A model generated the notes under the pieces. The model had not been told where the DNA came from. It ran no database searches and worked only from the letters and a program-made list of their open reading frames with translations. A program made the translations under genes and the position numbers. DNA of 64,000 bases, from NCBI GenBank assembly GCA_902629585.1, contig CACORI010000002.1, positions 1 through 64,000 on the forward strand, in the 5' to 3' direction. Position 1 is the first letter of the stretch. Every line of letters begins with the position of its first letter. Positions 1 through 64,000 of the stretch are shown piece by piece. The DNA is from an uncultured Pelagibacteraceae bacterium. GTDB taxonomy: Bacteria; Pseudomonadota; Alphaproteobacteria; Pelagibacterales; Pelagibacteraceae.

Positions 1-356
1 TATTTAAAAGTTACTTAAATAATAATAATTGGATTTATCAAACTCATGGTCTAGATGCTGGTCCCTCACTAAATTATATTAATCCTGAATATAAAGGTAA
101 ATTTGGAATTATAGCGCCTTATTCTAAAGATTTTTGTAAATCCTGTAATAGACTTCGAATTACATCTAAAGGGGATTTAAGACTTTGTTTATTTGGCAAT
201 ACAGGAATAAGTATAAGACATTTGCTTCAAAGGGACGATCAAACTGAAGAATTAAAAGATCTTATATTGGGTCAAATGAAATTTAAAAAAGAGTCTCATT
301 ATCTTGAGCTAGGTGAAACAGGTTTAACTAAAAATTTATCTAAGACAGGTGGTTAA
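1..356 (+). CDS. moaA: GTP 3',8-cyclase MoaA, C-terminal part (cut by window start)
   Basis: This is the C-terminal ~118 residues of the radical-SAM enzyme that starts molybdenum cofactor synthesis by cyclising GTP. The reading frame is open from base 3 to the TAA at 354-356. What shows it is the second 4Fe-4S cluster site near the C-terminus (DFCKSCNRLRIT followed by LRLCLFG) and the conserved C-terminal Gly-Gly (KTGG at the very end), which is needed for activity in the family. The N-terminal radical-SAM CxxxCxxC motif lies outside the window. The stop is followed immediately by the moaC ATG, so the two are likely co-transcribed and translationally coupled. Confidence 0.9.
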   Translation, partial: FKSYLNNNNWIYQTHGLDAGPSLNYINPEYKGKFGIIAPYSKDFCKSCNRLRITSKGDLRLCLFGNTGISIRHLLQRDDQTEELKDLILGQMKFKKESHYLELGETGLTKNLSKTGG

Positions 357-902
357 ATGAAAAATTTAAAAATTATAAATCAAGAGGACTTAAAAGATTG
401 GGCAAAAGAAGTTTTTAAAAAAAATTCATTTAATATGGTGGATGTTTCATCAAAAAAAGAAACATTTCGTCGAGCTCTTGCTTCAGGAAAAATTTATGTT
501 GGTAAAGAAGTTTTTGATTTAATTAAAAATAACAAAATGCCAAAGGGCGATCCTATTACTTTGGCCGAAGTGTCAGCAGTCCTAGGTGTTAAGAAAACTA
601 GTGAACTTATTCCTTTATGTCACCCACTCCCAATTGATCATACAGCAACTAAAATTATTATGAATGAATTGGATAATTCATTAGAAGTTTTCTGTGTTGT
701 ATCAGCTGTTGCAAAGACGGGTGTTGAAATGGAAGCTATAATGGGTGTTAATGCTGCTTTAATAACAATTTATGATTTAAGTAAAATTGTTAATCCACAT
801 CTAAAAATTAATAATGTTAAATTATTATTAAAAGAGGGTGGTAAAAGTGGTTTATGGACTAATCCTGACGGATTACCAAATTTTTTAAAAAATATTTTTT
901 AA
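357..902 (+). CDS. moaC: cyclic pyranopterin monophosphate synthase MoaC
   Basis: MoaC converts the MoaA product into cyclic pyranopterin monophosphate, the second half of Moco step 1. Family signatures are clear: NMVDVSSKKETFRRA near residue 26, the IPLCHPLP segment near residue 84, KTGVEMEA near residue 120 and KEGGKSG near residue 160. At 181 residues it is slightly longer than the usual ~160, with an N-terminal extension of about 24 residues and a short C-terminal tail after KEGGKSG. It starts directly after the moaA stop. The next gene follows after 8 bp, so it belongs to the plus-strand moa operon. Confidence 0.95.
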   Translation: MKNLKIINQEDLKDWAKEVFKKNSFNMVDVSSKKETFRRALASGKIYVGKEVFDLIKNNKMPKGDPITLAEVSAVLGVKKTSELIPLCHPLPIDHTATKIIMNELDNSLEVFCVVSAVAKTGVEMEAIMGVNAALITIYDLSKIVNPHLKINNVKLLLKEGGKSGLWTNPDGLPNFLKNIF

Positions 903-910
903 TTTTTTTC

Positions 911-1381
911 ATGTCAATTTATCTAAATTCGCAAAAAGTTATTAAAGACTGGATTGACTATAACAATCACATGAATGTTTCCTATTACTTATTAATGTTT
1001 GATGTATATGGAGCAGAAACCTTAAATAATATTTTTAAGATGGGAGAACACTCTGCAAAGACTACTGGAATGAGTACAATGGTTGTTGAAACAAATATTA
1101 CATATAATGGAGAGCTTAAACTTGATGATGAAGTTGATATAAATTTAACATACTTCGATCACGATAAAAAACGTCTTCAATATAAGATGGAAATGATTCA
1201 TAAAACAAAAAATTACTTAGCTTCAACAATAGAAGTCCTGGCTCTTTATGTTGACCTCAATACTAGAAAAGTATCAGAATTTGAGGAAGAAAAAGTTAAA
1301 ATTATGGATAATTTTATAAACGAAAATAAAACAAAATTTAAAAATGAAAATCTAAAGTTTTCTTCTAAGCTTAAAAAATGA
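911..1381 (+). CDS. hot-dog fold acyl-CoA thioesterase-like protein
   Basis: A 156-residue protein of the 4-hydroxybenzoyl-CoA thioesterase (hot-dog) superfamily. Visible evidence is the N-terminal WIDYNNHMN motif (Asp, then His and Asn), which matches the D-x-x-x-H-x-N active-site region of this family, followed by a helix and a beta-rich half. It resembles the thioesterase-like proteins linked to carnitine/betaine metabolism in other proteobacteria, but the substrate cannot be told from sequence. It sits inside the moa operon: 8 bp after moaC, with its stop overlapping the next start (ATGA). No link to Moco chemistry is known to me. Confidence 0.75.
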   Translation: MSIYLNSQKVIKDWIDYNNHMNVSYYLLMFDVYGAETLNNIFKMGEHSAKTTGMSTMVVETNITYNGELKLDDEVDINLTYFDHDKKRLQYKMEMIHKTKNYLASTIEVLALYVDLNTRKVSEFEEEKVKIMDNFINENKTKFKNENLKFSSKLKK

Positions 1382-2745
1382 AAAAAATATTAGTGATTTT
1401 AACTTTTAGCTTATTTGCTTCAAGCAATCTATTTGCTGAGAATTTAAATTGGTTTTTTAATAAGTGGCTTTCTGAAAACGGACATCATCAATATTTAACT
1501 ATGAAAGAAAACCCAGTATGCAAAGAAGAACCAAAATATAGTAATCTTTGGTATTATAATAAATGTGATAAATTTCAAGGATCTAACAATCTAAATATCA
1601 AAATAAAAAATAAAGCATTATCAGCTACTAATATTGCCTATCATTCAAACCCAAACAGAGATACGCTGATTTATTATTTATGGAAATATTCATATAGAGA
1701 TAGAAGTCAACATTTAAAAGAGTTTAAACCGACAAATAGTTCCTACGATTTTAAATTCAACTTAATTGAAGATAAATATGTAAAAAAACAAATGAAAACT
1801 AAAGGCATTCTTAGTTATTTGTATTACCAAGATGGTCAAGTATTGATTGATGAATTTTCTCCTAAAGAACAGTTAGGAGAGTTTTTAAATAATGAAACAA
1901 AATTTTATTCAATGTCAATGGGTAAGTCGGTAACTTCTTATTTAGTAGGTCACGCAATATGTGAGGGTTATATTGATGGAGTTGATGCTAGAGTAAACGA
2001 CTGGCCTATAATAAAAGATTCACTTTATCATGATCAAAAATTAATTAATTTTTTAAATATGAATACTGGTGATCAAAAATATATTGATGAATTTAAAGAT
2101 GGTACAAGTAAATTAGGCCCATATGAAGACGCAGATATTGCAACAACCATGCGCTTTCACTTTAACAACCAAAATACAAAAAAATCTAAGGAAAGATACA
2201 ATTACAATGGATTTGTCACTCAGTTAATTTTAAACTATATGAAATTTAAAATTGGTGAAGATTATGACAAATTTTATAGCAAAGTTTTCAACGATAAAAT
2301 AAAGATCAAAAATAGCATTCGTTATGGCTATACAAGTTTAAAAGAACAGTTTGGAAATGGTCATCCCAACATAATGGCAACTAGATTTGACTATCTTAGA
2401 ATAGCAAAAGCTATAATGGATGATTATCAAAATGATACTTGTGTAGGAAAATATTTAAAAGAAATTCACAAAAGAAGAATTCCTAAAAAATATAACGAGA
2501 ATATTAACGAGCCAGAATATAATAGAACAAAATCATATGGGGGGCAATTCCATATGGATTATCCAGGATTAAAAGATAAAGTTATATTTGGCATGGGCGG
2601 TTATGGTGGTAATGCAATTTTAATTGATATGGAAAATTCTAGAATTTTAATTGTTAATTCGCTTCATTACAATAACGGTAAATATAAATATAATGTCAAA
2701 AAACTTTTAATAGACCCAATTAAAGAAGGTAAACAAGTAAATTGA
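1378..2745 (+). CDS. exported serine beta-lactamase-family (class C-like) hydrolase
   Basis: A 455-residue protein with an N-terminal signal peptide (MKKILVILTFSLFASSNLFA; likely cleavage after residue 20), so probably periplasmic. The catalytic SxxK motif is visible as S180-M-G-K183 in FYSMSMGKSVTS. A Tyr-containing second motif (RYNYNG, around residues 273-278) and a glycine-rich third segment (FGMGGYGG) fit the penicillin-binding-protein/class C beta-lactamase-like serine hydrolase family (COG1680). It is probably an esterase or peptidase rather than a resistance enzyme; the substrate is unknown. It overlaps the thioesterase gene upstream by 4 bp and moaD downstream by 4 bp, so it is tightly embedded in a Moco operon. 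Confidence 0.75.
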   Translation: MKKILVILTFSLFASSNLFAENLNWFFNKWLSENGHHQYLTMKENPVCKEEPKYSNLWYYNKCDKFQGSNNLNIKIKNKALSATNIAYHSNPNRDTLIYYLWKYSYRDRSQHLKEFKPTNSSYDFKFNLIEDKYVKKQMKTKGILSYLYYQDGQVLIDEFSPKEQLGEFLNNETKFYSMSMGKSVTSYLVGHAICEGYIDGVDARVNDWPIIKDSLYHDQKLINFLNMNTGDQKYIDEFKDGTSKLGPYEDADIATTMRFHFNNQNTKKSKERYNYNGFVTQLILNYMKFKIGEDYDKFYSKVFNDKIKIKNSIRYGYTSLKEQFGNGHPNIMATRFDYLRIAKAIMDDYQNDTCVGKYLKEIHKRRIPKKYNENINEPEYNRTKSYGGQFHMDYPGLKDKVIFGMGGYGGNAILIDMENSRILIVNSLHYNNGKYKYNVKKLLIDPIKEGKQVN

Positions 2746-3011
2746 AAATTAAATTAGAATTGTTTGGTGCTAGTAGAGATTTTAGTGATAACGATCATTT
2801 AGAGATTGAGGTTCAGGATAAAGCTTCAATAGATGATTTAAGAAATGAGATTATCAAATATATAGATAAAAATTTTAGTGGAAATGAAAACTTCATTAAG
2901 GTTGTAAAATCATCAGCTTTTTGCTCTGAAAATAATGAAATAATTAGCGACAATTATAAAATCACAAAAGATCAAAAGATTGGTATTATACCTCCTATCG
3001 GAGGAGGTTAA
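2742..3011 (+). CDS. moaD: molybdopterin synthase small subunit MoaD
   Basis: An 89-residue ubiquitin-fold sulfur carrier ending in the diagnostic C-terminal Gly-Gly (PPIGGG), whose thiocarboxylate donates sulfur to cyclic pyranopterin monophosphate. It starts with TTG at 2742 inside the TGA stop of the preceding gene and ends so that its TAA shares a base with the moaE ATG. The central part (residues 45-70) diverges from well-known MoaD proteins, but the ending, the size and the moaE partner next door make the call secure. Confidence 0.9.
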   Translation: MKIKLELFGASRDFSDNDHLEIEVQDKASIDDLRNEIIKYIDKNFSGNENFIKVVKSSAFCSENNEIISDNYKITKDQKIGIIPPIGGG

Positions 3012-3463
3012 TGCTTCATACAAAAATAGTAGATTCAAAAAAAGAGAAAATACTTACTTCAAATGCTGAAAAATTTATTAAAAACTTTAAGTTTGGAGCT
3101 TCAATTTATTTTTTAGGCACTGTAAGAAATATCAATGATAATAAAAAAGTGACTGGAATCACTTACGATAGTCATGATGAAATGGTTATTAAAAGTTTTG
3201 AGGAAATTTATAATGAAGCAGACCAAAAGCTAGCTATTAAAGATAAAGCTGTATTTATTGAACATGCTAAAGGACATTTGAAGTTAGGTGATATTAGCAT
3301 AATTATCGCAGTTGCTTGCAAACACCGTGATCAGGCATATGTACTATCAAGATATATAATCGAAGAAATAAAAAAACGATCTCCAATTTGGAAAAAAGAA
3401 CATTATGAAAATGAGGAAAGTGAGTGGTTAAAAGGTAACCCTGTGGCTAATGAAAAAATTTAA
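3011..3463 (+). CDS. moaE: molybdopterin synthase catalytic subunit MoaE
   Basis: The large subunit of molybdopterin synthase, which with MoaD inserts the dithiolene sulfurs. Family marks are GTVRN near residue 36, the HAKGHLKLGD stretch near residue 84, ACKHRDQA near residue 102 and the C-terminal active-site segment KKRSPIWKKEHY followed by EWLKG. Its length of 150 residues is typical. Start and stop overlap moaD (1 bp) and msrP (14 bp), which points to coupled translation. Confidence 0.95.
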   Translation: MLHTKIVDSKKEKILTSNAEKFIKNFKFGASIYFLGTVRNINDNKKVTGITYDSHDEMVIKSFEEIYNEADQKLAIKDKAVFIEHAKGHLKLGDISIIIAVACKHRDQAYVLSRYIIEEIKKRSPIWKKEHYENEESEWLKGNPVANEKI

Positions 3464-4349
3464 AAATTCAGAAATTACGTCAGAAAAAATTTATAACCAA
3501 CGAAGATCTTTTATAAAATCTTTAGGTTATGGAATGAGCGCACTTACCTTAAGCTCAGTTCCAATGATCAATGCTAATGCAAGCAATTCAAACGAACCGA
3601 ATAGTTATGAAGACATAACTACCTATAACAACTTCTATGAGTTTGGGACTGGTAAGAGTGATCCGCATAGAAGAGCAAAAAATTTTACTACAAGACCATG
3701 GAATGTTAAAATTGAAGGTGAAGTCGAAAAACCATTAGAACTATCAATTGAGGAAATTTTAGCTATTAAATCTGAAGAAAGAATTTTAAAACTAAGATGT
3801 GTTGAGGGTTGGTCAATGGTTATTCCGTGGTTAGGTTTTTCATTAAGAGAACTACTTAACAAAGTTCAAATCAAAACATCTGCAAAATTTGTTGAATTTG
3901 AAACGATCTATAATCCAGAGGAAATGGTAGGCCAAAGGTATCCAGTTTTAAACTGGCCGTATATCGAAGGTTTAAGAATTGATGAAGCAATGCATCCTCT
4001 CACAACTGTTGTAACAGGTTTGTATGGCAAACCTTTGCCAAATCAGAATGGAGCACCCTTAAGAATATTTATACCGTGGAAGTATGGTTTTAAAAGTGCG
4101 AAATCGATTGTAAAAATTAAATTAACCAAAAACATGCCAAATACCGCTTGGAAGAATGCATCGCCAAGAGAGTATGGTTTTTACTCAAACGTAAATCCTA
4201 ATGTTGATCATCCAAGATGGTCTCAAGCAACTGAGAGAGTAATTGGAGAAAGTATTTTGGCTCCAAGAATTAAAACTTTAATGTTCAATGGCTACGGAGA
4301 TGAAGTTGCTTATCTTTATAGTGGTATGGATTTAAAAAAAAATTACTAA
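3450..4349 (+). CDS. msrP: protein-methionine-sulfoxide reductase catalytic subunit MsrP
   Basis: Periplasmic molybdopterin enzyme (formerly YedY) that repairs oxidised methionines in envelope proteins. A Tat-type signal is visible as NQRRSFIKSLG (residues 17-27) followed by a hydrophobic stretch. The Mo-ligand cysteine is probably C117 in LKLRCVEGWSM. The pterin-binding region and the C-terminal conserved PREYGFYSNVNP follow. It directly follows moaE with a 14-bp overlap and precedes its membrane partner msrQ by 6 bp, so the cofactor genes and the enzyme that uses the cofactor share one operon. Confidence 0.95.
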   Translation: MKKFKNSEITSEKIYNQRRSFIKSLGYGMSALTLSSVPMINANASNSNEPNSYEDITTYNNFYEFGTGKSDPHRRAKNFTTRPWNVKIEGEVEKPLELSIEEILAIKSEERILKLRCVEGWSMVIPWLGFSLRELLNKVQIKTSAKFVEFETIYNPEEMVGQRYPVLNWPYIEGLRIDEAMHPLTTVVTGLYGKPLPNQNGAPLRIFIPWKYGFKSAKSIVKIKLTKNMPNTAWKNASPREYGFYSNVNPNVDHPRWSQATERVIGESILAPRIKTLMFNGYGDEVAYLYSGMDLKKNY

Positions 4350-4355
4350 AATAAA

Positions 4356-4946
4356 TTGAAAAATTATTTTAAGCCTGCAGTATTTTTAATATCACTTTGG
4401 CCAATATATATAATCTCTTATCAAATATTTTATAATGAACTTGGACCAGAGCCAGTAGATAGGATCATAAATCATTTTGGAGAATGGACTTTGATATTTA
4501 TTTTTATAACACTTTCGATGTCACCTCTTAAAAAAATAACAAAATCATCAGAATGGATTAAATTTAGAAGAATGCTTGGATTATTTGCTTTTTTTTACGC
4601 CTCAATACACATGTTAAGTTATGTTGGGCTTGATTACAGATTTGATTTTGAGCCATTGATTGATGATGTTCTAAAAAAGAAATTTGTATTTATTGGATTT
4701 TCAGCATGGCTATTGCTAATACCACTTGCATTAACATCCTCTGATAAAATGGTAAGATTATTAAAACATAATTGGAAAAAATTACATAAATTGATTTATG
4801 TAATATCAATATTTGGCGTACTACATTTTATTTGGTTATCAAAAACTATATACTTTAAACCTCTGATTTTTTTGATAATTCTTATTGTTCTATTATTATT
4901 TCGTATAAAATTTAATAAATCATCTATTATTAGTAATAAGAACTAA
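4356..4946 (+). CDS. msrQ: heme-binding membrane subunit MsrQ of the methionine sulfoxide reductase system
   Basis: A 196-residue integral membrane protein of the ferric-reductase-like domain family (YedZ) that passes quinol-pool electrons to MsrP. Five to six hydrophobic segments are visible. Candidate heme-ligand histidines are in ASIHMLSY and in the HNWKKLHKLIY...VLHFIW region. The start is TTG at 4356, the only plausible initiation codon near the N-terminus. The 3' end runs 27 bp into the convergent XdhC-domain gene, so the stop codons are buried in each other's coding sequence. Confidence 0.92.
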   Translation: MKNYFKPAVFLISLWPIYIISYQIFYNELGPEPVDRIINHFGEWTLIFIFITLSMSPLKKITKSSEWIKFRRMLGLFAFFYASIHMLSYVGLDYRFDFEPLIDDVLKKKFVFIGFSAWLLLIPLALTSSDKMVRLLKHNWKKLHKLIYVISIFGVLHFIWLSKTIYFKPLIFLIILIVLLLFRIKFNKSSIISNKN

Positions 4947-5600
4947 TTGTGAAATAATAGATAAAGCTATTTCAGATGCTGACTTACCACCTAATTTGAT
5001 TCCAATAGGACCATGAATTGAATCTATTTGTTCGTTAGAATAACCAGCTTCTTTTAATCTATCACATCTACTAGAGTGAGTTTTTTTACTTCCTAAAGCT
5101 CCGATATAATAAAATCTTCTGTCGAGAGCATGTTTAAGTGCAGGATCATCTATTTTGGGATCGTGTGTTAATGCTATCAAAGCTGTTGACTCATTTGTTT
5201 CTAATTCTTTGAAAGCTTCTTCTGGCCATTTATTTATTATATTTACATTAGGAAATCTTTTTTCAGATGCAAAGTAACCTCTGGGATCAATAATATGAAT
5301 TTCAAAATTCAAGTTTTTCGCATAATCAACTAAATATTGAGCTATATGGACTGCCCCAACTATAATAATTTTGATAGGTCTTACAAATGTTTCAACAAAT
5401 AGGTTTGAATTATTTATTATTCCATTTTTTTTACTTTCACAAAAATCATTAATTTGTTTTGAGTATTTTTCTAATTTTTCATTTAATGGTAAATCTTTTT
5501 CAAATATTTCAGTCTCACCAGTGGAAAGATCAGTAATAATTGAAAATTTAAAATGTTTTTTTTTGTTTTCTATAATTTTTTTTAAAGTTTCAATTTTCAT
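4920..5600 (-). CDS. XdhC/CoxI family protein, C-terminal (Rossmann) half as a separate gene
   Basis: A 226-residue protein matching the C-terminal XdhC domain: a Rossmann-like nucleotide fold beginning at IIIVGAVHIAQYLVDYA (near residue 77), then DPRGYFASEKRF, LTHDPKIDDPAL, YIGALGSKKTHSSR and the C-terminal GGKSASEIALSI. XdhC proteins protect and deliver sulfurated Moco to xanthine-dehydrogenase/CO-dehydrogenase-type molybdenum hydroxylases. Here the protein lacks the N-terminal CoxI domain, which is encoded by the upstream gene with a 4-bp overlap (ATGA). The molybdenum hydroxylase it would serve is not in this window. Confidence 0.85.
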   Translation of the reverse strand: MKIETLKKIIENKKKHFKFSIITDLSTGETEIFEKDLPLNEKLEKYSKQINDFCESKKNGIINNSNLFVETFVRPIKIIIVGAVHIAQYLVDYAKNLNFEIHIIDPRGYFASEKRFPNVNIINKWPEEAFKELETNESTALIALTHDPKIDDPALKHALDRRFYYIGALGSKKTHSSRCDRLKEAGYSNEQIDSIHGPIGIKLGGKSASEIALSIISQLVLITNNR

Positions 5601-5929
5601 GATTTTATTTGTTCGATAAAAACTGCTATTTCACCACCACATGCAAGACCAATTTCCCAAGCTTTTTCGTTTGAAACTTTAAATTCTATTTTCTTAAAAG
5701 GCTGATCATTCTTTAATAGCTCAATACATTCACTCACAACTGATGATTCTACACACCCTCCAGAAATTGAACCTGAAAAATCTCCTTTTTCATTTACAAT
5801 CATTCTACTTCCAGTTTGTCTTGGGGATGATCCCCATGTTTGAATAACAGTTACTAGGGCAACCTTTTGATTAGTTTGCACCCAATCATATGCCTCTTCC
5901 AAAATTTTTTCATCGAAAGGATTTATCAT
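5597..5929 (-). CDS. XdhC/CoxI family protein, N-terminal half as a separate gene
   Basis: A 110-residue protein corresponding to the N-terminal XdhC_CoxI domain: TWGSSPRQTGSRMIV near residues 31-45, then GSISGGCVESSVV, which holds the conserved cysteine thought to handle Moco, and LACGGEIAVFIE at the end. It overlaps the gene for the C-terminal half by 4 bp, so the pair is probably produced stoichiometrically and works as one two-subunit XdhC. Split versions occur in other bacteria; I cannot tell whether this is a secondary split. Confidence 0.85.
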   Translation of the reverse strand: MINPFDEKILEEAYDWVQTNQKVALVTVIQTWGSSPRQTGSRMIVNEKGDFSGSISGGCVESSVVSECIELLKNDQPFKKIEFKVSNEKAWEIGLACGGEIAVFIEQIKS

Positions 5930-5972
5930 CCTAAAAATATAGATTTATCTCTAGGAGCTGCAACAGCTTTGT

Positions 5973-6320
5973 TTAATTGAGAGTTGTTTTTTCAGGTATG
6001 CAAATCTCTGATCTAGTCAAAAATCTTCTGCCTGTTCCATTATCAAGAGAGAACATTCCACCCATGCCTTCCACACAGTCAATTATAAGATCTGTATTTT
6101 TCCAAGCTTGATGCTGTGTTTCACTTATATAAAATGGAACTCCACCAATTTCACCTATCATAACATCATCTTGACCTACTTGATATTCTTTAGCAGGATA
6201 GCACATCGGTGCACTTCCATCGCAACATCCACCTGATTGATGAAATAATAGTTCTTTACCGTGATTTTTTTTAAGTTCCTCAATTAAATCTAATGCTGAT
6301 GGAGTCGCTGTAACTTTCAT
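5973..6320 (-). CDS. DUF779 family protein (aldehyde-dehydrogenase-associated)
   Basis: A 115-residue protein matching DUF779: MKVTATPSALDLI at the start, the cysteine-rich HQSGGCCDGSAPMC block, GEIGGVPFYIS, LIIDCVEGMGGMFSLDNG and RRFLTRS. The family is usually encoded beside ExaC/AldB-type aldehyde dehydrogenases, as here, but has no proven biochemical function known to me. I chose the ATG at 6320 because family members start at this point. A GTG at 6353 extends the frame by 11 residues but would put a strong inverted repeat (6328-6352) into coding sequence. It is probably co-transcribed with the dehydrogenase upstream. Confidence 0.85.
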   Translation of the reverse strand: MKVTATPSALDLIEELKKNHGKELLFHQSGGCCDGSAPMCYPAKEYQVGQDDVMIGEIGGVPFYISETQHQAWKNTDLIIDCVEGMGGMFSLDNGTGRRFLTRSEICIPEKTTLN

Positions 6321-6327
6321 GTTTATA

Positions 6328-6352
6328 TGGCCCGTAAATTTATTACGGGCCA
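6328..6352 (-). repeat. perfect 10-bp inverted repeat between aldehyde dehydrogenase and DUF779 genes
   Basis: Bases 6328-6337 (TGGCCCGTAA) and 6343-6352 (TTACGGGCCA) are perfect reverse complements around a 5-base loop. The stem is far richer in G+C than its surroundings. In the minus-strand mRNA it would form a stable hairpin 14 bases after the dehydrogenase stop and just before the DUF779 start. There is no T-run after it, so it is not a textbook terminator. It may be an attenuator, an mRNA 3'-end stabiliser or a translation-lowering hairpin. Confidence 0.7.
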
Positions 6353-6366
6353 CTATAATATATCTT

Positions 6367-7917
6367 TTAAAAGAAGCCTAATTTTTTCTCACTGTAAGAC
6401 ACGTGTAAATTCTTAACTTGTCTATAGTGGTTTAGCATCATTTTATGTGTTTCTCTTCCGATACCAGATTGTTTGTATCCGCCAAATGCCGCATGCGCTG
6501 GATAAGCGTGATAACAGTTTGTCCAAACTCTACCTGCTTCAATAGCTCTACCCATTCTGTATGCAATGTTTCCATTTCTAGTCCAAACTCCGGCACCTAA
6601 ACCATAAAGAGTATCATTAGCAATTTTTAATGCTTCTGCCTCATCTTTAAACTTAGTAACTGATACAACTGGTCCAAAAATTTCTTCTTGGAATATTCTC
6701 ATTGAATTATTACCTTCAAAAATAGTTGGTTCAATATAGTTTCCTTTTTCTAAACCACTATTTACTTTGGCAACATTTCCACCACATAGAACTTTCGCAC
6801 CTTCTTTCTTACCTAAATCTAGATAAGATTTGATTTTTTCCATTTGTTCTACAGATGCTTGAGCACCAATCATAGTTTCCATTTTTAGAGGATTGTCTTG
6901 TTTTACAGCTTTTGTTCTAGCGATTGCCTTCTCCATAAATTTATCATAGATCGACTCTTGCACTAGTACTCTACTTGGACAAGTACAAACTTCACCTTGG
7001 TTAAGAGTAAACATAGCAAAACCTTCTAAACATTTGTCAAAGAAATCATCATCTTGTGCCATGACGTCTTCAAAGAAAATGTTTGGAGATTTTCCCCCAA
7101 GCTCTAAAGTTATAGGAATTAAGTTTTGAGATGCATATTGCATAATCAAACGACCAGTAGTTGTTTCACCAGTAAAAGCAATTTTCTTAATTCTTTTTGA
7201 TGAAGCTAATGGTTTTCCTGCCTCTAAACCAAAACCACATACAACGTTAACAACTCCTGGAGGTAATAAATCTCCTATTAATTCCATTAATAACATAATA
7301 GAAGCTGGAGTTTGTTCAGCTGGTTTCAATACAACACAGTTACCTGCAGCTAATGCTGGAGCAAGCTTCCATGTAGCCATTAAGAGAGGAAAATTCCAAG
7401 GTATAATTTGTCCAACTACACCTAATGGTTCTGGTATATGGTAAGAATATTCGCTATTGCTAATTTCTGCCACAGACCCTTCTTCAGCTCTTATTACACC
7501 TGCAAAATACCTCCAATGATCAACTACTAAAGGTAAATCTGCAGCCATACATTCTCTTATTGGCTTTCCATTATCTAAACATTCAGCTGTAGCTAATAAA
7601 TTTAAATTCTTTTCAATTACATCAGCTATTTTAAGAAGAATGTTAGATCTTTCTGTAATAGAAGTTTTGCCCCATGTCGGAAAAGCTGCATGAGCAGCAT
7701 CCAAAGCTGCATCTACATCTTTTGCATCCGACCTTGCAATTGAACAAATCACCTCATTGTTAATTGGTGTAACGTTGTCAAAATATTTTCCTGACTTAGG
7801 TTCGACAAACTTTCCATTTATATAATTTCCATATTTTGACTTATATGGAAATGGTACTTTTAAGTGAGACGTATCCAACAAAGGAGACGACGCACTTTTT
7901 ATTGTTTCTGTACTCAT
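6367..7917 (-). CDS. NAD(P)-dependent aldehyde dehydrogenase (ExaC/AldB type)
   Basis: A 516-residue soluble aldehyde dehydrogenase that oxidises aldehydes such as acetaldehyde. It shows [21 protein letters not shown], the general-base glutamate in LELGGKSPN, and the catalytic cysteine in [12 protein letters not shown], the form typical of the ExaC/AldB group. The C-terminus has [12 protein letters not shown] start it at 7917 because a strong Shine-Dalgarno (GAGGAG, 7925-7931) lies 7 bases upstream and this gives the normal family length. The frame stays open upstream for another 64 codons of lysine-rich sequence (see 7918-8109). DUF779 downstream supports the assignment; the physiological substrate is not known. 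Confidence 0.93.
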
Positions 7918-8109
7918 TTTTTTTACTCCTCTTGTTTTTATAGTTTTTAACTTATTATTTTTTCTAGATTTCTTAGAACGTTTCTTAGTCGCAGACTTTT
8001 TTGTCCCAACTTTTCTTTTCGTTTTAACTTTTTTTCTAGATGATTTGACCAATTTAGTTTTTTTCTTTTTGGTCTTTGGCTTTGCTTTTTTTTTCTTTTT
8101 AGTAGCCAT
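7918..8109 (-). CDS. lysine-rich in-frame N-terminal extension (or short basic protein) ahead of the aldehyde dehydrogenase
   Basis: Sixty-four codons from an ATG at 8109 run in frame and without a stop into the aldehyde dehydrogenase. The encoded sequence is extremely basic ([19 protein letters not shown]..., ending TRGVKK), like the tails of histone H1-like DNA-binding proteins. Two readings are possible: a fusion protein of 580 residues with a basic tail, or unused/alternative coding, since the dehydrogenase has its own strong Shine-Dalgarno at the junction. No Shine-Dalgarno is visible before 8109. I cannot decide from sequence. Confidence 0.45.
7925..7931 (-). promoter_or_regulatory. internal Shine-Dalgarno deciding the aldehyde dehydrogenase start
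   Basis: On the minus strand this reads GAGGAGT, 7 bases before the ATG at 7917. Strong Shine-Dalgarno matches are rare in this window, so it argues that ribosomes initiate here rather than only at the upstream ATG at 8109. Confidence 0.7.
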
Positions 8110-8226
8110 AAATATATTAAACAAACATAAGTAGTTTGTGTCTATTTGTAATAATTATTATTTTCTACTTATAATTGTATAAATACTATATCTTGTGCTT
8201 ATAAAATAATTCTTTAATATTTTTTT

Positions 8227-8472
8227 ATGAATGAAAAAAATAAAATTGAAATTCAATCTGCCACGTTTGAAAGATTGCTAAAGCATTTAGACGAAAGAAA
8301 AGACGTTCAAAATATTGATCTTATGAACCTTGCTAATTTTTGTCGTAACTGTTTATCTAGATGGTACAGAGAAGAAGCTGAAAAAAAAGGTATTTCAATA
8401 TCTGATCCTGAGGCTAGAGAGCATATTTATGGAATGCCTTATTCAGAATGGAAAGAAAAATATCAAAAATAA
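8227..8472 (+). CDS. DUF1244 family protein
   Basis: An 81-residue protein that is almost entirely one DUF1244 domain: a helical N-terminus, the conserved NFCRNCLSRWYREEA block (two cysteines, residues 38 and 41), then EAREHIYGMPYSEWKEKYQ. The family is widespread in proteobacteria, with no function I can name. It is divergent from the dehydrogenase gene, and its stop codon directly abuts that of moaB on the other strand. Confidence 0.9.
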   Translation: MNEKNKIEIQSATFERLLKHLDERKDVQNIDLMNLANFCRNCLSRWYREEAEKKGISISDPEAREHIYGMPYSEWKEKYQK

Positions 8473-8973
8473 TTATTTTTCTTTTAATCTAGGAAAAAGT
8501 TCGACGAAATTACAGGGTTTGTGATTGATATCTAATTGATATTTTAATATTTCCTCCCAAGCGTCAGTTACGCCACCCGAAGATCCCGGTAACGCAAATA
8601 TATATTTTCCATTAGCTAGAACTGCACATGCTCTTGACTGTATTGCAGATGTACCAACTGATTTTATACTTATATTTCTGAACATCTCACCGAAACCAGG
8701 TATTTGCTTATCAGCAATTTGATCTATCGCCTCAGGAGTTATATCCCTACCAGTCAAACCTGTACCTCCAGTTGTAATTACTACGTCAATTTCTTTTTTA
8801 TTTATCCAATCTTTCAATATTAAAAGAATATCTTCTTTATCATCTTTGCAAATTTTTCTTTCTATCAAATTATGATTAGCTTCCTGGAATTTTTTAACTA
8901 AAATTGCACCAGATTTATCATTATCAAAAGTTCTGGTATCTGTTACAGTTAGTAATGCAATATTTACACTCAT
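8473..8973 (-). CDS. moaB: molybdenum cofactor biosynthesis protein MoaB/MogA family
   Basis: A 166-residue MoaB-type protein of the molybdopterin-binding (MogA/MoeA) fold, which adenylylates molybdopterin before metal insertion. Visible marks are VTDTRTFDNDKSG near the N-terminus, the TTGGTGLTGRDITPEA motif near residue 67, and ALPGSSGGVTDAWEEIL near the C-terminus. It is separated from the main moa operon by the dehydrogenase region. It is convergent with DUF1244 (no spacer) and divergent from the TauE-like gene, with only 9 bp between start codons. Confidence 0.92.
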   Translation of the reverse strand: MSVNIALLTVTDTRTFDNDKSGAILVKKFQEANHNLIERKICKDDKEDILLILKDWINKKEIDVVITTGGTGLTGRDITPEAIDQIADKQIPGFGEMFRNISIKSVGTSAIQSRACAVLANGKYIFALPGSSGGVTDAWEEILKYQLDINHKPCNFVELFPRLKEK

Positions 8974-8982
8974 AATAAATAA

Positions 8983-9729
8983 ATGATTATACTACCAATT
9001 TTATTTTTAATAACAGCAATATTCTATTCCAGTGTTGGTTTTGGTGGGGGTTCGACTTATTTAGCTATATTGCTAATTTGGGGAATTCCATACCATATCT
9101 TTCCTGTTATTGCGCTTATCTGCAATATAATAGTTGTATCTGGAAATTCTATTAATTACGTAAGAGCTGGAAATCATAACTTTAAATTATTAATTCCTTT
9201 TTTGATTGGATCGATACCTATGGCTTTTATAGGTGGAACATTGGTGATCGCAAAAGATTTTTTTGAGATCTTATTATTTCTTGTTCTATCTTTTGCGGGT
9301 TTGTTGCTTTTAATCAATAATAAATCCTACGAAGAAAAAAATATTATTATAAAAAAAATTAGTTTTATTAATTCAATAATAATAGGATCAGTACTTGGGT
9401 TGATTTCAGGTATTGTTGGTATTGGAGGAGGAATTTTTTTAAGTCCAATACTTTTTTTACTTAAAGCCGAAAAGCCAAAAATTATTTCGACTACTGCATC
9501 ATTATTTATTTTTGTGAACTCATTATCTGGTGTTTTTGGTCAACTTACAAAACAAATGGTTTTAAATGAAATATTAAATTACGCACCATTATTTATTAGT
9601 GTTTTAATTGGAGGGCTTATTGGAAATTACCTTAATTTAAAAATATTTAGTAGCAGACTACTAGCAATAATTACATCATTATTGGTTATTTTTGTTGCTG
9701 CAAGAATGGCATTTAGAATACTTATTTAA
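8983..9729 (+). CDS. TauE/SafE family sulfite/organosulfur exporter-like membrane protein
   Basis: A 248-residue protein with about eight hydrophobic segments. It carries two copies of the family's glycine-rich signature: SSVGFGGGSTYLA near residue 16 and ISGIVGIGGGIFLSPIL near residue 144, which is the internal duplication typical of TauE/SafE (DUF81). Members export sulfite, sulfoacetate or related anions, or act as general anion permeases. The substrate here is unknown. The next gene downstream is a methionine-cycle enzyme behind its own riboswitch, which makes a sulfur link possible but unproven. Confidence 0.85.
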   Translation: MIILPILFLITAIFYSSVGFGGGSTYLAILLIWGIPYHIFPVIALICNIIVVSGNSINYVRAGNHNFKLLIPFLIGSIPMAFIGGTLVIAKDFFEILLFLVLSFAGLLLLINNKSYEEKNIIIKKISFINSIIIGSVLGLISGIVGIGGGIFLSPILFLLKAEKPKIISTTASLFIFVNSLSGVFGQLTKQMVLNEILNYAPLFISVLIGGLIGNYLNLKIFSSRLLAIITSLLVIFVAARMAFRILI

Positions 9730-9761
9730 ATTATAATTGATTTAGTGAACTCTTTTAAATA

Positions 9762-9820
9762 TAGTTAATTAGCCGATTTGATCCTATTGCGGGCGTTAAC
9801 TGCTAAAACGGACTCCCTTT
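9762..9820 (+). promoter_or_regulatory. SAM-II/SAM-V-type S-adenosylmethionine riboswitch upstream of the homocysteine methyltransferase gene
   Basis: The 109-bp spacer holds an island conserved with the SAM-II/SAM-V pseudoknot class: GATTTGATCCTATTGC at 9775-9790 (SAM-II core as I recall it: GATTTAACCGTATTGC) and GCTAAAACGG at 9802-9811 (SAM-II: GCTAAAAAGG). A candidate P1 stem pairs GTTAA (9764-9768) and GCC (9772-9774) with GGC (9792-9794) and TTAAC (9796-9800). A short pseudoknot can pair TCC (9782-9784) with GGA (9810-9812). SAM-V aptamers were described from Pelagibacter and other marine bacteria upstream of methionine genes. Here the 3' pseudoknot strand lies 28 bases before the ATG, so control of translation initiation is plausible. 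Confidence 0.75.
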
Positions 9821-9838
9821 CAATTCGGATAAAATATT

Positions 9839-10747
9839 ATGGATTTAGATTTTTTTAAAAAACTAAGAATTCTTGACGGAGGTATGGGGCAGGAACTTCT
9901 TGCGAGAGGTATGGAGCCTAATGGAACTCTATGGAGTGCTAATGCTTTACTTAATCAAAAATATCATAAACTTGTCTTAGATACACATTTGGATTTCATT
10001 AAAGCTGGCGCAGAAATAATTGTCACTACAACTTTCACAACACGTAAATCAAGGTTGAGAGATAACAATTTAGAGAACAAATACGAATATTTAAATAAAA
10101 AAGCTGGGGAAATTGCAAAGAAAGCAAAAGAAAAATATCCTAAAATATTAATTGCTGGAGGATTGCCTCCACAGAATTTGACCTATGAAGCTGATGATAG
10201 AGATGAACAAGAGATAAAAGCTGATTTTGAGAGCCAGTCTAAATTATTGGACCCCTACGTAGACTTCTTCTACTTTGATGTTTTAAGTAGTATTAGAGAG
10301 TTTAAAATTGCTATTGAAAGTATTAAAAAATTCAACAAACCATATTTATTAGGAGCTCACATCTCTGAGGGAGAAAAATTACCAAGTGGGGAAAAAATTT
10401 CAAATATCATTAAAGAAATAAAGCATGAAAAACTATTAGGTATAATTTTATCTTGTGTGTCACCAGAAAACTACCAACTTAATATTAATGAATTAAAAGA
10501 ATTGGGAATTCCCTTCGGTTTTAAATTAAATGCATTTATTAAAACTAATCCTAAACCTAATTACAATAATGCATATAAAAAAAGTAAAACTGGAAATCCA
10601 AATGAATTTCTAGGTGTTCGAAAAGATTTAACTCCAAATAAAATGTTAGAATTTGCAAAAAAATTTAAAGATGCAGGAGCTACAATTATTGGTGGATGTT
10701 GTGAAACTAGACCATCACATATAAAAGCATTTTCAGAACTTAAGTAG
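9839..10747 (+). CDS. mmuM: homocysteine S-methyltransferase family protein (MmuM/BHMT-like)
   Basis: A 302-residue (beta/alpha)8 enzyme that transfers a methyl group to homocysteine to make methionine. The N-terminal ILDGGMGQELLARG is the family signature. The zinc-binding cysteines are visible as SCVSPE (near residue 205) and the GGCCETRP pair near the C-terminus. The methyl donor could be S-methylmethionine, betaine or another methyl compound; the short length favours MmuM over the larger BHMT. The riboswitch-like leader supports a role in methionine supply. The 3' end overlaps the convergent EamA gene by 8 bp. Confidence 0.85.
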   Translation: MDLDFFKKLRILDGGMGQELLARGMEPNGTLWSANALLNQKYHKLVLDTHLDFIKAGAEIIVTTTFTTRKSRLRDNNLENKYEYLNKKAGEIAKKAKEKYPKILIAGGLPPQNLTYEADDRDEQEIKADFESQSKLLDPYVDFFYFDVLSSIREFKIAIESIKKFNKPYLLGAHISEGEKLPSGEKISNIIKEIKHEKLLGIILSCVSPENYQLNINELKELGIPFGFKLNAFIKTNPKPNYNNAYKKSKTGNPNEFLGVRKDLTPNKMLEFAKKFKDAGATIIGGCCETRPSHIKAFSELK

Positions 10748-11627
10748 CCTTTTTGTTGTCGGCCTTTCTTACAAAATAAATACCAACGCATACAGCTATT
10801 AATGAAATTAAGACTTTAGTAGTAATCAATTCTTTCAAAAATATATAACTTAAGATTGTTCCAAATATAGGAATTAGATAAGATACCTGAGATTGAAAAA
10901 TTAATCCATTTGTAACTAAAATTCTAAATCTAAGTAACCATGCAGCTCCAGTAGCAACTAATCCCAAGTATATCACAGATATAGTTGAGTCTAATCTTGG
11001 AGAGATATTCCATGGTTGTTCAACAAAGCCAACTATAGGAATTAAAATTATAATTGCCCAAATTAATATTGAGCCTGTAACATTTTCATTTTTTTTCTTA
11101 CTAATCTTTAATGTCAAAACTCCCCCAATTACATAACAAGTCGAGCCAAGAAGAATCAACAATGCAGAAGTAAAATTATTTTCATCTATCAAAATATTAT
11201 CTGAAAATAAATATAAAATTCCTGAAAAGCCTATAAGGATGCCAAAAGTTTTTATGAAATTAAATTTTTCATTTTTTGTATAAAAATGACCAAGAACAGT
11301 AGAACTTAATGGTGTGGTAGACATTAAAATTGCAGCTAAATTACTTTGAACTGACTTTACCCCATATGCGATCAAAAAAAATGGTGCTACTAAATTTATA
11401 AAACCTATTAACGCAAACCAATACCAATCTTTGGAAAAAGCCTCAATTTTAATTTTTTTATAATAACAAAGTAACAAAACAGGTATCGCTCCAAAGAAAA
11501 CTCTTAAAAATGCAATAGTTATAGGCCCAAAAGAATATGTTGCTATTTTAATATTAAAAAAAGCAGATGCCCAAATTAATGCTAAAAATCCTAATAATAG
11601 ATAATCTAATAGCGTCGGTTGTCTCAT
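10740..11627 (-). CDS. EamA/DMT-superfamily transporter
   Basis: A 295-residue membrane protein with about ten hydrophobic helices arranged as two EamA repeats (the first begins LLGFLALIWASAFFNIKIA; the second begins LLILLGSTCYVIGGVLTL). Drug/metabolite transporters of this type export amino acids or small metabolites; the substrate is unknown. The start overlaps the stop of the YbaK-family gene (ATGA), so the two form an operon. Confidence 0.85.
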   Translation of the reverse strand: MRQPTLLDYLLLGFLALIWASAFFNIKIATYSFGPITIAFLRVFFGAIPVLLLCYYKKIKIEAFSKDWYWFALIGFINLVAPFFLIAYGVKSVQSNLAAILMSTTPLSSTVLGHFYTKNEKFNFIKTFGILIGFSGILYLFSDNILIDENNFTSALLILLGSTCYVIGGVLTLKISKKKNENVTGSILIWAIIILIPIVGFVEQPWNISPRLDSTISVIYLGLVATGAAWLLRFRILVTNGLIFQSQVSYLIPIFGTILSYIFLKELITTKVLISLIAVCVGIYFVRKADNKKAT

Positions 11628-12103
11628 TCAGTAATTTCTTTAATCTTGCCTTTAGTAATTTTTTGTAAATTTTCAAAATTAATCATAAAAACGCAATTTG
11701 GGTGACCAGCTGCTGCAAACAGTTTATCAAATCTCTCTAAAGAATTATCTATAAAGATTTTTACTTCTTTTAAATGTCCAATAGGAGAAACTCCACCAAT
11801 ACTATATCCGGTAACATTTTTAACATCATCAGCTGAAGCCATTGATACGTCTTTAATACTTAGTATCCTCTTTATCTTATTTAATGATGCTTTTTTATCG
11901 CCAGATACTAAACAAAGTAAAAATGAATTTTCTATCCTGAAAAGTAAGCTTTTTACAATTGCTCCAACTTCACAACCTAAAGAAGAAGCAGCTTCAATTG
12001 CCGTCCTTGCTGAATTATCTAAAATTATGACTTTTAAAGTGGGATCAAAATCATTTAATATTTTTTTCACTCTCTTTACCGGTTCTTTGTCTAATAAAGT
12101 CAT
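11624..12103 (-). CDS. YbaK/EbsC-family aminoacyl-tRNA deacylase
   Basis: A 159-residue protein of the YbaK/ProX editing-domain family, which hydrolyses mischarged tRNAs in trans. Visible marks are an N-terminal helix, GCEVGAIVKSLLF with the conserved lysine (near residues 44-56), LVSGDKKASLNKIKR, and the C-terminal GYSIGGVSPIGH and AAGHPNCVF segments. Specificity (Cys-tRNAPro, Ala-tRNAPro or other) cannot be told. It leads the two-gene operon with the EamA transporter and is divergent from glnA. Confidence 0.88.
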   Translation of the reverse strand: MTLLDKEPVKRVKKILNDFDPTLKVIILDNSARTAIEAASSLGCEVGAIVKSLLFRIENSFLLCLVSGDKKASLNKIKRILSIKDVSMASADDVKNVTGYSIGGVSPIGHLKEVKIFIDNSLERFDKLFAAAGHPNCVFMINFENLQKITKGKIKEITE

Positions 12104-12231
12104 TATTCAACTTTTAATTGTTAGTTTTTTTGAACGTTTAATTATACAGTTATGTAAAAAATGCATAGGTGTTATTAAGTAAAAGAGCATTATGTATCAG
12201 TCTTTTTTTGGTAATACAACGTTCAGAATTA

Positions 12232-12237
12232 AAGGAG
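12232..12237 (+). promoter_or_regulatory. Shine-Dalgarno of glnA
   Basis: AAGGAG lies 5 bases before the ATG at 12243. It decides the start over an in-frame ATG at 12192, which would add 17 residues absent from the glutamine synthetase family. The 139-bp spacer before glnA has no riboswitch or hairpin that I can recognise. Confidence 0.8.
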
Positions 12238-12242
12238 AAAAA

Positions 12243-13649
12243 ATGAGTGTTAATAATGTTTTGAAGTTTATCAAAGATAAAGATGCTGAATTTGTGGATT
12301 TAAGGTTTACAGATCCAAGAGGAAAATTGCAGCATCTAACTATGGACTCCACAATTGTAGATGAGGATTTATTAAATGAGGGTGTTTTCTTTGATGGTTC
12401 ATCAATAGCTGGTTGGAAAGCAATTAATGAGTCAGACATGATTTTAAAACCAGATACATCAAGATTTTTTCTCGATCCGTTTACATCTCACAATACAGTA
12501 GTACTTTTTTGCGATATTTTTGATGCGGTGAAAAAAAATCCTTATGAAAGAGATCCTAGAGGTATAGCAAAAAAAGCAGAAGAATATTTAAAATCTTCTG
12601 GCATTGGTGATAAAGCCTTCTTTGGTCCTGAGCCTGAATTTTTTGTATTTGATGACGTGAGAATAAAAAATGACATGAACGAATGTGGTTTTAAGATTGA
12701 TAGTAAAGAAGGTCCATATAATTCTGGTAAAGAGTATGAAAATGGCAACATGGGCCATAGACCTCCAGTTAAAGGTGGTTATTTTCCTGTCCCACCAGTA
12801 GACAGTGAACAAGATATGAGAGGTGAATATTTAAAAAATTTAAAAGAGGTAGGTATAAAAGTAGAGAAACATCATCATGAAGTTGCGCCAAGTCAACATG
12901 AACTTGGAATGTATTTTGGAACTTTAGTTAACCAAGCAGACAATGTTCAGCTTTATAAATATGTTGTTCAAATGGTAACTCACTCATTTGGAAAAACTGC
13001 AACTTTCATGCCTAAACCAGTTGCTGGTGACAACGGATCAGGAATGCATATTCATCAATCTATCTGGAAAGGTGATACTCCTGTATTTTCAGGTGAAGCT
13101 TATGCTGGACTATCTGAAACCGCCTTATATTACATTGGGGGAATTTTGAAACATGCAAAAGCAATTAATGCTTTTGCTAACTCAACAACAAATAGTTATA
13201 AACGATTAGTTCCAGGCTTTGAAGCTCCTGTGCTTTTAGCTTATTCTGCTAGAAACCGATCAGCATCATGTAGAATACCAATAACTTTAAGTAAAAAAGG
13301 TGCAAGATGTGAGATTAGATTTCCTGATGCATCTGGTAACCCTTATTTAACTTTCGCAGCCATGCTTATGGCCGGTTTAGATGGGATTAAAAATAAAATA
13401 CATCCGGGAGAATCTTTTGATAAAGATCTCTATGAATTACCGCCTGAAGAAGTAAAAGCTATTCCCACGGTATGTGGTTCATTAAGAGAGGCTATGGAGA
13501 GTTTAGATAAAGATCGAGATTTTTTAACTCAAGGTAATGTTTTTACTGACGATCAAATTGATGCATACATAGCATTAAAATTTGAAGAAATTCACAAGTT
13601 TGAGCACGCACCTCATCCAATAGAATTTGAGATGTATTATAGTAGCTAG
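12243..13649 (+). CDS. glnA: type I glutamine synthetase
   Basis: A 468-residue glutamine synthetase that makes glutamine from glutamate, ammonia and ATP. Family segments are all present: DGSSIAGW (residues 51-58), [12 protein letters not shown], the metal-binding [10 protein letters not shown] (residues 264-273), and [10 protein letters not shown]. Tyr397 in [10 protein letters not shown] matches the adenylylation site of the GlnE-regulated class, so covalent control remains possible. I start at 12243 because of the AAGGAG. It is monocistronic: divergent from the YbaK-type gene, and its stop abuts a small minus-strand ORF. Confidence 0.97.
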
Positions 13650-13820
13650 TTACTGTCTTGTTGTAGCAACGGTATCTTTATTAACACCTTTTTTAACAAC
13701 ATAATCCTGCGTACCATTTGCACCAGTTTCTACTTCTTTACGAAGATCTTTAAAAAAAGTTTTCTCCTTTAAAGAATTTTTTAAGTTTTTAACAAGATTT
13801 TTAAATTCAAACTTATTCAT
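13650..13820 (-). CDS. small hypothetical protein (56 residues) at the end of the suf operon
   Basis: A short basic ORF starting MNKFEFKNLVKNLKNSLKEK with a distinctive polar tail (TGANGTQDYVV ... KDTVATTRQ). It lies 63 bp downstream of sufA on the same strand, so it could be the last gene of the suf transcript. I recognise no family. Support for it being real is that its stop codon exactly abuts that of glnA, the pattern seen at every other convergent junction here, and that the composition looks protein-like. A TTG at 13868 would extend it by 16 residues, with less support. Confidence 0.5.
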   Translation of the reverse strand: MNKFEFKNLVKNLKNSLKEKTFFKDLRKEVETGANGTQDYVVKKGVNKDTVATTRQ

Positions 13821-13883
13821 AAGAATCTTATACACTAGATATGCATGATATGCAATACTGCTATGCAACTTTTAGGATACTAA

Positions 13884-14219
13884 TTAGTCGACTTTAAAAG
13901 ACTCTCCACATCCACAACGCTCGGTTTCATTTGGATTATTAAAGACAAAACTTGAGGAAAATTCGTCTTTTTTATAGTCCATTTCCGTGCCAAGTAAATA
14001 CATGACAGCAGCAGAGTCAACAAAGATCTTAATGCCTTTGTCCTCAATTAATTCATCATTAGGATTAACTTCTTTGGAATATTCCATTACATAAGACATG
14101 CCGGCACAACCACCTGATTTTACCGAAACTCTTACCCCAATAGCTTCTTTTTTACCCATAGCCATAATTTCTTTAATTCTATTTGCAGCATTATCACTTA
14201 TTTTAATTATTGAGTTCAT
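13884..14219 (-). CDS. sufA: A-type iron-sulfur carrier protein (SufA/ErpA/IscA family)
   Basis: A 111-residue A-type carrier that accepts Fe-S clusters from the SUF scaffold and passes them to targets. The three cysteine ligands are visible: one in KSGGCAGMSYV and two in the C-terminal CGCGESF. As the last recognised suf gene, it abuts sufT with a 1-bp overlap. Whether it is SufA or ErpA in the strict sense cannot be settled by sequence alone; the operon context favours SufA. Confidence 0.92.
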   Translation of the reverse strand: MNSIIKISDNAANRIKEIMAMGKKEAIGVRVSVKSGGCAGMSYVMEYSKEVNPNDELIEDKGIKIFVDSAAVMYLLGTEMDYKKDEFSSSFVFNNPNETERCGCGESFKVD

Positions 14220-14515
14220 TACAAATTTAACTCCAATTTTGCTGCATCAGACATCATATCTTTATTCCAAGGAGGGTCCCAAACTAATTCTAAATCAACA
14301 TTTTCGATTCCCTCTACTTGCATTACTCCCTCTTTAACTTCTTTAGGCAAACTCTCAGCAACAGGACAATTTGGTGTAGTTAAAGTCATTTTTATTTTTG
14401 CTTTTTTATCAATAACTTGAATATCATAGATCAATCCAAGTTCATAAATATTTACTGGTAATTCTGGATCATAAATTTTTTTTATTTCATTTATAACTTT
14501 TTCTTTTACTTCCAT
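14219..14515 (-). CDS. sufT: SUF-associated MIP18/DUF59 family protein SufT
   Basis: A 98-residue protein made of one DUF59 domain: EIKKIYDPELPVNIYELGLIYD, then TLTTPNCPVAESLP with the conserved cysteine, and VWDPPWNKDMMSDAAK. SufT-type proteins help mature Fe-S proteins and are usually encoded within suf operons, as here between sufU and sufA. A role as a late maturation factor is inferred from relatives. Confidence 0.9.
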   Translation of the reverse strand: MEVKEKVINEIKKIYDPELPVNIYELGLIYDIQVIDKKAKIKMTLTTPNCPVAESLPKEVKEGVMQVEGIENVDLELVWDPPWNKDMMSDAAKLELNL

Positions 14516-14519
14516 AAAA

Positions 14520-14984
14520 TTAATCCTCGGTACTCACTTGTTTTCCATTATTTTCCATTGCAGAAACTAAAGTATGCCAAGACAATGTAGCACATTTTAC
14601 TCTCATTGGATATTGTTTGACTCCTGAGAGACACATTAGCTTTGTTTTATCATCATCTTTTAAAATTTTATTTTTAAGTTCTGGGTTTTCTTTAATCATT
14701 CCTAAAAAATCCTCAATTATCTCTTTGGCTTCATTATCGCTCTTACCTTTTATTAAATCTGTCATAATGGAAGCTGAGGCCATTGATATTGCACATCCAC
14801 TTCCCTCAAAAGAGATATCTTCAACTTTTCTTTGATCATTCAATTTTAGATATACATGAACGTTATCCCCGCAAAGAGGATTATTTCCTTTTGCATCCTT
14901 ATTGAAATTTTTGGTCTTTCCTAAATTTCTTGGATTTTTACCATGTTCTAAAATAATTTCTTGATATAATTCTTTTAAGTTCAT
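14520..14984 (-). CDS. sufU: SufU-type scaffold / sulfur-transfer protein
   Basis: A 154-residue IscU-fold protein of the SufU branch. Cysteines that bind zinc or cluster in the family are visible in NPLCGDN, GSGCAISMAS and the spaced pair MCLSGVKQYPMRVKC. The segment between the second and third cysteines carries the SufU-type insertion, unlike IscU. In SufU systems it takes sulfur from SufS. Its start overlaps the end of sufS by 4 bp. Confidence 0.92.
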   Translation of the reverse strand: MNLKELYQEIILEHGKNPRNLGKTKNFNKDAKGNNPLCGDNVHVYLKLNDQRKVEDISFEGSGCAISMASASIMTDLIKGKSDNEAKEIIEDFLGMIKENPELKNKILKDDDKTKLMCLSGVKQYPMRVKCATLSWHTLVSAMENNGKQVSTED

Positions 14985-16201
14985 TTTAAATCAAAAACTT
15001 TTTTACAATTACTAATTCCGTCATTTAACTTATCTAGATCATCTTTAGTATTATAAACACCCAAAGATGCTCTTGCGCTTGCAGATATCCCTAACTTATC
15101 ATGAAGTATTTGACAGCAATGATGTCCGGCTCTTATAGCAACTCCTGTTTCATCTAAAATAGTTGCAATATCATGTGGATGAATTCCCTCAATAGTAAAA
15201 GATAAGACCCCTCCTCTTTCCTTTGGATTTCCTATTAATTTCACAGAATTATTTTTTTTTAAAATTTCTTGACCGTATTCTATAAGTTCTTTTTCATGCT
15301 TAATTATGTTTTCAATTCCAATACTCTCTAAAAATTTTATTGATTGATCGAACGCAATTACTTGTGCTGTAGCCATTGTTCCAGCCTCATACTTATTTGG
15401 AAGTTCACTATAAGAAATTCTATCCTTTTTTACCTCATTTATCATTCCTCCGCCTCCTTGATATGGTGGAAGCTGCTCTAGCCATTTCTTTTTTCCATAC
15501 AAAACTCCAAGCCCAGTTGGTCCATACATCTTATGACACGAAATTGCATAAAAATCACAATCCAAGTCCTGCATATCTAATTTTAAATGTGGTCCTCCTT
15601 GACATCCATCAACTACTACAACGATATTCTTTGAATGGGCTAATTGAGTTATCTCTTTAATTGGTAAAACTGCACCGGTAACATTTGATAAATGAGTTAT
15701 TGCTATTACTTTAGTTTTGTTTGTAATTTCTTTCTCTATATTTTCAATTGGTATATCTCCATCTTCATTTACTTCAGCAAATTTTATTTTAATATTTTTA
15801 GATTTTCTTAAAAAATGCCATGGAACATAATTTGAATGATGCTCTAATTCAGTAATTAAAATTTCATCATTTGGCTCCAAGATTGCTTGACCTAGAGTAT
15901 TTGCAACCAAATTCAGAGCCTCTGTAGCACCTTTAGTAAATACGATTTCATTTTTATCTTTCGCATTAATGTACTTTTGAACTGAAGATCTTGTATTTTC
16001 ATACAAATTAGTGGCAGCAACTGCCAAATAATGAATGCTTCTTCCCACATTTGAAAATTGTTTGGAGTAAAAATCATTAATTTTATCTAGAACTACCTTT
16101 GGTTTTTGAGATGAATTGGCACTATCCAAATAAACTAAATCATTATTTTGAATTTTTTCATCAAAAATTGGAAATTCTTTTTTAATATTATTTATATTCA
16201 T
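14981..16201 (-). CDS. sufS: cysteine desulfurase SufS
   Basis: A 406-residue PLP enzyme that takes sulfur from cysteine for Fe-S assembly. The PLP lysine is K224 in SCHKMYGPTG. The VVVVDGCQGGPH segment holds the cofactor-binding aspartate. The persulfide cysteine lies in RAGHHCCQ (C362 or C363; most SufS proteins have one cysteine followed by alanine here). It overlaps both neighbours by 4 bp. Confidence 0.95.
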   Translation of the reverse strand: MNINNIKKEFPIFDEKIQNNDLVYLDSANSSQKPKVVLDKINDFYSKQFSNVGRSIHYLAVAATNLYENTRSSVQKYINAKDKNEIVFTKGATEALNLVANTLGQAILEPNDEILITELEHHSNYVPWHFLRKSKNIKIKFAEVNEDGDIPIENIEKEITNKTKVIAITHLSNVTGAVLPIKEITQLAHSKNIVVVVDGCQGGPHLKLDMQDLDCDFYAISCHKMYGPTGLGVLYGKKKWLEQLPPYQGGGGMINEVKKDRISYSELPNKYEAGTMATAQVIAFDQSIKFLESIGIENIIKHEKELIEYGQEILKKNNSVKLIGNPKERGGVLSFTIEGIHPHDIATILDETGVAIRAGHHCCQILHDKLGISASARASLGVYNTKDDLDKLNDGISNCKKVFDLK

Positions 16202-17445
16202 TCTTTTAATCCAATAATATTCTTAACTAAATTTTTAATTTCTGAATCTGTTATTTTTTCAACAACATCGAGTAAAAATCCATTTATTAGAAGTTCTTTA
16301 GATTGTTGATAATTTAAACCTCGAGACATTAAATAAAAGATTGAGTTTTCATTTAAACTTCCTGACGCTGATCCGTGGGAGCATTTTACGTCATCAGCAT
16401 AAATTTCTAATTCTGGTTTTGCATTAAACTCAGATGTTTCATCTAACAATATTGCTTTACTTAACTGATAGCCATCAGTTTTTTGAGCTTTTGAGTTTAC
16501 AAATATTCTTCCTTGGTATGCAGATTTTGAATTTTTTCCAAGAACACTTTTAATAAGTTGATAACTTTTAGTGTTCTCAACTAAATGATTAATTGTTGAT
16601 CTAATTTCGTGCTGTTGATTTTCCTTTAACGAAAAAACTCCATTTATAAATGCTGATGAATATTCACCATTTAAGTTACAATTAATTTCATTTTTAAAAT
16701 AGTCTGAACCAGCGGATAATATAAAAGTTTCTGAAATACTATTATCACCCTGTTCAATATTGTTAAAAGAATACTTTAAATTATTATTTCTAAATTTATC
16801 AAGTTTATAATTTTTAAGAATTGAGTATTTTTTTAAATTAAAATTATATAAAATATTTACAAAATTCTTATCTGCATTATCGCTAAAATAATCAATAAGT
16901 CTTAGGCAACTATTTTCTTCTAATTCAAAGTTTAAACTTAAATTTACATTTTTTGACTTTATCTTATTAGTAGTTGAATGATAAATTATTAATGGTTTTT
17001 TTAAAGAATAATTCTTTTTAACTAAAATTTTAAAAACTTTATTCGTAAATGCGTTATTTAAATCAATTAAAGAATTTTCATAATCAAATATAATATTTTT
17101 TCCGATTTCGTCAGTTATTTCAATTTGATTTTGATCTTCATAATTAAAATCAATTTTTTCAATTCTACCATTAATAAAAATAATCTTATTATGTTCTAAG
17201 CCATCAACAAAAATAGATGAGTCGATTTTATTTGGTAATGAGTAATCGTTAAAGAAACTCAATTCGCCAATATTCTTTTTAATAATTTGACTTATATCTA
17301 AAAACTTCCAATCTTCTTGTTTTCTATTTGGAAAACCATTTTCAATAAATTTCTTAAGAAAACTTTTTTTTATTTGAATTTCCTTTTCCGAAATTTTTAA
17401 AGTCTTTATTATTTTATCAAAATCTAATTGTAATTGTTCATTCAT
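16198..17445 (-). CDS. sufD: Fe-S assembly complex subunit SufD
   Basis: A 415-residue subunit of the SufBCD scaffold. The N-terminal region is divergent, but the C-terminal beta-helix half has the core signatures: YQGRIFVNSKAQKTDGYQLSKAILLDETSEF..., then VKCSHGSASGSLNENSIFYLMSRGL, which includes the conserved cysteine-histidine pair of SufD. It follows sufC directly and overlaps sufS by 4 bp. Confidence 0.93.
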   Translation of the reverse strand: MNEQLQLDFDKIIKTLKISEKEIQIKKSFLKKFIENGFPNRKQEDWKFLDISQIIKKNIGELSFFNDYSLPNKIDSSIFVDGLEHNKIIFINGRIEKIDFNYEDQNQIEITDEIGKNIIFDYENSLIDLNNAFTNKVFKILVKKNYSLKKPLIIYHSTTNKIKSKNVNLSLNFELEENSCLRLIDYFSDNADKNFVNILYNFNLKKYSILKNYKLDKFRNNNLKYSFNNIEQGDNSISETFILSAGSDYFKNEINCNLNGEYSSAFINGVFSLKENQQHEIRSTINHLVENTKSYQLIKSVLGKNSKSAYQGRIFVNSKAQKTDGYQLSKAILLDETSEFNAKPELEIYADDVKCSHGSASGSLNENSIFYLMSRGLNYQQSKELLINGFLLDVVEKITDSEIKNLVKNIIGLKE

Positions 17446-18180
17446 TTAATTAAAACTTTCATAACCTTTTTTTTCTAACTCTATTGCTAATTCTGGGCCT
17501 CCAGATCTAATTATTTTTCCATTCATTAAAACATGGACAAAGTCAGGTTTTATGTAATCTAATAATCTTTGATAGTGAGTTATTATTAAAAAAGAATTAT
17601 CTTTATTTCTTAAAGTGTTAACTCCATCGGCTACTATTTTTAAAGCATCAATATCTAAACCTGAGTCAGTTTCATCTAAAATGGATAATTTCGGGGCTAA
17701 CATAGACATTTGTAGAATTTCGTTTTTCTTTTTTTCCCCTCCAGAAAAACCAACATTTAATTGTCTATTTAGTTTTTCCTCATCAAATTTTAATTCCTTA
17801 GCTTTTTGTTTAACAAGCTTTAAAAATTCAATTGCATCTAATTCTTTTTCTCCACGTGCTTTTCTAATTGCATTTAAAGATGTTTTTAAAAATATGTTTG
17901 TATTTACTCCTGGAATTTCTAGAGGATATTGAAAAGCTAAAAATATCCCTTTATGAGCTCTTTCTTCAGTCTCAAGATCAAATAAATTTTTATTTTCAAA
18001 TAAGATTTCACCAGATACCTCGTACCCTTTTTTGCCTGATAGAATATTAGATAATGTGCTTTTACCTGAACCGTTTGGACCCATAATAGCGTGAACTTCG
18101 CCAGGATTAATATCCAGAGAAAACCCCTTTAATATAGATTTGTTTTCAACATTCGCATTTAAATTACTTATTTTGAGCAT
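17446..18180 (-). CDS. sufC: Fe-S assembly ATPase SufC
   Basis: A 244-residue ABC-type ATPase that powers the SufBCD scaffold. The Walker A motif is GPNGSGKST (residues 34-42), the signature is FSGGEKKKNEILQM, Walker B is LSILDETDSGLDIDAL, and the switch histidine is in IITHYQRLL. The KKKNE after the signature is the form usual for SufC. Its ATG overlaps the sufB stop by 1 bp and its stop abuts sufD. Confidence 0.96.
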   Translation of the reverse strand: MLKISNLNANVENKSILKGFSLDINPGEVHAIMGPNGSGKSTLSNILSGKKGYEVSGEILFENKNLFDLETEERAHKGIFLAFQYPLEIPGVNTNIFLKTSLNAIRKARGEKELDAIEFLKLVKQKAKELKFDEEKLNRQLNVGFSGGEKKKNEILQMSMLAPKLSILDETDSGLDIDALKIVADGVNTLRNKDNSFLIITHYQRLLDYIKPDFVHVLMNGKIIRSGGPELAIELEKKGYESFN

Positions 18181-19622
18181 TAACCTACACTTCCCTCTAA
18201 GCTAATTCCTACAAGTTTCTGGGCTTCAACTGCAAACTCCATTGGTAATTGTTGTAATACTTCCTTACAAAATCCATTAACAATTAGTCCTACAGCTTCC
18301 TCAGAATTAAGTCCTCTTTGTTGGCAATAATGTAATTGTTCCTCACTAATTTTTGAAGTTGTAGCTTCGTGTGCAATATTTGAGTCAAAATTCTTATTTT
18401 TAATATAAGGCACTGTGTGTGCACCACATTTATTTCCCATAAGTAAAGAGTCACATTGTGTATAGTTACTAGAATTTTTAGCTTTTGAATTAATATCTAC
18501 TAAACCTCTGTACGTCATATCAGAAAATCCAGCACTTATACCTTTGGAAATAATTTTACTTTTAGTATTTTTTCCTAAATGAATCATCTTTGTTCCAGTG
18601 TCTGCCTTTTGATGATTGTTTGTTATTGCTATAGAGTAAAATTCACCAATTGAATTATCACCTTTTAATATACAGCTTGGATATTTCCAAGTTATAGCTG
18701 AGCCTGTTTCAACTTGTGTCCAAGAAATCTTAGAATTTTTTCCCTTACATAATCCTCTTTTAGTTACAAAATTATAGATTCCTCCTTTGCCATTTTCATC
18801 ACCTGGATACCAATTTTGTACAGTTGAGTATTTTATTTCTGCATCATCTAAAGCAATTAACTCAACATTCGCTGCATGTAATTGATTTTCATCTCTCATT
18901 GGAGCTGTGCATCCCTCAAGATAACTCACGTAACTTCCCTTATCAGCAATTATTAATGTTCTCTCAAATTGACCTGTCTGTGATGCATTGATTCTGAAAT
19001 AAGTTGATAGTTCCATTGGACACTTAACGCCCTCGGGAATATAAACAAATGATCCATCTGTAAAAACAGCAGAGTTTAATGTGGCAAAGAAATGGTCTGT
19101 AACTGGTATCACTGTACCTAAATATTTTTTTACAAGTTCAGGATGTTGTTGAATTGCCTCTGACATTGAACAAAAAATTATTCCATGCTTTGTTAATTCA
19201 CCTTTAAAAGTAGTTGCTACTGAAACAGAGTCAAATACAGCATCTACAGCAATTCCATTTAGTCTTGCTTGCTCTTGTAACGGAATCCCAAGTTTTTTAT
19301 ATGTTTCTAAAAGTTTAGGGTCAAGTTCATCAAGACTTTTTGGCTTATCCTTCATGCTTTTTGGTGCTGAATAATAGTATAAATCTTGGTAATCAATTTT
19401 GGGATACTTTGGTTTTTGCCAGTTGGGTTCTTTTAAAAGTTTTAATCTATCATAAGCCTTTAATCTAAAGTCTAACATCCATTGTGGTTCTTTTTTGATA
19501 TTAGAAATAAACTTGATCACATCTTCATTTAAGCCTTTTGGCGCTTTAATGTTTTCAATATCGGTAGTAAAACCATATTTATAATCTTTTAAATTCTCTA
19601 TATCTTTTTCTCTTGTATCCAT
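18180..19622 (-). CDS. sufB: Fe-S assembly scaffold SufB
   Basis: A 480-residue central scaffold on which new Fe-S clusters form. Marks are [65 protein letters not shown] and the C-terminal CGAHTVPYI and [19 protein letters not shown]. Length and motifs are normal. It is the first structural gene after iscR, with a 2-bp gap. Confidence 0.97.
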
Positions 19623-19624
19623 TT

Positions 19625-20050
19625 TTAAATTCTTCTTTCAGTATTTTCTTTAACAAGATCTTCTAAACTCTTTTTTTCAAAGAAATCATTAATGTGATTT
19701 TCAAGCTCATCCCATAAATTATGGGTCAAACATTTAGTAGATCTACCATTGCAACCTTTTTTAGACTCTTTTTTGCACTGAACAGTTTTTACTTTTTCAT
19801 CAACCGCATCAAATATATTAGTAAGCTTAATTTCTTTAGCTTTTTTATTTAAAACGTAGCCTCCTTGATTTCCTCTTACACTTTGAACAATTTCTTTTTT
19901 TCTAAGTTTAGAAAAAATTTGCTCAAGGTAATCGAGTGATATTCCTTGTCTCAGCGATATGTCTCTTAAAGATACTGGGTTAATACTATCAAATCTTGCC
20001 AGATCAACTAAAGCCATTACCGCATATCTGCCTTTAGATGTTAGTTTCAT
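19625..20050 (-). CDS. iscR: Rrf2/IscR-family Fe-S cluster-sensing transcription regulator
   Basis: A 141-residue winged-helix regulator starting [18 protein letters not shown], with the recognition-helix region [20 protein letters not shown] and the wing [10 protein letters not shown]. Three cysteines ([17 protein letters not shown]) near residue 92 are the expected 2Fe-2S ligands, with 7- and 6-residue gaps rather than the 5/5 of E. coli IscR. It leads the suf operon. A palindrome matching IscR-type operators overlaps the promoter just upstream, so auto-repression when clusters are plentiful is the likely logic. Confidence 0.92.
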
Positions 20051-20071
20051 AAAACCTACAATTTACAAGGA

Positions 20072-20099
20072 TATATATAAACCCGACTAAAATAGTCAA
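20072..20099 (-). promoter_or_regulatory. promoter of the iscR-suf operon
   Basis: On the minus strand TTGACT (20094-20099) is a near-consensus -35. About 16 bases further comes an AT-only TATATA run (20072-20077; the register can shift by 2 bases), a plausible -10. The iscR ATG follows at 20050. This is one of the best sigma-70-type promoters in the window. Confidence 0.7.
20085..20097. promoter_or_regulatory. IscR-like operator palindrome GACTAAAATAGTC
   Basis: A perfect 5-3-5 palindrome (GACTA / AAA / TAGTC), flanked so that the whole reads CCCGACTAAAATAGTCAAG. It matches the general form of predicted alphaproteobacterial IscR sites (GACTA-AT-rich-TAGTC) as I remember them. It sits on the -35 element and spacer of the iscR promoter, the position expected for a repressor. 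Confidence 0.7.
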
Positions 20100-20161
20100 G
20101 TATCTAAGAAAAAAAAACACTAACATTTTGTCACGCACATGTGATAAACCTAATTTTTTTT

Positions 20162-20176
20162 TGAGAATAATTATCA
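20162..20176. promoter_or_regulatory. Fur-box-like 7-1-7 inverted repeat
   Basis: TGAGAATAATTATCA differs at one position from the classical Fur 7-1-7 consensus TGATAATNATTATCA. It lies 9 bases before the hydrolase ATG and in the same 135-bp spacer as the iscR-suf promoter, so it could add iron control to either gene. The AT-rich background makes chance matches fairly easy, so confidence is limited. Confidence 0.4.
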
Positions 20177-20185
20177 ATATCAATT

Positions 20186-20842
20186 ATGGATAATAAAATT
20201 TTAGAAATATTCATCCCTGGTCCAGCTGGACGACTGGAAGCTAAATATTACAAAAGTAAAAAAAGTACTTCACCTATTGCATTAGTTTTGCAACCACACC
20301 CTCAATATGGAGGAACGATGAATAATAAAGTTGTTGTAGAAACTTTTAAAATTTTTATGGAAAATGATTTTTCAGTTTGTAGGGTAAATTTTAGAGGTGT
20401 CGGTAAAAGTGATGGTGAATTTGATAATGGTCAAGGTGAGCTTGCTGATGCTGCTGCAGCCTTAGATTGGTTGGAAAGAGAAAATTTTGATAATTCTCAG
20501 TGTTGGGTATCAGGATTTTCATTTGGATCATTGATCGCCATGCAATTATTAATGAGAAGGCCGGAAATTAATAGATTTATTGCAATATCTCCACAACCTA
20601 ATGTTTATGATTTTTCATTTCTGTCACCATGTCCAACATCTGGGATGATTGTCTACGGTAAAAAAGATGAGTTAGTTCCAATTGAATATATTACTGAATT
20701 GGATAAGAGACTAAGTTCTCAAAAAGGTATTAAAGTTGATTTTCAATCAATTCAAGATGCAAACCATTTTTTTTCTAAAAGTGAGGATTCTTTGGTCAAA
20801 AGTTTAGACAGATATATTAAAAAAGAAACGGCCTTATATTAA
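20186..20842 (+). CDS. alpha/beta hydrolase
   Basis: A 218-residue alpha/beta-hydrolase of a group common in alphaproteobacteria. The oxyanion-side segment LQPHPQYGGTMNNKVV is near residue 35. NFRGVGKSDGEFDNG follows. The nucleophile elbow is GFSFGS (serine near residue 114), and the catalytic acid and histidine lie in YGKKDELVP and DANHFF. The family is cytosolic; the substrate is unknown. It is divergent from the iscR-suf operon with a Fur-like box just before it, and its stop overlaps the convergent anmK stop in a shared TTAA. Confidence 0.82.
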   Translation: MDNKILEIFIPGPAGRLEAKYYKSKKSTSPIALVLQPHPQYGGTMNNKVVVETFKIFMENDFSVCRVNFRGVGKSDGEFDNGQGELADAAAALDWLERENFDNSQCWVSGFSFGSLIAMQLLMRRPEINRFIAISPQPNVYDFSFLSPCPTSGMIVYGKKDELVPIEYITELDKRLSSQKGIKVDFQSIQDANHFFSKSEDSLVKSLDRYIKKETALY

Positions 20843-21981
20843 TAATTTTTTTTTATTTCTCCTCCAGTTACTGGTAAAGAAACCCGTGTTGTATTTGGAT
20901 AGGAAATTGGTAAACCTAAAAAAGATCTTATTGCAAGATAAGCAAAAGCTTGTGACTCGATAAAATCTCCTTCAAATCCATAATCATCAATATTTCTTAA
21001 AATTAATTTTTTTTCAAATAAATATTCTTTAATGAATTTAATTAGAGTTTTGTTTTTTCTACCACCGCCACAAAGACAAAGATTCGATATATCTATTTCA
21101 TTCATTTTATTAATTTTTTTTATGCCCTCTGAAATTAAATATGCAGTATATTTTGTAATTGTTGAACATCCGTCTTCTAAAGATAATCCTCTTGCGAAAG
21201 AAATATCAAAATTTTTTATGTCTAAAGATTTTTTAATTTCTTTTATTTCAAAATTATCAATTACTTGATTTAGTATTAACTCATCTATTTTACCTCGAAA
21301 AGCCAGATCTCCATTTAAATCAAATTTTTTTTTACTATTTTTCCTAACCCATTCATCTATCAAACAACTACCTGGTGCTATATCATAAGCGTATAAATCC
21401 TTATTCTCGGAATCATAAGATTTTACTTGTGTCAAATTAGTTATCCCTCCTATATTCATAATCGCAATAGGAAAATCCAAATTATATTTTGAATTTAAAA
21501 TACCTGAGATTAGAAAATGAAAAATTGGTGTTAGCGGAGCGCCTTGACCTCCGTGATCTAGATCATTTTGTCTAAATTTGTTTACAACTTTTATTTTAGT
21601 TAATTGAGATAAAAGGTTAGCATCTCCTATCTGCTTGGAAATTTTTTCATCTGGTAAATGTAATATTGTTTGTCCATGAAAACCTATTAAATCAATAACT
21701 AAGGATTTTTTTTCAATCAAACTGTTAATTAATTTACTATTAAACAAAGTAAAATTTCTCTCAATTTCACTTATTTTTTTAAATTTGTCTTCGACATCTT
21801 TATATGTAAAAATTTCATCTCTTAATTTTATTAGTTTTTGTTGTAAATTTTGGTCAAATTCATGGTATTCATTTAAAATTATCTCGAAATTATTACCTCC
21901 GTCAGACTTTATTACTGATACATCAACTCCATCCATAGATGTACCACTCATCAATCCCAGAGACGTAAATATTTTACTCAT
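20839..21981 (-). CDS. anmK: anhydro-N-acetylmuramic acid kinase AnmK
   Basis: A 380-residue kinase of cell-wall recycling that opens and phosphorylates 1,6-anhydro-MurNAc. The signature LGLMSGTSMDGVDVSVI is near residue 8. IGFHGQTILHLP, GQGAPLTPIFH and NIGGITNLTQV follow, and the C-terminus has LCLCGGGRKN. It sits head-to-head with tyrS, a common alphaproteobacterial arrangement. Confidence 0.95.
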   Translation of the reverse strand: MSKIFTSLGLMSGTSMDGVDVSVIKSDGGNNFEIILNEYHEFDQNLQQKLIKLRDEIFTYKDVEDKFKKISEIERNFTLFNSKLINSLIEKKSLVIDLIGFHGQTILHLPDEKISKQIGDANLLSQLTKIKVVNKFRQNDLDHGGQGAPLTPIFHFLISGILNSKYNLDFPIAIMNIGGITNLTQVKSYDSENKDLYAYDIAPGSCLIDEWVRKNSKKKFDLNGDLAFRGKIDELILNQVIDNFEIKEIKKSLDIKNFDISFARGLSLEDGCSTITKYTAYLISEGIKKINKMNEIDISNLCLCGGGRKNKTLIKFIKEYLFEKKLILRNIDDYGFEGDFIESQAFAYLAIRSFLGLPISYPNTTRVSLPVTGGEIKKNY

Positions 21982-22028
21982 ATTTATTTTTTTTTAAAAA
22001 AATTTGTATATTGTCTGAGTATAGACAT

Positions 22029-23273
22029 ATGAATAAATTTATAAATGAATTTAAAGATAGAGGATATTTCTATCAATGTACAAATGAAAGTGAGTTATCA
22101 AATTTGTTAAATGCCAAAAGCATTAATGCTTATATTGGTTTTGATAGTACAGCTCCCTCATTACATGTAGGCAGCTTACTCCAAATCATGTGTTTAAGGC
22201 TTCTTCAAAAGCATGGGCATAGACCGATCATATTACTGGGTGGTGGTACAACTCGAATTGGTGATCCCTCTGGAAAAGAAGAAACAAGAAAAATCTTATC
22301 AGAAAAACAAATTGAAAGTAATATAAAGAACATTCAAAAAGTTTTTAAGATCTTTTTAAAAACGAACAATAAAAAATTAAAGCCAATTTTTGTTAATAAT
22401 TACAAATGGCTCGGAAAATTAAATTATATAAAATTTCTTAGAGAAATTGGTAAACATTTTACAATTAACAAAATGTTAAGTTTTGACAGTGTAAAACTAA
22501 GATTAGATAGAGAACAATCTTTAAGTTACATGGAATTTAATTATATGATTTTACAAGCTTATGATTTTTTAGAACTTAACAAAAATAAAAATTGCTCATT
22601 ACAAATTGGAGGCTCTGATCAATGGGGAAATATAGTAAATGGTGTTGATTTGATTAAAAGACATTCAAATAAACATGTTTATGGTCTTACGACACCTTTG
22701 ATTACTTTAGCATCAGGAATTAAAATGGGTAAAACAGAAAAAGGAGCGATTTGGTTAGATAAAAAACTTTTATCACCTTACGATTATTTTCAATTTTGGA
22801 GAAATACAGATGATAGAGATGTAATTAAATTTTTAAAAATGTTTACTGATTTAGAAATTTCAGAAATAGAAAAAATGAAAAATGATAATATAAATGATCT
22901 AAAAATTTTATTGGCAAAAAATGCAACTAAGATGCTTCACGGGAGTGAAGAAGCCTCAAAAGCCTTAGAAACAACTATTTCGGTTTTTGTAAAAAAAAAA
23001 ATAGATAATCAAGTTGATCTCCCGATTTTCAAAATAAAAAAAAGAGAGGCCGATGACGGCATTAGTATTCTTGATTTGGTCGTTAAAACAAAATTGTTAA
23101 AATCAAAAAGTGAAGTTAGGCGGGCGGTTAAAGATAAAGGAATTAAAATTAATGATACACCGATTCAAAGTGATAGTTATTTAATTTCAACTTCTAATTT
23201 CAAAAGAGAGGATAATTTAATTAAATTATCTCATGGAAAAAAAAATCATGTAATAATTAAATTAATAAATTAG
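22029..23273 (+). CDS. tyrS: tyrosyl-tRNA synthetase
   Basis: A class I synthetase of about 414 residues charging tRNA-Tyr. The HIGH-like motif is SLHVGSLLQ. YIGFDSTAPSLH and GGSDQWGNIVNG bind tyrosine. The KMSKS-like loop is KMGKTEKGAIWL. A C-terminal S4-type RNA-binding domain is present (SEVRRAVKDKGIKIND). I prefer the ATG at 22029; a TTG at 22011 adds six residues. A small inverted repeat (TGTCT at 22012-22016 and AGACA at 22023-22027) lies just before this ATG. Confidence 0.95.
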   Translation: MNKFINEFKDRGYFYQCTNESELSNLLNAKSINAYIGFDSTAPSLHVGSLLQIMCLRLLQKHGHRPIILLGGGTTRIGDPSGKEETRKILSEKQIESNIKNIQKVFKIFLKTNNKKLKPIFVNNYKWLGKLNYIKFLREIGKHFTINKMLSFDSVKLRLDREQSLSYMEFNYMILQAYDFLELNKNKNCSLQIGGSDQWGNIVNGVDLIKRHSNKHVYGLTTPLITLASGIKMGKTEKGAIWLDKKLLSPYDYFQFWRNTDDRDVIKFLKMFTDLEISEIEKMKNDNINDLKILLAKNATKMLHGSEEASKALETTISVFVKKKIDNQVDLPIFKIKKREADDGISILDLVVKTKLLKSKSEVRRAVKDKGIKINDTPIQSDSYLISTSNFKREDNLIKLSHGKKNHVIIKLIN

Positions 23274-25462
23274 TTTTTTTTAATTTTTTCTAATGTCCTA
23301 GTAATAAATCTAGGCGTTAATGTTTTTATCGGATTTACAGTAGTTTCAAGTTGATTTGGGGGTCCCTTGATTTTAAAACTTACACCAAAAACTCCCTCTC
23401 CTACTTTCTTTCCAACTAATAATTCACCTAAAAAAGGAATTGAGCCAATTGTTTTGTTAAGTGTTGTTGCTGGAACTAATGTTCCTCTTAAGCTAATAAG
23501 ATTTTTTTCCTCAATATACCCACTCATTAAAATTGAGATAGCTGGGCCAATTGCATATATCTCTTCAATAGTCATCAATTTTTCCTCATTAGAAAATTTC
23601 ATCTCAAACTCGTTAAACCTTATGCCTTCACCAGATAATAAATCAGCGATACCTTGCAAAGATGCTAAAGTTAATAATTTTGTTAATGCAGGTAATTCTT
23701 TAAGTTTAAAATCATAAATTTTTAAAGTTGATTTACTAATGTTATTTCTTTTTACAGAGTAAAAATCTAAAGATCCCTCATCGAATCCCTTAATAAATTT
23801 ATAGCGGTTAACTAAAGGTTTTGCATTATCCGAAAAGAGTGTTGTGATTTTTTCATCTTCTTTTGATTTAATAGTGAATTTAATTTCTTTGTTGTTATTA
23901 AATTTAGCTGTCAACTCAGTTTCAAAAACTTTAAAGTCTTTGTGAATTATATATCCAGATAAATTCTTTATTTCATTATATTTATCCAAATAAACTTCAT
24001 CAATATTAATTAAAAACTTTAAATTTTTGTTTAAATAAAGATTATTTTTTTTACTTTTAGTGGTTAACAGTTCTTTTATATAATGATCAATATTTAAACT
24101 CTTGCCTACTATAAAATAATCCTTATTTTTTTTTGAGATACTTATGGAATTTTTAAGATTGTCTTTATCCTCATAGTTTAAAGAAATATTTTTTACATAA
24201 TTAATCTTATTTTTGTTTGAAAGAAATAAATCAAATATTGAGATAGTATTTTTATTCTCAATAAAATTTATCTTTTTAAATAATATATCCTTATTTTTAT
24301 TTTGAATTCCATCGATTTCAATTTTTAAATTTGATTTATCTTTTTTTTGAAAATTAAGTATATTTAATACAAATTCATTTTCCTTAATTTCTATTTGTGT
24401 ATTAAAGTTTAGTTTTTTTTTATCTTTAAATATTTTATAATTTATTTTATCAGCATTATTCTGCAAAAATAATTTTCCAGAACCCAATATGTCGTAAGTA
24501 CCTTTTTTATAAATAATGTTTATTAAATTATTTTTAAAAATAATTTTTTCTTTAATATTTGGCAAAAAATCTTCCAAATTTAAATTATTTTCAATTTCTA
24601 AATTTAACAAATTTAATTTTGAAGTAATTTGTAAATCCGAAACTTTTAATTTATTGTTTATATAAAAATTAAATTTATTTTCTGATTTAAAGCTAATTTT
24701 ATTGACATTCAAATCAAAATCATAAAATTTTAATAAATTGGATATTTTTTTTTTATCTAAATCAATTTTATCATTAATTAATCTTCCTGAAACTAGATAT
24801 TTTTCTTTGTCTTTGATTAAATCAATTTCTGGTATTTTAAAAACTTTATTATCAATTTTAAAGTTCAATTCATCTAAATTTATTTCATCTTTTTTTGCCT
24901 CAAAAATAAAATTTACTTGATCAATCTTATATCGTTTAAAAAAATTTATCTTTCCATTTTTAACTATTCCCTTAATTTGATAATTTTCACTTAATGCCCC
25001 ATTTTCATCAAATTCCAGTACAATATCAGCAATTATAAATCCGTTTTTGATAGTTTTTTCTGCAATAAATAATTTAGTATCATTTTGAAATAGTCTTAAT
25101 AATTTAATTAAATTCTTAATTTCTATCGTTTTTGTTGATAAATAAATTTTTTTTAGAGAAAATTCCTTACTAATAATTGATTTTATAGAAACTTCTGATC
25201 TAATGTTTTCAAACTCAATCTTTTCTTGATTATAAGTTAAATTTGCCCCAACAGTTTTAAGTTCAAATTTGAATTTAAAAGGATTTAAAATTATGAATAT
25301 TTTTTTTAAGTCAATATTTAAATTATCATCAATTTTTTTAATCTGTTTATCTATATTTGAATTAAAAATGTTAGTACTTATCCCTATTACACTTAAATAA
25401 ATTGTACTGATGATTAAAATAACAATAGTGGTTATAATTAATCTATAAATAATTTTTATCAT
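23270..25462 (-). CDS. AsmA-like / DUF3971-type membrane-anchored protein
   Basis: A 730-residue protein with one N-terminal membrane anchor (residues ~6-28) and a long, mostly beta-stranded, lysine- and asparagine-rich periplasmic body. Only the C-terminal ~170 residues are well conserved, with the form seen in alphaproteobacterial AsmA-like proteins (LPALTKLLTLASLQGIADLL, GIRFNEFEMKF, SGYIEEKNLISLRGTLVPA, PFLGELLVGKKVGEGVFGVSF). AsmA-family proteins are thought to move lipids to the outer membrane or modulate its assembly. Its start overlaps the prfB stop (ATGA). Confidence 0.75.
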   Translation of the reverse strand: MIKIIYRLIITTIVILIISTIYLSVIGISTNIFNSNIDKQIKKIDDNLNIDLKKIFIILNPFKFKFELKTVGANLTYNQEKIEFENIRSEVSIKSIISKEFSLKKIYLSTKTIEIKNLIKLLRLFQNDTKLFIAEKTIKNGFIIADIVLEFDENGALSENYQIKGIVKNGKINFFKRYKIDQVNFIFEAKKDEINLDELNFKIDNKVFKIPEIDLIKDKEKYLVSGRLINDKIDLDKKKISNLLKFYDFDLNVNKISFKSENKFNFYINNKLKVSDLQITSKLNLLNLEIENNLNLEDFLPNIKEKIIFKNNLINIIYKKGTYDILGSGKLFLQNNADKINYKIFKDKKKLNFNTQIEIKENEFVLNILNFQKKDKSNLKIEIDGIQNKNKDILFKKINFIENKNTISIFDLFLSNKNKINYVKNISLNYEDKDNLKNSISISKKNKDYFIVGKSLNIDHYIKELLTTKSKKNNLYLNKNLKFLINIDEVYLDKYNEIKNLSGYIIHKDFKVFETELTAKFNNNKEIKFTIKSKEDEKITTLFSDNAKPLVNRYKFIKGFDEGSLDFYSVKRNNISKSTLKIYDFKLKELPALTKLLTLASLQGIADLLSGEGIRFNEFEMKFSNEEKLMTIEEIYAIGPAISILMSGYIEEKNLISLRGTLVPATTLNKTIGSIPFLGELLVGKKVGEGVFGVSFKIKGPPNQLETTVNPIKTLTPRFITRTLEKIKKN

Positions 25463-26554
25463 TTAATTTGATAGATTGACTCCTCTAAAAACTCATCAAT
25501 TTCTCCATTTAGAATTTTATCAGGATTTGAACTTTCATGGTTAGTTCTGTTATCTTTTACAAGCCTATAAGGCTGGAGAACATAGGATCTGATTTGATGC
25601 CCCCATCCTATATCAGATTTAGAAGCTTCCATACTTTTGCTCTGCTCCTCTTTTTTTTTCAGTTGATAATCATATAGTCTTGCTCGTAACATATTCATAC
25701 AAGTTTCTTTATTTTTATGTTGTGATCTTTCATTTTGACATTGGACAACTATTTTTGTTGGTATATGAGTTATCCTAACAGCACTGTCTGTAGTATTTAC
25801 ATGTTGTCCACCTGCTCCACTTGATCTATAAGTATCAATCCTTAAATCTTTATCTAAAATTTCAACATCAATATTCTCATCAATTACAGGATAAATCCAA
25901 ATACTAGCAAAACTAGTATGTCTTCTAGCACCTGAGTCAAAAGGTGAAATTCTCACTAATCTATGTATCCCAGACTCTTTTTTTAGCCATCCAAATATGT
26001 AATCACCCTCGATTTTTATTATTGAGGATTTTATGCCCGCCTCATCTCCTTTATGCTCACTTACTATTTGATAACTAAACCCCTTTAAGTCTGACCATTT
26101 AATATACATTCTTCTAAGCATTTCCGCCCAATCTTGACTTTCGGTACCACCAGCGCCAGCATGAATTTCTAAGTAACAATCAAGAGAGTCTAGTTCATTA
26201 GATAAAAAACAGCTAATTTCATTTTTTTTTACACTTTTTCTAAGTTCTTTTAATTTTTGGAAAACATCATCTATTACCTCAGAATTATTTTCATCTAAGG
26301 CCAATTTATTTAAATCTTCTAAATCCTTTAATTGATTGGTAGATTCTTCATAGGATAAGATTAAATCCTCATATAATTTTTTTTCTTTAATAATTTTTTT
26401 AGACTCATTTTTATTCTGCCAAAAATCAGCATTAAGCATTAATTGATTATGATTTTCTAATTTGGATCGTATCTTATTTATTTCAAAGATACTCCTTAAC
26501 TCTATTATTAATCTTTTCTATTTCTTTTTTATAATTAATATATTTGTCTTCCAT
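25459..26554 (-). CDS. prfB: peptide chain release factor 2, expressed through a programmed +1 frameshift
   Basis: RF2 recognises UGA/UAA stops and releases the peptide. The long frame (from 26484 down) has the SPF anticodon-like motif in RISPFDSGARRHTSF and the catalytic GGQ in SSGAGGQHVNTTDS, but it lacks the start of the protein. The missing 23 codons lie in another frame from an ATG at 26554, ending TAT CTT TGA at 26491-26483. Slipping +1 on CTT (skipping base 26485) continues ...KEYLEINKIRSKLEN... into the main frame and gives 364 residues, the normal RF2 length. The ATG overlaps the PBP1a stop. Confidence 0.95.
26483..26497 (-). promoter_or_regulatory. prfB autoregulatory frameshift signal
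   Basis: On the minus strand this reads AAGGAG-TAT-CTT-TGA. A Shine-Dalgarno-like hexamer lies three bases before the slippery CTT, followed by an in-frame UGA. This is the same layout as the well-known E. coli prfB signal. Low RF2 lets ribosomes pause at UGA and shift +1. Confidence 0.93.
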
Positions 26555-28893
26555 TAGTAAAACTTTAATATATTATTTGTGTCTAATCTATCCTTATCTG
26601 AATATAAAACTCTACCATCAAGCACATTTTTGCTTTTATAAGATTCTATTATTGTATTTTTTGATGTAAACTTGGCTTTTTCCCCAGTATTTGGATCTAT
26701 TACCATTAATGTTATATTTTGGGGAACTTTAAATGGACGAGAGTCTGATTTATTAATAGCTTTTTTTACAAATTCCTCAAAAATAGGTAATGCTGCTTTT
26801 GACCCTGTTTCATATTTTCCAAGCGGTTCAGGATTATCCATGCCCACATAAACTCCTATAACTAAATTCGATGTAAAACCAATAAACCAAGCATCAGCAT
26901 TTTCATTGGTAGTCCCAGTTTTTCCTGCCAAATTTAATCCAAGTTTTTTTAACTTTTTTCCTGTCCCTCTTTCAACGACTCCCTGTAAGATAGAAGTGAT
27001 TTGATATGCTGTCTCTGCTGATATAACTTGTGGATAATTATCCTCTACTATTGGAAATTCATTTCCTGTGAAAGAAATTATATCACAGTTTGCACATTTT
27101 CTATTTTCATTGTTAATTATTGTATTCCCTTCACCATCTTGAATTCTATCAATTATTATTGGTTTAACAAGTTTGCCGCCATTAACAAATGAGCAATATG
27201 CAGATGTTAATTTCAAAAGAGTTGTCTCAGCAGAACCGAGTGATATGGAAAGTAATTCTTCAGGACTTTCATAAATTTTCATTTTTTTTGAAAATTTCGC
27301 AACTTTATCAATTCCTAAACTTCTGGAAATTCTTACTGTCATTAGGTTTCTTGATTTTTCTAGTCCTGTTCGAAGTGTAGATTGGCCGTAGAACTTTTTA
27401 CCATAATTTTCTGGTTTCCATTTTTTTAAGTCTTCTCCTTGATCCAATACCAATGGCGCATCTAAAATGAGTGATGAAGGAGTAAATTTATTTTCTAGAG
27501 CTAATGCGTATACAAAAGGTTTGAAAGCAGAGCCCGGTTGTCTCAATGCTTGGCTTGATCTATTGAACTCACTGTTATTGAAACTAAAGCCTCCACTTAT
27601 AGCAAAAACTCGGCCTGTGAATGGATCCATCACTACTATCCCACCATTTATTTTTGGGAGTTGCTGTAAACTATAAAGATTTTTTTTAATTGCCTTAACA
27701 TAAATAATATCGCCTTTTTTAAGCAATTCAGAAAACTCTTTTTTTGTCCAGGAAATATCTTTGTATTCTATTTTGCCCTCATTTTTTTTTTCTGTTTCAA
27801 TTATTGCTGAAAATTTATTTACTTTTTTTACTATTGCTATTTCCCACTCAATTGAATTTTCTAATAAATTTTTCTTTTTTATATTCTTAACCCAATCAAC
27901 AGAATAATTAATATTAGTAATTGGTCCCCGCCATCCTTTTCTTCTATCGTAAGAAATTAATCCATTTCTCAAAGAAATTGTTGCTATTTTTTGTAATCTT
28001 AAATTTATTGGTGTATTAATATTATAGCCTTGGTTATATATTTTTTCATAAGATAACTGATCTATAATATTCTTACGCACATCCTCAATATAATATTGGG
28101 CATCTTCAGAAAAAATTTTTTTATTCTTTTTTAGCTCGATAGGTTTGTCTTTAAGCTCTAAATATTCACGTTGATCTAAAAAATTATTTTCATATATATT
28201 TTTAAGGACTAAATCTCTTCTATATTTAGCAAGCTCTATATTTCTATAAGGATTATATTTACTTGGGGCCTTAGGTAATGCTGCTAGTAATGCAGCCTCA
28301 TTATAATTTAATTCTTTGATTGATTTATCAAAATACTCTAAACTAGCAGCTGCAACACCATATGCTCCACTTCCTAAATAAATTTGATTTAAGTAAAGTT
28401 CTAAAATTCTCTCTTTTGATAAAGCTCTTTCAATTCTAAATGCTAAAATAGCTTCTTTGATCTTTCTGTTTAAACTTACCTCGTTAGTAAGCAAAAAGTT
28501 TTTTGCTACCTGTTGTGTTATTGTTGAGGCTCCTTCTAATCTTTTTGAGCCTAGAATATTTTGAATATTCTTGATTATTGCTCGCATCACACCTTTTGCA
28601 TCAATACCAGGGTGAGAAAAAAAATTCTTATCTTCTGCAGATAAGAAGGCATTTATAACATTTTTTGGAATAGCGGCATAAGGGACAAAAATTCTTTTTT
28701 CTTTTGAAAAATCCGCAACAACCTCTCCGTCTCCAGAATACATTTTACTTGAAACTGGAGGTTTATAATTTTTGAGAAATTTATAATCTGGAATTTTGTT
28801 CGAAAAAGTCCACAAAACTCCCAATATTGCTATAGATATCAATATCAAGAAACTAATAATAATCGTTAAAAAATTTTTGAAAATCTTTGTCAT
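26554..28893 (-). CDS. mrcA: bifunctional penicillin-binding protein 1A (transglycosylase/transpeptidase)
   Basis: A 779-residue class A PBP that polymerises and cross-links peptidoglycan in the periplasm. An N-terminal anchor (residues ~8-30) is followed by the GT51 domain with SAEDKNFFSHPGID and EGASTITQQVAKN. The transpeptidase domain has SxxK in PGSAFKPFVYAL, SxN in EKSRNLMT and KTG in AGKTGTTNENADAWF. It is divergent from RNase E. In many alphaproteobacteria an amidase gene lies between these two; none is present here. Confidence 0.96.
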   Translation of the reverse strand: MTKIFKNFLTIIISFLILISIAILGVLWTFSNKIPDYKFLKNYKPPVSSKMYSGDGEVVADFSKEKRIFVPYAAIPKNVINAFLSAEDKNFFSHPGIDAKGVMRAIIKNIQNILGSKRLEGASTITQQVAKNFLLTNEVSLNRKIKEAILAFRIERALSKERILELYLNQIYLGSGAYGVAAASLEYFDKSIKELNYNEAALLAALPKAPSKYNPYRNIELAKYRRDLVLKNIYENNFLDQREYLELKDKPIELKKNKKIFSEDAQYYIEDVRKNIIDQLSYEKIYNQGYNINTPINLRLQKIATISLRNGLISYDRRKGWRGPITNINYSVDWVKNIKKKNLLENSIEWEIAIVKKVNKFSAIIETEKKNEGKIEYKDISWTKKEFSELLKKGDIIYVKAIKKNLYSLQQLPKINGGIVVMDPFTGRVFAISGGFSFNNSEFNRSSQALRQPGSAFKPFVYALALENKFTPSSLILDAPLVLDQGEDLKKWKPENYGKKFYGQSTLRTGLEKSRNLMTVRISRSLGIDKVAKFSKKMKIYESPEELLSISLGSAETTLLKLTSAYCSFVNGGKLVKPIIIDRIQDGEGNTIINNENRKCANCDIISFTGNEFPIVEDNYPQVISAETAYQITSILQGVVERGTGKKLKKLGLNLAGKTGTTNENADAWFIGFTSNLVIGVYVGMDNPEPLGKYETGSKAALPIFEEFVKKAINKSDSRPFKVPQNITLMVIDPNTGEKAKFTSKNTIIESYKSKNVLDGRVLYSDKDRLDTNNILKFY

Positions 28894-28996
28894 TTTGATT
28901 TCATTATATAACGGAATTTGTTAAAGATAAGGCAAACTATATACAAAATTTATATCAAAAATTTAAATATTAAATGAAACAAACAAACAAAAATAT

Positions 28997-30847
28997 ATGG
29001 AAAAAAATTTATATATTGATGCCTCGCATCCAAATGAAACTAGAGTCGTACTTAAATCTGAAGACAACATTGAAGATTACGAATACGAAGGATTAAAAAA
29101 TAACTTAATCAAAAATAATATTTACCTTGGAAAGGTAAGTAGAATAGAGCCTTCTTTACAAGCTGCTTTTATTGACTTTGGCAGAGAAAGACATGGATTT
29201 TTATCATTTAATGATATCCAATCTGACTACTATCAAATTCCTCAAAACGATTTGGAAAAAATCAAAGAAGAGGAGGAAAAAGCTAGAGAAGAGTTATCCA
29301 AAGAAGTTGAAGCAAAAGAAGAGCAAGATTTAGCTGAGGGCAAACTTGAAGTAAATGACCCAATAGAAATCAAAAAAAATGATTCAGATGAGGAAAAAAT
29401 ATCTGAAAATCAAATTTTGGAAAATAGCGAAAACCATGAAATTAAAAATAATGATATTCTAAGAGAGCACGACGAAAATAAAGATAAAAAAAATGAAAAG
29501 CGCTACAAGTCAAAAAGATACAAAATACAAGAGGTAATTAAACCAAACCAAGTTATTCTTGTTCAAGTTATAAAAGATGAAAGAGGTCAAAAAGGTGCAG
29601 CCTTAAGCACTTTCATTTCAATTGCAGGAAAATATATCGTATTAATGCCAAATACTCCGAAAGGTGGGGGAATTTCTAGAAAAATTTTTAATCCTGCTGA
29701 GCGAAAAAAAATAAGAAGTATTCTAAATGAAATTGAAATTCCTAAAGAGATGGGTTTAATAGTAAGAACTGCTGGTAGTAACAAAACTAAAAACGAAATA
29801 AATCATGATTTAGAAACCTTAAAAAATACATGGAATCAAATAAAAGAAATAGCTTTAAATTCAATCGCACCATCATTAGTCCATCAAGAAAGTGAAATTA
29901 TAAAAAGAACACTTAGAGACATGTATGATGAAAATACAAAAAAAATTATAATTGAAGGTAATGAAGGTTATAAAAAAGCACAAAATTTTATGAAAATGAT
30001 GATGCCTTCTCATGTAAAAAAAATTAAAAAATATAGAGGAAAAATACCACTATTTATAGAGGAGGGAATTGAGCAAAAACTTAATCAAATATTTGACTCT
30101 GAGATAAAACTAAGTTCTGGAGGCTATTTGGTAATTAACCCAACAGAAGCTTTAGTATCGATTGATATTAACTCAGGTAGCTCAATCAAACAAAAAAATG
30201 TCGAAAGCACCGCTTTAGATACAAATTTAGAAGCTACTGAAGAAATTGCCAGACAAATTAAAATTAGGGATCTGTCAGGATTAATTATAATTGATTTTAT
30301 TGATATGTTAAGTTTCGGTAATAGAAGATTAGTTGAAAGACGTTTGAAAGAAAAATGTAGAATTGACAGAGCAAGAATTCAAATTGGCAGAATAAGTAAT
30401 TTTGGATTACTTGAAATGTCGCGACAAAGACTTAGAGAAAGTGCAGTAAAATGGAAAGTAGAATTGACAGATGAGTCTTTTGCACAGAAATTACTTAAAA
30501 TTGTAGAACTACGATCAGTTTTAAATAAAGCAAAGTTTGTTGAACTTAAAGTGTGTGAAAAAATATCTGATTTCTTAAAAGAAAATTTTGTAAAAGATCT
30601 AACTTTTATTGAAAATAAAAATAAAATGAAAATAGATATAATTACAGACAACAAACTAATAATACCTGAATATATAATTGATATTAAAAATAAATCGAGA
30701 AAAACGATTGAATTAGTAGAACAATTTGAAAAATTAAAAAATATTGAACAAGCCAAAATTGAGGAAAATAAAGGAGAAATAAAAATTAAAAAAACTTTTA
30801 TTAAAAAAAAAAGATATAAAAAAAAATTTTTTAAAAAATCTAAATAA
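28997..30847 (+). CDS. rne: ribonuclease E/G, short form
   Basis: A 616-residue endoribonuclease for mRNA decay and RNA processing. An S1 domain at the N-terminus ([22 protein letters not shown], then RHGFLSF) is interrupted by a highly charged insertion (residues ~85-170). The catalytic aspartates lie in [12 protein letters not shown] and IIIDFIDM. After [10 protein letters not shown] (residue ~472) the zinc-link CPxCxGxG that normally follows is absent. The protein ends in a basic tail ([14 protein letters not shown]) with no long degradosome scaffold. The 3' end overlaps thiG by 8 bp. Confidence 0.93.
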
Positions 30848-31613
30848 TTCCTTGTATTGGCGATGAAGGGTTGCCAGATAAGTTTTTAGAAATTCTTCCT
30901 GAGATGTAAGATTGTCTCCCTGCAATAACAGCGTGCTTGAAAGCTAATGCCATACCAAAAGGTTTTTTTGCTTTAGCAATTGCTGTATTTACTAAAACTC
31001 CATCGCATCCTAATTCCATAGCTAAAGCTGCATCAGATGCTTGGCCTAAGCCTGCATCAATAATTACAGGAAGTTTCGTTTGTTTTCTGATGATGAAAAT
31101 ATTTGTCTTATTTAAAATTCCTAAACCTGATCCAATTGGTGCTGCTAAAGGCATTATTGCTACTGCGCCAACATTCTCTAATCTTTTTGCCATCAAAGGA
31201 TCATCGTTACAATATACCATAACTTTAAAGCCCTCCTTTGATAAAACCTCTGTTGATTTTAAAGTTTCAATCATATCTGGAAAAAGATTTTTTCTATCAC
31301 CCAATACTTCAAGTTTGACTAGTTTCCAACCTCCTATTTCTCTAGCTAAACGAAGTGTTCTTAATGCATCTTCAGATGTAAAACATCCTGCTGTATTTGG
31401 TAAATATGTAATCTTTTTAGGATTAATATAATCCATTAGCAAAGGCTTTTTTTTATCAGAAATATTCACTCTTCGTACAGCAACGGTTACAATGTCCGCT
31501 CCAGATATTTTTATCGCTTTGGCGCATTCTGACATATTTTTGTATTTTCCAGTTCCAACGATAAGTCTAGAATTAAACTTTTTTTTTCCGATATGAAATT
31601 TATCGCTTTTCAA
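30840..31613 (-). CDS. thiG: thiazole synthase ThiG
   Basis: A 257-residue (beta/alpha)8 enzyme that builds the thiazole moiety of thiamine from deoxyxylulose phosphate, a glycine imine and ThiS-thiocarboxylate. The Schiff-base lysine is K100 in [38 protein letters not shown] and [11 protein letters not shown] are family segments. It follows thiS by 2 bp. SAR11 bacteria are known to lack thiC (pyrimidine branch) while keeping other thiamine genes, which fits this lone thiS-thiG pair. No TPP riboswitch is visible. Confidence 0.95.
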
Positions 31614-31615
31614 AT

Positions 31616-31834
31616 TTAACCACCTCCAATAAAATGAACGACTTCAATATTATCTCCACTATTTAATTTAATTTTTTTAATTTTTTTCTTATCGACGATT
31701 TCTCTATTTATTTCAATAGCAACTTTATTTAACGGTAATTTTAATTCATTAATTAATTCATTTAGCTTATATCCCCTAGAAATATTTTTATTTTTACCAT
31801 TTAATCTAATTTTTATTTTGTTTATTTTTTTCAT
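31616..31834 (-). CDS. thiS: sulfur carrier protein ThiS
   Basis: A 72-residue ubiquitin-fold sulfur carrier: a basic N-terminus ([16 protein letters not shown]), [10 protein letters not shown] in the middle and the C-terminal Gly-Gly in VHFIGGG that is thiocarboxylated for thiazole synthesis. I start it at 31834. The frame is open further upstream but would then run antisense through the aroQ start. Only 16 bp separate its ATG from that of aroQ on the other strand. Confidence 0.9.
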
Positions 31835-31850
31835 CGTATATAAAAGCGGA

Positions 31851-32297
31851 ATGAGTAATAAAATAATTATTATTAATGGTCCTAATATTAATCTATTAGG
31901 AGAAAGAGAACAATCACAATATGGCACAATAACTTTTGATAAACTTAAATCAAACTGTTTAAAAAAAGCGAATGAATTAAATCTTAACTTAGAATTCTAC
32001 CAATCAAATATAGAAGGTGAAATTGTAACAAAAATACAAGATGCTAAAAAAAACTTCGATGGTATGATCATCAATGCTGCGGCATTTACTCATACTTCAG
32101 TAGCTATCAGAGACGCATTGGATATTTTCAAAAAACCTATTATCGAAATTCATATATCAAACATTTATAAGAGAGAGGAATTTCGACATAAATCTTTAAT
32201 TAGTGACGTAGTAACGGGAGGGATTTTTGGTCTAGGGTCTGATGGTTATAATTTAGCCATAATTTCATTAGAAAAGATCTTAAAAAATGAAAATTGA
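31851..32297 (+). CDS. aroQ: type II 3-dehydroquinate dehydratase
   Basis: A 148-residue type II dehydroquinase of the shikimate pathway. Its signature N-terminus is IIIINGPNINLLGERE with the catalytic tyrosine in SQYGTITF. NAAAFTHTSVAIRDAL and EIHISNIYKREEFRHKS complete the active site. I start it at 31851 (a purine-rich GCGGA precedes it). aroQ-accB-accC is a common alphaproteobacterial order; it overlaps accB by 11 bp. Confidence 0.95.
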   Translation: MSNKIIIINGPNINLLGEREQSQYGTITFDKLKSNCLKKANELNLNLEFYQSNIEGEIVTKIQDAKKNFDGMIINAAAFTHTSVAIRDALDIFKKPIIEIHISNIYKREEFRHKSLISDVVTGGIFGLGSDGYNLAIISLEKILKNEN

Positions 32298-32721
32298 TAA
32301 ACAATTAATAAAAGAATTAAGTGAATATCTTGATGAGTTTAATTTAACTGAAATAGAGTTTACTGAAAAAGATACTAAAATAAAAGTTTCTAAAAATAAT
32401 GTTTCTGTAAATAGTGTTTCTCCTCCGATAATTAATAAAGATACCTTTAATAAAGACAAATTACAAAATCAAACTAAAGCTAATAACGGAATTGAAATCA
32501 CATCTCCAATTATAGGAACTGCCTATCATGCTCCAGAACCAGGTGCAAAAACATTTGTTGAAGTTGGAAAAAAAATTAAAAAAGGAGATACTGTAATGAT
32601 AGTTGAGGCAATGAAAACTATGAATCATATCTCATCAACATCTGATGGTGTTGTAAAAGAAATTTGTGTTAAAGATGGTCATCCGGTTGAATTTGGGCAA
32701 ACTCTAATCATCCTTGAATAA
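32287..32721 (+). CDS. accB: acetyl-CoA carboxylase biotin carboxyl carrier protein
   Basis: A 144-residue biotin carrier of acetyl-CoA carboxylase. The biotinyl lysine is K110 in IVEAMKTMNHI. An N-terminal helix-rich region and a flexible linker (residues ~37-68) precede the biotinyl domain, which starts ITSPIIGTAYHAPEPG with the AccB-type thumb. Its stop shares a base with the accC start. Confidence 0.97.
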   Translation: MKIDKQLIKELSEYLDEFNLTEIEFTEKDTKIKVSKNNVSVNSVSPPIINKDTFNKDKLQNQTKANNGIEITSPIIGTAYHAPEPGAKTFVEVGKKIKKGDTVMIVEAMKTMNHISSTSDGVVKEICVKDGHPVEFGQTLIILE

Positions 32722-34058
32722 TGTTTAAAAAAATATTAATTGCGAACCGTGGGGAAATTGCAGTTAGAGTAATTCGAGCTTGTAAGGAATGGGGAATCTC
32801 AACAGTTGCTGTTCACTCAGATGTAGATAGAGATAGCATGCATGTAAGAATGGCAGATGAGAGTGTTTGTATTGGTTCACATCAACCTGCAAATAGTTAT
32901 TTAAATATCCCTGCAATAATGTCAGCTATAGAAATTACAAATGCTGAAGCTGTCCACCCTGGGTATGGTTTTTTATCTGAGAATGCGAGCTTTGCAAAAA
33001 TTTTAGAAGAAAATAACATAAAGTTTATCGGAGCATCTTCAAAATTAATTGAAATGATGGGTGATAAAATCCATGCAAAAAAAATAGCCAAAGAAAATGG
33101 TTTGCCAGTAATTGAAGGTTCCGATGGCGGAATTAAAGATGTAAATGAAGCAAAAAAACTTTGTGAAAAGATTGGTTATCCAGTCTTAATAAAAGCATCT
33201 GGCGGAGGAGGTGGTAAAGGAATGAAAATCGTTCAAAAGGAGGAGGAATTTGAAAAATTATTTTCAACTGCAAAATCTGAAGCACAAAAATATTTTGGAA
33301 ATGATGAAGTCTATATTGAAAAATTTTTTCAAAATCCACGACATATCGAAGTTCAAATATTAGCTGGTAAAAATAGAACTGTGCATTTGCATGAGAGAGA
33401 TTGCTCGGTTCAAAGACGACACCAAAAATTAATTGAAGAAACTCCAAGCCCAATTCTTGATAGTGAAACAAGAAGAGATTTATTTCAAAAAACGACGAAT
33501 ATGGTAAGTAAAATTGGATATCAGGGAGCTGGAACAGTCGAATTTATTTATGAAGATGGAAAGTTCTATTTTTTAGAAATGAACACAAGAGTCCAAGTTG
33601 AACATCCTGTTACAGAGATGGTCACTGGAATTGATATAATTAAAGAACAAATATTTATAGCATTTACTGGGGATACTGCTTTAAAACAATCAGATATTAA
33701 CCCAAGGGGACATGCAATAGAGTGTAGAATAAATGCAGAGGACCCTAGTAATAATTTTCAACCTTCTCCAGGAACAATTGAAATGTGCCATCAGCCTTCA
33801 GGATTTAGAACACGAGTTGATGGAGCTATTTTTCAAGGTTACAAAATAACACCTTTTTATGACAGTATGATTTGCAAACTCATTTGTCATGGGCGAAATA
33901 GACAAGAGGCAATTCAAAGAATGAATAGGTCATTAGATGAATTTGTAATCGAAGGGATAACAACAACTATTCCGCTTCATAAAAAATTATTAAGCCATGA
34001 AAAATTTATCAACTCTAATTTTAATGTTAGCTGGTTAGATAAAGAAAAAATTATTTAA
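32721..34058 (+). CDS. accC: acetyl-CoA carboxylase biotin carboxylase subunit
   Basis: A 445-residue ATP-grasp enzyme that carboxylates the biotin on AccB, the first committed step to fatty acids. Visible marks are KILIANRGEIAVRVIRAC at the start, the glycine-rich ATP loop KASGGGGGKGMKIV, RDCSVQRRHQKLIEE, and the catalytic EMNTRVQVEHPVTE. Its stop is inside the convergent DUF2155 gene (TTAA overlap). Confidence 0.98.
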   Translation: MFKKILIANRGEIAVRVIRACKEWGISTVAVHSDVDRDSMHVRMADESVCIGSHQPANSYLNIPAIMSAIEITNAEAVHPGYGFLSENASFAKILEENNIKFIGASSKLIEMMGDKIHAKKIAKENGLPVIEGSDGGIKDVNEAKKLCEKIGYPVLIKASGGGGGKGMKIVQKEEEFEKLFSTAKSEAQKYFGNDEVYIEKFFQNPRHIEVQILAGKNRTVHLHERDCSVQRRHQKLIEETPSPILDSETRRDLFQKTTNMVSKIGYQGAGTVEFIYEDGKFYFLEMNTRVQVEHPVTEMVTGIDIIKEQIFIAFTGDTALKQSDINPRGHAIECRINAEDPSNNFQPSPGTIEMCHQPSGFRTRVDGAIFQGYKITPFYDSMICKLICHGRNRQEAIQRMNRSLDEFVIEGITTTIPLHKKLLSHEKFINSNFNVSWLDKEKII

Positions 34059-34462
34059 TTACAGTCTGTCAACCAAATATCATATACAGGATGATCAAAA
34101 GGTGTGATAGAGGGGCTTGAAGAAAACATCCAATTATTGAATACATAAACCACATCATTATTTTTTTTTGTTAAATCTCTCACCTGTAAATAAGCTTTAA
34201 TCTCTGGAATATCATCAAATTCAGAATTAATACATTTCATACTTTTAATCCCTAAATCTTTATAAATTATCTCTTCACCATTTACTAATTTAATTAATTC
34301 ATTTTTAGAACTTATCTTGTCTAAAATTTTAATGCTTGTATTTTGACCAACTAAATTTTCTTGAGATTTTGTATAAGTAAATTGACAAACTACTATTATA
34401 ACAATTAATAATTTTAAAAAACTATTGAGATTTCCAAGTCTTATATTTTTTATCAACTGCAT
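34055..34462 (-). CDS. DUF2155 family exported protein
   Basis: A 135-residue protein with an N-terminal hydrophobic export signal (residues ~13-32). The DUF2155 core follows: SIKILDKISSKNELIKL, LGIKSMKCINSEFDDIPE with the first conserved cysteine, and VFNNWMFSSSPSITPFDHPVYDIW ending in a second cysteine. Function is unknown; the family is alphaproteobacterial and is commonly found beside the NDUFA12-like gene, as here. The start overlaps that gene by 41 bp, an unusually long overlap that hints the true start might be slightly downstream. Confidence 0.88.
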   Translation of the reverse strand: MQLIKNIRLGNLNSFLKLLIVIIVVCQFTYTKSQENLVGQNTSIKILDKISSKNELIKLVNGEEIIYKDLGIKSMKCINSEFDDIPEIKAYLQVRDLTKKNNDVVYVFNNWMFSSSPSITPFDHPVYDIWLTDCN

Positions 34463-34787
34463 CTTTTTTGTTTTTATTAGGATAGTACGCTGCCTCAGTA
34501 CCAGTTAAATTTGGTTTATGAGGTTTTTGCCATTCATATTTGTTAAATTCGTGGTCTTTCTCTATTCTATTTCTTATATGATGCATCCAGGAATACCATT
34601 CAACTGGAATTTTAGATGCGTCAATTTCGTTTGAATAAATTACCCATCTTTTTCCAGCTTTACTCTCATAATATTTGTTTCCAAAACTATCTTTGCCTAC
34701 TAGCTTACCAAATAAAATTGTTTTAATTCTTGTGCCAAAAGTATCTTGATTCCACCAAATGAAAATTTTTTTAAAAAGTGTCAACAT
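34422..34787 (-). CDS. NDUFA12/B17.2-like complex I accessory protein
   Basis: A 121-residue homologue of the supernumerary complex I subunit NDUFA12: TFGTRIKTILFGKLVGKDSFGNKYYES, RWVIYSNEIDASKIPVEWYSWMHH, then KPHKPNLTGTEAAYYP. In alphaproteobacteria this accessory subunit is encoded outside the nuo operon. It is divergent from the TSCPD gene with a 115-bp spacer. Confidence 0.92.
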   Translation of the reverse strand: MLTLFKKIFIWWNQDTFGTRIKTILFGKLVGKDSFGNKYYESKAGKRWVIYSNEIDASKIPVEWYSWMHHIRNRIEKDHEFNKYEWQKPHKPNLTGTEAAYYPNKNKKDAVDKKYKTWKSQ

Positions 34788-34800
34788 ATAAAAACATATT

Positions 34801-34815
34801 ATTTCAATTTGAAAT
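34801..34815. repeat. perfect 7-1-7 palindrome in a divergent spacer
   Basis: ATTTCAATTTGAAAT is a perfect inverted repeat around one base, 13 bases upstream of the NDUFA12-like start and 87 bases upstream of the TSCPD gene start. It could be an operator for either gene. In such AT-rich DNA it could also be chance. Confidence 0.35.
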
Positions 34816-34902
34816 TGTATAATTTAAATTAGACTAAAATAAGGATTTGTATATAAATCAATTGATTCATAATTCAAAATAAAATTTAAAAATTGAGGTA
34901 AA

Positions 34903-35718
34903 ATGGCGAAATATTTAGTTGAGACTTATTACACGTGCACATTTAAGGTAAATCATTATCTAGAAAATATTAATGAAACAGAGCTGAAAAATCTTGAAAA
35001 AAGAGATGATGGTAAATTTGAGGTTTTGGATGTTAAGTTAGATAATAGAAAAACTAAAAGTTTAGATCCATCAAACAAATCTAAAGATAAAAAAATTGAT
35101 TTGGTTAAAAAAGATGATCTAAAGAATAAAGATAATCTCGAAAAACCTATAACAAATTTCTTTAATAAATCTGAGAAAACTAGCAAAAGATTTGGTATGC
35201 CTGATAGAAGAAAAGGTTATATTCAAAAGGCAACTATTGGAGATCATAAGGTTTATTTGCATACTGGTGAGTATGAAGATGGCAAAATTGGTGAAATATT
35301 TATAGATACAAGTAAAGAGGGTGAGCTAGTAAAGGCTTTAATGAATAATTTTGCTATAGCAGTATCGCTTGGTTTGCAATATGGAGTTCCTTTAGATGAA
35401 TATATAAGTGCATTTGTGGGCACAAAATTTGAGCCATCTGGCAAGGTTCATGGAAATGACCGAATTTTAAGTGCTACCTCTATTCTTGATTACATTTTTA
35501 GAGAACTAGCTATTTCTTATCAAAATAGAGAAGATTTAGCCCATACTCCATCAATTGGTGGCTCGGAAATAAATAATGATGACGCAACATCTGATGATCA
35601 AAATCAATTACTGAAAATAGTTAAAGATATAACTAGTAAAGGTTTTGTAAGAAACAACTACAAAAAAAATCTGGTAGATTTGTCTGACGTTAAAATAAGT
35701 TTAAAGGGTAAGAAATAG
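34903..35718 (+). CDS. stand-alone TSCPD-domain protein related to the C-terminus of B12-dependent ribonucleotide reductase (NrdJ)
   Basis: A 271-residue protein. Residues ~102-218 closely resemble the C-terminal TSCPD region of class II ribonucleotide reductase Nrd[69 protein letters not shown] and [14 protein letters not shown]. The catalytic barrel is absent. An N-terminal segment ([20 protein letters not shown]) and a lysine/aspartate-rich linker come first. It may help or regulate ribonucleotide reduction, or may have a separate role. A Shine-Dalgarno (GAGGT) precedes the start. Confidence 0.78.
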
Positions 35719-37503
35719 TTATTTTTTTGCCTTTAATGATAGGTTTAGCTCTTTTAGCTGATTTTCGCTAATTTCCGAAGGTGCGTTCATCATAAGGTCT
35801 TGAGCATTTTGATTCATTGGAAACATTGTAACTTCCCTAATATTTTTTTCATCTGCCAAAAGCATGACTATTCTATCTATACCAGGTGCTATACCACCAT
35901 GTGGTGGAGCGCCATAGCTTAAGGCATTAATCATACCACTAAATTTTTGATCAACATCTTGTTTTGAATATCCTGCAATATCAAATAGTTTATACATTAA
36001 ATCTGGTATGTGATTTCTTATTGCTCCAGATGATAACTCAATTCCATTACAAACTATGTCATATTGATAAGCTTTTAAAGAAAGAGGATTTGATAAATCT
36101 AATTTATCAATATCTCCTTGTGGCATTGAAAAAGGGTTGTGACTAAATTTAATTTTTTTGGTAATCTCATCTAATTCGAATATTGGATAATCTACTATCC
36201 AACAAAAAGCAAAGTTTTCTTCTCGGATTAAACCTAGATCCTGTGCAATTTTTGTTCTTGCGATTGATAAAATTTTTTCTACTTCATTCTGTTTTCCACA
36301 TGATAAAAAAACAGTGTCTCCTATTTCAGCTTTTGTTAATTTCATAAGCTCAACTAATGATTCTTCAGAAAAAAATTTACCAACTGGTCCTTTGCCTAAA
36401 ATTTTATCATTTTTTTCAATAGTAAAATACGCAAGCCCTGACGATCCCTGTTCTTTTGCCCATTTGTCGATTCCATCAAAAAAACTTCTGGGTTTATCCT
36501 TTGTGTTTTTAGTAATAATAGATCTTACAATTGAACCCTTTTTAATCAGATCTTTAAAAATCTTAAAACTTATATCATCTCTATTAAACAATTTAGTTAA
36601 ATCTGAAATTATAAGTGGGTTTCTTAAATCTGGTTTATCAGTTCCATATTTTAACATTGCATCAGAGTAAGTTATTTTTGGAAAACTTTCGAAAAGCAAA
36701 TTTTTATTTGAAAAATTTTTAAAAACTTTTACCATTAATTTTTCAACAACATCAAAAACATCCTCTTGTTCTACAAACGACATTTCTAAGTCCAATTGAT
36801 AAAATTCTCCAGGGCTTCTATCTGCTCTAGCATCTTCATCTCTAAAACACGGTGCTATCTGAAAGTATTTATCAAATCCTGATACCATTATTAATTGTTT
36901 GAATTGTTGGGGCGCTTGTGGCAGAGCATAAAATTTTCCAGGATTTAATCTGCTTGGAACTAAAAAATCTCTTGCTCCCTCTGGGCTAGAAGAAGTCAAT
37001 ATGGGTGTTTGAAACTCTAAAAAACCTAATTTGTTCATTTCCGATCTTATAAATGAAATCACTTTTGATCTTAAAATTATATTTTGATGAATTTTTTTTC
37101 TTCTTAAGTCTAAAAATCTATATTTTAATCTTATTTCCTCAGAATACTCTTGATCACTAAATACTGGTAAAGGTAATTCCTTGCAGGTTCCAAGAACTTC
37201 AAAATTTTTAATTGAAACCTCTATTTCTCCTGTTTCAATATCTTTATTGATAGTCTCTTTTGAGCGGTTGACAACCTCACCCTCAATTTTAACAACTGTT
37301 TCAAGTTGCATTTTCTCTAATTCAGTAAATCTTAAATTATCTTTATCGATGATGCATTGTGTTATTCCATAATTGTCTCTTAAATCAATAAATAATAAAT
37401 TGCCATGATCTCTTTTTTTATTAATCCAACCTGAGATTTTTACTGATTGACCAACTAATGATTTTCTTAAATCATTACAATTATGAGTTCTATATTTTTT
37501 CAA
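35719..37503 (-). CDS. aspS: aspartyl-tRNA synthetase
   Basis: A 594-residue class II synthetase of the bacterial AspRS type: an OB-fold anticodon domain (SGWINKKRDHGNLLFIDLRDNYG), catalytic motif 2 in FRDEDARADRSPGEFYQLDLEMSF, the bacterial GAD insertion domain in the middle, and motif 3 in GGIAPGIDRIVMLL. Whether it is discriminating or also charges tRNA-Asn cannot be judged here. It abuts the TSCPD gene at the 3' end and hdaA at the 5' end with no spacer. Confidence 0.96.
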   Translation of the reverse strand: MKKYRTHNCNDLRKSLVGQSVKISGWINKKRDHGNLLFIDLRDNYGITQCIIDKDNLRFTELEKMQLETVVKIEGEVVNRSKETINKDIETGEIEVSIKNFEVLGTCKELPLPVFSDQEYSEEIRLKYRFLDLRRKKIHQNIILRSKVISFIRSEMNKLGFLEFQTPILTSSSPEGARDFLVPSRLNPGKFYALPQAPQQFKQLIMVSGFDKYFQIAPCFRDEDARADRSPGEFYQLDLEMSFVEQEDVFDVVEKLMVKVFKNFSNKNLLFESFPKITYSDAMLKYGTDKPDLRNPLIISDLTKLFNRDDISFKIFKDLIKKGSIVRSIITKNTKDKPRSFFDGIDKWAKEQGSSGLAYFTIEKNDKILGKGPVGKFFSEESLVELMKLTKAEIGDTVFLSCGKQNEVEKILSIARTKIAQDLGLIREENFAFCWIVDYPIFELDEITKKIKFSHNPFSMPQGDIDKLDLSNPLSLKAYQYDIVCNGIELSSGAIRNHIPDLMYKLFDIAGYSKQDVDQKFSGMINALSYGAPPHGGIAPGIDRIVMLLADEKNIREVTMFPMNQNAQDLMMNAPSEISENQLKELNLSLKAKK

Positions 37504-38166
37504 TCATTCCCCCAAAGCTTCTTTTATAATTTTAAAATCAATAGCCTTTTTCCTCTTCAAACTTAACTCGTCAACTTTATATATGAAATCAAATATTTTA
37601 CTATACGATCTATCAATTCTTTTAATAATAAAGTCTACAAGTTTTTTGTCTATCGATATTTGACGATCCGATAAATTTTTTAATATTAATGCGAAAATCA
37701 AATTATCATCTGGTTTATCAATATTCTGCAAAATAAAATTTTTAGCTCTTGATTTTAAATCGATAAGAGAAAAGCCTATATCAACAATGGGCTTGTCAGA
37801 GGTAACAATAATATATTTATTTTCTAAATCTATGATATTAAACAAAGAGTACAATAATTTTTCATCAATATTTTCATTTAGATCCTCTAGGATTATATTC
37901 TGATGAATTTTAATTTTTAATAAATCATTATCAGAAATTGAATTTGAGTTAAATTTAAACCCTTTAAATTTTTTAATAAATATGTTTATAAGATGAGTTT
38001 TACCAGAAAATTTTTCACCAATAATATTTAAAAAATTTTTATCCCATTTAGGCCACTTATTTAATAAGTTGAAAATATGTTCATTACTTTTTGATACATA
38101 AAAATCGTCATCCGTAAAATTTTGATCATAATTAAATTTAATTATAGATTGATTTAAATCTCTCAC
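37504..38166 (-). CDS. hdaA: HdaA-like DnaA-homologous replication regulator
   Basis: A ~220-residue AAA+ protein related to DnaA domain III and to Hda, which helps inactivate DnaA-ATP after initiation. The P-loop is GEKFSGKTHLINIF. An acidic Walker B-like ILEDLNEN and FSLIDLKSRAKNFILQNI (sensor/arginine-finger region) follow. I prefer the GTG at 38166, which overlaps the upstream TGA (GTGA); a TTG at 38178 would add four residues. The location beside purM/purN is usual in alphaproteobacteria. Confidence 0.85.
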   Translation of the reverse strand: MRDLNQSIIKFNYDQNFTDDDFYVSKSNEHIFNLLNKWPKWDKNFLNIIGEKFSGKTHLINIFIKKFKGFKFNSNSISDNDLLKIKIHQNIILEDLNENIDEKLLYSLFNIIDLENKYIIVTSDKPIVDIGFSLIDLKSRAKNFILQNIDKPDDNLIFALILKNLSDRQISIDKKLVDFIIKRIDRSYSKIFDFIYKVDELSLKRKKAIDFKIIKEALGE

Positions 38167-39221
38167 TTTAGTACCCAAATTTTATTTTGCGTATCAAAAC
38201 TATAATTTCTATCATTCATAATTTTTATAAAATTTTGAGGTGTCCCATTAAAGATTACTTCATAATATATAAAATCTTTATCAAAATTTTTGATTGAATA
38301 ATAACTTATTAAATCTATTTCCTTAAAAATGTTTTCAATTTTTAACGAAATATCTAAATTTTTATTATCAATCTTAATCATAAGTGGAAGTTTTATTGAG
38401 GTATTGATCTCATTTTCCTCCTTCCATAAATCTTCATAAATAATCTTTAGCTTATTAATAAAATTTACTAAATCTTTTTTATTATCAAAATCAAAACTCT
38501 TAAAGGAATTATTTAATATTATTTCTTTATCCTTAATATAAATTTTTGATAAAACATTAATATTTTTCTCATTTTTAAAAATTATTGAGATAATAGAGTA
38601 GTTCAAAAAATATTTTTTTATGATTTGTTCAAAATTATAATTTTCAATATTATCAATATTTTTTTTTATTAAGTTAAAATCTTCTAGATCTTCTGTTGGC
38701 AATAAGAAATCTATAAGATTACCACTTTTTTCTGAATTCCATGATTCATATAAAGGATTAGAATCAAAAACAATTATGCTATCAGTCTTTTCATTGATAA
38801 TTAAAGGTATAAATAAAAATTTTTCACTTTTTATTTGAGATGGAAAAATATTAAGGTTTTCTAAATAACTGTAAATTTTTCTCTTATCAAAATTCACGCC
38901 TATTTTTAAATAATATTGTTGATCAATAAATTTTTCTTCTTGAATTGTAAAGGACTCGATCATACTTTTGATCTCATTCAATTGAATATTCTCAATTTTA
39001 GCAAAATCATTAGATTTGACTAATAAACTAATCAATTTTTTAAATGCTTTTTTAAACCCATTATCGATAACAGAATTTTTATCAAACATTTCTTGGAATG
39101 GTTCAGAAATTTCAATTTCTTTGACTTGAAAAGATTTTGCCTTGACATTTGTTGTGGAAAAGAAAAACAAATTTAAGGCAAGAATTAAAAAAAATATATA
39201 TATAGTTTTAAAATAATACAT
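38163..39221 (-). CDS. exported protein, DUF2066-like
   Basis: A 352-residue protein with a signal peptide (hydrophobic residues 6-27, ending near VKAKS). It has a mixed alpha/beta, lysine-rich body with phrases such as DNGFKKAFKKLISLLV and QEEKFIDQQYYLKIGVNFDKRKI, which fit DUF2066-type periplasmic proteins. The match is from memory and only moderate; function is unknown. It is translationally coupled to hdaA, and its start is 21 bp from the divergent purM start. Confidence 0.6.
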   Translation of the reverse strand: MYYFKTIYIFFLILALNLFFFSTTNVKAKSFQVKEIEISEPFQEMFDKNSVIDNGFKKAFKKLISLLVKSNDFAKIENIQLNEIKSMIESFTIQEEKFIDQQYYLKIGVNFDKRKIYSYLENLNIFPSQIKSEKFLFIPLIINEKTDSIIVFDSNPLYESWNSEKSGNLIDFLLPTEDLEDFNLIKKNIDNIENYNFEQIIKKYFLNYSIISIIFKNEKNINVLSKIYIKDKEIILNNSFKSFDFDNKKDLVNFINKLKIIYEDLWKEENEINTSIKLPLMIKIDNKNLDISLKIENIFKEIDLISYYSIKNFDKDFIYYEVIFNGTPQNFIKIMNDRNYSFDTQNKIWVLK

Positions 39222-39242
39222 TGTTAACTAATTATTATAGTA

Positions 39243-40271
39243 ATGAATAAAAATGTCTTTACCTATAAAAAAAGCGGCGTCAATATTGACTCAGCTGATA
39301 AGTTTGTAAATTTCATTTCTAAATTATCATCAAAAAATAAAGGCAAAAAGAAGTTCAATAATATTGGTGGATTTGGATCGATCTCAGATATCCCAAAAAA
39401 TATAAGGAATCCAAAAATTGTAGCATCTACTGACGGTGTTGGCACTAAAATAGAAATCGCAAACCTAATTAAAAAATATGACACAATTGGTATAGATTTA
39501 GTAGCGATGAGTGTAAACGACTTAATTGTACAAGGAGCAAAACCTCTTATATTTTTAGATTATATTTCAATCAATAAAATTGATCTGCCAAAACTTAAGT
39601 CTATCATTAAAGGAATTCAAAAAGGTTGTCAGATAGCTGGTTGTGAACTTGTTGGAGGTGAAACAGCTGAGATGCCAGGAACATATGAAAAAGGAAAATT
39701 TGATATTGCAGGTTTTGCAGTGGGTATTCTTGATCAAAAAAAATTATTAAACAAGAAAAAAATAAAAGAACATGACTTAATTTTAGCTATACCATCAAAT
39801 GGTGTTCACTCTAATGGTTATTCGCTAGTAAGAAATATTTTAAATAAAAAAAAGATTAATCTCAATAAGAATATTTTTTTGAAAAATGAATTGATAAAAC
39901 CTACAAAAATTTACGTTGATGAAATTTTACGCCTAAATAAAAAAAATTTAATTAATGGATGTGCTAATATAACTGGTGGTGGATTACCTGACAATATTAG
40001 TAGAATTATACCAGATAAACTATGTGCTAATATAGATCTTGGCAAAATACGAACTTTAGCAATTTTTAATTGGTTAAAAAAATTTAATATTACTGATAAA
40101 GAAATGTTGAGAACATTTAATTGTGGAGTAGGGTTTTGTTTAATTGCTGACTCTAAGAATTTACAAAAAATCAAAAAATATTTTTCTAATAGATTTAAGC
40201 CTTACATAATAGGCAGAATAGAAAAAGGTAATAAAAAAGTTACGCTAAATGATAGCATCAAATGGATATAA
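39243..40271 (+). CDS. purM: phosphoribosylformylglycinamidine cyclo-ligase (AIR synthetase)
   Basis: A 342-residue purine-pathway enzyme closing the imidazole ring. Marks: TYKKSGVNIDSADKFV, ASTDGVGTKIEIA, MSVNDLIVQGAKPLIFLDY, ELVGGETAEMPGTY and SNGVHSNGYSLVR. It overlaps purN by 23 bp. Confidence 0.97.
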   Translation: MNKNVFTYKKSGVNIDSADKFVNFISKLSSKNKGKKKFNNIGGFGSISDIPKNIRNPKIVASTDGVGTKIEIANLIKKYDTIGIDLVAMSVNDLIVQGAKPLIFLDYISINKIDLPKLKSIIKGIQKGCQIAGCELVGGETAEMPGTYEKGKFDIAGFAVGILDQKKLLNKKKIKEHDLILAIPSNGVHSNGYSLVRNILNKKKINLNKNIFLKNELIKPTKIYVDEILRLNKKNLINGCANITGGGLPDNISRIIPDKLCANIDLGKIRTLAIFNWLKKFNITDKEMLRTFNCGVGFCLIADSKNLQKIKKYFSNRFKPYIIGRIEKGNKKVTLNDSIKWI

Positions 40272-40833
40272 AAAAATAGCTATCGCTGTATTCATTTCTG
40301 GCAAAGGAAGCAATTTTAAAAGTTTATATAAGTTTTCGAAAAAAAAGAATTCAAAATTTAAAATAAATTTAGTATTAAGCAACAATAGAAATGCTATTGG
40401 AATAGAATTTGCAAAAAAAAATAAAATTAAAAATAAAATCATTAATTATAAAAATATTGATTTAGCTGAAAAGAGAATTTTATATATTTTGAAAAAAAAC
40501 AATATAGGGTTAGTTTGCCTAGCTGGTTTTATGAGAATTTTAAGTAGAAAATTTTTAAAAAAATTTAAAGGAAAAGTTTTAAATATTCACCCTTCTCTAT
40601 TACCAAAATATAAGGGCCTTAATACTCACAGTAAAGTTATCAAAAATAAAGAAAAATACTCAGGATGCACTGTGCACTATGTCAATTCAAAATTAGATTC
40701 TGGAAAAATTATTCTTCAAAAAAAAGTTAGGGTTTACAAAAATGATAACCCGAAAAGTCTTGAAAAAAGGGTGCTTTCACAGGAACATATTTTATATTCA
40801 AAGGCTGTTAATAAGATTTTAATTAATCTTTAA
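40249..40833 (+). CDS. purN: phosphoribosylglycinamide formyltransferase
   Basis: A 194-residue folate-dependent transformylase of purine synthesis. Substrate-binding AVFISGKGSNFKSL is near the N-terminus. The catalytic NIHPSLLPKYKG, the histidine in TVHYVNSKLDSG and the active-site asparagine/histidine/aspartate set are present. The N-terminal start lies 23 bp inside purM. Its 3' end overlaps ndk by 11 bp on the opposite strand. Confidence 0.95.
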   Translation: MIASNGYKKIAIAVFISGKGSNFKSLYKFSKKKNSKFKINLVLSNNRNAIGIEFAKKNKIKNKIINYKNIDLAEKRILYILKKNNIGLVCLAGFMRILSRKFLKKFKGKVLNIHPSLLPKYKGLNTHSKVIKNKEKYSGCTVHYVNSKLDSGKIILQKKVRVYKNDNPKSLEKRVLSQEHILYSKAVNKILINL

Positions 40834-41233
40834 AAAAAAATTCTATCTCAATCTTAGCGTTTTCAATACTATCTGATCCGTGTACAGAGTTTTTATCAAT
40901 TGAAATTCCAAACTTCTTTCTTATTGTACCCTCTTCTGCCTCCGTTGGATTAGTTGCTCCCATTAATTCTCTGTTAGCTATAACAGCGTTTTCCTTCTCT
41001 AGTATCATCACAACTATCGGTCCCGAAGATAAATATGAGCATAAATCATTATAAAATGGCTTTGTTTCATGAACTTTATAAAACTTTTCAGCCTCTGATT
41101 TTTCAATTTGGATTTTTTTTTCATCGACTATTTTAAATCCTTTATTTTTAAAAATTTCTTTGATTTCATTATCAAGGTTTCTCTCAACAGCATCAGGTTT
41201 TATAATTGAAAGTGTTTGTTCCAAGTTACTCAT
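40823..41233 (-). CDS. ndk: nucleoside diphosphate kinase
   Basis: A 136-residue kinase that equalises NTP pools. The phospho-acceptor histidine is H118 in NSVHGSDSIENA. IIKPDAVERN and RELMGATNPTEAEEGTIR are classic. I start at 41233, with GAGGAT as Shine-Dalgarno; a TTG four codons upstream overlaps that site and is unlikely. The start overlaps the pepA stop by 8 bp. Confidence 0.97.
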   Translation of the reverse strand: MSNLEQTLSIIKPDAVERNLDNEIKEIFKNKGFKIVDEKKIQIEKSEAEKFYKVHETKPFYNDLCSYLSSGPIVVMILEKENAVIANRELMGATNPTEAEEGTIRKKFGISIDKNSVHGSDSIENAKIEIEFFFKD

Positions 41234-42683
41234 AATAATCCTCAATTAATTGATTTAATAATTTTACTCCATATCCAGTTGCACCACCTGAATTTAAAGC
41301 GCCCCCATATTTTGAAAAAGCCATACCAGCTATATCAAGGTGTGCCCAAGGTGTTTTGTTGAGAATAAATCTTTGTAAAAATTGTGCGGCAGTCGTAGAT
41401 CCAGCTCCTCCAACATAATTTATATTTTGCATATCTGCATTTTTTGAGTCAATCAATTTATCAAAATTTTTATGTAAAGGCATTCTCCACAACTTCTCTT
41501 GCACTTTTTCTCCTGCATCAAGTAACTGTTTTGATAATTTTTCATCATTAGAAAAAAGGCCAGCATACTCTGATCCTAAAGAAACTATAATTGCACCTGT
41601 TAAAGTTGCCAAGTCAACAATTAATTGTGGTTTAAATTTTTTTTCAGTAAATGTCAGTGCGTCAGCTAAAACCAATCTCCCTTCAGCATCAGTATTTAAA
41701 ATTTCTATTGTTTTACCACTATAAGATTTTACAATATCTCCAGGTCTTTGAGCATTACCACTTACCATGTTTTCAACAAGTCCAACTACTCCGACAGCGT
41801 TAATTTTAGCTTTTCTAATTGCAAGATTTTTCATAAGGCCAACAACTGTTGCAGAGCCAGCCATATCATAAGTCATATCCTCCATAAATTTTGCTGGCTT
41901 AAGTGAGTATCCACCAGTGTCGAAACATACACCTTTTCCTACAAATGCTAATGGCTTAGAATTTTTATTTGTACCGTTCCACTCAATGGTTACTAGATAA
42001 GATCCTTTTACACTTCCTTGCCCCACACCAAGTAAAGCGTTCATGCCTAATTTTTTTAACTCTTTTTTATCGTATATTTTTACCTTTAAACCATTTTTTC
42101 TTAATGAGTTTAATCTTTTTGCATATTCATCAGGATGCAAAACATTTCCAGGCTCAGAAACTAAATCTCTAGTATAAAAAGCACCTTCCTCCAAAGCTTT
42201 AAATCTTAATTGATTTTGTTTATTAATTTTATTTTTGTTTCCAACTACATTGATGGAAACTAATTTTTTTTTATTTTTTGATTTATAAATATTAAATTCA
42301 TAAGATTTTAATTTTAATCCATGTAAAAAATGACCAATAAAGTTTTCTATTTTACTGTTAAGAGTATCTGATAGCACCGTATAATCATTTCTTTTTTCGT
42401 AATTAATATAACTATGAAACTTAGCTCCTAATTTCTCTACATCTGAAATTTTAAGATTGTTTTTGACAGAAATTAAAAGGATTGATTTTTTTGAATTAAT
42501 CTCAAAAAGAAGTATATCTTTTTTTAAATCGCTATTTTTTGATAATTCGGTTATGTAAGAATGCTCAGCTTTGGAAATATATTTTTTTAACCCACTTGTA
42601 TTGAATTTCTCATCTACAAATAAGAGAAGGTTTTTTTCGCCTTGTTTTAAAACGCTATTTTTATAATTAATTTGAACTGACAT
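41226..42683 (-). CDS. pepA: leucyl aminopeptidase (M17 family)
   Basis: A ~485-residue cytosolic metallo-aminopeptidase. The di-zinc/catalytic segments are GKGVCFDTGGYSLKP, DMAGSATVVG and the M17 signature NTDAEGRLVLADAL. The N-terminal domain is divergent. I start at the ATG at 42683 (a TTG at 42698 would add five residues). In many proteobacteria holC follows pepA; here ndk does. It is divergent from lptF. Confidence 0.96.
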   Translation of the reverse strand: MSVQINYKNSVLKQGEKNLLLFVDEKFNTSGLKKYISKAEHSYITELSKNSDLKKDILLFEINSKKSILLISVKNNLKISDVEKLGAKFHSYINYEKRNDYTVLSDTLNSKIENFIGHFLHGLKLKSYEFNIYKSKNKKKLVSINVVGNKNKINKQNQLRFKALEEGAFYTRDLVSEPGNVLHPDEYAKRLNSLRKNGLKVKIYDKKELKKLGMNALLGVGQGSVKGSYLVTIEWNGTNKNSKPLAFVGKGVCFDTGGYSLKPAKFMEDMTYDMAGSATVVGLMKNLAIRKAKINAVGVVGLVENMVSGNAQRPGDIVKSYSGKTIEILNTDAEGRLVLADALTFTEKKFKPQLIVDLATLTGAIIVSLGSEYAGLFSNDEKLSKQLLDAGEKVQEKLWRMPLHKNFDKLIDSKNADMQNINYVGGAGSTTAAQFLQRFILNKTPWAHLDIAGMAFSKYGGALNSGGATGYGVKLLNQLIEDYYE

Positions 42684-42743
42684 AAATTTTAAATACAATC
42701 TATACGAGATGAATGGTATATATGTATATAGGTTAAAATTTCA

Positions 42744-43850
42744 ATGAAAAAGTTAATATTTAAAAAATTAAATCAAGATATATTAAGCTTCTTTGTCACA
42801 TCAATAATATTAATGGGAATTATTGTTTGGACATTACAAGCAATAAATTATTTTGATATAGTTGCAGAGGACGGTCATGGACTGAAAGTTTATTTTTATT
42901 ATACAATATTAAATTTTCCGAAAATAATTCACAGAATACTTCCATTTATATTTTTTGTATCCCTTTTTTATACTCTCATAATTTATGAATATAGATATGA
43001 ACTAAATATTTTTTGGCTAAATGGAATAAATAAAATCCAATTAGCAAATAAAATAATTTATCTGGCAACAATAATGATGATTTTCCAAATATTTCTTGGC
43101 TCATATGTTTCGCCGTCTGCTCAATTTAAAGCAAGAGAATTATTAAAAAATTCTAATATAGATTTTTTTACTTCTTTAATAAAAGAAGGTAAATTCATTA
43201 ATGTTGTTCAAGACTTAACAATTTTTATAGATAAAAAAAATGAAGATGGTTCCTATACTGATATTTTTATAGATGATTCTACAAAAAAAAATAATTCAAG
43301 AATGATTCATGCAAAAAATGGAATTTTGATTGATAATGAAAAACAAAAAATTTTTAAACTTTTAGACGGAAGAGTAATCAACAATGAAAACTCTAAAATT
43401 AATATTTTTGAATTTGATCAAATTGATTTCAATTTAAAAACTTTTAATACAAACACAATCATAGTTCCAAAAATACAAGAAATTAGCTCTTTAGGATTAT
43501 TAAGTTGTTTTTTCGAAAAAATAAAAGTGGAAAAATCTAAGTCATTTGATTGCAGCAGAACAATATTAGAAGTTAAACAAGAATTACTTAAAAGATTATA
43601 TAAACCAGTATACATTCCTATAATAGCAATTCTAACATGTTTTTTAATAATAAACTCCAGTAATAAGATTAATTATAAAAAAGTTAGAAATATAATTTTT
43701 TTGATTACTTTTATTGTTCTTGTAATATCTGAAGCATCATTAAGGTATTCTGTCTCATCAGATTTTTTATTTTTTACTTATCTAATATTTCCATGGATTG
43801 TATTTATTTTTTCTTATCTAATTTTCACAAAAATAGTTAAAAATGTTTAA
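42744..43850 (+). CDS. lptF: LPS export permease LptF
   Basis: A 368-residue inner-membrane permease of the LptB2FG complex that extracts lipopolysaccharide. It has three N-terminal membrane segments, a periplasmic beta-jellyroll (residues ~130-280) and three C-terminal segments. Family phrases: QDILSFFVTSIILMGIIVWT and FPKIIHRILPFIFFVSLFYTLIIYEYRYEL. It heads the plus-strand lptF-lptG-lptD-surA-pdxA-rsmA run with overlaps at each junction. Confidence 0.92.
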   Translation: MKKLIFKKLNQDILSFFVTSIILMGIIVWTLQAINYFDIVAEDGHGLKVYFYYTILNFPKIIHRILPFIFFVSLFYTLIIYEYRYELNIFWLNGINKIQLANKIIYLATIMMIFQIFLGSYVSPSAQFKARELLKNSNIDFFTSLIKEGKFINVVQDLTIFIDKKNEDGSYTDIFIDDSTKKNNSRMIHAKNGILIDNEKQKIFKLLDGRVINNENSKINIFEFDQIDFNLKTFNTNTIIVPKIQEISSLGLLSCFFEKIKVEKSKSFDCSRTILEVKQELLKRLYKPVYIPIIAILTCFLIINSSNKINYKKVRNIIFLITFIVLVISEASLRYSVSSDFLFFTYLIFPWIVFIFSYLIFTKIVKNV

Positions 43851-44922
43851 AATATATCAAAAATATTTAATTAATAATTTTTTAATAAAATTTTTATATA
43901 TTTGTTTAATTTTTATTTCTCTTTCATTTATTTTAAATATCCTAGAGGAAATTTCTTTTGTTAAAAATTTAAATATTAATGTTTGGTATCCTTACTTTTT
44001 AACTTTATTGAATTTACCAATAACTATGTTTGAGATATTTCCATTCATTTTCTTACTTTCAACTCAATTTTTATTTTTTGAATTGTTTAAAAAGCAAGAG
44101 ATAGATCTTCTAAAAAAAAATGGATTAAGTAATTTAAAAATAATTAAAATTTTATTTTTATTATCAATTGTTATGGGAGTTTTAAGTGTTGGAATTTATT
44201 ACAATGTGGCCTCTAAACTTAAGTTTCATTATATCACGTTAAAAAATCAATTATCAAATGATAATAAATATTTGGCTATGGTTACTGATAGTGGACTATG
44301 GATAAAAGATGAAATTAATGAAAATACAATAATAATAAAATCAAATTTAATTCAAGGTAATATTCTTTATAAAACTGTAATTAATGAATTTAATAAAAAT
44401 TTTTCTCTGATTAGAACAATTCAATCTGAAAAAATAAATATAAAAAACAAAGACTGGAAAATATATAATCCAATAATTACAATTGATAACATTTCCAAGG
44501 AAGATTTAAAAATGTTACAATTTAAGACTAATTTTGATGTTGAGAAAATTAACAGCCTATTCTCTAATATCTCAACACTAAATTTATTTAATCTTTTTAC
44601 ATTAAAAAAGGAGTATGAGGCGATTGGTTATTCGTCAGATGAAATTCTTTTACAAATATTAAAGCTTTTTACTGTACCTTTATTTTATGGAATATTAACT
44701 ATTTTGTCGTCAATTATCATGTTTAACTCTAAACGAAATAGTTCATTATTATTTAATATTATATTAGGTGTTATTATGTCAGTTTTAATATACTATATGA
44801 ACTTTATTTTTAGTTCTCTAGCAAATAATGGGAAGTTGCCAATAATTGTATCTATTTTTTTTCCTTTATTTATTCTATCAATTATCTCAGTTATAGGACT
44901 CGTAAATATCAATGAAAAATAA
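43843..44922 (+). CDS. lptG: LPS export permease LptG
   Basis: A 359-residue partner of LptF with the same 3 + jellyroll + 3 topology: N-terminal LINNFLIKFLYICLIFISLSF, then LLNLPITMFEIFPFIFLLSTQF, and a C-terminal membrane block. It overlaps lptF by 8 bp and lptD by 11 bp. Confidence 0.92.
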   Translation: MFKIYQKYLINNFLIKFLYICLIFISLSFILNILEEISFVKNLNINVWYPYFLTLLNLPITMFEIFPFIFLLSTQFLFFELFKKQEIDLLKKNGLSNLKIIKILFLLSIVMGVLSVGIYYNVASKLKFHYITLKNQLSNDNKYLAMVTDSGLWIKDEINENTIIIKSNLIQGNILYKTVINEFNKNFSLIRTIQSEKINIKNKDWKIYNPIITIDNISKEDLKMLQFKTNFDVEKINSLFSNISTLNLFNLFTLKKEYEAIGYSSDEILLQILKLFTVPLFYGILTILSSIIMFNSKRNSSLLFNIILGVIMSVLIYYMNFIFSSLANNGKLPIIVSIFFPLFILSIISVIGLVNINEK

Positions 44923-47392
44923 AATATTTATTATTATAATCTGTTTAATTTCCTTTAATGATTTAGCATTTTCGAAAGAATTTATTTTTAAAACAAAAAA
45001 TTTAGAAATAACTAATAATGGAAAATTTATTACTAGTGGTAAGGGAATTGTGGAGTCTGTTGATGGCGAGCTCAAAATCCAATCTAACAAATTTGAATAC
45101 GATAAAGAAACAAACATATTAAAAACATTTGGACAAGGTTTATTATTAATAAATTCTAAAAATTTAGAAATTAGTTTTGATAAATTAATAGTTGATCAGA
45201 ATAATTCATTAATTGAAACAAGCGGAAATACAAAAATTATTGATAAAGAAAATAGTCTAATCATTAAATCAAAAGTTGTAATCTATGATCAAAAGAATAT
45301 GACGATAAATGCAAAAAATAGCGTGCAAATAAATGAGACTGATACTCAGTTAATCATAAAAACTGAAGACATTACTTATGATCAAAAAAAAAGAATAATC
45401 AACTCAGATACTAAAACAGAGATACAGGATAAAAATAAAAATTATTACAAAATTGAAAAATTTGTTTATGAAATTGAAAAGAATTTATTAAAAGCAAACA
45501 ATTTAAATTTTAAGGATAACGATAACAATAAACTAACAACTTCACTGGCATATATTAATACTAAATCTAATAGATTATTTGGAAAAGACATTAGTGTTGA
45601 TTTAAACAATCAAACATTCAACAAAGATAATGAGCCTCGATTAAGAGGCAATAGTATAGTAAACGATATAGATACAGCTACAATAACAAAAGGAATTTTT
45701 ACTACTTGTAAGAGAAGAGAAAATTGTCCTCCATGGAAATTAACCGCCGAGGAAATCCAACATGATAAGAAAAAAAAGGTAATTAATTATAAAAATGCTT
45801 TATTAAGTGTTTATGATGTTCCAGTTGTTTATTTTCCAAAATTTTTTCATCCAGACCCCACAGTAAAAAGACAATCAGGTTTTTTAATACCATCAATAAG
45901 TAACTCAAATACTTCTTCAGAAAATTTTCTTAATACTCCTTATTTTTTCGCTATTTCTCAAAATAAGGATGCAACTTTTTCTCCAAGATTTTATTCAAAT
46001 GATAAACTTTTATTACAAACTGAATATAGACAAGTTAACAAGAAAAGTAAGCAAATTGCTGATTTAAGTTTTTTTGCAGAAAAAAAAGGAAGTTCTAAAA
46101 ATCACTTTTTTTATAAACTTGCAAAAGTTTTAGATTTTAAAAATTTTGAGGACAGTAATGTTAATCTTAACATCCAAAAAACTTCTAATGATACATATCT
46201 TAAAAAAAATAAAATCGAAACAGATATAATTAATGACGAAGATATTTTAGAGAATTCTTTAAAATTAGATTTATATTCAAATAATTTTTCAATTGATTTT
46301 GAAACTACAGTTTATGAAAATTTAAATAAAAATAGCTCTGATAGGTTTGAATATATTCTTCCTAGAATAGATTTAATTAAAACATTTGATAATAAAACTA
46401 ACTCAAAAGGCGAATTTACATTTAAATCACAAAATTTAATGAGAAATTTTGATACTAATGTATTTGAAAGTTCAAATATAAATGATCTTACCTTCACTTC
46501 CTATCCAAAAGTTACTAACTCTGGTTACTATCAAAATTATCAAATACTAATTAAAAATTCTAATACTGATAGTAAAAACTCATCAAATTTTAAAAAAGAT
46601 GAGAATATTTATGTATCATCACTATTTCAGTATAACTCCTCACTACCTCTAATTAAAGAAAGTGAAAGATATAATAAAATTTTGAGGCCAAAAATGAGTA
46701 TTAAACTAGCGCCCCCTCACACTAAAGATCAAAGAAAAAAATATGATAAACTTGACGTAAATACTCTATTCTCTTTAAATAGATTTGAAAGCAATGATGC
46801 AGTTGAGGGTGGTATATCACTTGCGTATGGAAGTGATTATTCTATCTATGATAAACAAAATGCAAAAGAATTTTTTAATTTAAAATTAGGAAATAATTTA
46901 AGATTAAATGAAAATATGGATTTACCATCTAGTAATCAACTAAATCAAAAGACATCCAATTTTTTTTCTGAAACATCTATCTATCCAGCAGATTTTTTTA
47001 ATGTAAAATATATTTCATCTATAAAAAATAATTTATCTGATATAAGTTATGAAAATATTATTTCAGAATTTAAGATAAATAATTTTGTTACAACTTTCGA
47101 TTATGTTAATGAAAATAATACAAAAGAAGAAAATTCTTATTTAACAAATACAGTAAAATTTATATTGGATGATTCTAATAATCTTTCATTTTCAACAAGG
47201 GAAAATAAAACGGCTGATTTAACAGAGTATTATAATCTTATGTATCAATATAAAAATGATTGTCTCGCAGCATCTCTTGAATATAGTAAAGAATATTACA
47301 ACGATAGAGACATTGAGCCTAGCGAGAATATTTTCTTTAAATTGACAATAATTCCTTTTGGGGAAACTAGCAGTCCAAATCTTAAAAATTAA
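44912..47392 (+). CDS. lptD: LPS-assembly outer-membrane protein LptD
   Basis: An 826-residue outer-membrane translocon for lipopolysaccharide. A signal peptide (residues 1-~21) and an LptA-like beta-jellyroll built from repeated strands (residues ~25-200; e.g. NGKFITSGKGIVES, SLIETSGNTKIID) come first. The LptD barrel follows, recognised by TCKRRENCPPWKLTAEEIQHDKKKK and YDVPVVYFPKFFHPDPTVKRQSGFL. Only three cysteines remain after the signal peptide (two in TCKRRENC, one near the C-terminus), so the two-disulfide arrangement of E. coli LptD cannot form. Confidence 0.93.
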   Translation: MKNKIFIIIICLISFNDLAFSKEFIFKTKNLEITNNGKFITSGKGIVESVDGELKIQSNKFEYDKETNILKTFGQGLLLINSKNLEISFDKLIVDQNNSLIETSGNTKIIDKENSLIIKSKVVIYDQKNMTINAKNSVQINETDTQLIIKTEDITYDQKKRIINSDTKTEIQDKNKNYYKIEKFVYEIEKNLLKANNLNFKDNDNNKLTTSLAYINTKSNRLFGKDISVDLNNQTFNKDNEPRLRGNSIVNDIDTATITKGIFTTCKRRENCPPWKLTAEEIQHDKKKKVINYKNALLSVYDVPVVYFPKFFHPDPTVKRQSGFLIPSISNSNTSSENFLNTPYFFAISQNKDATFSPRFYSNDKLLLQTEYRQVNKKSKQIADLSFFAEKKGSSKNHFFYKLAKVLDFKNFEDSNVNLNIQKTSNDTYLKKNKIETDIINDEDILENSLKLDLYSNNFSIDFETTVYENLNKNSSDRFEYILPRIDLIKTFDNKTNSKGEFTFKSQNLMRNFDTNVFESSNINDLTFTSYPKVTNSGYYQNYQILIKNSNTDSKNSSNFKKDENIYVSSLFQYNSSLPLIKESERYNKILRPKMSIKLAPPHTKDQRKKYDKLDVNTLFSLNRFESNDAVEGGISLAYGSDYSIYDKQNAKEFFNLKLGNNLRLNENMDLPSSNQLNQKTSNFFSETSIYPADFFNVKYISSIKNNLSDISYENIISEFKINNFVTTFDYVNENNTKEENSYLTNTVKFILDDSNNLSFSTRENKTADLTEYYNLMYQYKNDCLAASLEYSKEYYNDRDIEPSENIFFKLTIIPFGETSSPNLKN

Positions 47393-48327
47393 TGATCAAT
47401 AAAATAAGAATAGCTTTACAGTCATTTTTAATATTGATGACATTTTATTGTATCCATTCTAATGCAAATATAATTATTGAAGTCAAAGTTAACGATGAAA
47501 TTATTACTAATATAGATATTCAAAAAGAAACAGAATATCTTAAAATTTTAAATCCAAATCTAAATCAATTAAGTGATACTAAGATAGATGAGCTAGCCAA
47601 AATGTCTTTAGTTAATGAGATAATAAAAAAAAATGAGGTATTAAAATTTGTTGATATTTACAAAGAAAATAAACTTATTGAGGATTATCTTAAAAATTTG
47701 TACTCAAAATTAAATTTCAATTCTGAAGAGGAATTTAAAAAAGAATTAAATTTAAGAAATAATTATTCTATCGATGAAGTTAAAGAAAAAATAAAATTAG
47801 AATTAATGTGGAATGAATTAATATATATTAAATATAATCAGCAAGTAAAAATTGATAAAGAAAAATTAGTTAAGAAAATAAATAATATCAAAAATAAGAG
47901 TCAAAAAGATTTCTTATTATCAGAAATAGTTTTTGAGAGAAAAAAAAATGAAAGTTTAGAGAGTTTATTTAATCAAATTAAGACTAGTATAAAAGATATA
48001 GGATTTAATAATACTGCTAACATATTTAGCGTTTCAGAAAGTTCAAAATTTGGGGGGAAATTAGGTTGGGTAAATGAAAATAGTTTATCTAATTTGATAT
48101 CAGCAAAATTGAATACTCTCAATGAAGGAGAGTATACTGATATCATTCAAATAGGTAATAATTATTTAATCTTAAAAATTGATCAAATAAAAGTTAGTGA
48201 AATTAAGATTGATAAAAAAAAAGAACTTCAAAAATTAATACAAATAGAATCAAACAAACAGCTAAATAGATTCTCAAGAATATATTTCAATAAATCTAAA
48301 CTTAATTACTCAATAAATGAAAATTAA
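47392..48327 (+). CDS. surA: SurA-like periplasmic chaperone / peptidyl-prolyl isomerase
   Basis: A 311-residue exported protein with a signal peptide (to about residue 25). The SurA N-terminal domain follows (VNDEIITNIDIQKETEYLKILN). One parvulin-like domain follows, with SSKFGGKLGWVNENSL and LNEGEYTDIIQIGNNYLILKI. E. coli SurA has two parvulin domains; one is normal for alphaproteobacteria. It chaperones outer-membrane proteins such as LptD, encoded just upstream (1-bp overlap). Confidence 0.85.
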   Translation: MINKIRIALQSFLILMTFYCIHSNANIIIEVKVNDEIITNIDIQKETEYLKILNPNLNQLSDTKIDELAKMSLVNEIIKKNEVLKFVDIYKENKLIEDYLKNLYSKLNFNSEEEFKKELNLRNNYSIDEVKEKIKLELMWNELIYIKYNQQVKIDKEKLVKKINNIKNKSQKDFLLSEIVFERKKNESLESLFNQIKTSIKDIGFNNTANIFSVSESSKFGGKLGWVNENSLSNLISAKLNTLNEGEYTDIIQIGNNYLILKIDQIKVSEIKIDKKKELQKLIQIESNKQLNRFSRIYFNKSKLNYSINEN

Positions 48328-49258
48328 ACCGATTATTTTAGTCGAAGGAGAGCCTAAAAGTATATTTCTGGAAATTTTTTTTAAATCTTTAGAAAAAGTC
48401 AAAACTAAAAGCCCGCTTATATTAATTTGCTCTAAAAAAAATCTAGAAGATCAAATGAAAAGGTTTAAATTAAAAAAGAAATTTAGAGTATTTAAAAAAA
48501 AAAATTTAGATTTACAAAAAGTTGACAATAATCAAATAAATTTAATTGATGTTAATTATAAAAAATCTAATAAAAATAAATATATTAAAGAATGTTTTGG
48601 TATTGCATTTGATTTTTTAAGAAGCGGATATACTTACAAATTTATCAATGGTCCTATCAATAAAAAATCATTTTTAAATAAAAAGTATTTAGGTATTACA
48701 GAATATATCGCTTCTAATTTTAATATAAATGATACTGGAATGTTAATTTATAATAAAAAAATAGCTGTTTGTCCGTTAACTACCCATCTCCCTTTAAGTT
48801 TAGTATCAAGAAAAATTACAAAAAAAAAAATTGAAAATAAAATCATTATGATAAATAATTTTTTTCAAAAAATATTAAAAATAAAACCAAAAATTGGTGT
48901 CACTGGTTTAAATCCTCATTGTGAAAGCATTCTTAATTTTAATGAGGATGAAAAAATATTAAAACCTGCAATAAAATCCTCAAAACATATGGGTATTAAT
49001 GTCAAAGGTCCTTTTCCAGCTGATACGATATTTTTAAAAGCAAATAGAGAAAAATTTCATGTTATTCTTGGAATGTACCATGACCAAGTTTTATCTCCCC
49101 TTAAAACATTGTTAGAATATGACGCTATAAACATTACTATGGGTTTACCCTTTTTAAGAGTTTCTCCTGATCATGGACCTAATGAAAAAATGTTTGGTCA
49201 AAATAGATCAAGCCCTAAAAGCTTAATTAAAGCTTTAAAGTTTTTAGACGCAAAGTGA
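48317..49258 (+). CDS. pdxA: 4-hydroxythreonine-4-phosphate dehydrogenase PdxA
   Basis: A 313-residue enzyme of the DXP-dependent vitamin B6 pathway. The N-terminus (IILVEGEPKSIFLEIFFKSL) is a divergent form of the usual GDPAGIG start. The metal-binding TTHLPLS, GLNPHCES, FPADTIF, MYHDQVLSPLK and SPDHGPNEKMFG segments identify it. The family usually has a GT pair after DHG; here it is GPN. It is slightly short (about 330 is usual). It overlaps surA by 11 bp and rsmA by 4 bp. Confidence 0.87.
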   Translation: MKIKPIILVEGEPKSIFLEIFFKSLEKVKTKSPLILICSKKNLEDQMKRFKLKKKFRVFKKKNLDLQKVDNNQINLIDVNYKKSNKNKYIKECFGIAFDFLRSGYTYKFINGPINKKSFLNKKYLGITEYIASNFNINDTGMLIYNKKIAVCPLTTHLPLSLVSRKITKKKIENKIIMINNFFQKILKIKPKIGVTGLNPHCESILNFNEDEKILKPAIKSSKHMGINVKGPFPADTIFLKANREKFHVILGMYHDQVLSPLKTLLEYDAINITMGLPFLRVSPDHGPNEKMFGQNRSSPKSLIKALKFLDAK

Positions 49259-50043
49259 TAAAAGCAAAAAAAAGTCTTGGTCAAAATTTCTTAATAGATG
49301 AAAAAATAATTAATCAAATCACTGATATTGTTGAAATAAAAAATAAAGATATCCTAGAAGTTGGACCTGGAACTGGGAATTTAACTTCAGCTATTTTAAA
49401 TAAAAAACCAAAAAATTTAACTGTGATTGAAAAAGATACTGAATTAGTCAATTTATTAAAAAAAAAATTTTCAAAACAAATTAAAATTGTAAATGAGGAC
49501 ATTTTAAAGGTTAATGAAAGTTTTTTAACAAATAATACTTTGACAGTTTTTGGAAATCTTCCTTATAATATTTCGACTGAAATTTTATCTAAATGGATTT
49601 TAAACTTGGAAATAGATAATTTATGGTTTGATAATTTAGTTCTTATGTTTCAAAAAGAAGTGGCAGATAGAATTGTATCTAATTATAATTCTAAAAATTA
49701 TGGTAGATTGACAATCTTAACAAAATGGAAATTAAATGTTAAAAAAATTATCAATATAAAGCCGTCTAGTTTTTCTCCAAAACCTAAGATTGAAAGTAGT
49801 CTTCTACTTTTTGAGCCCAAAAAAAAGTTTTTTAGATTAAATAGCTCAAAAAGTTTAGAAAAAATTACAAGAACTTTTTTTATGCATAGAAGAAAGATGA
49901 TTAAAAAACCCTATAATCAACTATTTAATGGTGATAACAGAATTTCATTAAAATATAATATTGACTTAAATTTAAGGCCCCAGAATTTGGATTTTGATAC
50001 TTATTTTAAGTTAGCTGATGAATATGAAAAGTTAAGCAGTTAA
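49255..50043 (+). CDS. rsmA: 16S rRNA dimethyladenosine methyltransferase RsmA (KsgA)
   Basis: A 262-residue methyltransferase that dimethylates two adenosines near the 3' end of 16S rRNA. Visible marks are [18 protein letters not shown], the SAM motif [11 protein letters not shown], the target-binding GNLPYNIST and [10 protein letters not shown]. It starts with GTG overlapping the pdxA stop (GTGA). Its end overlaps the convergent gmk by 12 bp. Confidence 0.95.
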
Positions 50044-50664
50044 TTTTTCAACATGTTTCCGAATAAATTCAGGATCATAATCCTTTGAACCATGGTTAAT
50101 TTCAGCATCAATCAATTTATGAATTTTTTTATAACATTTTTCAAGATCATCATTTACTACAACATAATCGTAATTGATCCAATGAAGGACATCTCGCTCA
50201 AATTGTTCCATTCTTTCTTGAACAATTATTTTATCTTTCTTTTCTCTTTTAGATAACCTTTCATATAAAATTTCTTTACTTGGGGGTAAGATAAAAAATG
50301 TAATTAATTTATAATCTAATTTTTTATTTTTAATCTGATCGGCACCTTGCCAATCAATATCAAATAGAACATTTTTTCCATTATCAAGATTATTAATGAC
50401 CGGGGTTCTTGTTGTGCCATAAAAATTATTGAAAACTTTTGCGTATTCTAAGAACTCCTCATTTTTTATAAGCCTTTGAAACTCATCATTATTTACAAAG
50501 TAATAGTCTTTATTGGCAACTTCGTTGGATCGAGGTTGTCTAGTTGTGTGTGATATAGATATTTTAAAGTTATCTAATTTAGAAAGTAGGTTTGTTAAAG
50601 TTGTTTTACCTGCTCCAGAAGGAGAGGACAAAATTACCATTACCCCATCATTTTCTATGGGCAT
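50032..50664 (-). CDS. gmk: guanylate kinase
   Basis: A 210-residue kinase converting GMP to GDP. The P-loop is [16 protein letters not shown]-binding [21 protein letters not shown] and [11 protein letters not shown] are typical. It lies 11 bp after acpP on the minus strand. In other alphaproteobacteria gmk commonly follows fabF-mltG-yicC in this neighbourhood, but those three are not here. Confidence 0.96.
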
Positions 50665-50675
50665 TTGTAAAAATT

Positions 50676-50915
50676 TTAGTTAGCTTTGCCTTCAATAAAT
50701 TTAACAGCGTCACCAACTGTTAAAATTTTTTCAGCTTCACTATCAGAAATCTCTGAACCAAATTCTTCTTCAAAAGCCATTACCAGCTCAACAGTATCTA
50801 AACTGTCTGCACCTAGATCATCTATAAAGCTCGACTCTTCAGTTACTTTTGACTCATCAATTCCTAAATGATCTGCAACTATTTTTTTTACTTTGCTTGA
50901 AACATCATCTGACAT
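50676..50915 (-). CDS. acpP: acyl carrier protein
   Basis: A 79-residue acidic carrier of fatty-acid intermediates. The phosphopantetheine serine is S38 in [13 protein letters not shown]. Length and charge are standard. It sits 51 bp downstream of fabG, followed by gmk. Confidence 0.97.
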
Positions 50916-50966
50916 ATTGATCCTTTTTTTTATATAAAATCGTTAATAGTTTAATTACTTTGATTG

Positions 50967-51701
50967 TCAAGCCATATACATGCCACCATTAACATGTAAA
51001 GTCTCACCATTTATATAGTCTGATTTAGAAGATGCTAAAAAAAGAACTGCATTTGCAATATCTTCTGATGTACCTAGTCTTCCAGAGGGTATTTTAGAAA
51101 TAATAATTTCTTTGATTTTATCATCAATTTTGTCTGTCATTGCTGTTTTTATAAATCCTGGTGAAATACAATTTATATTGATATTTTTCTTTCCATATTC
51201 TATTGCAAGACTCTTGGACATTGCAACTATTCCAGCTTTGGAGGCAGTATAGTTTGTTTGTCCTAAGTTTCCAGTATGGCCTACAACTGAACTAATATTT
51301 ATAACTTTTCCTTGTTTATTTTTTAACATTTTTTTAATTGCAAATTTATTCATTAAAAATGTCGATGTTAAATTAATATTAATTACATTTTCCCAATCAG
51401 AAAGACTCATTCTAATTGCTAAATTATCTTGAGTTATTCCTGCATTGTTAACTATACAATCCAAGCCACCTAATTCATCAGTTGAATTATTAATAAACTC
51501 TTCAACTTTTTCTTTTTGAGAAATATCAAATCTTAAAATTTTAATTTTTGGAAATTTATTTTGAAGTTCTTGTAGTTTATCTATTTTAGTACCCGATGCT
51601 AAAATATTTGCTCCATATTCATAAAGTTTTTCAACGATTGAATTGCCAATTCCACCTGTAGCTCCAGTAACAATTACATTTTTATTTTCTAAATCTTTCA
51701 T
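50967..51701 (-). CDS. fabG: 3-oxoacyl-[acyl-carrier-protein] reductase
   Basis: A 244-residue short-chain dehydrogenase of fatty-acid elongation. The nucleotide motif is TGATGGIGNSI, then NNAGITQDNLAIRM, the catalytic serine in ISSVVGHTGN and YTASKAG with the Tyr-Lys pair. The C-terminal GETLHVNGGMYM is the FabG ending. It overlaps fabD by 4 bp. Confidence 0.96.
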   Translation of the reverse strand: MKDLENKNVIVTGATGGIGNSIVEKLYEYGANILASGTKIDKLQELQNKFPKIKILRFDISQKEKVEEFINNSTDELGGLDCIVNNAGITQDNLAIRMSLSDWENVININLTSTFLMNKFAIKKMLKNKQGKVINISSVVGHTGNLGQTNYTASKAGIVAMSKSLAIEYGKKNININCISPGFIKTAMTDKIDDKIKEIIISKIPSGRLGTSEDIANAVLFLASSKSDYINGETLHVNGGMYMA

Positions 51702-52624
51702 AATTTAATATTTTTAATATCTTCCTCACTATTTATAGAGTTTACTATTACTTCTTTATTTATTCTTTTAACTAAACCAGATAAAATTTTTCCTGGTCCG
51801 ATTTCTATAAATTTATTCACTCCTTTTTTTATCATATATATAACACTTTCTCTCCATCTTACCCTATTTTCAATTTGTTTTGTCAATAAATCCTTTAACT
51901 CCTCTGCATTAAATATTTCATTTGCTGTTATATTTGATATCAGCTTATTATTTCCTTTTTTAAAATTTAGTTGTTTTAATTCTTCATTCATAATTTCCGT
52001 AGCTTTATTCATCATACTGCAATGAAAGGGAGCACTAACTGGAAGTTTGATATTTTTAATTTTATTTTCTTTTAAAACTAGAATTAATTTATCTAAATCC
52101 TTGTTGCTTCCACTCACAACAATTTGACCTTCAGAATTATCATTAGCAATCTCAACTATAAAGTTTTTTATATTATCTTTAAAGATTTGTTCTATATTAT
52201 CAATTTTAGTTCCTAAAATAGCAAGCATACCACCCTCTCCTTTTGGTACTGAGTTTTGCATTGCATCACCTCTTTTTTTAAGAACTTGAATTGTTTCTCT
52301 AAAATCTAAGTAATCTGCACAAGCTAATGCAGAATATTCTCCCAATGAGTGTCCTGCAAAATATGTAGCCTTATTAAGATCGATATTAAATTCTTTTTTT
52401 ATTACTTGAAATATTGAGTAACTAATTAAAAAAATAGCTGGTTGTGTATTAACAGTCAGATCAAGTTCTTCTTTAGGGCCCTCTAAAATAATTTTTGATA
52501 TTGGAGTATCTAATGCTTCGTCTGCCTGATGAAAAAGATTTTTTACAATATCATAATTATCATAAAATTCTTTTCCCATTCCCACAGTCTGAGAACCTTG
52601 TCCTGGAAAAATTACTGAAAACAT
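51698..52624 (-). CDS. fabD: malonyl-CoA:ACP transacylase
   Basis: A 308-residue acyltransferase that loads malonyl onto ACP. Marks: FPGQGSQTVGMGKEF at the start, the nucleophile GHSLGEYSALA, the conserved histidine in APFHCSMM and EIGPGKILSGL. It heads the minus-strand fabD-fabG-acpP-gmk run and is divergent from rpsF. Confidence 0.96.
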   Translation of the reverse strand: MFSVIFPGQGSQTVGMGKEFYDNYDIVKNLFHQADEALDTPISKIILEGPKEELDLTVNTQPAIFLISYSIFQVIKKEFNIDLNKATYFAGHSLGEYSALACADYLDFRETIQVLKKRGDAMQNSVPKGEGGMLAILGTKIDNIEQIFKDNIKNFIVEIANDNSEGQIVVSGSNKDLDKLILVLKENKIKNIKLPVSAPFHCSMMNKATEIMNEELKQLNFKKGNNKLISNITANEIFNAEELKDLLTKQIENRVRWRESVIYMIKKGVNKFIEIGPGKILSGLVKRINKEVIVNSINSEEDIKNIKL

Positions 52625-52650
52625 ATAAAAACTATTTAATTATTGTCTAT

Positions 52651-52678
52651 TTTACTGTTGTAATTAAATACTTATAAT
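52651..52678 (+). promoter_or_regulatory. promoter of the rpsF operon
   Basis: TTTACT (52651-52656) and a perfect TATAAT (52673-52678) are separated by 16 bases. The rpsF ATG follows 32 bases after the -10. No S6:S18-binding leader structure (GCCG-type stem) is apparent in so short a leader. Confidence 0.6.
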
Positions 52679-52710
52679 AGTATATCCTCACATTTTATTA
52701 AACAATTTAA

Positions 52711-53073
52711 ATGAATTTATACGAACATACAATTATTGCTAGACAAGATACCTCTCCTAGTGAGCTTAAACAGCTAACGGAAAAATATTCTAAAATTGTT
52801 GAAAAAAACTCAGGGGAAATTGTTCAAACTGAAAATTGGGGTCTATTAAATTTAGCTTACTTGATAAAAAAAAACAAAAAAGGCAGCTACATACACTTTA
52901 AAATTAAGGGTCAGGGTAAAGTTATTGAAGAATTGGAAAAAAATGAGGCGATAGATAAGAAGCTGTTAAGATATTTGACCATCAAAGTAAAAGATTTTGA
53001 TTTAAAAACAAATTACTTCTCAAAAAAAGAGGAGAATGAAAAAAGTGAAAAAAAAACTAAACCCTCTAATTAA
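52711..53073 (+). CDS. rpsF: 30S ribosomal protein S6
   Basis: A 120-residue S6: [19 protein letters not shown], then [22 protein letters not shown] and [16 protein letters not shown] charged C-terminal tail ([14 protein letters not shown]) is usual for alphaproteobacteria. First gene of the rpsF-rpsR-rplI operon, 2 bp before rpsR. Confidence 0.97.
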
Positions 53074-53075
53074 CC

Positions 53076-53348
53076 ATGCCAAAAAGACAGACTGGAAATA
53101 GGAAAAATAAACAGAGCAACTTTGCAAAATTGAGTATTTTTCAACCAAATAAATATAATTTTAAAAAAAGCTGTCCATTGTCAATAAAAGGTGCTCCAAA
53201 AGTTGATTATAAAAACATCAAACTTCTTAAAAGATATACCTCAGAAAATGGTAAAATTTTACCCTCAAGAATTACAAACGTAAGTCAAAAGAAACAAAGA
53301 GAGCTTGCCCTTTCAATTAAGAGAGCTCGAAGTTTAGCGTTATTATAA
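53076..53348 (+). CDS. rpsR: 30S ribosomal protein S18
   Basis: A 90-residue basic protein with the S18 core: [43 protein letters not shown]. The N-terminal ~35 residues are species-specific. It binds 16S rRNA together with S6, encoded immediately upstream. Confidence 0.96.
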
Positions 53349-53349
53349 A

Positions 53350-53808
53350 ATGAAAGTTATTTTATTAGAAAATATTAAAAGAATAGGATCTATAGGAGAA
53401 GTGATTGATGTCAAAAGAGGTTTTGCTAGAAATTTTTTAATTGCAAATAAAAAAGCATTATACGCATCAAAGGAAAATATAAAAGAGGTTGAAAAAATTA
53501 AATCTGAACTTTCAAAAAAAGATAATGATAAAAAAGTCGAGGCAAGAAAAATATCAGATCAAATTAATAAAAAAAAATATATTGTTAAGAAACTAAGCAC
53601 AGAAAATAATGAGCTTTACGGATCTGTTAAACCCACAGAGATTTCGAAACTTATAGAGGAGGCTGATAAGATTGAAATAAAACCTTCTATGATACAACCA
53701 GTTCAAGAAATTAAAGCTTTAGGAAAATTTAAAGTTAAGGTTTCGCTACACTCTGAAGTTGATGCGGAAATTACTATTGAAGTTCAATCAGCTGAGACAA
53801 TACAATAA
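53350..53808 (+). CDS. rplI: 50S ribosomal protein L9
   Basis: A 152-residue L9: MKVILLENIKRIGSIGEVIDVKRGFARNFLI at the N-terminus (rRNA-binding domain), a long charged helix, and the C-terminal domain LYGSVKPTEISKLIEE ... IKALGKFKVKVSLHSEV. Third gene of the ribosomal operon, 1 bp after rpsR. Confidence 0.97.
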   Translation: MKVILLENIKRIGSIGEVIDVKRGFARNFLIANKKALYASKENIKEVEKIKSELSKKDNDKKVEARKISDQINKKKYIVKKLSTENNELYGSVKPTEISKLIEEADKIEIKPSMIQPVQEIKALGKFKVKVSLHSEVDAEITIEVQSAETIQ

Positions 53809-53818
53809 TTATACAATT

Positions 53819-53827
53819 TCATCCACA
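53819..53827 (+). promoter_or_regulatory. DnaA-box-like nonamer upstream of dnaB
   Basis: TCATCCACA matches the DnaA consensus TTATCCACA at eight of nine positions in the 68-bp spacer before dnaB. A lone near-match is weak evidence. No cluster of such boxes or AT-rich unwinding element is seen here, so I do not call an origin. Confidence 0.25.
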
Positions 53828-53876
53828 AGACTTTTTTTAAATTTCTAAATAAAGTTTTTAATGTAAGCTGATTATT

Positions 53877-55295
53877 ATGGAAAACAACCTGAGTGTAATA
53901 AAAGAAAATTTTAAAGAACTTCCAAATAATATAGAAGCTGAGCAATCTGTTATTGGGTCAATTCTTGTAACAAATGAAATTTTCGATGAAATTAGCACAA
54001 TAATTTCAAGTATAAACTTTTATGATCCAATGCATCAAAAAATTTATAATGCAGTAGAAAGCTTAATATACAAAGGTATGTTAGCTAATCCAATAACCTT
54101 AAAAAATTATTTTGAGGATGAAAAAGATGACTTAAATGTTCCAGAATATTTAGTTAAAATTACTAAATTTTCTACATCAACTCGACAAGCAATTGAATAT
54201 TCAAAAATAATTTACGATATGTTTGTAAGACGTGAATTAATCAAAATTTCAGAACAAACAATTGATAGTGCAAAATTAAACGATTTAGATACAAGCGGTC
54301 AAAATATAATTGAGAATTCGGAAAGATTATTATTCGATTTAGCAGAAAAAGGTTCTTTCAGTTCTTCCTTAATTAAGTTTGATGATGCATTAAAACAAAC
54401 TATTGAAATGGCTTCAGCAGCATATAAAAATGAAGGTGGTATTGTTGGTGTGCCTACAGGACTTAGAGATTTAGATGATAAACTAGGCGGATTTCATCAA
54501 TCAGATTTGATTATTATAGCTGGACGTCCTTCGATGGGAAAAACATCGTTAGCTACAAATATTGCATTTAATGCAGCAAATTATATTCAACAGTCTAGTA
54601 AAAAATCATCTGTAGCTTTTTTTTCATTAGAAATGTCGTCTGAACAATTGTCTACAAGAATATTATCCGAACAAGCTCGTATTGGTTCGAATGATATTAG
54701 GCGTGGAAGAATATCTGATGAACAATTTGACCAGTTTTTAGAAACATCTAAAAATATTGCTGAGCTACCTTTATTTATTGATGAAACTCCAGCAATTAGC
54801 ATTGCTGCAATGAGTAATAGAGCTAGAAGAATTAAAAGACTTCATGGTCTCGAAATGATAGTGGTAGATTATATTCAGCTAATGAAAGGTGCAGCTTCTA
54901 ATAAGGATGGAAGAGTTCAAGAAATTTCTCAAATTACGCAGGGATTGAAAGCAATAGCTAAGGAACTTGGAGTGCCAGTAGTTGCACTTTCTCAACTATC
55001 AAGACAAGTAGAGCAAAGAGATGATCATAAACCCCAATTAGCAGATTTAAGGGAGTCTGGATCTATCGAACAAGATGCAGATGTTGTAATGTTTGTTTAT
55101 AGAGAGGGATATTATCTACAAAGAAAAGAACCAAGAGAAGCAACTGTTGAACATGCTGAATGGCAAGCAAAAATGAATGAAGTTGCGCATTTAGCTGAAA
55201 TTATTATCGGTAAACAACGTCATGGCCCAATTGGTAAAGTAACTCTTGAGTTTGAAGAGAGATTTACTAAATTTAAAGATACTCAAATTAATTAA
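53877..55295 (+). CDS. dnaB: replicative DNA helicase DnaB
   Basis: A 472-residue hexameric helicase: N-terminal domain (NNIEAEQSVIGSIL), linker, then the RecA-like motor with Walker A in AGRPSMGKTSLA (residues 215-226), Walker B region MIVVDYIQLM and RESGSIEQDADVVMF. There is no intein insertion. Its position after rplI is common in alphaproteobacteria. Confidence 0.97.
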   Translation: MENNLSVIKENFKELPNNIEAEQSVIGSILVTNEIFDEISTIISSINFYDPMHQKIYNAVESLIYKGMLANPITLKNYFEDEKDDLNVPEYLVKITKFSTSTRQAIEYSKIIYDMFVRRELIKISEQTIDSAKLNDLDTSGQNIIENSERLLFDLAEKGSFSSSLIKFDDALKQTIEMASAAYKNEGGIVGVPTGLRDLDDKLGGFHQSDLIIIAGRPSMGKTSLATNIAFNAANYIQQSSKKSSVAFFSLEMSSEQLSTRILSEQARIGSNDIRRGRISDEQFDQFLETSKNIAELPLFIDETPAISIAAMSNRARRIKRLHGLEMIVVDYIQLMKGAASNKDGRVQEISQITQGLKAIAKELGVPVVALSQLSRQVEQRDDHKPQLADLRESGSIEQDADVVMFVYREGYYLQRKEPREATVEHAEWQAKMNEVAHLAEIIIGKQRHGPIGKVTLEFEERFTKFKDTQIN

Positions 55296-55315
55296 TTTCC
55301 AATATAAAAGAGCAT

Positions 55316-57706
55316 ATGCTGGCTCAAATCTACCAAAAGACAGTTATTAAAAGTCCAAAAAGTATATTTTTTATACTATTAATTGCTCTGTTTACTTTTG
55401 GATTTTACTCCAAAGATTTTAGGTTAGATGCATCATCAGAAACATTGCTTATAGAAGGTGATCCAGACCTTGAATATTTAAAGGAAATCACTGAGCGTTA
55501 TGGGTCAAAAGATTTCTTAGTACTTACTTATACACCTAATAGAAGTATGAGCTCAAATACATCCATAAATAATCTTTTGAGTTTGAAATACAAAATTCAA
55601 AGCCTAGATTGGGTTCATAGCGTAATTACTCTTTTAGATGTCCCACTTCTCGATAACTCTGATGCACCTCTTCAAGAAAGATTAGAAAATTTTAAAACAC
55701 TGAAAGATGAAGATGTAGATCGTGACAGAGGTTTTAAAGAAATTTTAGATAGTCCAGTATTTAGAAATTTTGTAATAAGTAAAGATGGAAAAACAAGTGG
55801 TATCATTGTTAATATAAAACAAACAAAACCTTTAGAAAATATTAAAGATAAATCAAAAAAAGAAATTGAAGAATATCGAGACCAACTAAAGAAAAAAAAT
55901 CATAAAAATATAATTCAAATTAGAGATGTAATAAAAAGTTATGAGGACATTGGAAAAATATATTTAGGAGGTATCCCGATGATCGCTGATGATATGATGA
56001 CTTTTATAAAAAGTGATATTATTGTTTTTGGTATAGGAGTTTTTCTATTTATTATTGCAACTCTTTGGTTTGTATTTAAAAAATTAATTTGGATAATAAT
56101 TCCAGTTAGTAGTTGTTTTTTTTCAGTAGTTATTATGATGGGGTTACTAGGTATTCTGGGTTGGAAAGTAACAGTTATTTCCTCAAATTTTATCGCTCTT
56201 ATGTTAATTTTGACTATGGCAATGAATATTCATATGAGTACAAGATTTTTACAAATCAGAAGCTCTTACCCAAATAAAAATATTTCTGAAGTTTTGATTT
56301 TAACAACCTCTAAGATGTTCTGGCCAATTCTTTATACTGCTTTAACAACTATCATCGCTTTTTTATCTTTGATATTTAGTGAGATAAAACCAATAATTGA
56401 TTTTGGTTGGATGATGACACTTGGGTTAATTACATCGTTCATAATAACTTTCACACTTCTTCCAACTTTATTAAGCTTTACTCCAATAAAAAATATTTCA
56501 CCAAAAGAAAGTAAAGAGTCTAAAATTACTTCTTTATTAGGCAAACTTTCTATTAATAAACAAAAACCAATTTTGATTTTTACATTTGCTATTATTATAA
56601 TAAGTGTATTTGGTATAAGTAAATTGCAAGTTGAGAACAGCTTTATAAATTATTTCAGCAAAAAAACTGAGATTTATAAAGGAATGAAGTTAATAGATGA
56701 GAAATTAGGAGGCACAACTCCTTTAGACATAATTTTAAAATTTCCTAAACCAATTAAAGAAGATTTAGATGCTGATGACGAATTTGAAGATTGGAATGAC
56801 GATGAAGAACAAAATGAGGAAAAATATTGGTTTACAAAAGATAAAATTGACAAAATAAAAAATATTCACAACTACCTTGATAATCTTCCTCAAATTGGAA
56901 AAGTATTATCATTTTCCTCAGTTATAGATATTGCCACACAGTTAAATAATAACAAACCTCTAGGAACATTAGAAATGGGGGTATTGTACTCAAAAATCCC
57001 AAAAAATATAAAAAGTGAGATCATTGACCCTTATATTTCGATAGAAAATAACGAGGCCAGAATAAGCTTAAGAATAATTGATTCCCAGGAAAACTTAAGG
57101 AGAAATGATTTAATTAAGAAAATTAATTACGACTTAGAAAATAAATTTGGTTTAGAAAAGGATCGTTTTAAATTGACTGGTGTTTTAATATTATTCAATA
57201 ATCTTTTGCAAAGTCTTTTTAAATCACAAATTTTAACATTAGGACTTGTTATGATTGGAATTTTCACTATGTTTATTGTCTTATTTAAAAATATTAAGCT
57301 ATCCTTAGTTGGAGTAGTCCCAAACTTTATCGCTGCATTTTTTATTCTTGGTTTGATAGGAATTTTAGATATTCCATTAGATATGATGACAATTACCATT
57401 GCTGCAATTACAATTGGGATAGCTGTTGATAATAGTATTCATTATATTTACCGCTTTAAAGAAGAATATAAAGTAATAAAAGATTATAAAAAAACTATTA
57501 AAACTTGTCATTCTACTGTTGGAGCTGCAATTTTGAATACTTCAATTACAATTATTTTTGGTTTTTCAATTCTAGTTTTATCAAAATTTATTCCAACAAT
57601 TTATTTTGGAGTTTTTACGGGTATAGCAATGTTATTAGCTATGATTTTAGTATTAACTCTACTTCCAACTTTAATTTTAGCTATCAAGCCTTTTGAAAAT
57701 AAATAA
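55316..57706 (+). CDS. MMPL/RND-family lipid exporter-like membrane protein
   Basis: A 796-residue inner-membrane protein with the RND duplicated plan: one helix (residues ~18-32), a periplasmic domain (FRLDASSETLLIEGDPDLEYLK), five helices (~230-400), then again one helix, a second periplasmic domain and five helices (~630-790). Charged residues sit in the membrane segment ITIGIAVDNSIHYIYRFKEEY, as in proton-driven exporters (COG1033). Relatives move hopanoids or other lipids; the substrate is unknown. A very acidic insert (residues ~483-503, with DDEFEDWNDDEEQNEE) lies in the second periplasmic domain. Confidence 0.82.
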   Translation: MLAQIYQKTVIKSPKSIFFILLIALFTFGFYSKDFRLDASSETLLIEGDPDLEYLKEITERYGSKDFLVLTYTPNRSMSSNTSINNLLSLKYKIQSLDWVHSVITLLDVPLLDNSDAPLQERLENFKTLKDEDVDRDRGFKEILDSPVFRNFVISKDGKTSGIIVNIKQTKPLENIKDKSKKEIEEYRDQLKKKNHKNIIQIRDVIKSYEDIGKIYLGGIPMIADDMMTFIKSDIIVFGIGVFLFIIATLWFVFKKLIWIIIPVSSCFFSVVIMMGLLGILGWKVTVISSNFIALMLILTMAMNIHMSTRFLQIRSSYPNKNISEVLILTTSKMFWPILYTALTTIIAFLSLIFSEIKPIIDFGWMMTLGLITSFIITFTLLPTLLSFTPIKNISPKESKESKITSLLGKLSINKQKPILIFTFAIIIISVFGISKLQVENSFINYFSKKTEIYKGMKLIDEKLGGTTPLDIILKFPKPIKEDLDADDEFEDWNDDEEQNEEKYWFTKDKIDKIKNIHNYLDNLPQIGKVLSFSSVIDIATQLNNNKPLGTLEMGVLYSKIPKNIKSEIIDPYISIENNEARISLRIIDSQENLRRNDLIKKINYDLENKFGLEKDRFKLTGVLILFNNLLQSLFKSQILTLGLVMIGIFTMFIVLFKNIKLSLVGVVPNFIAAFFILGLIGILDIPLDMMTITIAAITIGIAVDNSIHYIYRFKEEYKVIKDYKKTIKTCHSTVGAAILNTSITIIFGFSILVLSKFIPTIYFGVFTGIAMLLAMILVLTLLPTLILAIKPFENK

Positions 57707-58251
57707 TGTCTGGTAATTTAATGAAATTATATTCTGCAACTTCTGTTGTAGATTTATTGTATTTACTAATAACTATTTTATCCCTCGTAAAATGTTATAA
57801 AAAAGGTTTTATCTTGAGTATTTTATCAATGGGTAAATGGTTATTTGCTTATATAATTTCCTTAATTTTATTTCCTAGAATTAGACCTTATGTTGAAGAC
57901 GTTATTGATAATGATTATGTACTAGATATAAGCCTAGGAGTTTCAATTTTTATCATAGTAATTTTTTTAGTATTATTAATAAACAAAGGAATTAGTAAAG
58001 CGGTAAAATATACAGGCATAGGTAGTTTAGATACTATATTTGGATTCTTTTTTGGATTTTTAAGGGCATATATTGTTTCAGTCTGTATTTTCTCAGCCAT
58101 TCACATAGTATATAATTATGATAAATGGCCAATAAAAATGGACAATTCATACATCTTTCCATATTTAGAAAAAGGTAGTAATTATCTTTTAAAAGAGTTC
58201 CCGGATGAAAAAACATATAAAGATTCTAAAGAAAAAATTGATGAGCTTTAA
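57706..58251 (+). CDS. cvpA: CvpA family membrane protein
   Basis: A 181-residue protein with four predicted membrane segments and the CvpA/colicin V production family pattern (VVDLLYLLITILSLVKCYKKGFI, then GSLDTIFGFFFGFLRAYIV). It is commonly encoded just before purF, as here with an 11-bp overlap. Its molecular role is poorly defined; links to envelope integrity are known in E. coli. The start shares a base with the stop of the exporter upstream. Confidence 0.9.
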   Translation: MSGNLMKLYSATSVVDLLYLLITILSLVKCYKKGFILSILSMGKWLFAYIISLILFPRIRPYVEDVIDNDYVLDISLGVSIFIIVIFLVLLINKGISKAVKYTGIGSLDTIFGFFFGFLRAYIVSVCIFSAIHIVYNYDKWPIKMDNSYIFPYLEKGSNYLLKEFPDEKTYKDSKEKIDEL

Positions 58252-59686
58252 TTCAAAAATCAAAGAGGAATGTGGTGTTTTTGGAATAAGTAATATTGAC
58301 GATGCGTCAGCTTTAACAGCTCTAGGCCTTCATGCTTTGCAACATAGAGGGCAAGAGGGTTGTGGAATTGTTACATTTGACGGAAAAAATTATTATTCGG
58401 AGAAAAGATTTGGATTGGTTGGTGATAATTTTAATAAAGAAAAAATACTTAAAAAACTTAAAGGTAATTATGCAATCGGTCATAATAGATACAGCACCAC
58501 AGGCAGTAATACTTTAAGAAATATTCAGCCTTTTTTTGCAGATACAAATGCTGGAGGAATAGGTGTTGCACATAACGGAAATTTAACAAATTCAATATAT
58601 TTAAGAAATAAATTGGTAGAGGATGGTGCAATTTTCTACACAACATCTGATACTGAAACTATTGTTCAATTAATAGCGAAATCTAAAAGACCTCGAACTA
58701 TTGATAAAATTGTTGATGCAATTTTTCAAATCCAAGGTGGATACGCTCTTGTAATGCTAACACAAAAATCTTTGATAGGAGCTAGAGACCCGTTTGGAAT
58801 TAGACCTCTTATTATAGGCAAACTTAAAAATAGCTATGTTCTTGCATCAGAAACATGTGCGTTAGATATTATTGGTGCAAAATTTTTAAGAGAAGTAGAA
58901 AATGGTGAAATAGTAATAATAGAAAATGATAAACTTGAAAGTATTAAACCCTTTCCTCCAAGAAAAGTGAGACCGTGTGTGTTTGAATATATATATTTTG
59001 CAAGACCTGACAGTATACTAGATGGAAAAACTGCATATGAACATAGAAAAAAATTAGGAAAAGAACTTGCAAAAGAGAATGATATAGATGCAGATATAAT
59101 TGTTCCAGTTCCAGATAGTGGTAATGCTGCGGCCTTAGGTTTTGCTCAATATCTGGGTAAAAATTTTGAGCATGGATTAATTCGTAATCACTATGTTGGC
59201 CGAACTTTTATTGAACCAAGTCAACAAATTAGAAGTTTAGGTGTTAAGTTAAAATTAAATGCAAATCAAACTACAATTAAAAATAAAAAAATCATATTGA
59301 TAGATGACTCGCTTGTCAGGGGTACAACATCTTACAAAATAGTGAAAATGTTATACGATGCAGGAGCAAAAGAAGTGCATGTCAGAATTGCTTGTCCAGA
59401 AATAAAATATCCTGATTTCTACGGTGTAGATACACCAACAAAAAAAGAATTACTAGCAGCTAATAAAACAAATGATGAAATTTGTAAATATATTGGATCT
59501 AAGTCTTTAAAATTTTTATCAATTGAAGGAATGTATCGAGCTATAGGTTTTGAAAAACGTAATGGAAATTATCCTCAGTTAACTGATCACTATTTTACAG
59601 GAGAATACCCAGTTAAACCTGTGGATGAACTTGGGGACAATAAAGTTACTCAATTATCTTTACTTAGTTCAGCGTCAAATAATTAA
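58241..59686 (+). CDS. purF: amidophosphoribosyltransferase
   Basis: The first enzyme of purine synthesis, making phosphoribosylamine from PRPP and glutamine. With the ATG at 58241 it has a 10-residue propeptide before the nucleophile Cys11 (KEECGVFGI). HALQHRGQEGCGIV, NRYSTTGSN, the PRPP loop IILIDDSLVRGTTS and RIACPEIKYPDFYGVD are clear. Of the four cysteines that hold the 4Fe-4S cluster in the Bacillus enzyme, only the one in RPCVFEYIYF appears kept; the C-terminus reads TDHYFTG. A cluster is therefore unlikely. Confidence 0.95.
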   Translation: MSFNSKIKEECGVFGISNIDDASALTALGLHALQHRGQEGCGIVTFDGKNYYSEKRFGLVGDNFNKEKILKKLKGNYAIGHNRYSTTGSNTLRNIQPFFADTNAGGIGVAHNGNLTNSIYLRNKLVEDGAIFYTTSDTETIVQLIAKSKRPRTIDKIVDAIFQIQGGYALVMLTQKSLIGARDPFGIRPLIIGKLKNSYVLASETCALDIIGAKFLREVENGEIVIIENDKLESIKPFPPRKVRPCVFEYIYFARPDSILDGKTAYEHRKKLGKELAKENDIDADIIVPVPDSGNAAALGFAQYLGKNFEHGLIRNHYVGRTFIEPSQQIRSLGVKLKLNANQTTIKNKKIILIDDSLVRGTTSYKIVKMLYDAGAKEVHVRIACPEIKYPDFYGVDTPTKKELLAANKTNDEICKYIGSKSLKFLSIEGMYRAIGFEKRNGNYPQLTDHYFTGEYPVKPVDELGDNKVTQLSLLSSASNN

Positions 59687-60244
59687 ATGAAAAAAGTTAG
59701 TTTTACAGAAATGAAAAATGGAACCAAAGAGGATTATCTTTTCTTAGATAAGCATGAAAAAGCGTTTGCAAGCAAAACGGCAGATAGAATACTAAAGTTT
59801 ATGTCCACTTTGACTGAAACTTTAGAGGGTTATCAAGTTTCTAGATTAGAACATTCTCTTCAAAGTGCGACTAGGGCTTATCGTAATAAAGAAAATGATG
59901 AAATGGTTGTAGCAGCACTCATTCACGATATTGGAGATGAATTAGCCCCTATGAATCATTCAGAATATGCCGCGGCAATTCTTAAACCTTATGTTTCTGA
60001 AAAAACTCACTGGATAATTGAGAAACACGGCGAGTTCCAAATGTTTTATTATGCTCATCATTTAGGAGGAAATAGAAATAAAAGAGATAAATATAAAAAA
60101 CACAAATATTACCAAGCAACTATTGATTTTTGTGAAAAATATGACCAAAATTCTTTCGATCCAAATTATAAATCTTTACCTTTGGAATTTTTTAGACCAT
60201 TGGTAGAAAAAATTTTTTCCAGAAAACCTTATTCTGCACTTTAA
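59687..60244 (+). CDS. HD-domain metal-dependent hydrolase or oxygenase-like protein
   Basis: A 185-residue HD-domain protein. Likely metal ligands are H56 (SRLEHSLQSA), H80-D81 (ALIHDIGDE), H91 (MNHSEYAA), H114 (IEKHGEFQMF) and D153. The pattern LEHSLQ ... HDIGD with many histidines resembles the PhnZ/TmpB group of HD proteins, some of which are diiron oxygenases acting on phosphonates. The Tyr/Glu pair that marks the oxygenases is not clear here, so a phosphohydrolase is equally possible. It follows purF with no spacer and precedes gshA. Confidence 0.7.
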   Translation: MKKVSFTEMKNGTKEDYLFLDKHEKAFASKTADRILKFMSTLTETLEGYQVSRLEHSLQSATRAYRNKENDEMVVAALIHDIGDELAPMNHSEYAAAILKPYVSEKTHWIIEKHGEFQMFYYAHHLGGNRNKRDKYKKHKYYQATIDFCEKYDQNSFDPNYKSLPLEFFRPLVEKIFSRKPYSAL

Positions 60245-60273
60245 ATTTTTTAATAAAGTTTTATAGATTATTT

Positions 60274-61569
60274 ATGATCTCCTCAAAAGAGCAAATTATT
60301 GAATTTTTTCAATCAGGGATAAAGACTACAGAAAACTTTAAAATAGGAATTGAACACGAAAAATTTTTATTTAATAAAAATAATTTTACAAGAATAGACT
60401 ATTCTAAAATAAAGGAGATGTTTGCAGCTCTTTTAGAATTTGGATGGAACCCTATTTTTGAGGGTAAAAATATAATTGGTTTAAACAAAGGTGGGAAAAA
60501 TATTACTCTAGAGCCAGGAAATCAAATTGAATTATCAGGTGATAAACTCAATCATTTACATGAGGCATGTGCGGAGTCACAAGATTATTTATTCGAACTT
60601 AAACTTGTCACTAAAAAGCTTAACATTGAAATTGTGAGTGCTGGATTTGATCCTATTTCAAAATTAAGTGAAATTCCAAATAATCCAAAGAGAAGATATA
60701 AACTAATGACAAAAGATATGCCCTTAGACGGAAAATTAAGTCTAGATATGATGTACAGAACCTGTGGAACTCAATTAAATATTGATTTTAATTCAGAAGA
60801 AGATTTTGAGAAAAAATTTAAGATTATAAATTCTTTGGTTCCCATCTCAATCGCATTATTTGCAAATTCATCAATTATTGAAAAAAAGAAAAGTAAGTAT
60901 TCATCATATCGATCTAAGGTATGGCAAAATACTTCTCGTGGTGGTTTACCAAAAATTTTTTTTGAAAAATTGAATTTTGAAAAATATGCAGATTTTATAA
61001 TGAATTTCCCAATTTTATTTATTCAAGAAAAAGAAAGTTATATTTCTGGAAAAAAATATATTTTTAAGGACTTTATGCAGGAGAAAATTGTCGAAATAGG
61101 GAATCGATTACCGACCGAAGATGATTTATCTATTCACTTAAGCACAATTTTTACAGAAAATAGATTGAAGAAATATATTGAACTTAGATCAATGGATACC
61201 TGTGGATGGGATTGTTTATGCTCAGGTCCTGCATTTTATGTTGGCATGCTATATGGAAATCTTGATGAAGTTTATGACTTAATAAATAGATGGGATACAG
61301 ATAAAATAATTAACGCATATTTAGATGCTCCTCAGAAAGGATTTAATACCCAGTTGATGGGTAAAGATCTTCTTTATTGGGCCTCACTTTTATTAAAACT
61401 ATCAAGAAAAGGATTAGATAAAAGAGATATTTTAAATAAAAATAAAAAAAACGAGGCTTTATTTTTAAATCATTTGCAAAATTTGATTGATAATAAAACA
61501 ACAAATGCAGATCATATGATTGATAGATTTTCCAAAAACGAAGATTTAAGTGAATTATATGATAAATAA
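60274..61569 (+). CDS. gshA: glutamate-cysteine ligase (alphaproteobacterial/plant type)
   Basis: A 431-residue ligase that joins glutamate and cysteine, the first step to glutathione. The active-site phrases are GIEHEKFLF, the glycine-rich LEPGNQIELSG, MYRTCGTQLNIDF and ELRSMDTCGWDCLCSGPAFYVGMLYG, as in the plant-like GshA found in alphaproteobacteria. It overlaps gshB by 11 bp. Confidence 0.93.
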   Translation: MISSKEQIIEFFQSGIKTTENFKIGIEHEKFLFNKNNFTRIDYSKIKEMFAALLEFGWNPIFEGKNIIGLNKGGKNITLEPGNQIELSGDKLNHLHEACAESQDYLFELKLVTKKLNIEIVSAGFDPISKLSEIPNNPKRRYKLMTKDMPLDGKLSLDMMYRTCGTQLNIDFNSEEDFEKKFKIINSLVPISIALFANSSIIEKKKSKYSSYRSKVWQNTSRGGLPKIFFEKLNFEKYADFIMNFPILFIQEKESYISGKKYIFKDFMQEKIVEIGNRLPTEDDLSIHLSTIFTENRLKKYIELRSMDTCGWDCLCSGPAFYVGMLYGNLDEVYDLINRWDTDKIINAYLDAPQKGFNTQLMGKDLLYWASLLLKLSRKGLDKRDILNKNKKNEALFLNHLQNLIDNKTTNADHMIDRFSKNEDLSELYDK

Positions 61570-62485
61570 AATTATAGCTATCCAGGGTGACCCATTATCT
61601 ACACTTAACCCAGAAACTGATACAAGTATTTTTTTAGCAAATGAAATCCAAAATAAAAAATATAAAATATTTTATTATATTCCTAAAAATTTATCAGTCA
61701 TTAATTTTAAGATAATAGCAAAAGGCAATTTTATAAGTATCGATTATAAGAAAAAAAAATTTTATAAAATATTAAAAAATCAAAAATTAGATTTATCAAA
61801 ATGCAAATTTATTCTAATAAGACAAAATCCTCCTTTTAATCTTGAATATATCTCAGCCACTTATATTTTAGAAAGCTTAGCGAAAAAAGTACAAATTATC
61901 AATAACCCTAGATCGATAAGAAATATTTCAGAAAAATTATTTTCAATTAGATATCGTAAGTTTATGCCAAGAACTATCTTTACACAAAATATAAAAGAAA
62001 TTCAAAATTTTTTTATATTTCATAAAAAAATAATTATGAAACCAATTCACGGTTATAGCGGGAACGATATCAAATTATTGAAAACATTTAACATAAAATT
62101 TATTAAAAAATTTCTGAAAAAACATAATTTCGTAATGTGCCAAAAATTTTTACCTAAGATAAATCGAGGTGATAAAAGAGTTTTTATAATTAATGGTAAA
62201 ATTTGTGGAGCAATTTCCAGAATTCCAAAAAAGGGTTCTTTTTTAAGTAATATGAGTAAAGGTGCAACAGCAACTACAGTTAAATTAACAAAATCAGAAT
62301 TAAATGTATCTAAAGTAATTGCAAAAGATCTTAAAAAAGAACAAATTTTCTTTGCCGGAATTGATTTCATTGATCAAAAATTAAATGGAGATATTAATGT
62401 AACATCTCCAACTGGTATCAAAACTCTGTATGATTTGTCTAAAATAAATCTTGCTAAAAAGTTTTGGAAAGAGTTAAATTTATGA
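61559..62485 (+). CDS. gshB: glutathione synthetase
   Basis: A ~308-residue ATP-grasp enzyme adding glycine to gamma-glutamylcysteine. The N-terminus has IAIQGDPLSTLNPETDTS. IRQNPPFNLEYISATYIL, INNPRSIRNISEKLF, KPIHGYSGNDIKLL, GDKRVFIINGKICGAISR and the C-terminal INVTSPTGIKTLYDLS are all GshB marks. I prefer the ATG at 61559 over a GTG three codons upstream. It overlaps the EamA transporter start (ATGA). Confidence 0.94.
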   Translation: MINKIIAIQGDPLSTLNPETDTSIFLANEIQNKKYKIFYYIPKNLSVINFKIIAKGNFISIDYKKKKFYKILKNQKLDLSKCKFILIRQNPPFNLEYISATYILESLAKKVQIINNPRSIRNISEKLFSIRYRKFMPRTIFTQNIKEIQNFFIFHKKIIMKPIHGYSGNDIKLLKTFNIKFIKKFLKKHNFVMCQKFLPKINRGDKRVFIINGKICGAISRIPKKGSFLSNMSKGATATTVKLTKSELNVSKVIAKDLKKEQIFFAGIDFIDQKLNGDINVTSPTGIKTLYDLSKINLAKKFWKELNL

Positions 62486-63342
62486 ATAAATTAACAGATC
62501 AACAAAAAGGCTCATTACTTGCTTTTATAGCTGTTGTTTTTATTACGCCAGACTCATTATTCATCAGACTTTCAAATATTGATACTTGGGGATTGGTTTT
62601 TTATAGAGGTGTAATACCCTTTTTGACTGTTTTTTTTGGAATGCTTTTAATTTATAAATTAAAGTTTTTTCAAATTCTTTTTACAAGTGGTTATCATGGT
62701 ATAATTTATATTGGTACTTTTAGTGTCACAAATATTACATTTGTAGTTTCAATACAAAATACTAATGTTGCAAACACACTTGTCATGATAGCAACTGCTC
62801 CGATGTTATCGGCAATTTTAGGTGCTATTTTTTTAAAAGAACCTCCAGATAAAAAAACTTGGATATCAATTATAATTACTTTTTTAGCCATAATTTATAT
62901 TTTTTTTGACTCTTTAAAGTTAGGTAATTTTTATGGAGACATCCTAGGATTCATTACTGCATTAGGCTTAGCGGTAGGTGCTGTTACAATCCGTTCTGCT
63001 AAATCAAAAAATTTAGTTCCAGCAGCTGTTGTAGGTAAATTGTTTGTGGCATGTTTCGCATTATTTTTTATTGAAACTTTTGCTCTTATTGAAAATGATA
63101 TTTTTATTGTTCCCTTAATGTGTATCATGTGTGTTGCTATTCCTTTTGTATTGGTAACAATAGCACCCAGATTTATTCCAGCAGCTGAGGTTAATCTGTT
63201 TTTTCTTTTAGAGACAATTATAGGTCCAATTTGGGTTTGGCTTATAATTAAAGAACAGCCAAGTATAGAAACTTTACAGGGAGGTATAATAATAATTTCT
63301 ACTATTGCAATTCACTCATTTTTGAAGCTTAAAAAAAGTTAG
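62482..63342 (+). CDS. EamA/DMT-superfamily transporter
   Basis: A 286-residue membrane protein with about ten helices and two EamA repeats (LAFIAVVFITPDSLFIRLSN ... TWGLVFYRG; second repeat from DILGFITALGLAVGAVTIRS). The C-terminal FFLLETIIGPIWVWLIIKEQPS is typical. The substrate is unknown. Its ATG overlaps the gshB stop, suggesting co-expression with glutathione synthesis; a link to thiol or amino-acid export would be speculation. I start at 62482. Confidence 0.85.
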   Translation: MNKLTDQQKGSLLAFIAVVFITPDSLFIRLSNIDTWGLVFYRGVIPFLTVFFGMLLIYKLKFFQILFTSGYHGIIYIGTFSVTNITFVVSIQNTNVANTLVMIATAPMLSAILGAIFLKEPPDKKTWISIIITFLAIIYIFFDSLKLGNFYGDILGFITALGLAVGAVTIRSAKSKNLVPAAVVGKLFVACFALFFIETFALIENDIFIVPLMCIMCVAIPFVLVTIAPRFIPAAEVNLFFLLETIIGPIWVWLIIKEQPSIETLQGGIIIISTIAIHSFLKLKKS

Positions 63343-63344
63343 AC

Positions 63345-63372
63345 TTGTCACAATTAAGTCTTGATTTAATAT
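63345..63372 (+). promoter_or_regulatory. candidate promoter of the MFS transporter gene
   Basis: TTGTCA (63345-63350) and TAATAT (63367-63372) with a 16-base spacer lie 28 bases before the ATG at 63401 in the 58-bp spacer. No Shine-Dalgarno is obvious after it. Confidence 0.5.
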
Positions 63373-63400
63373 TAGATGGCAGATAGTTACCCCGATTTAT

Positions 63401-64000
63401 ATGAACAAAGTATTAAAAAATTCTTGGGCTCTTTTCTTAGGCATGGGCTTTATAATGATGGCCTATGGATTTCAAGGTTCACTATTAGGGGTAAGAGCTG
63501 TTCAGGAGGAATTTAGTTTAACCGCCACAGGTTTTATGATGTCAGGATATTTTGTAGGATACTTTATTGGTGCTGCAACAATTCCAAATATCATTTCAAG
63601 AGTTGGCCACATAAGAGTTTTTGCTGCATTTGCATCCTTGGCTTCACTTGTAATCTTGGTACATTCAATAATCATCCATCCAATTATTTGGTTTTGTTTA
63701 AGATTATTGACTGGAGTAAGTATGGTTTGCATTTACACAGTAGCTGAAAGTTGGTTAAATGATAGATCAAGTAATAAAAATAGAGGAAGTGTATTATCAG
63801 TTTACATGGTAATACTTTACGGGGCGATGGGTATAGGTATGTTTTTACTTAATTTTAGCTCTCCTAAAAATTTCCAACCTTTTATTTTAATATCAGTGAT
63901 TACCTCAGCAGCTCTAATTCCAATTTTACTTACTAAAAAAAAACCACCTACTTTTAAAAAAATAAAAGTAATGTCACTTAAAGAAATTTATGATGCTTCT
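63401..64000 (+). CDS. MFS transporter, N-terminal part (cut by window end)
   Basis: An open frame of 200 codons with no stop before the window ends. It encodes at least six hydrophobic segments with MFS marks: LGMGFIMMAYGFQGSLLGVRA in helix 1, SGYFVGYFIGAATIPNIISRVGHIRVF across helices 2-3, LRLLTGVSMVCIYTVAESWLNDRSS, and a basic inter-domain loop (LLTKKKPPTFKKIKV). It resembles the YcaD-like branch of uncharacterised MFS permeases. The substrate is unknown. Confidence 0.85.
   Translation, partial: MNKVLKNSWALFLGMGFIMMAYGFQGSLLGVRAVQEEFSLTATGFMMSGYFVGYFIGAATIPNIISRVGHIRVFAAFASLASLVILVHSIIIHPIIWFCLRLLTGVSMVCIYTVAESWLNDRSSNKNRGSVLSVYMVILYGAMGIGMFLLNFSSPKNFQPFILISVITSAALIPILLTKKKPPTFKKIKVMSLKEIYDAS

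Follow-up and report, generated by a model that had tools for sequence, protein, structure and literature searches.

The window, by which we mean the entire 64,000-nucleotide stretch of DNA analyzed here, comes from a SAR11-like genome (1.07 Mb in 39 contigs), and the named loci nearest to the locus studied are those of Pelagibacteraceae. Its minus strand encodes an ExaC-like aldehyde dehydrogenase (ALDH) of 516 residues at positions 6367–7917, with its own ATG at 7917 and a stop codon at 6369–6367. ALDHs are oligomeric enzymes that oxidize reactive aldehydes. The protein matched Pfam Aldedh (PF00171) at 536.9 bits (cut-off 23) over positions 1–460 of the 461-position profile, which places it in this superfamily, and scored 892.1 bits against the NCBIfam ExaC equivalog model (NF050026), just below the curated cut-off of 900; we therefore call it ExaC-like rather than ExaC. 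Asn239, Glu336, Cys375, and Cys377 were invariant among 32 aligned sequences, and we take Asn239, Glu336, and Cys375/Cys377 to be the catalytic asparagine, glutamate, and cysteine of the ALDH family. Five relatives of the enzyme were present in a viral collection, at 43–49% identity or as short pieces at 79%.

Upstream of the enzyme and in frame with it lies a Lys/Arg-rich N-terminal tail of 64 codons (7918–8109, minus strand). From an ATG at 8109, the tail runs without a stop codon down to 7918 and into the ATG at 7917, and the whole open frame ends at the enzyme stop codon. A sequence-only reading of this DNA had described such a stop-free basic stretch joined to an ALDH, and it is real. The wording "almost pure" Lys/Arg/Ser/Thr was a little strong, as these residues make up 48 of the 64 (30 Lys, 5 Arg, 8 Thr, and 5 Ser); Asp and Glu are absent, and the net charge is +35. 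The long form has 580 residues, a pI of 9.6, and a net charge of +34, and the 516-residue short form has a pI of 6.8 and is approximately neutral. When the 192 nucleotides were shuffled with dinucleotides preserved, the tail frame was stop-free in 18 of 5000 shuffles. Stop-free segments of 64 codons with at least 30 Lys/Arg began at 23 of 127,618 positions across all six frames of the window, all of them at the tail locus. The tail was also said to be histone-like, a likeness that proved to be one of composition: the window tail matched no Pfam or NCBIfam model up to an E value of 10, histone-H1-like and other basic families included, and one tail of a second type (type II, below) gave weak matches alone (best E 0.026, under the cut-off). 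In a structure model of moderate overall quality (mean pLDDT 63), the tail had a pLDDT of ~30 and lacked secondary structure.

Profile matches identified the neighboring genes. A DUF779 gene (5973–6353, minus strand) lies downstream of the enzyme, as it does 3' of the enzyme in 134 of 134 SAR11 loci, and a divergent DUF1244 gene (8227–8472, plus strand) bounds the promoter region upstream. Farther downstream, an XdhC-like maturation gene (4920–5929, minus strand) is split into two ORFs that overlap at ATGA, an N-terminal XdhC_CoxI part (5597–5929) and a Rossmann part (4920–5600); neither half occurred in the available flanking DNA of 14 further SAR11 loci (L036–L048 and L084).

Start signals of the tail and the enzyme

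We entered 139 SAR11 loci (L006–L048, L084, and L116–L210) and counted 134, excluding two with no anchor (L124 and L210) and three cut by contig ends (L016, L019, and L021), although the last two of these retain the end of a tail; 53 stretches from matches that had no locus were added so that the window's genus, unusual frame lengths, and a few outgroups would be represented. The tail was present in 85 of the 134 loci (82 distinct sequences) and absent in 49, counts that include one place in G282 twice (L139 and L205) and in which other genomes may be duplicated by named contigs. All 85 tails were joined to the enzyme in frame, an open frame and an ATG being part of the definition of a tail. 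Tails had 37–76 residues, with 44% Lys, 9% Arg, and 17 acidic residues among 5087. They fell into two types, type I (58 loci, the window's type) and type II (27 loci), whose profiles matched with a probability of 2% when compared, and the tails of L047 and L191 look intermediate.

A promoter-like element precedes the tail ATG. In the window, a –35-like hexamer (TAGACA, 8139–8144, minus strand) and a –10-like hexamer (TTTAAT, 8116–8121, minus strand) are separated by 17 bp; the latter, a candidate by consensus match and conservation that differs from the consensus TATAAT, ends 6 nt before the tail ATG. A strict promoter pattern followed by N5–7 and ATG matched the window once only, at this position. 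By the sigma-70 spacing rule, a –10 box ending ~6 nt upstream puts the transcript start at the ATG. Among the 58 type I loci, the spacing between the TAGACA-like and TTTAAT-like elements was 17 bp in 49, and the –10-like element ended 5–6 nt before the ATG in 50, a distance from which we infer that these loci may produce leaderless mRNA. As expected of a leaderless gene, the tail starts with an AUG that lacks a Shine-Dalgarno sequence (the ATG, in 85 of 85 loci, is given by definition). In type II loci, spacing was 17 bp in 24 of 27 and the distance from the –10-like box to the ATG was 13–15 nt in 23 of 27, which would leave a very short leader. A similar promoter-like pair preceded 39 of 49 untailed genes, at 23–31 nt (36 genes) or 71 nt (3 genes) before the enzyme ATG, a spacing that would leave space for a normal leader with a Shine-Dalgarno sequence.

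Inside the tail codons, 8 nt before the enzyme ATG at 7917, lies AGAGGAG (7926–7932, minus strand). This is the strong Shine-Dalgarno sequence (GAGGAG) that the sequence-only reading had assigned to the enzyme, and it is kept across SAR11. A Shine-Dalgarno interaction of –5 kcal/mol or better was found at the junction in 79 of 82 distinct tails and at the enzyme ATG in 49 of 49 untailed genes, at 1.0% of 4021 other in-frame tail positions, and at none of 82 tail ATGs; 3 of 82 tail ATGs had a core motif within the preceding 18 nt. The junction exceptions comprised 3 of 82 tails with an interaction weaker than –5 kcal/mol and 2 without the core motif. At the level of sequence, the locus has two in-frame starts, each with its own signal, promoter-like geometry at ATG 8109 and AGAGGAG at ATG 7917.

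Because the tail frame and the internal Shine-Dalgarno sequence are both kept across SAR11, the best reading is that one locus makes two forms, as had been suggested for the window; the in-frame tail and internal start stand, and the two proteins are predicted. In the explanation that we consider moderately probable, a single gene with two starts yields a leaderless long form and, from the Shine-Dalgarno sequence, the ordinary enzyme, and the tail acts as a polyanion anchor. Transcription from a promoter with its –10 box ~6 nt before the tail ATG would give an mRNA beginning at or very near this ATG. Ribosomes taking the 5'-terminal AUG would make the long enzyme, those binding the internal GAGGAG would make the ordinary short enzyme, and mixed ALDH oligomers would differ in how many of these strongly positive tails they bear. 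Within this explanation, the tail is disordered and owes its retention to its charge, not to its precise sequence. That charge suggests anchoring to RNA or DNA in the first place and to anionic membranes in the second; our preference for nucleic acid rests on the absence of hydrophobic stretches from the tail and on the damage that aldehydes do to nucleic acids. An anchored share of the aldehyde-oxidizing activity would then sit beside aldehyde-sensitive nucleic acid.

Selection on the tail frame and rival explanations

Several features of tail divergence bear on whether the tail is translated. First, among codons with single differences in 33 close pairs, 89 changes were synonymous compared to 66.5 expected if the same base changes were placed randomly in the tail. 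Second, changes from Lys/Arg to acidic residues numbered 4 in these tails compared to 12.3 expected, and changes to stop codons 0 compared to 11.9 expected, a difference that is partly built in as tails were defined as open. Third, exchanges between Lys/Arg and other residues were commoner than expected (57 versus 44.2) and Lys-Arg exchanges showed no clear excess (26 versus 20.5), and single tail positions are therefore loosely held. Fourth, dN/dS was 0.45 for the tail versus 0.02 for the enzyme body, at similar dS (0.251 and 0.241), for 38 pairs chosen on the enzyme body (choosing pairs on tail distance biases tail divergence low). Finally, net charge stayed between +19 and +39 (median +34). 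The substitutions fit a translated frame, and taken together with the charge range and dN/dS they indicate that charge and frame are kept and the sequence only loosely so.

The main rival explanation, which we judge unlikely, makes the tail a translated leader whose reading opens or blocks the internal Shine-Dalgarno sequence, with the short enzyme as the working product and the long form as a by-product. Loose conservation of the tail sequence fits such a role. The 5' region of the gene in the window also folded better than all 200 shuffles (z = –3.1), and in 59 of 85 tailed and 19 of 49 untailed loci the Shine-Dalgarno sequence was predicted to pair with early enzyme codons ~43 nt downstream more than under a synonymous null; because these loci are related to one another, the excess in tailed loci is only suggestive of translational coupling. 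However, a leader would not need to avoid acidic residues or to keep its net charge, and regulatory leaders usually stop before the enzyme, whereas the tail frame always continues into it. The pairing region in the window spans 7860–7932 (minus strand).

We find it less likely still that the long form alone is made and that the internal ATG and GAGGAG are leftovers of an older untailed gene or mere codons. The tail frame is indeed always open, and after synonymous resampling the junction Shine-Dalgarno sequence was stronger than the resampled mean in 40 of 82 tails, so it gains no strength from the choice of synonymous codons. It is nevertheless kept although the amino acids it encodes vary: the last six tail residues were of 29 kinds, nearly all with codons spelling GGA or GAG, and glycine, whose GGA codons form the Shine-Dalgarno sequence, is almost confined there (88 of 492 of these residues versus 25 of 4513 elsewhere in the tail). 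The lack of a comparably strong sequence at the tail ATG (0 of 82) also argues against a long form alone.

An untranslated A-rich leader with a frame open by chance is very improbable. The DNA is A-rich, and 7 of 82 tails were open in frame +1 as well, but the other two frames contained means of 3.2 and 9.4 stops compared to the 0 that define the tail frame, and synonymous changes are in excess, acidic residues are avoided, and the ATG is constant. The shuffles, stop avoidance, and pattern of codon changes led us to reject chance as the source of the open frame.

Distribution of tailed genes

By origin, tails were found in 76 of 96 loci from the window's genus (its own genome included), in the single g9 locus, and in 8 of 14 named contigs. 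None occurred in 2 g12 loci, 1 g5 locus, or 20 g4 loci; most matches from genus g4 lay outside the fetched set, and no listed g4 frame exceeded 550 codons. Enzyme frames in five genomes of another family had 512–513 codons and thus no tail, and none of 66 loci outside SAR11 had a Lys/Arg-rich extension (highest fraction 0.25). Because the tail is missing outside SAR11, in the other family, and in g4, g12, and g5, the untailed gene is most likely the older state. The simplest reading of the start signals is that the tail is a coding sequence set between the promoter and an old, retained ribosome-binding site.

Relatives with stops or frameshifts in the basic region, which the sequence-only reading had named as evidence against its proposal, did not appear: the tail was whole and in frame or it was absent. 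Where it was absent in the window's genus (20 loci), no 30-residue stretch with at least 40% Lys/Arg was present in any frame within 350 nt upstream. Such stretches occurred in 24 of 49 untailed loci overall, all from g4 or named contigs, and the five inspected (L037–L039, L043, and L045) look like out-of-frame readings of a neighboring gene. The alternative raised for the window, in which the tail is, or once was, an independent short basic protein that lost its stop codon, is scarcely credible, for although its composition resembles that of small basic proteins, the two tail-type profiles, each searched against 149 genomes of the genus, matched 35 and 13 genomes once each in frames of 552–597 codons, all 48 matches were joined to the enzyme and none was a stand-alone tail gene (the window's own genome matched in one place only), the tail was in frame in every tailed locus, and untailed relatives of the same genus held no relic of such a gene.

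Parsimony placed 15 changes of the tail trait on an enzyme-body tree, with at least 12 changes on well-supported branches, and the tail has therefore been repeatedly gained, lost, or swapped. This number of changes, together with its absence from 49 of 134 loci, means that the tail is dispensable. For example, tailed L171 and L177 are sisters of untailed L028 and L172–L174, and their promoter regions differ too. Together, the promoter and tail resemble a cassette that can be exchanged. The upstream neighbor varies among loci (a divergent homocysteine methyltransferase-like gene, DUF1244, or an EamA transporter), as does the promoter type. Untailed L022, L024, and L025, which are closely related to tailed L023, have an unusually long leader (–10-like box 71 nt upstream of the ATG) that may be a remnant of a lost tail.

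The proposal of a single gene with two starts can be extended, tentatively, to one that we regard as possible: the 5' leader of the SAR11 ALDH mRNA may have been converted into a protein module. Promoter and tail would form a cassette that makes a leaderless/Shine-Dalgarno pair of a leadered gene and is gained, lost, or exchanged among close relatives above a near-unchanged enzyme, and the balance of the two initiation modes would set the share of enzyme tied to nucleic acid or membrane and hence its location.

Significance and known systems

SAR11 bacteria rank among the ocean's most abundant cells and have very small genomes with little regulation. If the two-start reading is true, choosing the form of an enzyme at translation initiation would be a cheap way of placing it in the cell, and a strongly positively charged tail could attach it to DNA, RNA, or membranes if the long form is made. 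Close relatives with and without the tail provide a natural set in which the question is directly testable. Gene callers may choose either start of a tailed ALDH, and because trypsin cleaves after Lys and Arg, a tail would be expected to be digested away and missed in ordinary proteomics.

We found no report in the open-access literature of a lysine-rich tail on an ALDH from SAR11 or other bacteria. The nearest structures to the enzyme part are those of ExaC acetaldehyde dehydrogenase (NF050026; chains 9koi and 9fm9), which match over nearly its whole length; unlike the long form, they have no counterpart of the tail, and the matches start at long-form residue 87–88.

Individual elements of the arrangement have precedents. 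First, IncC of plasmid RK2, a ParA-family protein, is made as IncC1 and IncC2 from two in-frame starts in one gene, and its long form, like that of the tailed ALDH, has a disordered N-terminal extension (PMC8481139). This likeness covers the two starts and the extension. IncC is a partitioning ATPase with an extension of 105 residues (PMC8481139), whereas the ALDH is a metabolic enzyme. Second, mycobacterial FtsK carries a lineage-specific, positively charged, disordered N-terminal extension (nFtsK) on a conserved protein, and this extension binds anionic phospholipids (PMC13277299). FtsK differs in not being a small-molecule metabolic enzyme, and its abstract mentions no second internal start (PMC13277299). 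Third, leaderless initiation, which has been reviewed (PMC9031893), is represented among alphaproteobacteria by Sinorhizobium meliloti, in which 171 transcript starts coincide with the first base of an AUG (PMC3616915). The same start position is predicted from the promoter-like geometry at the tail ATG; unlike those mRNAs, the ALDH mRNA would use its leaderless start for a long form and an internal Shine-Dalgarno sequence for a second form. Precedents thus exist for dual starts and for basic tails separately, and we found no report of the two combined on an ALDH; here they would serve a metabolic enzyme through a predicted pairing of a leaderless start with a Shine-Dalgarno start.
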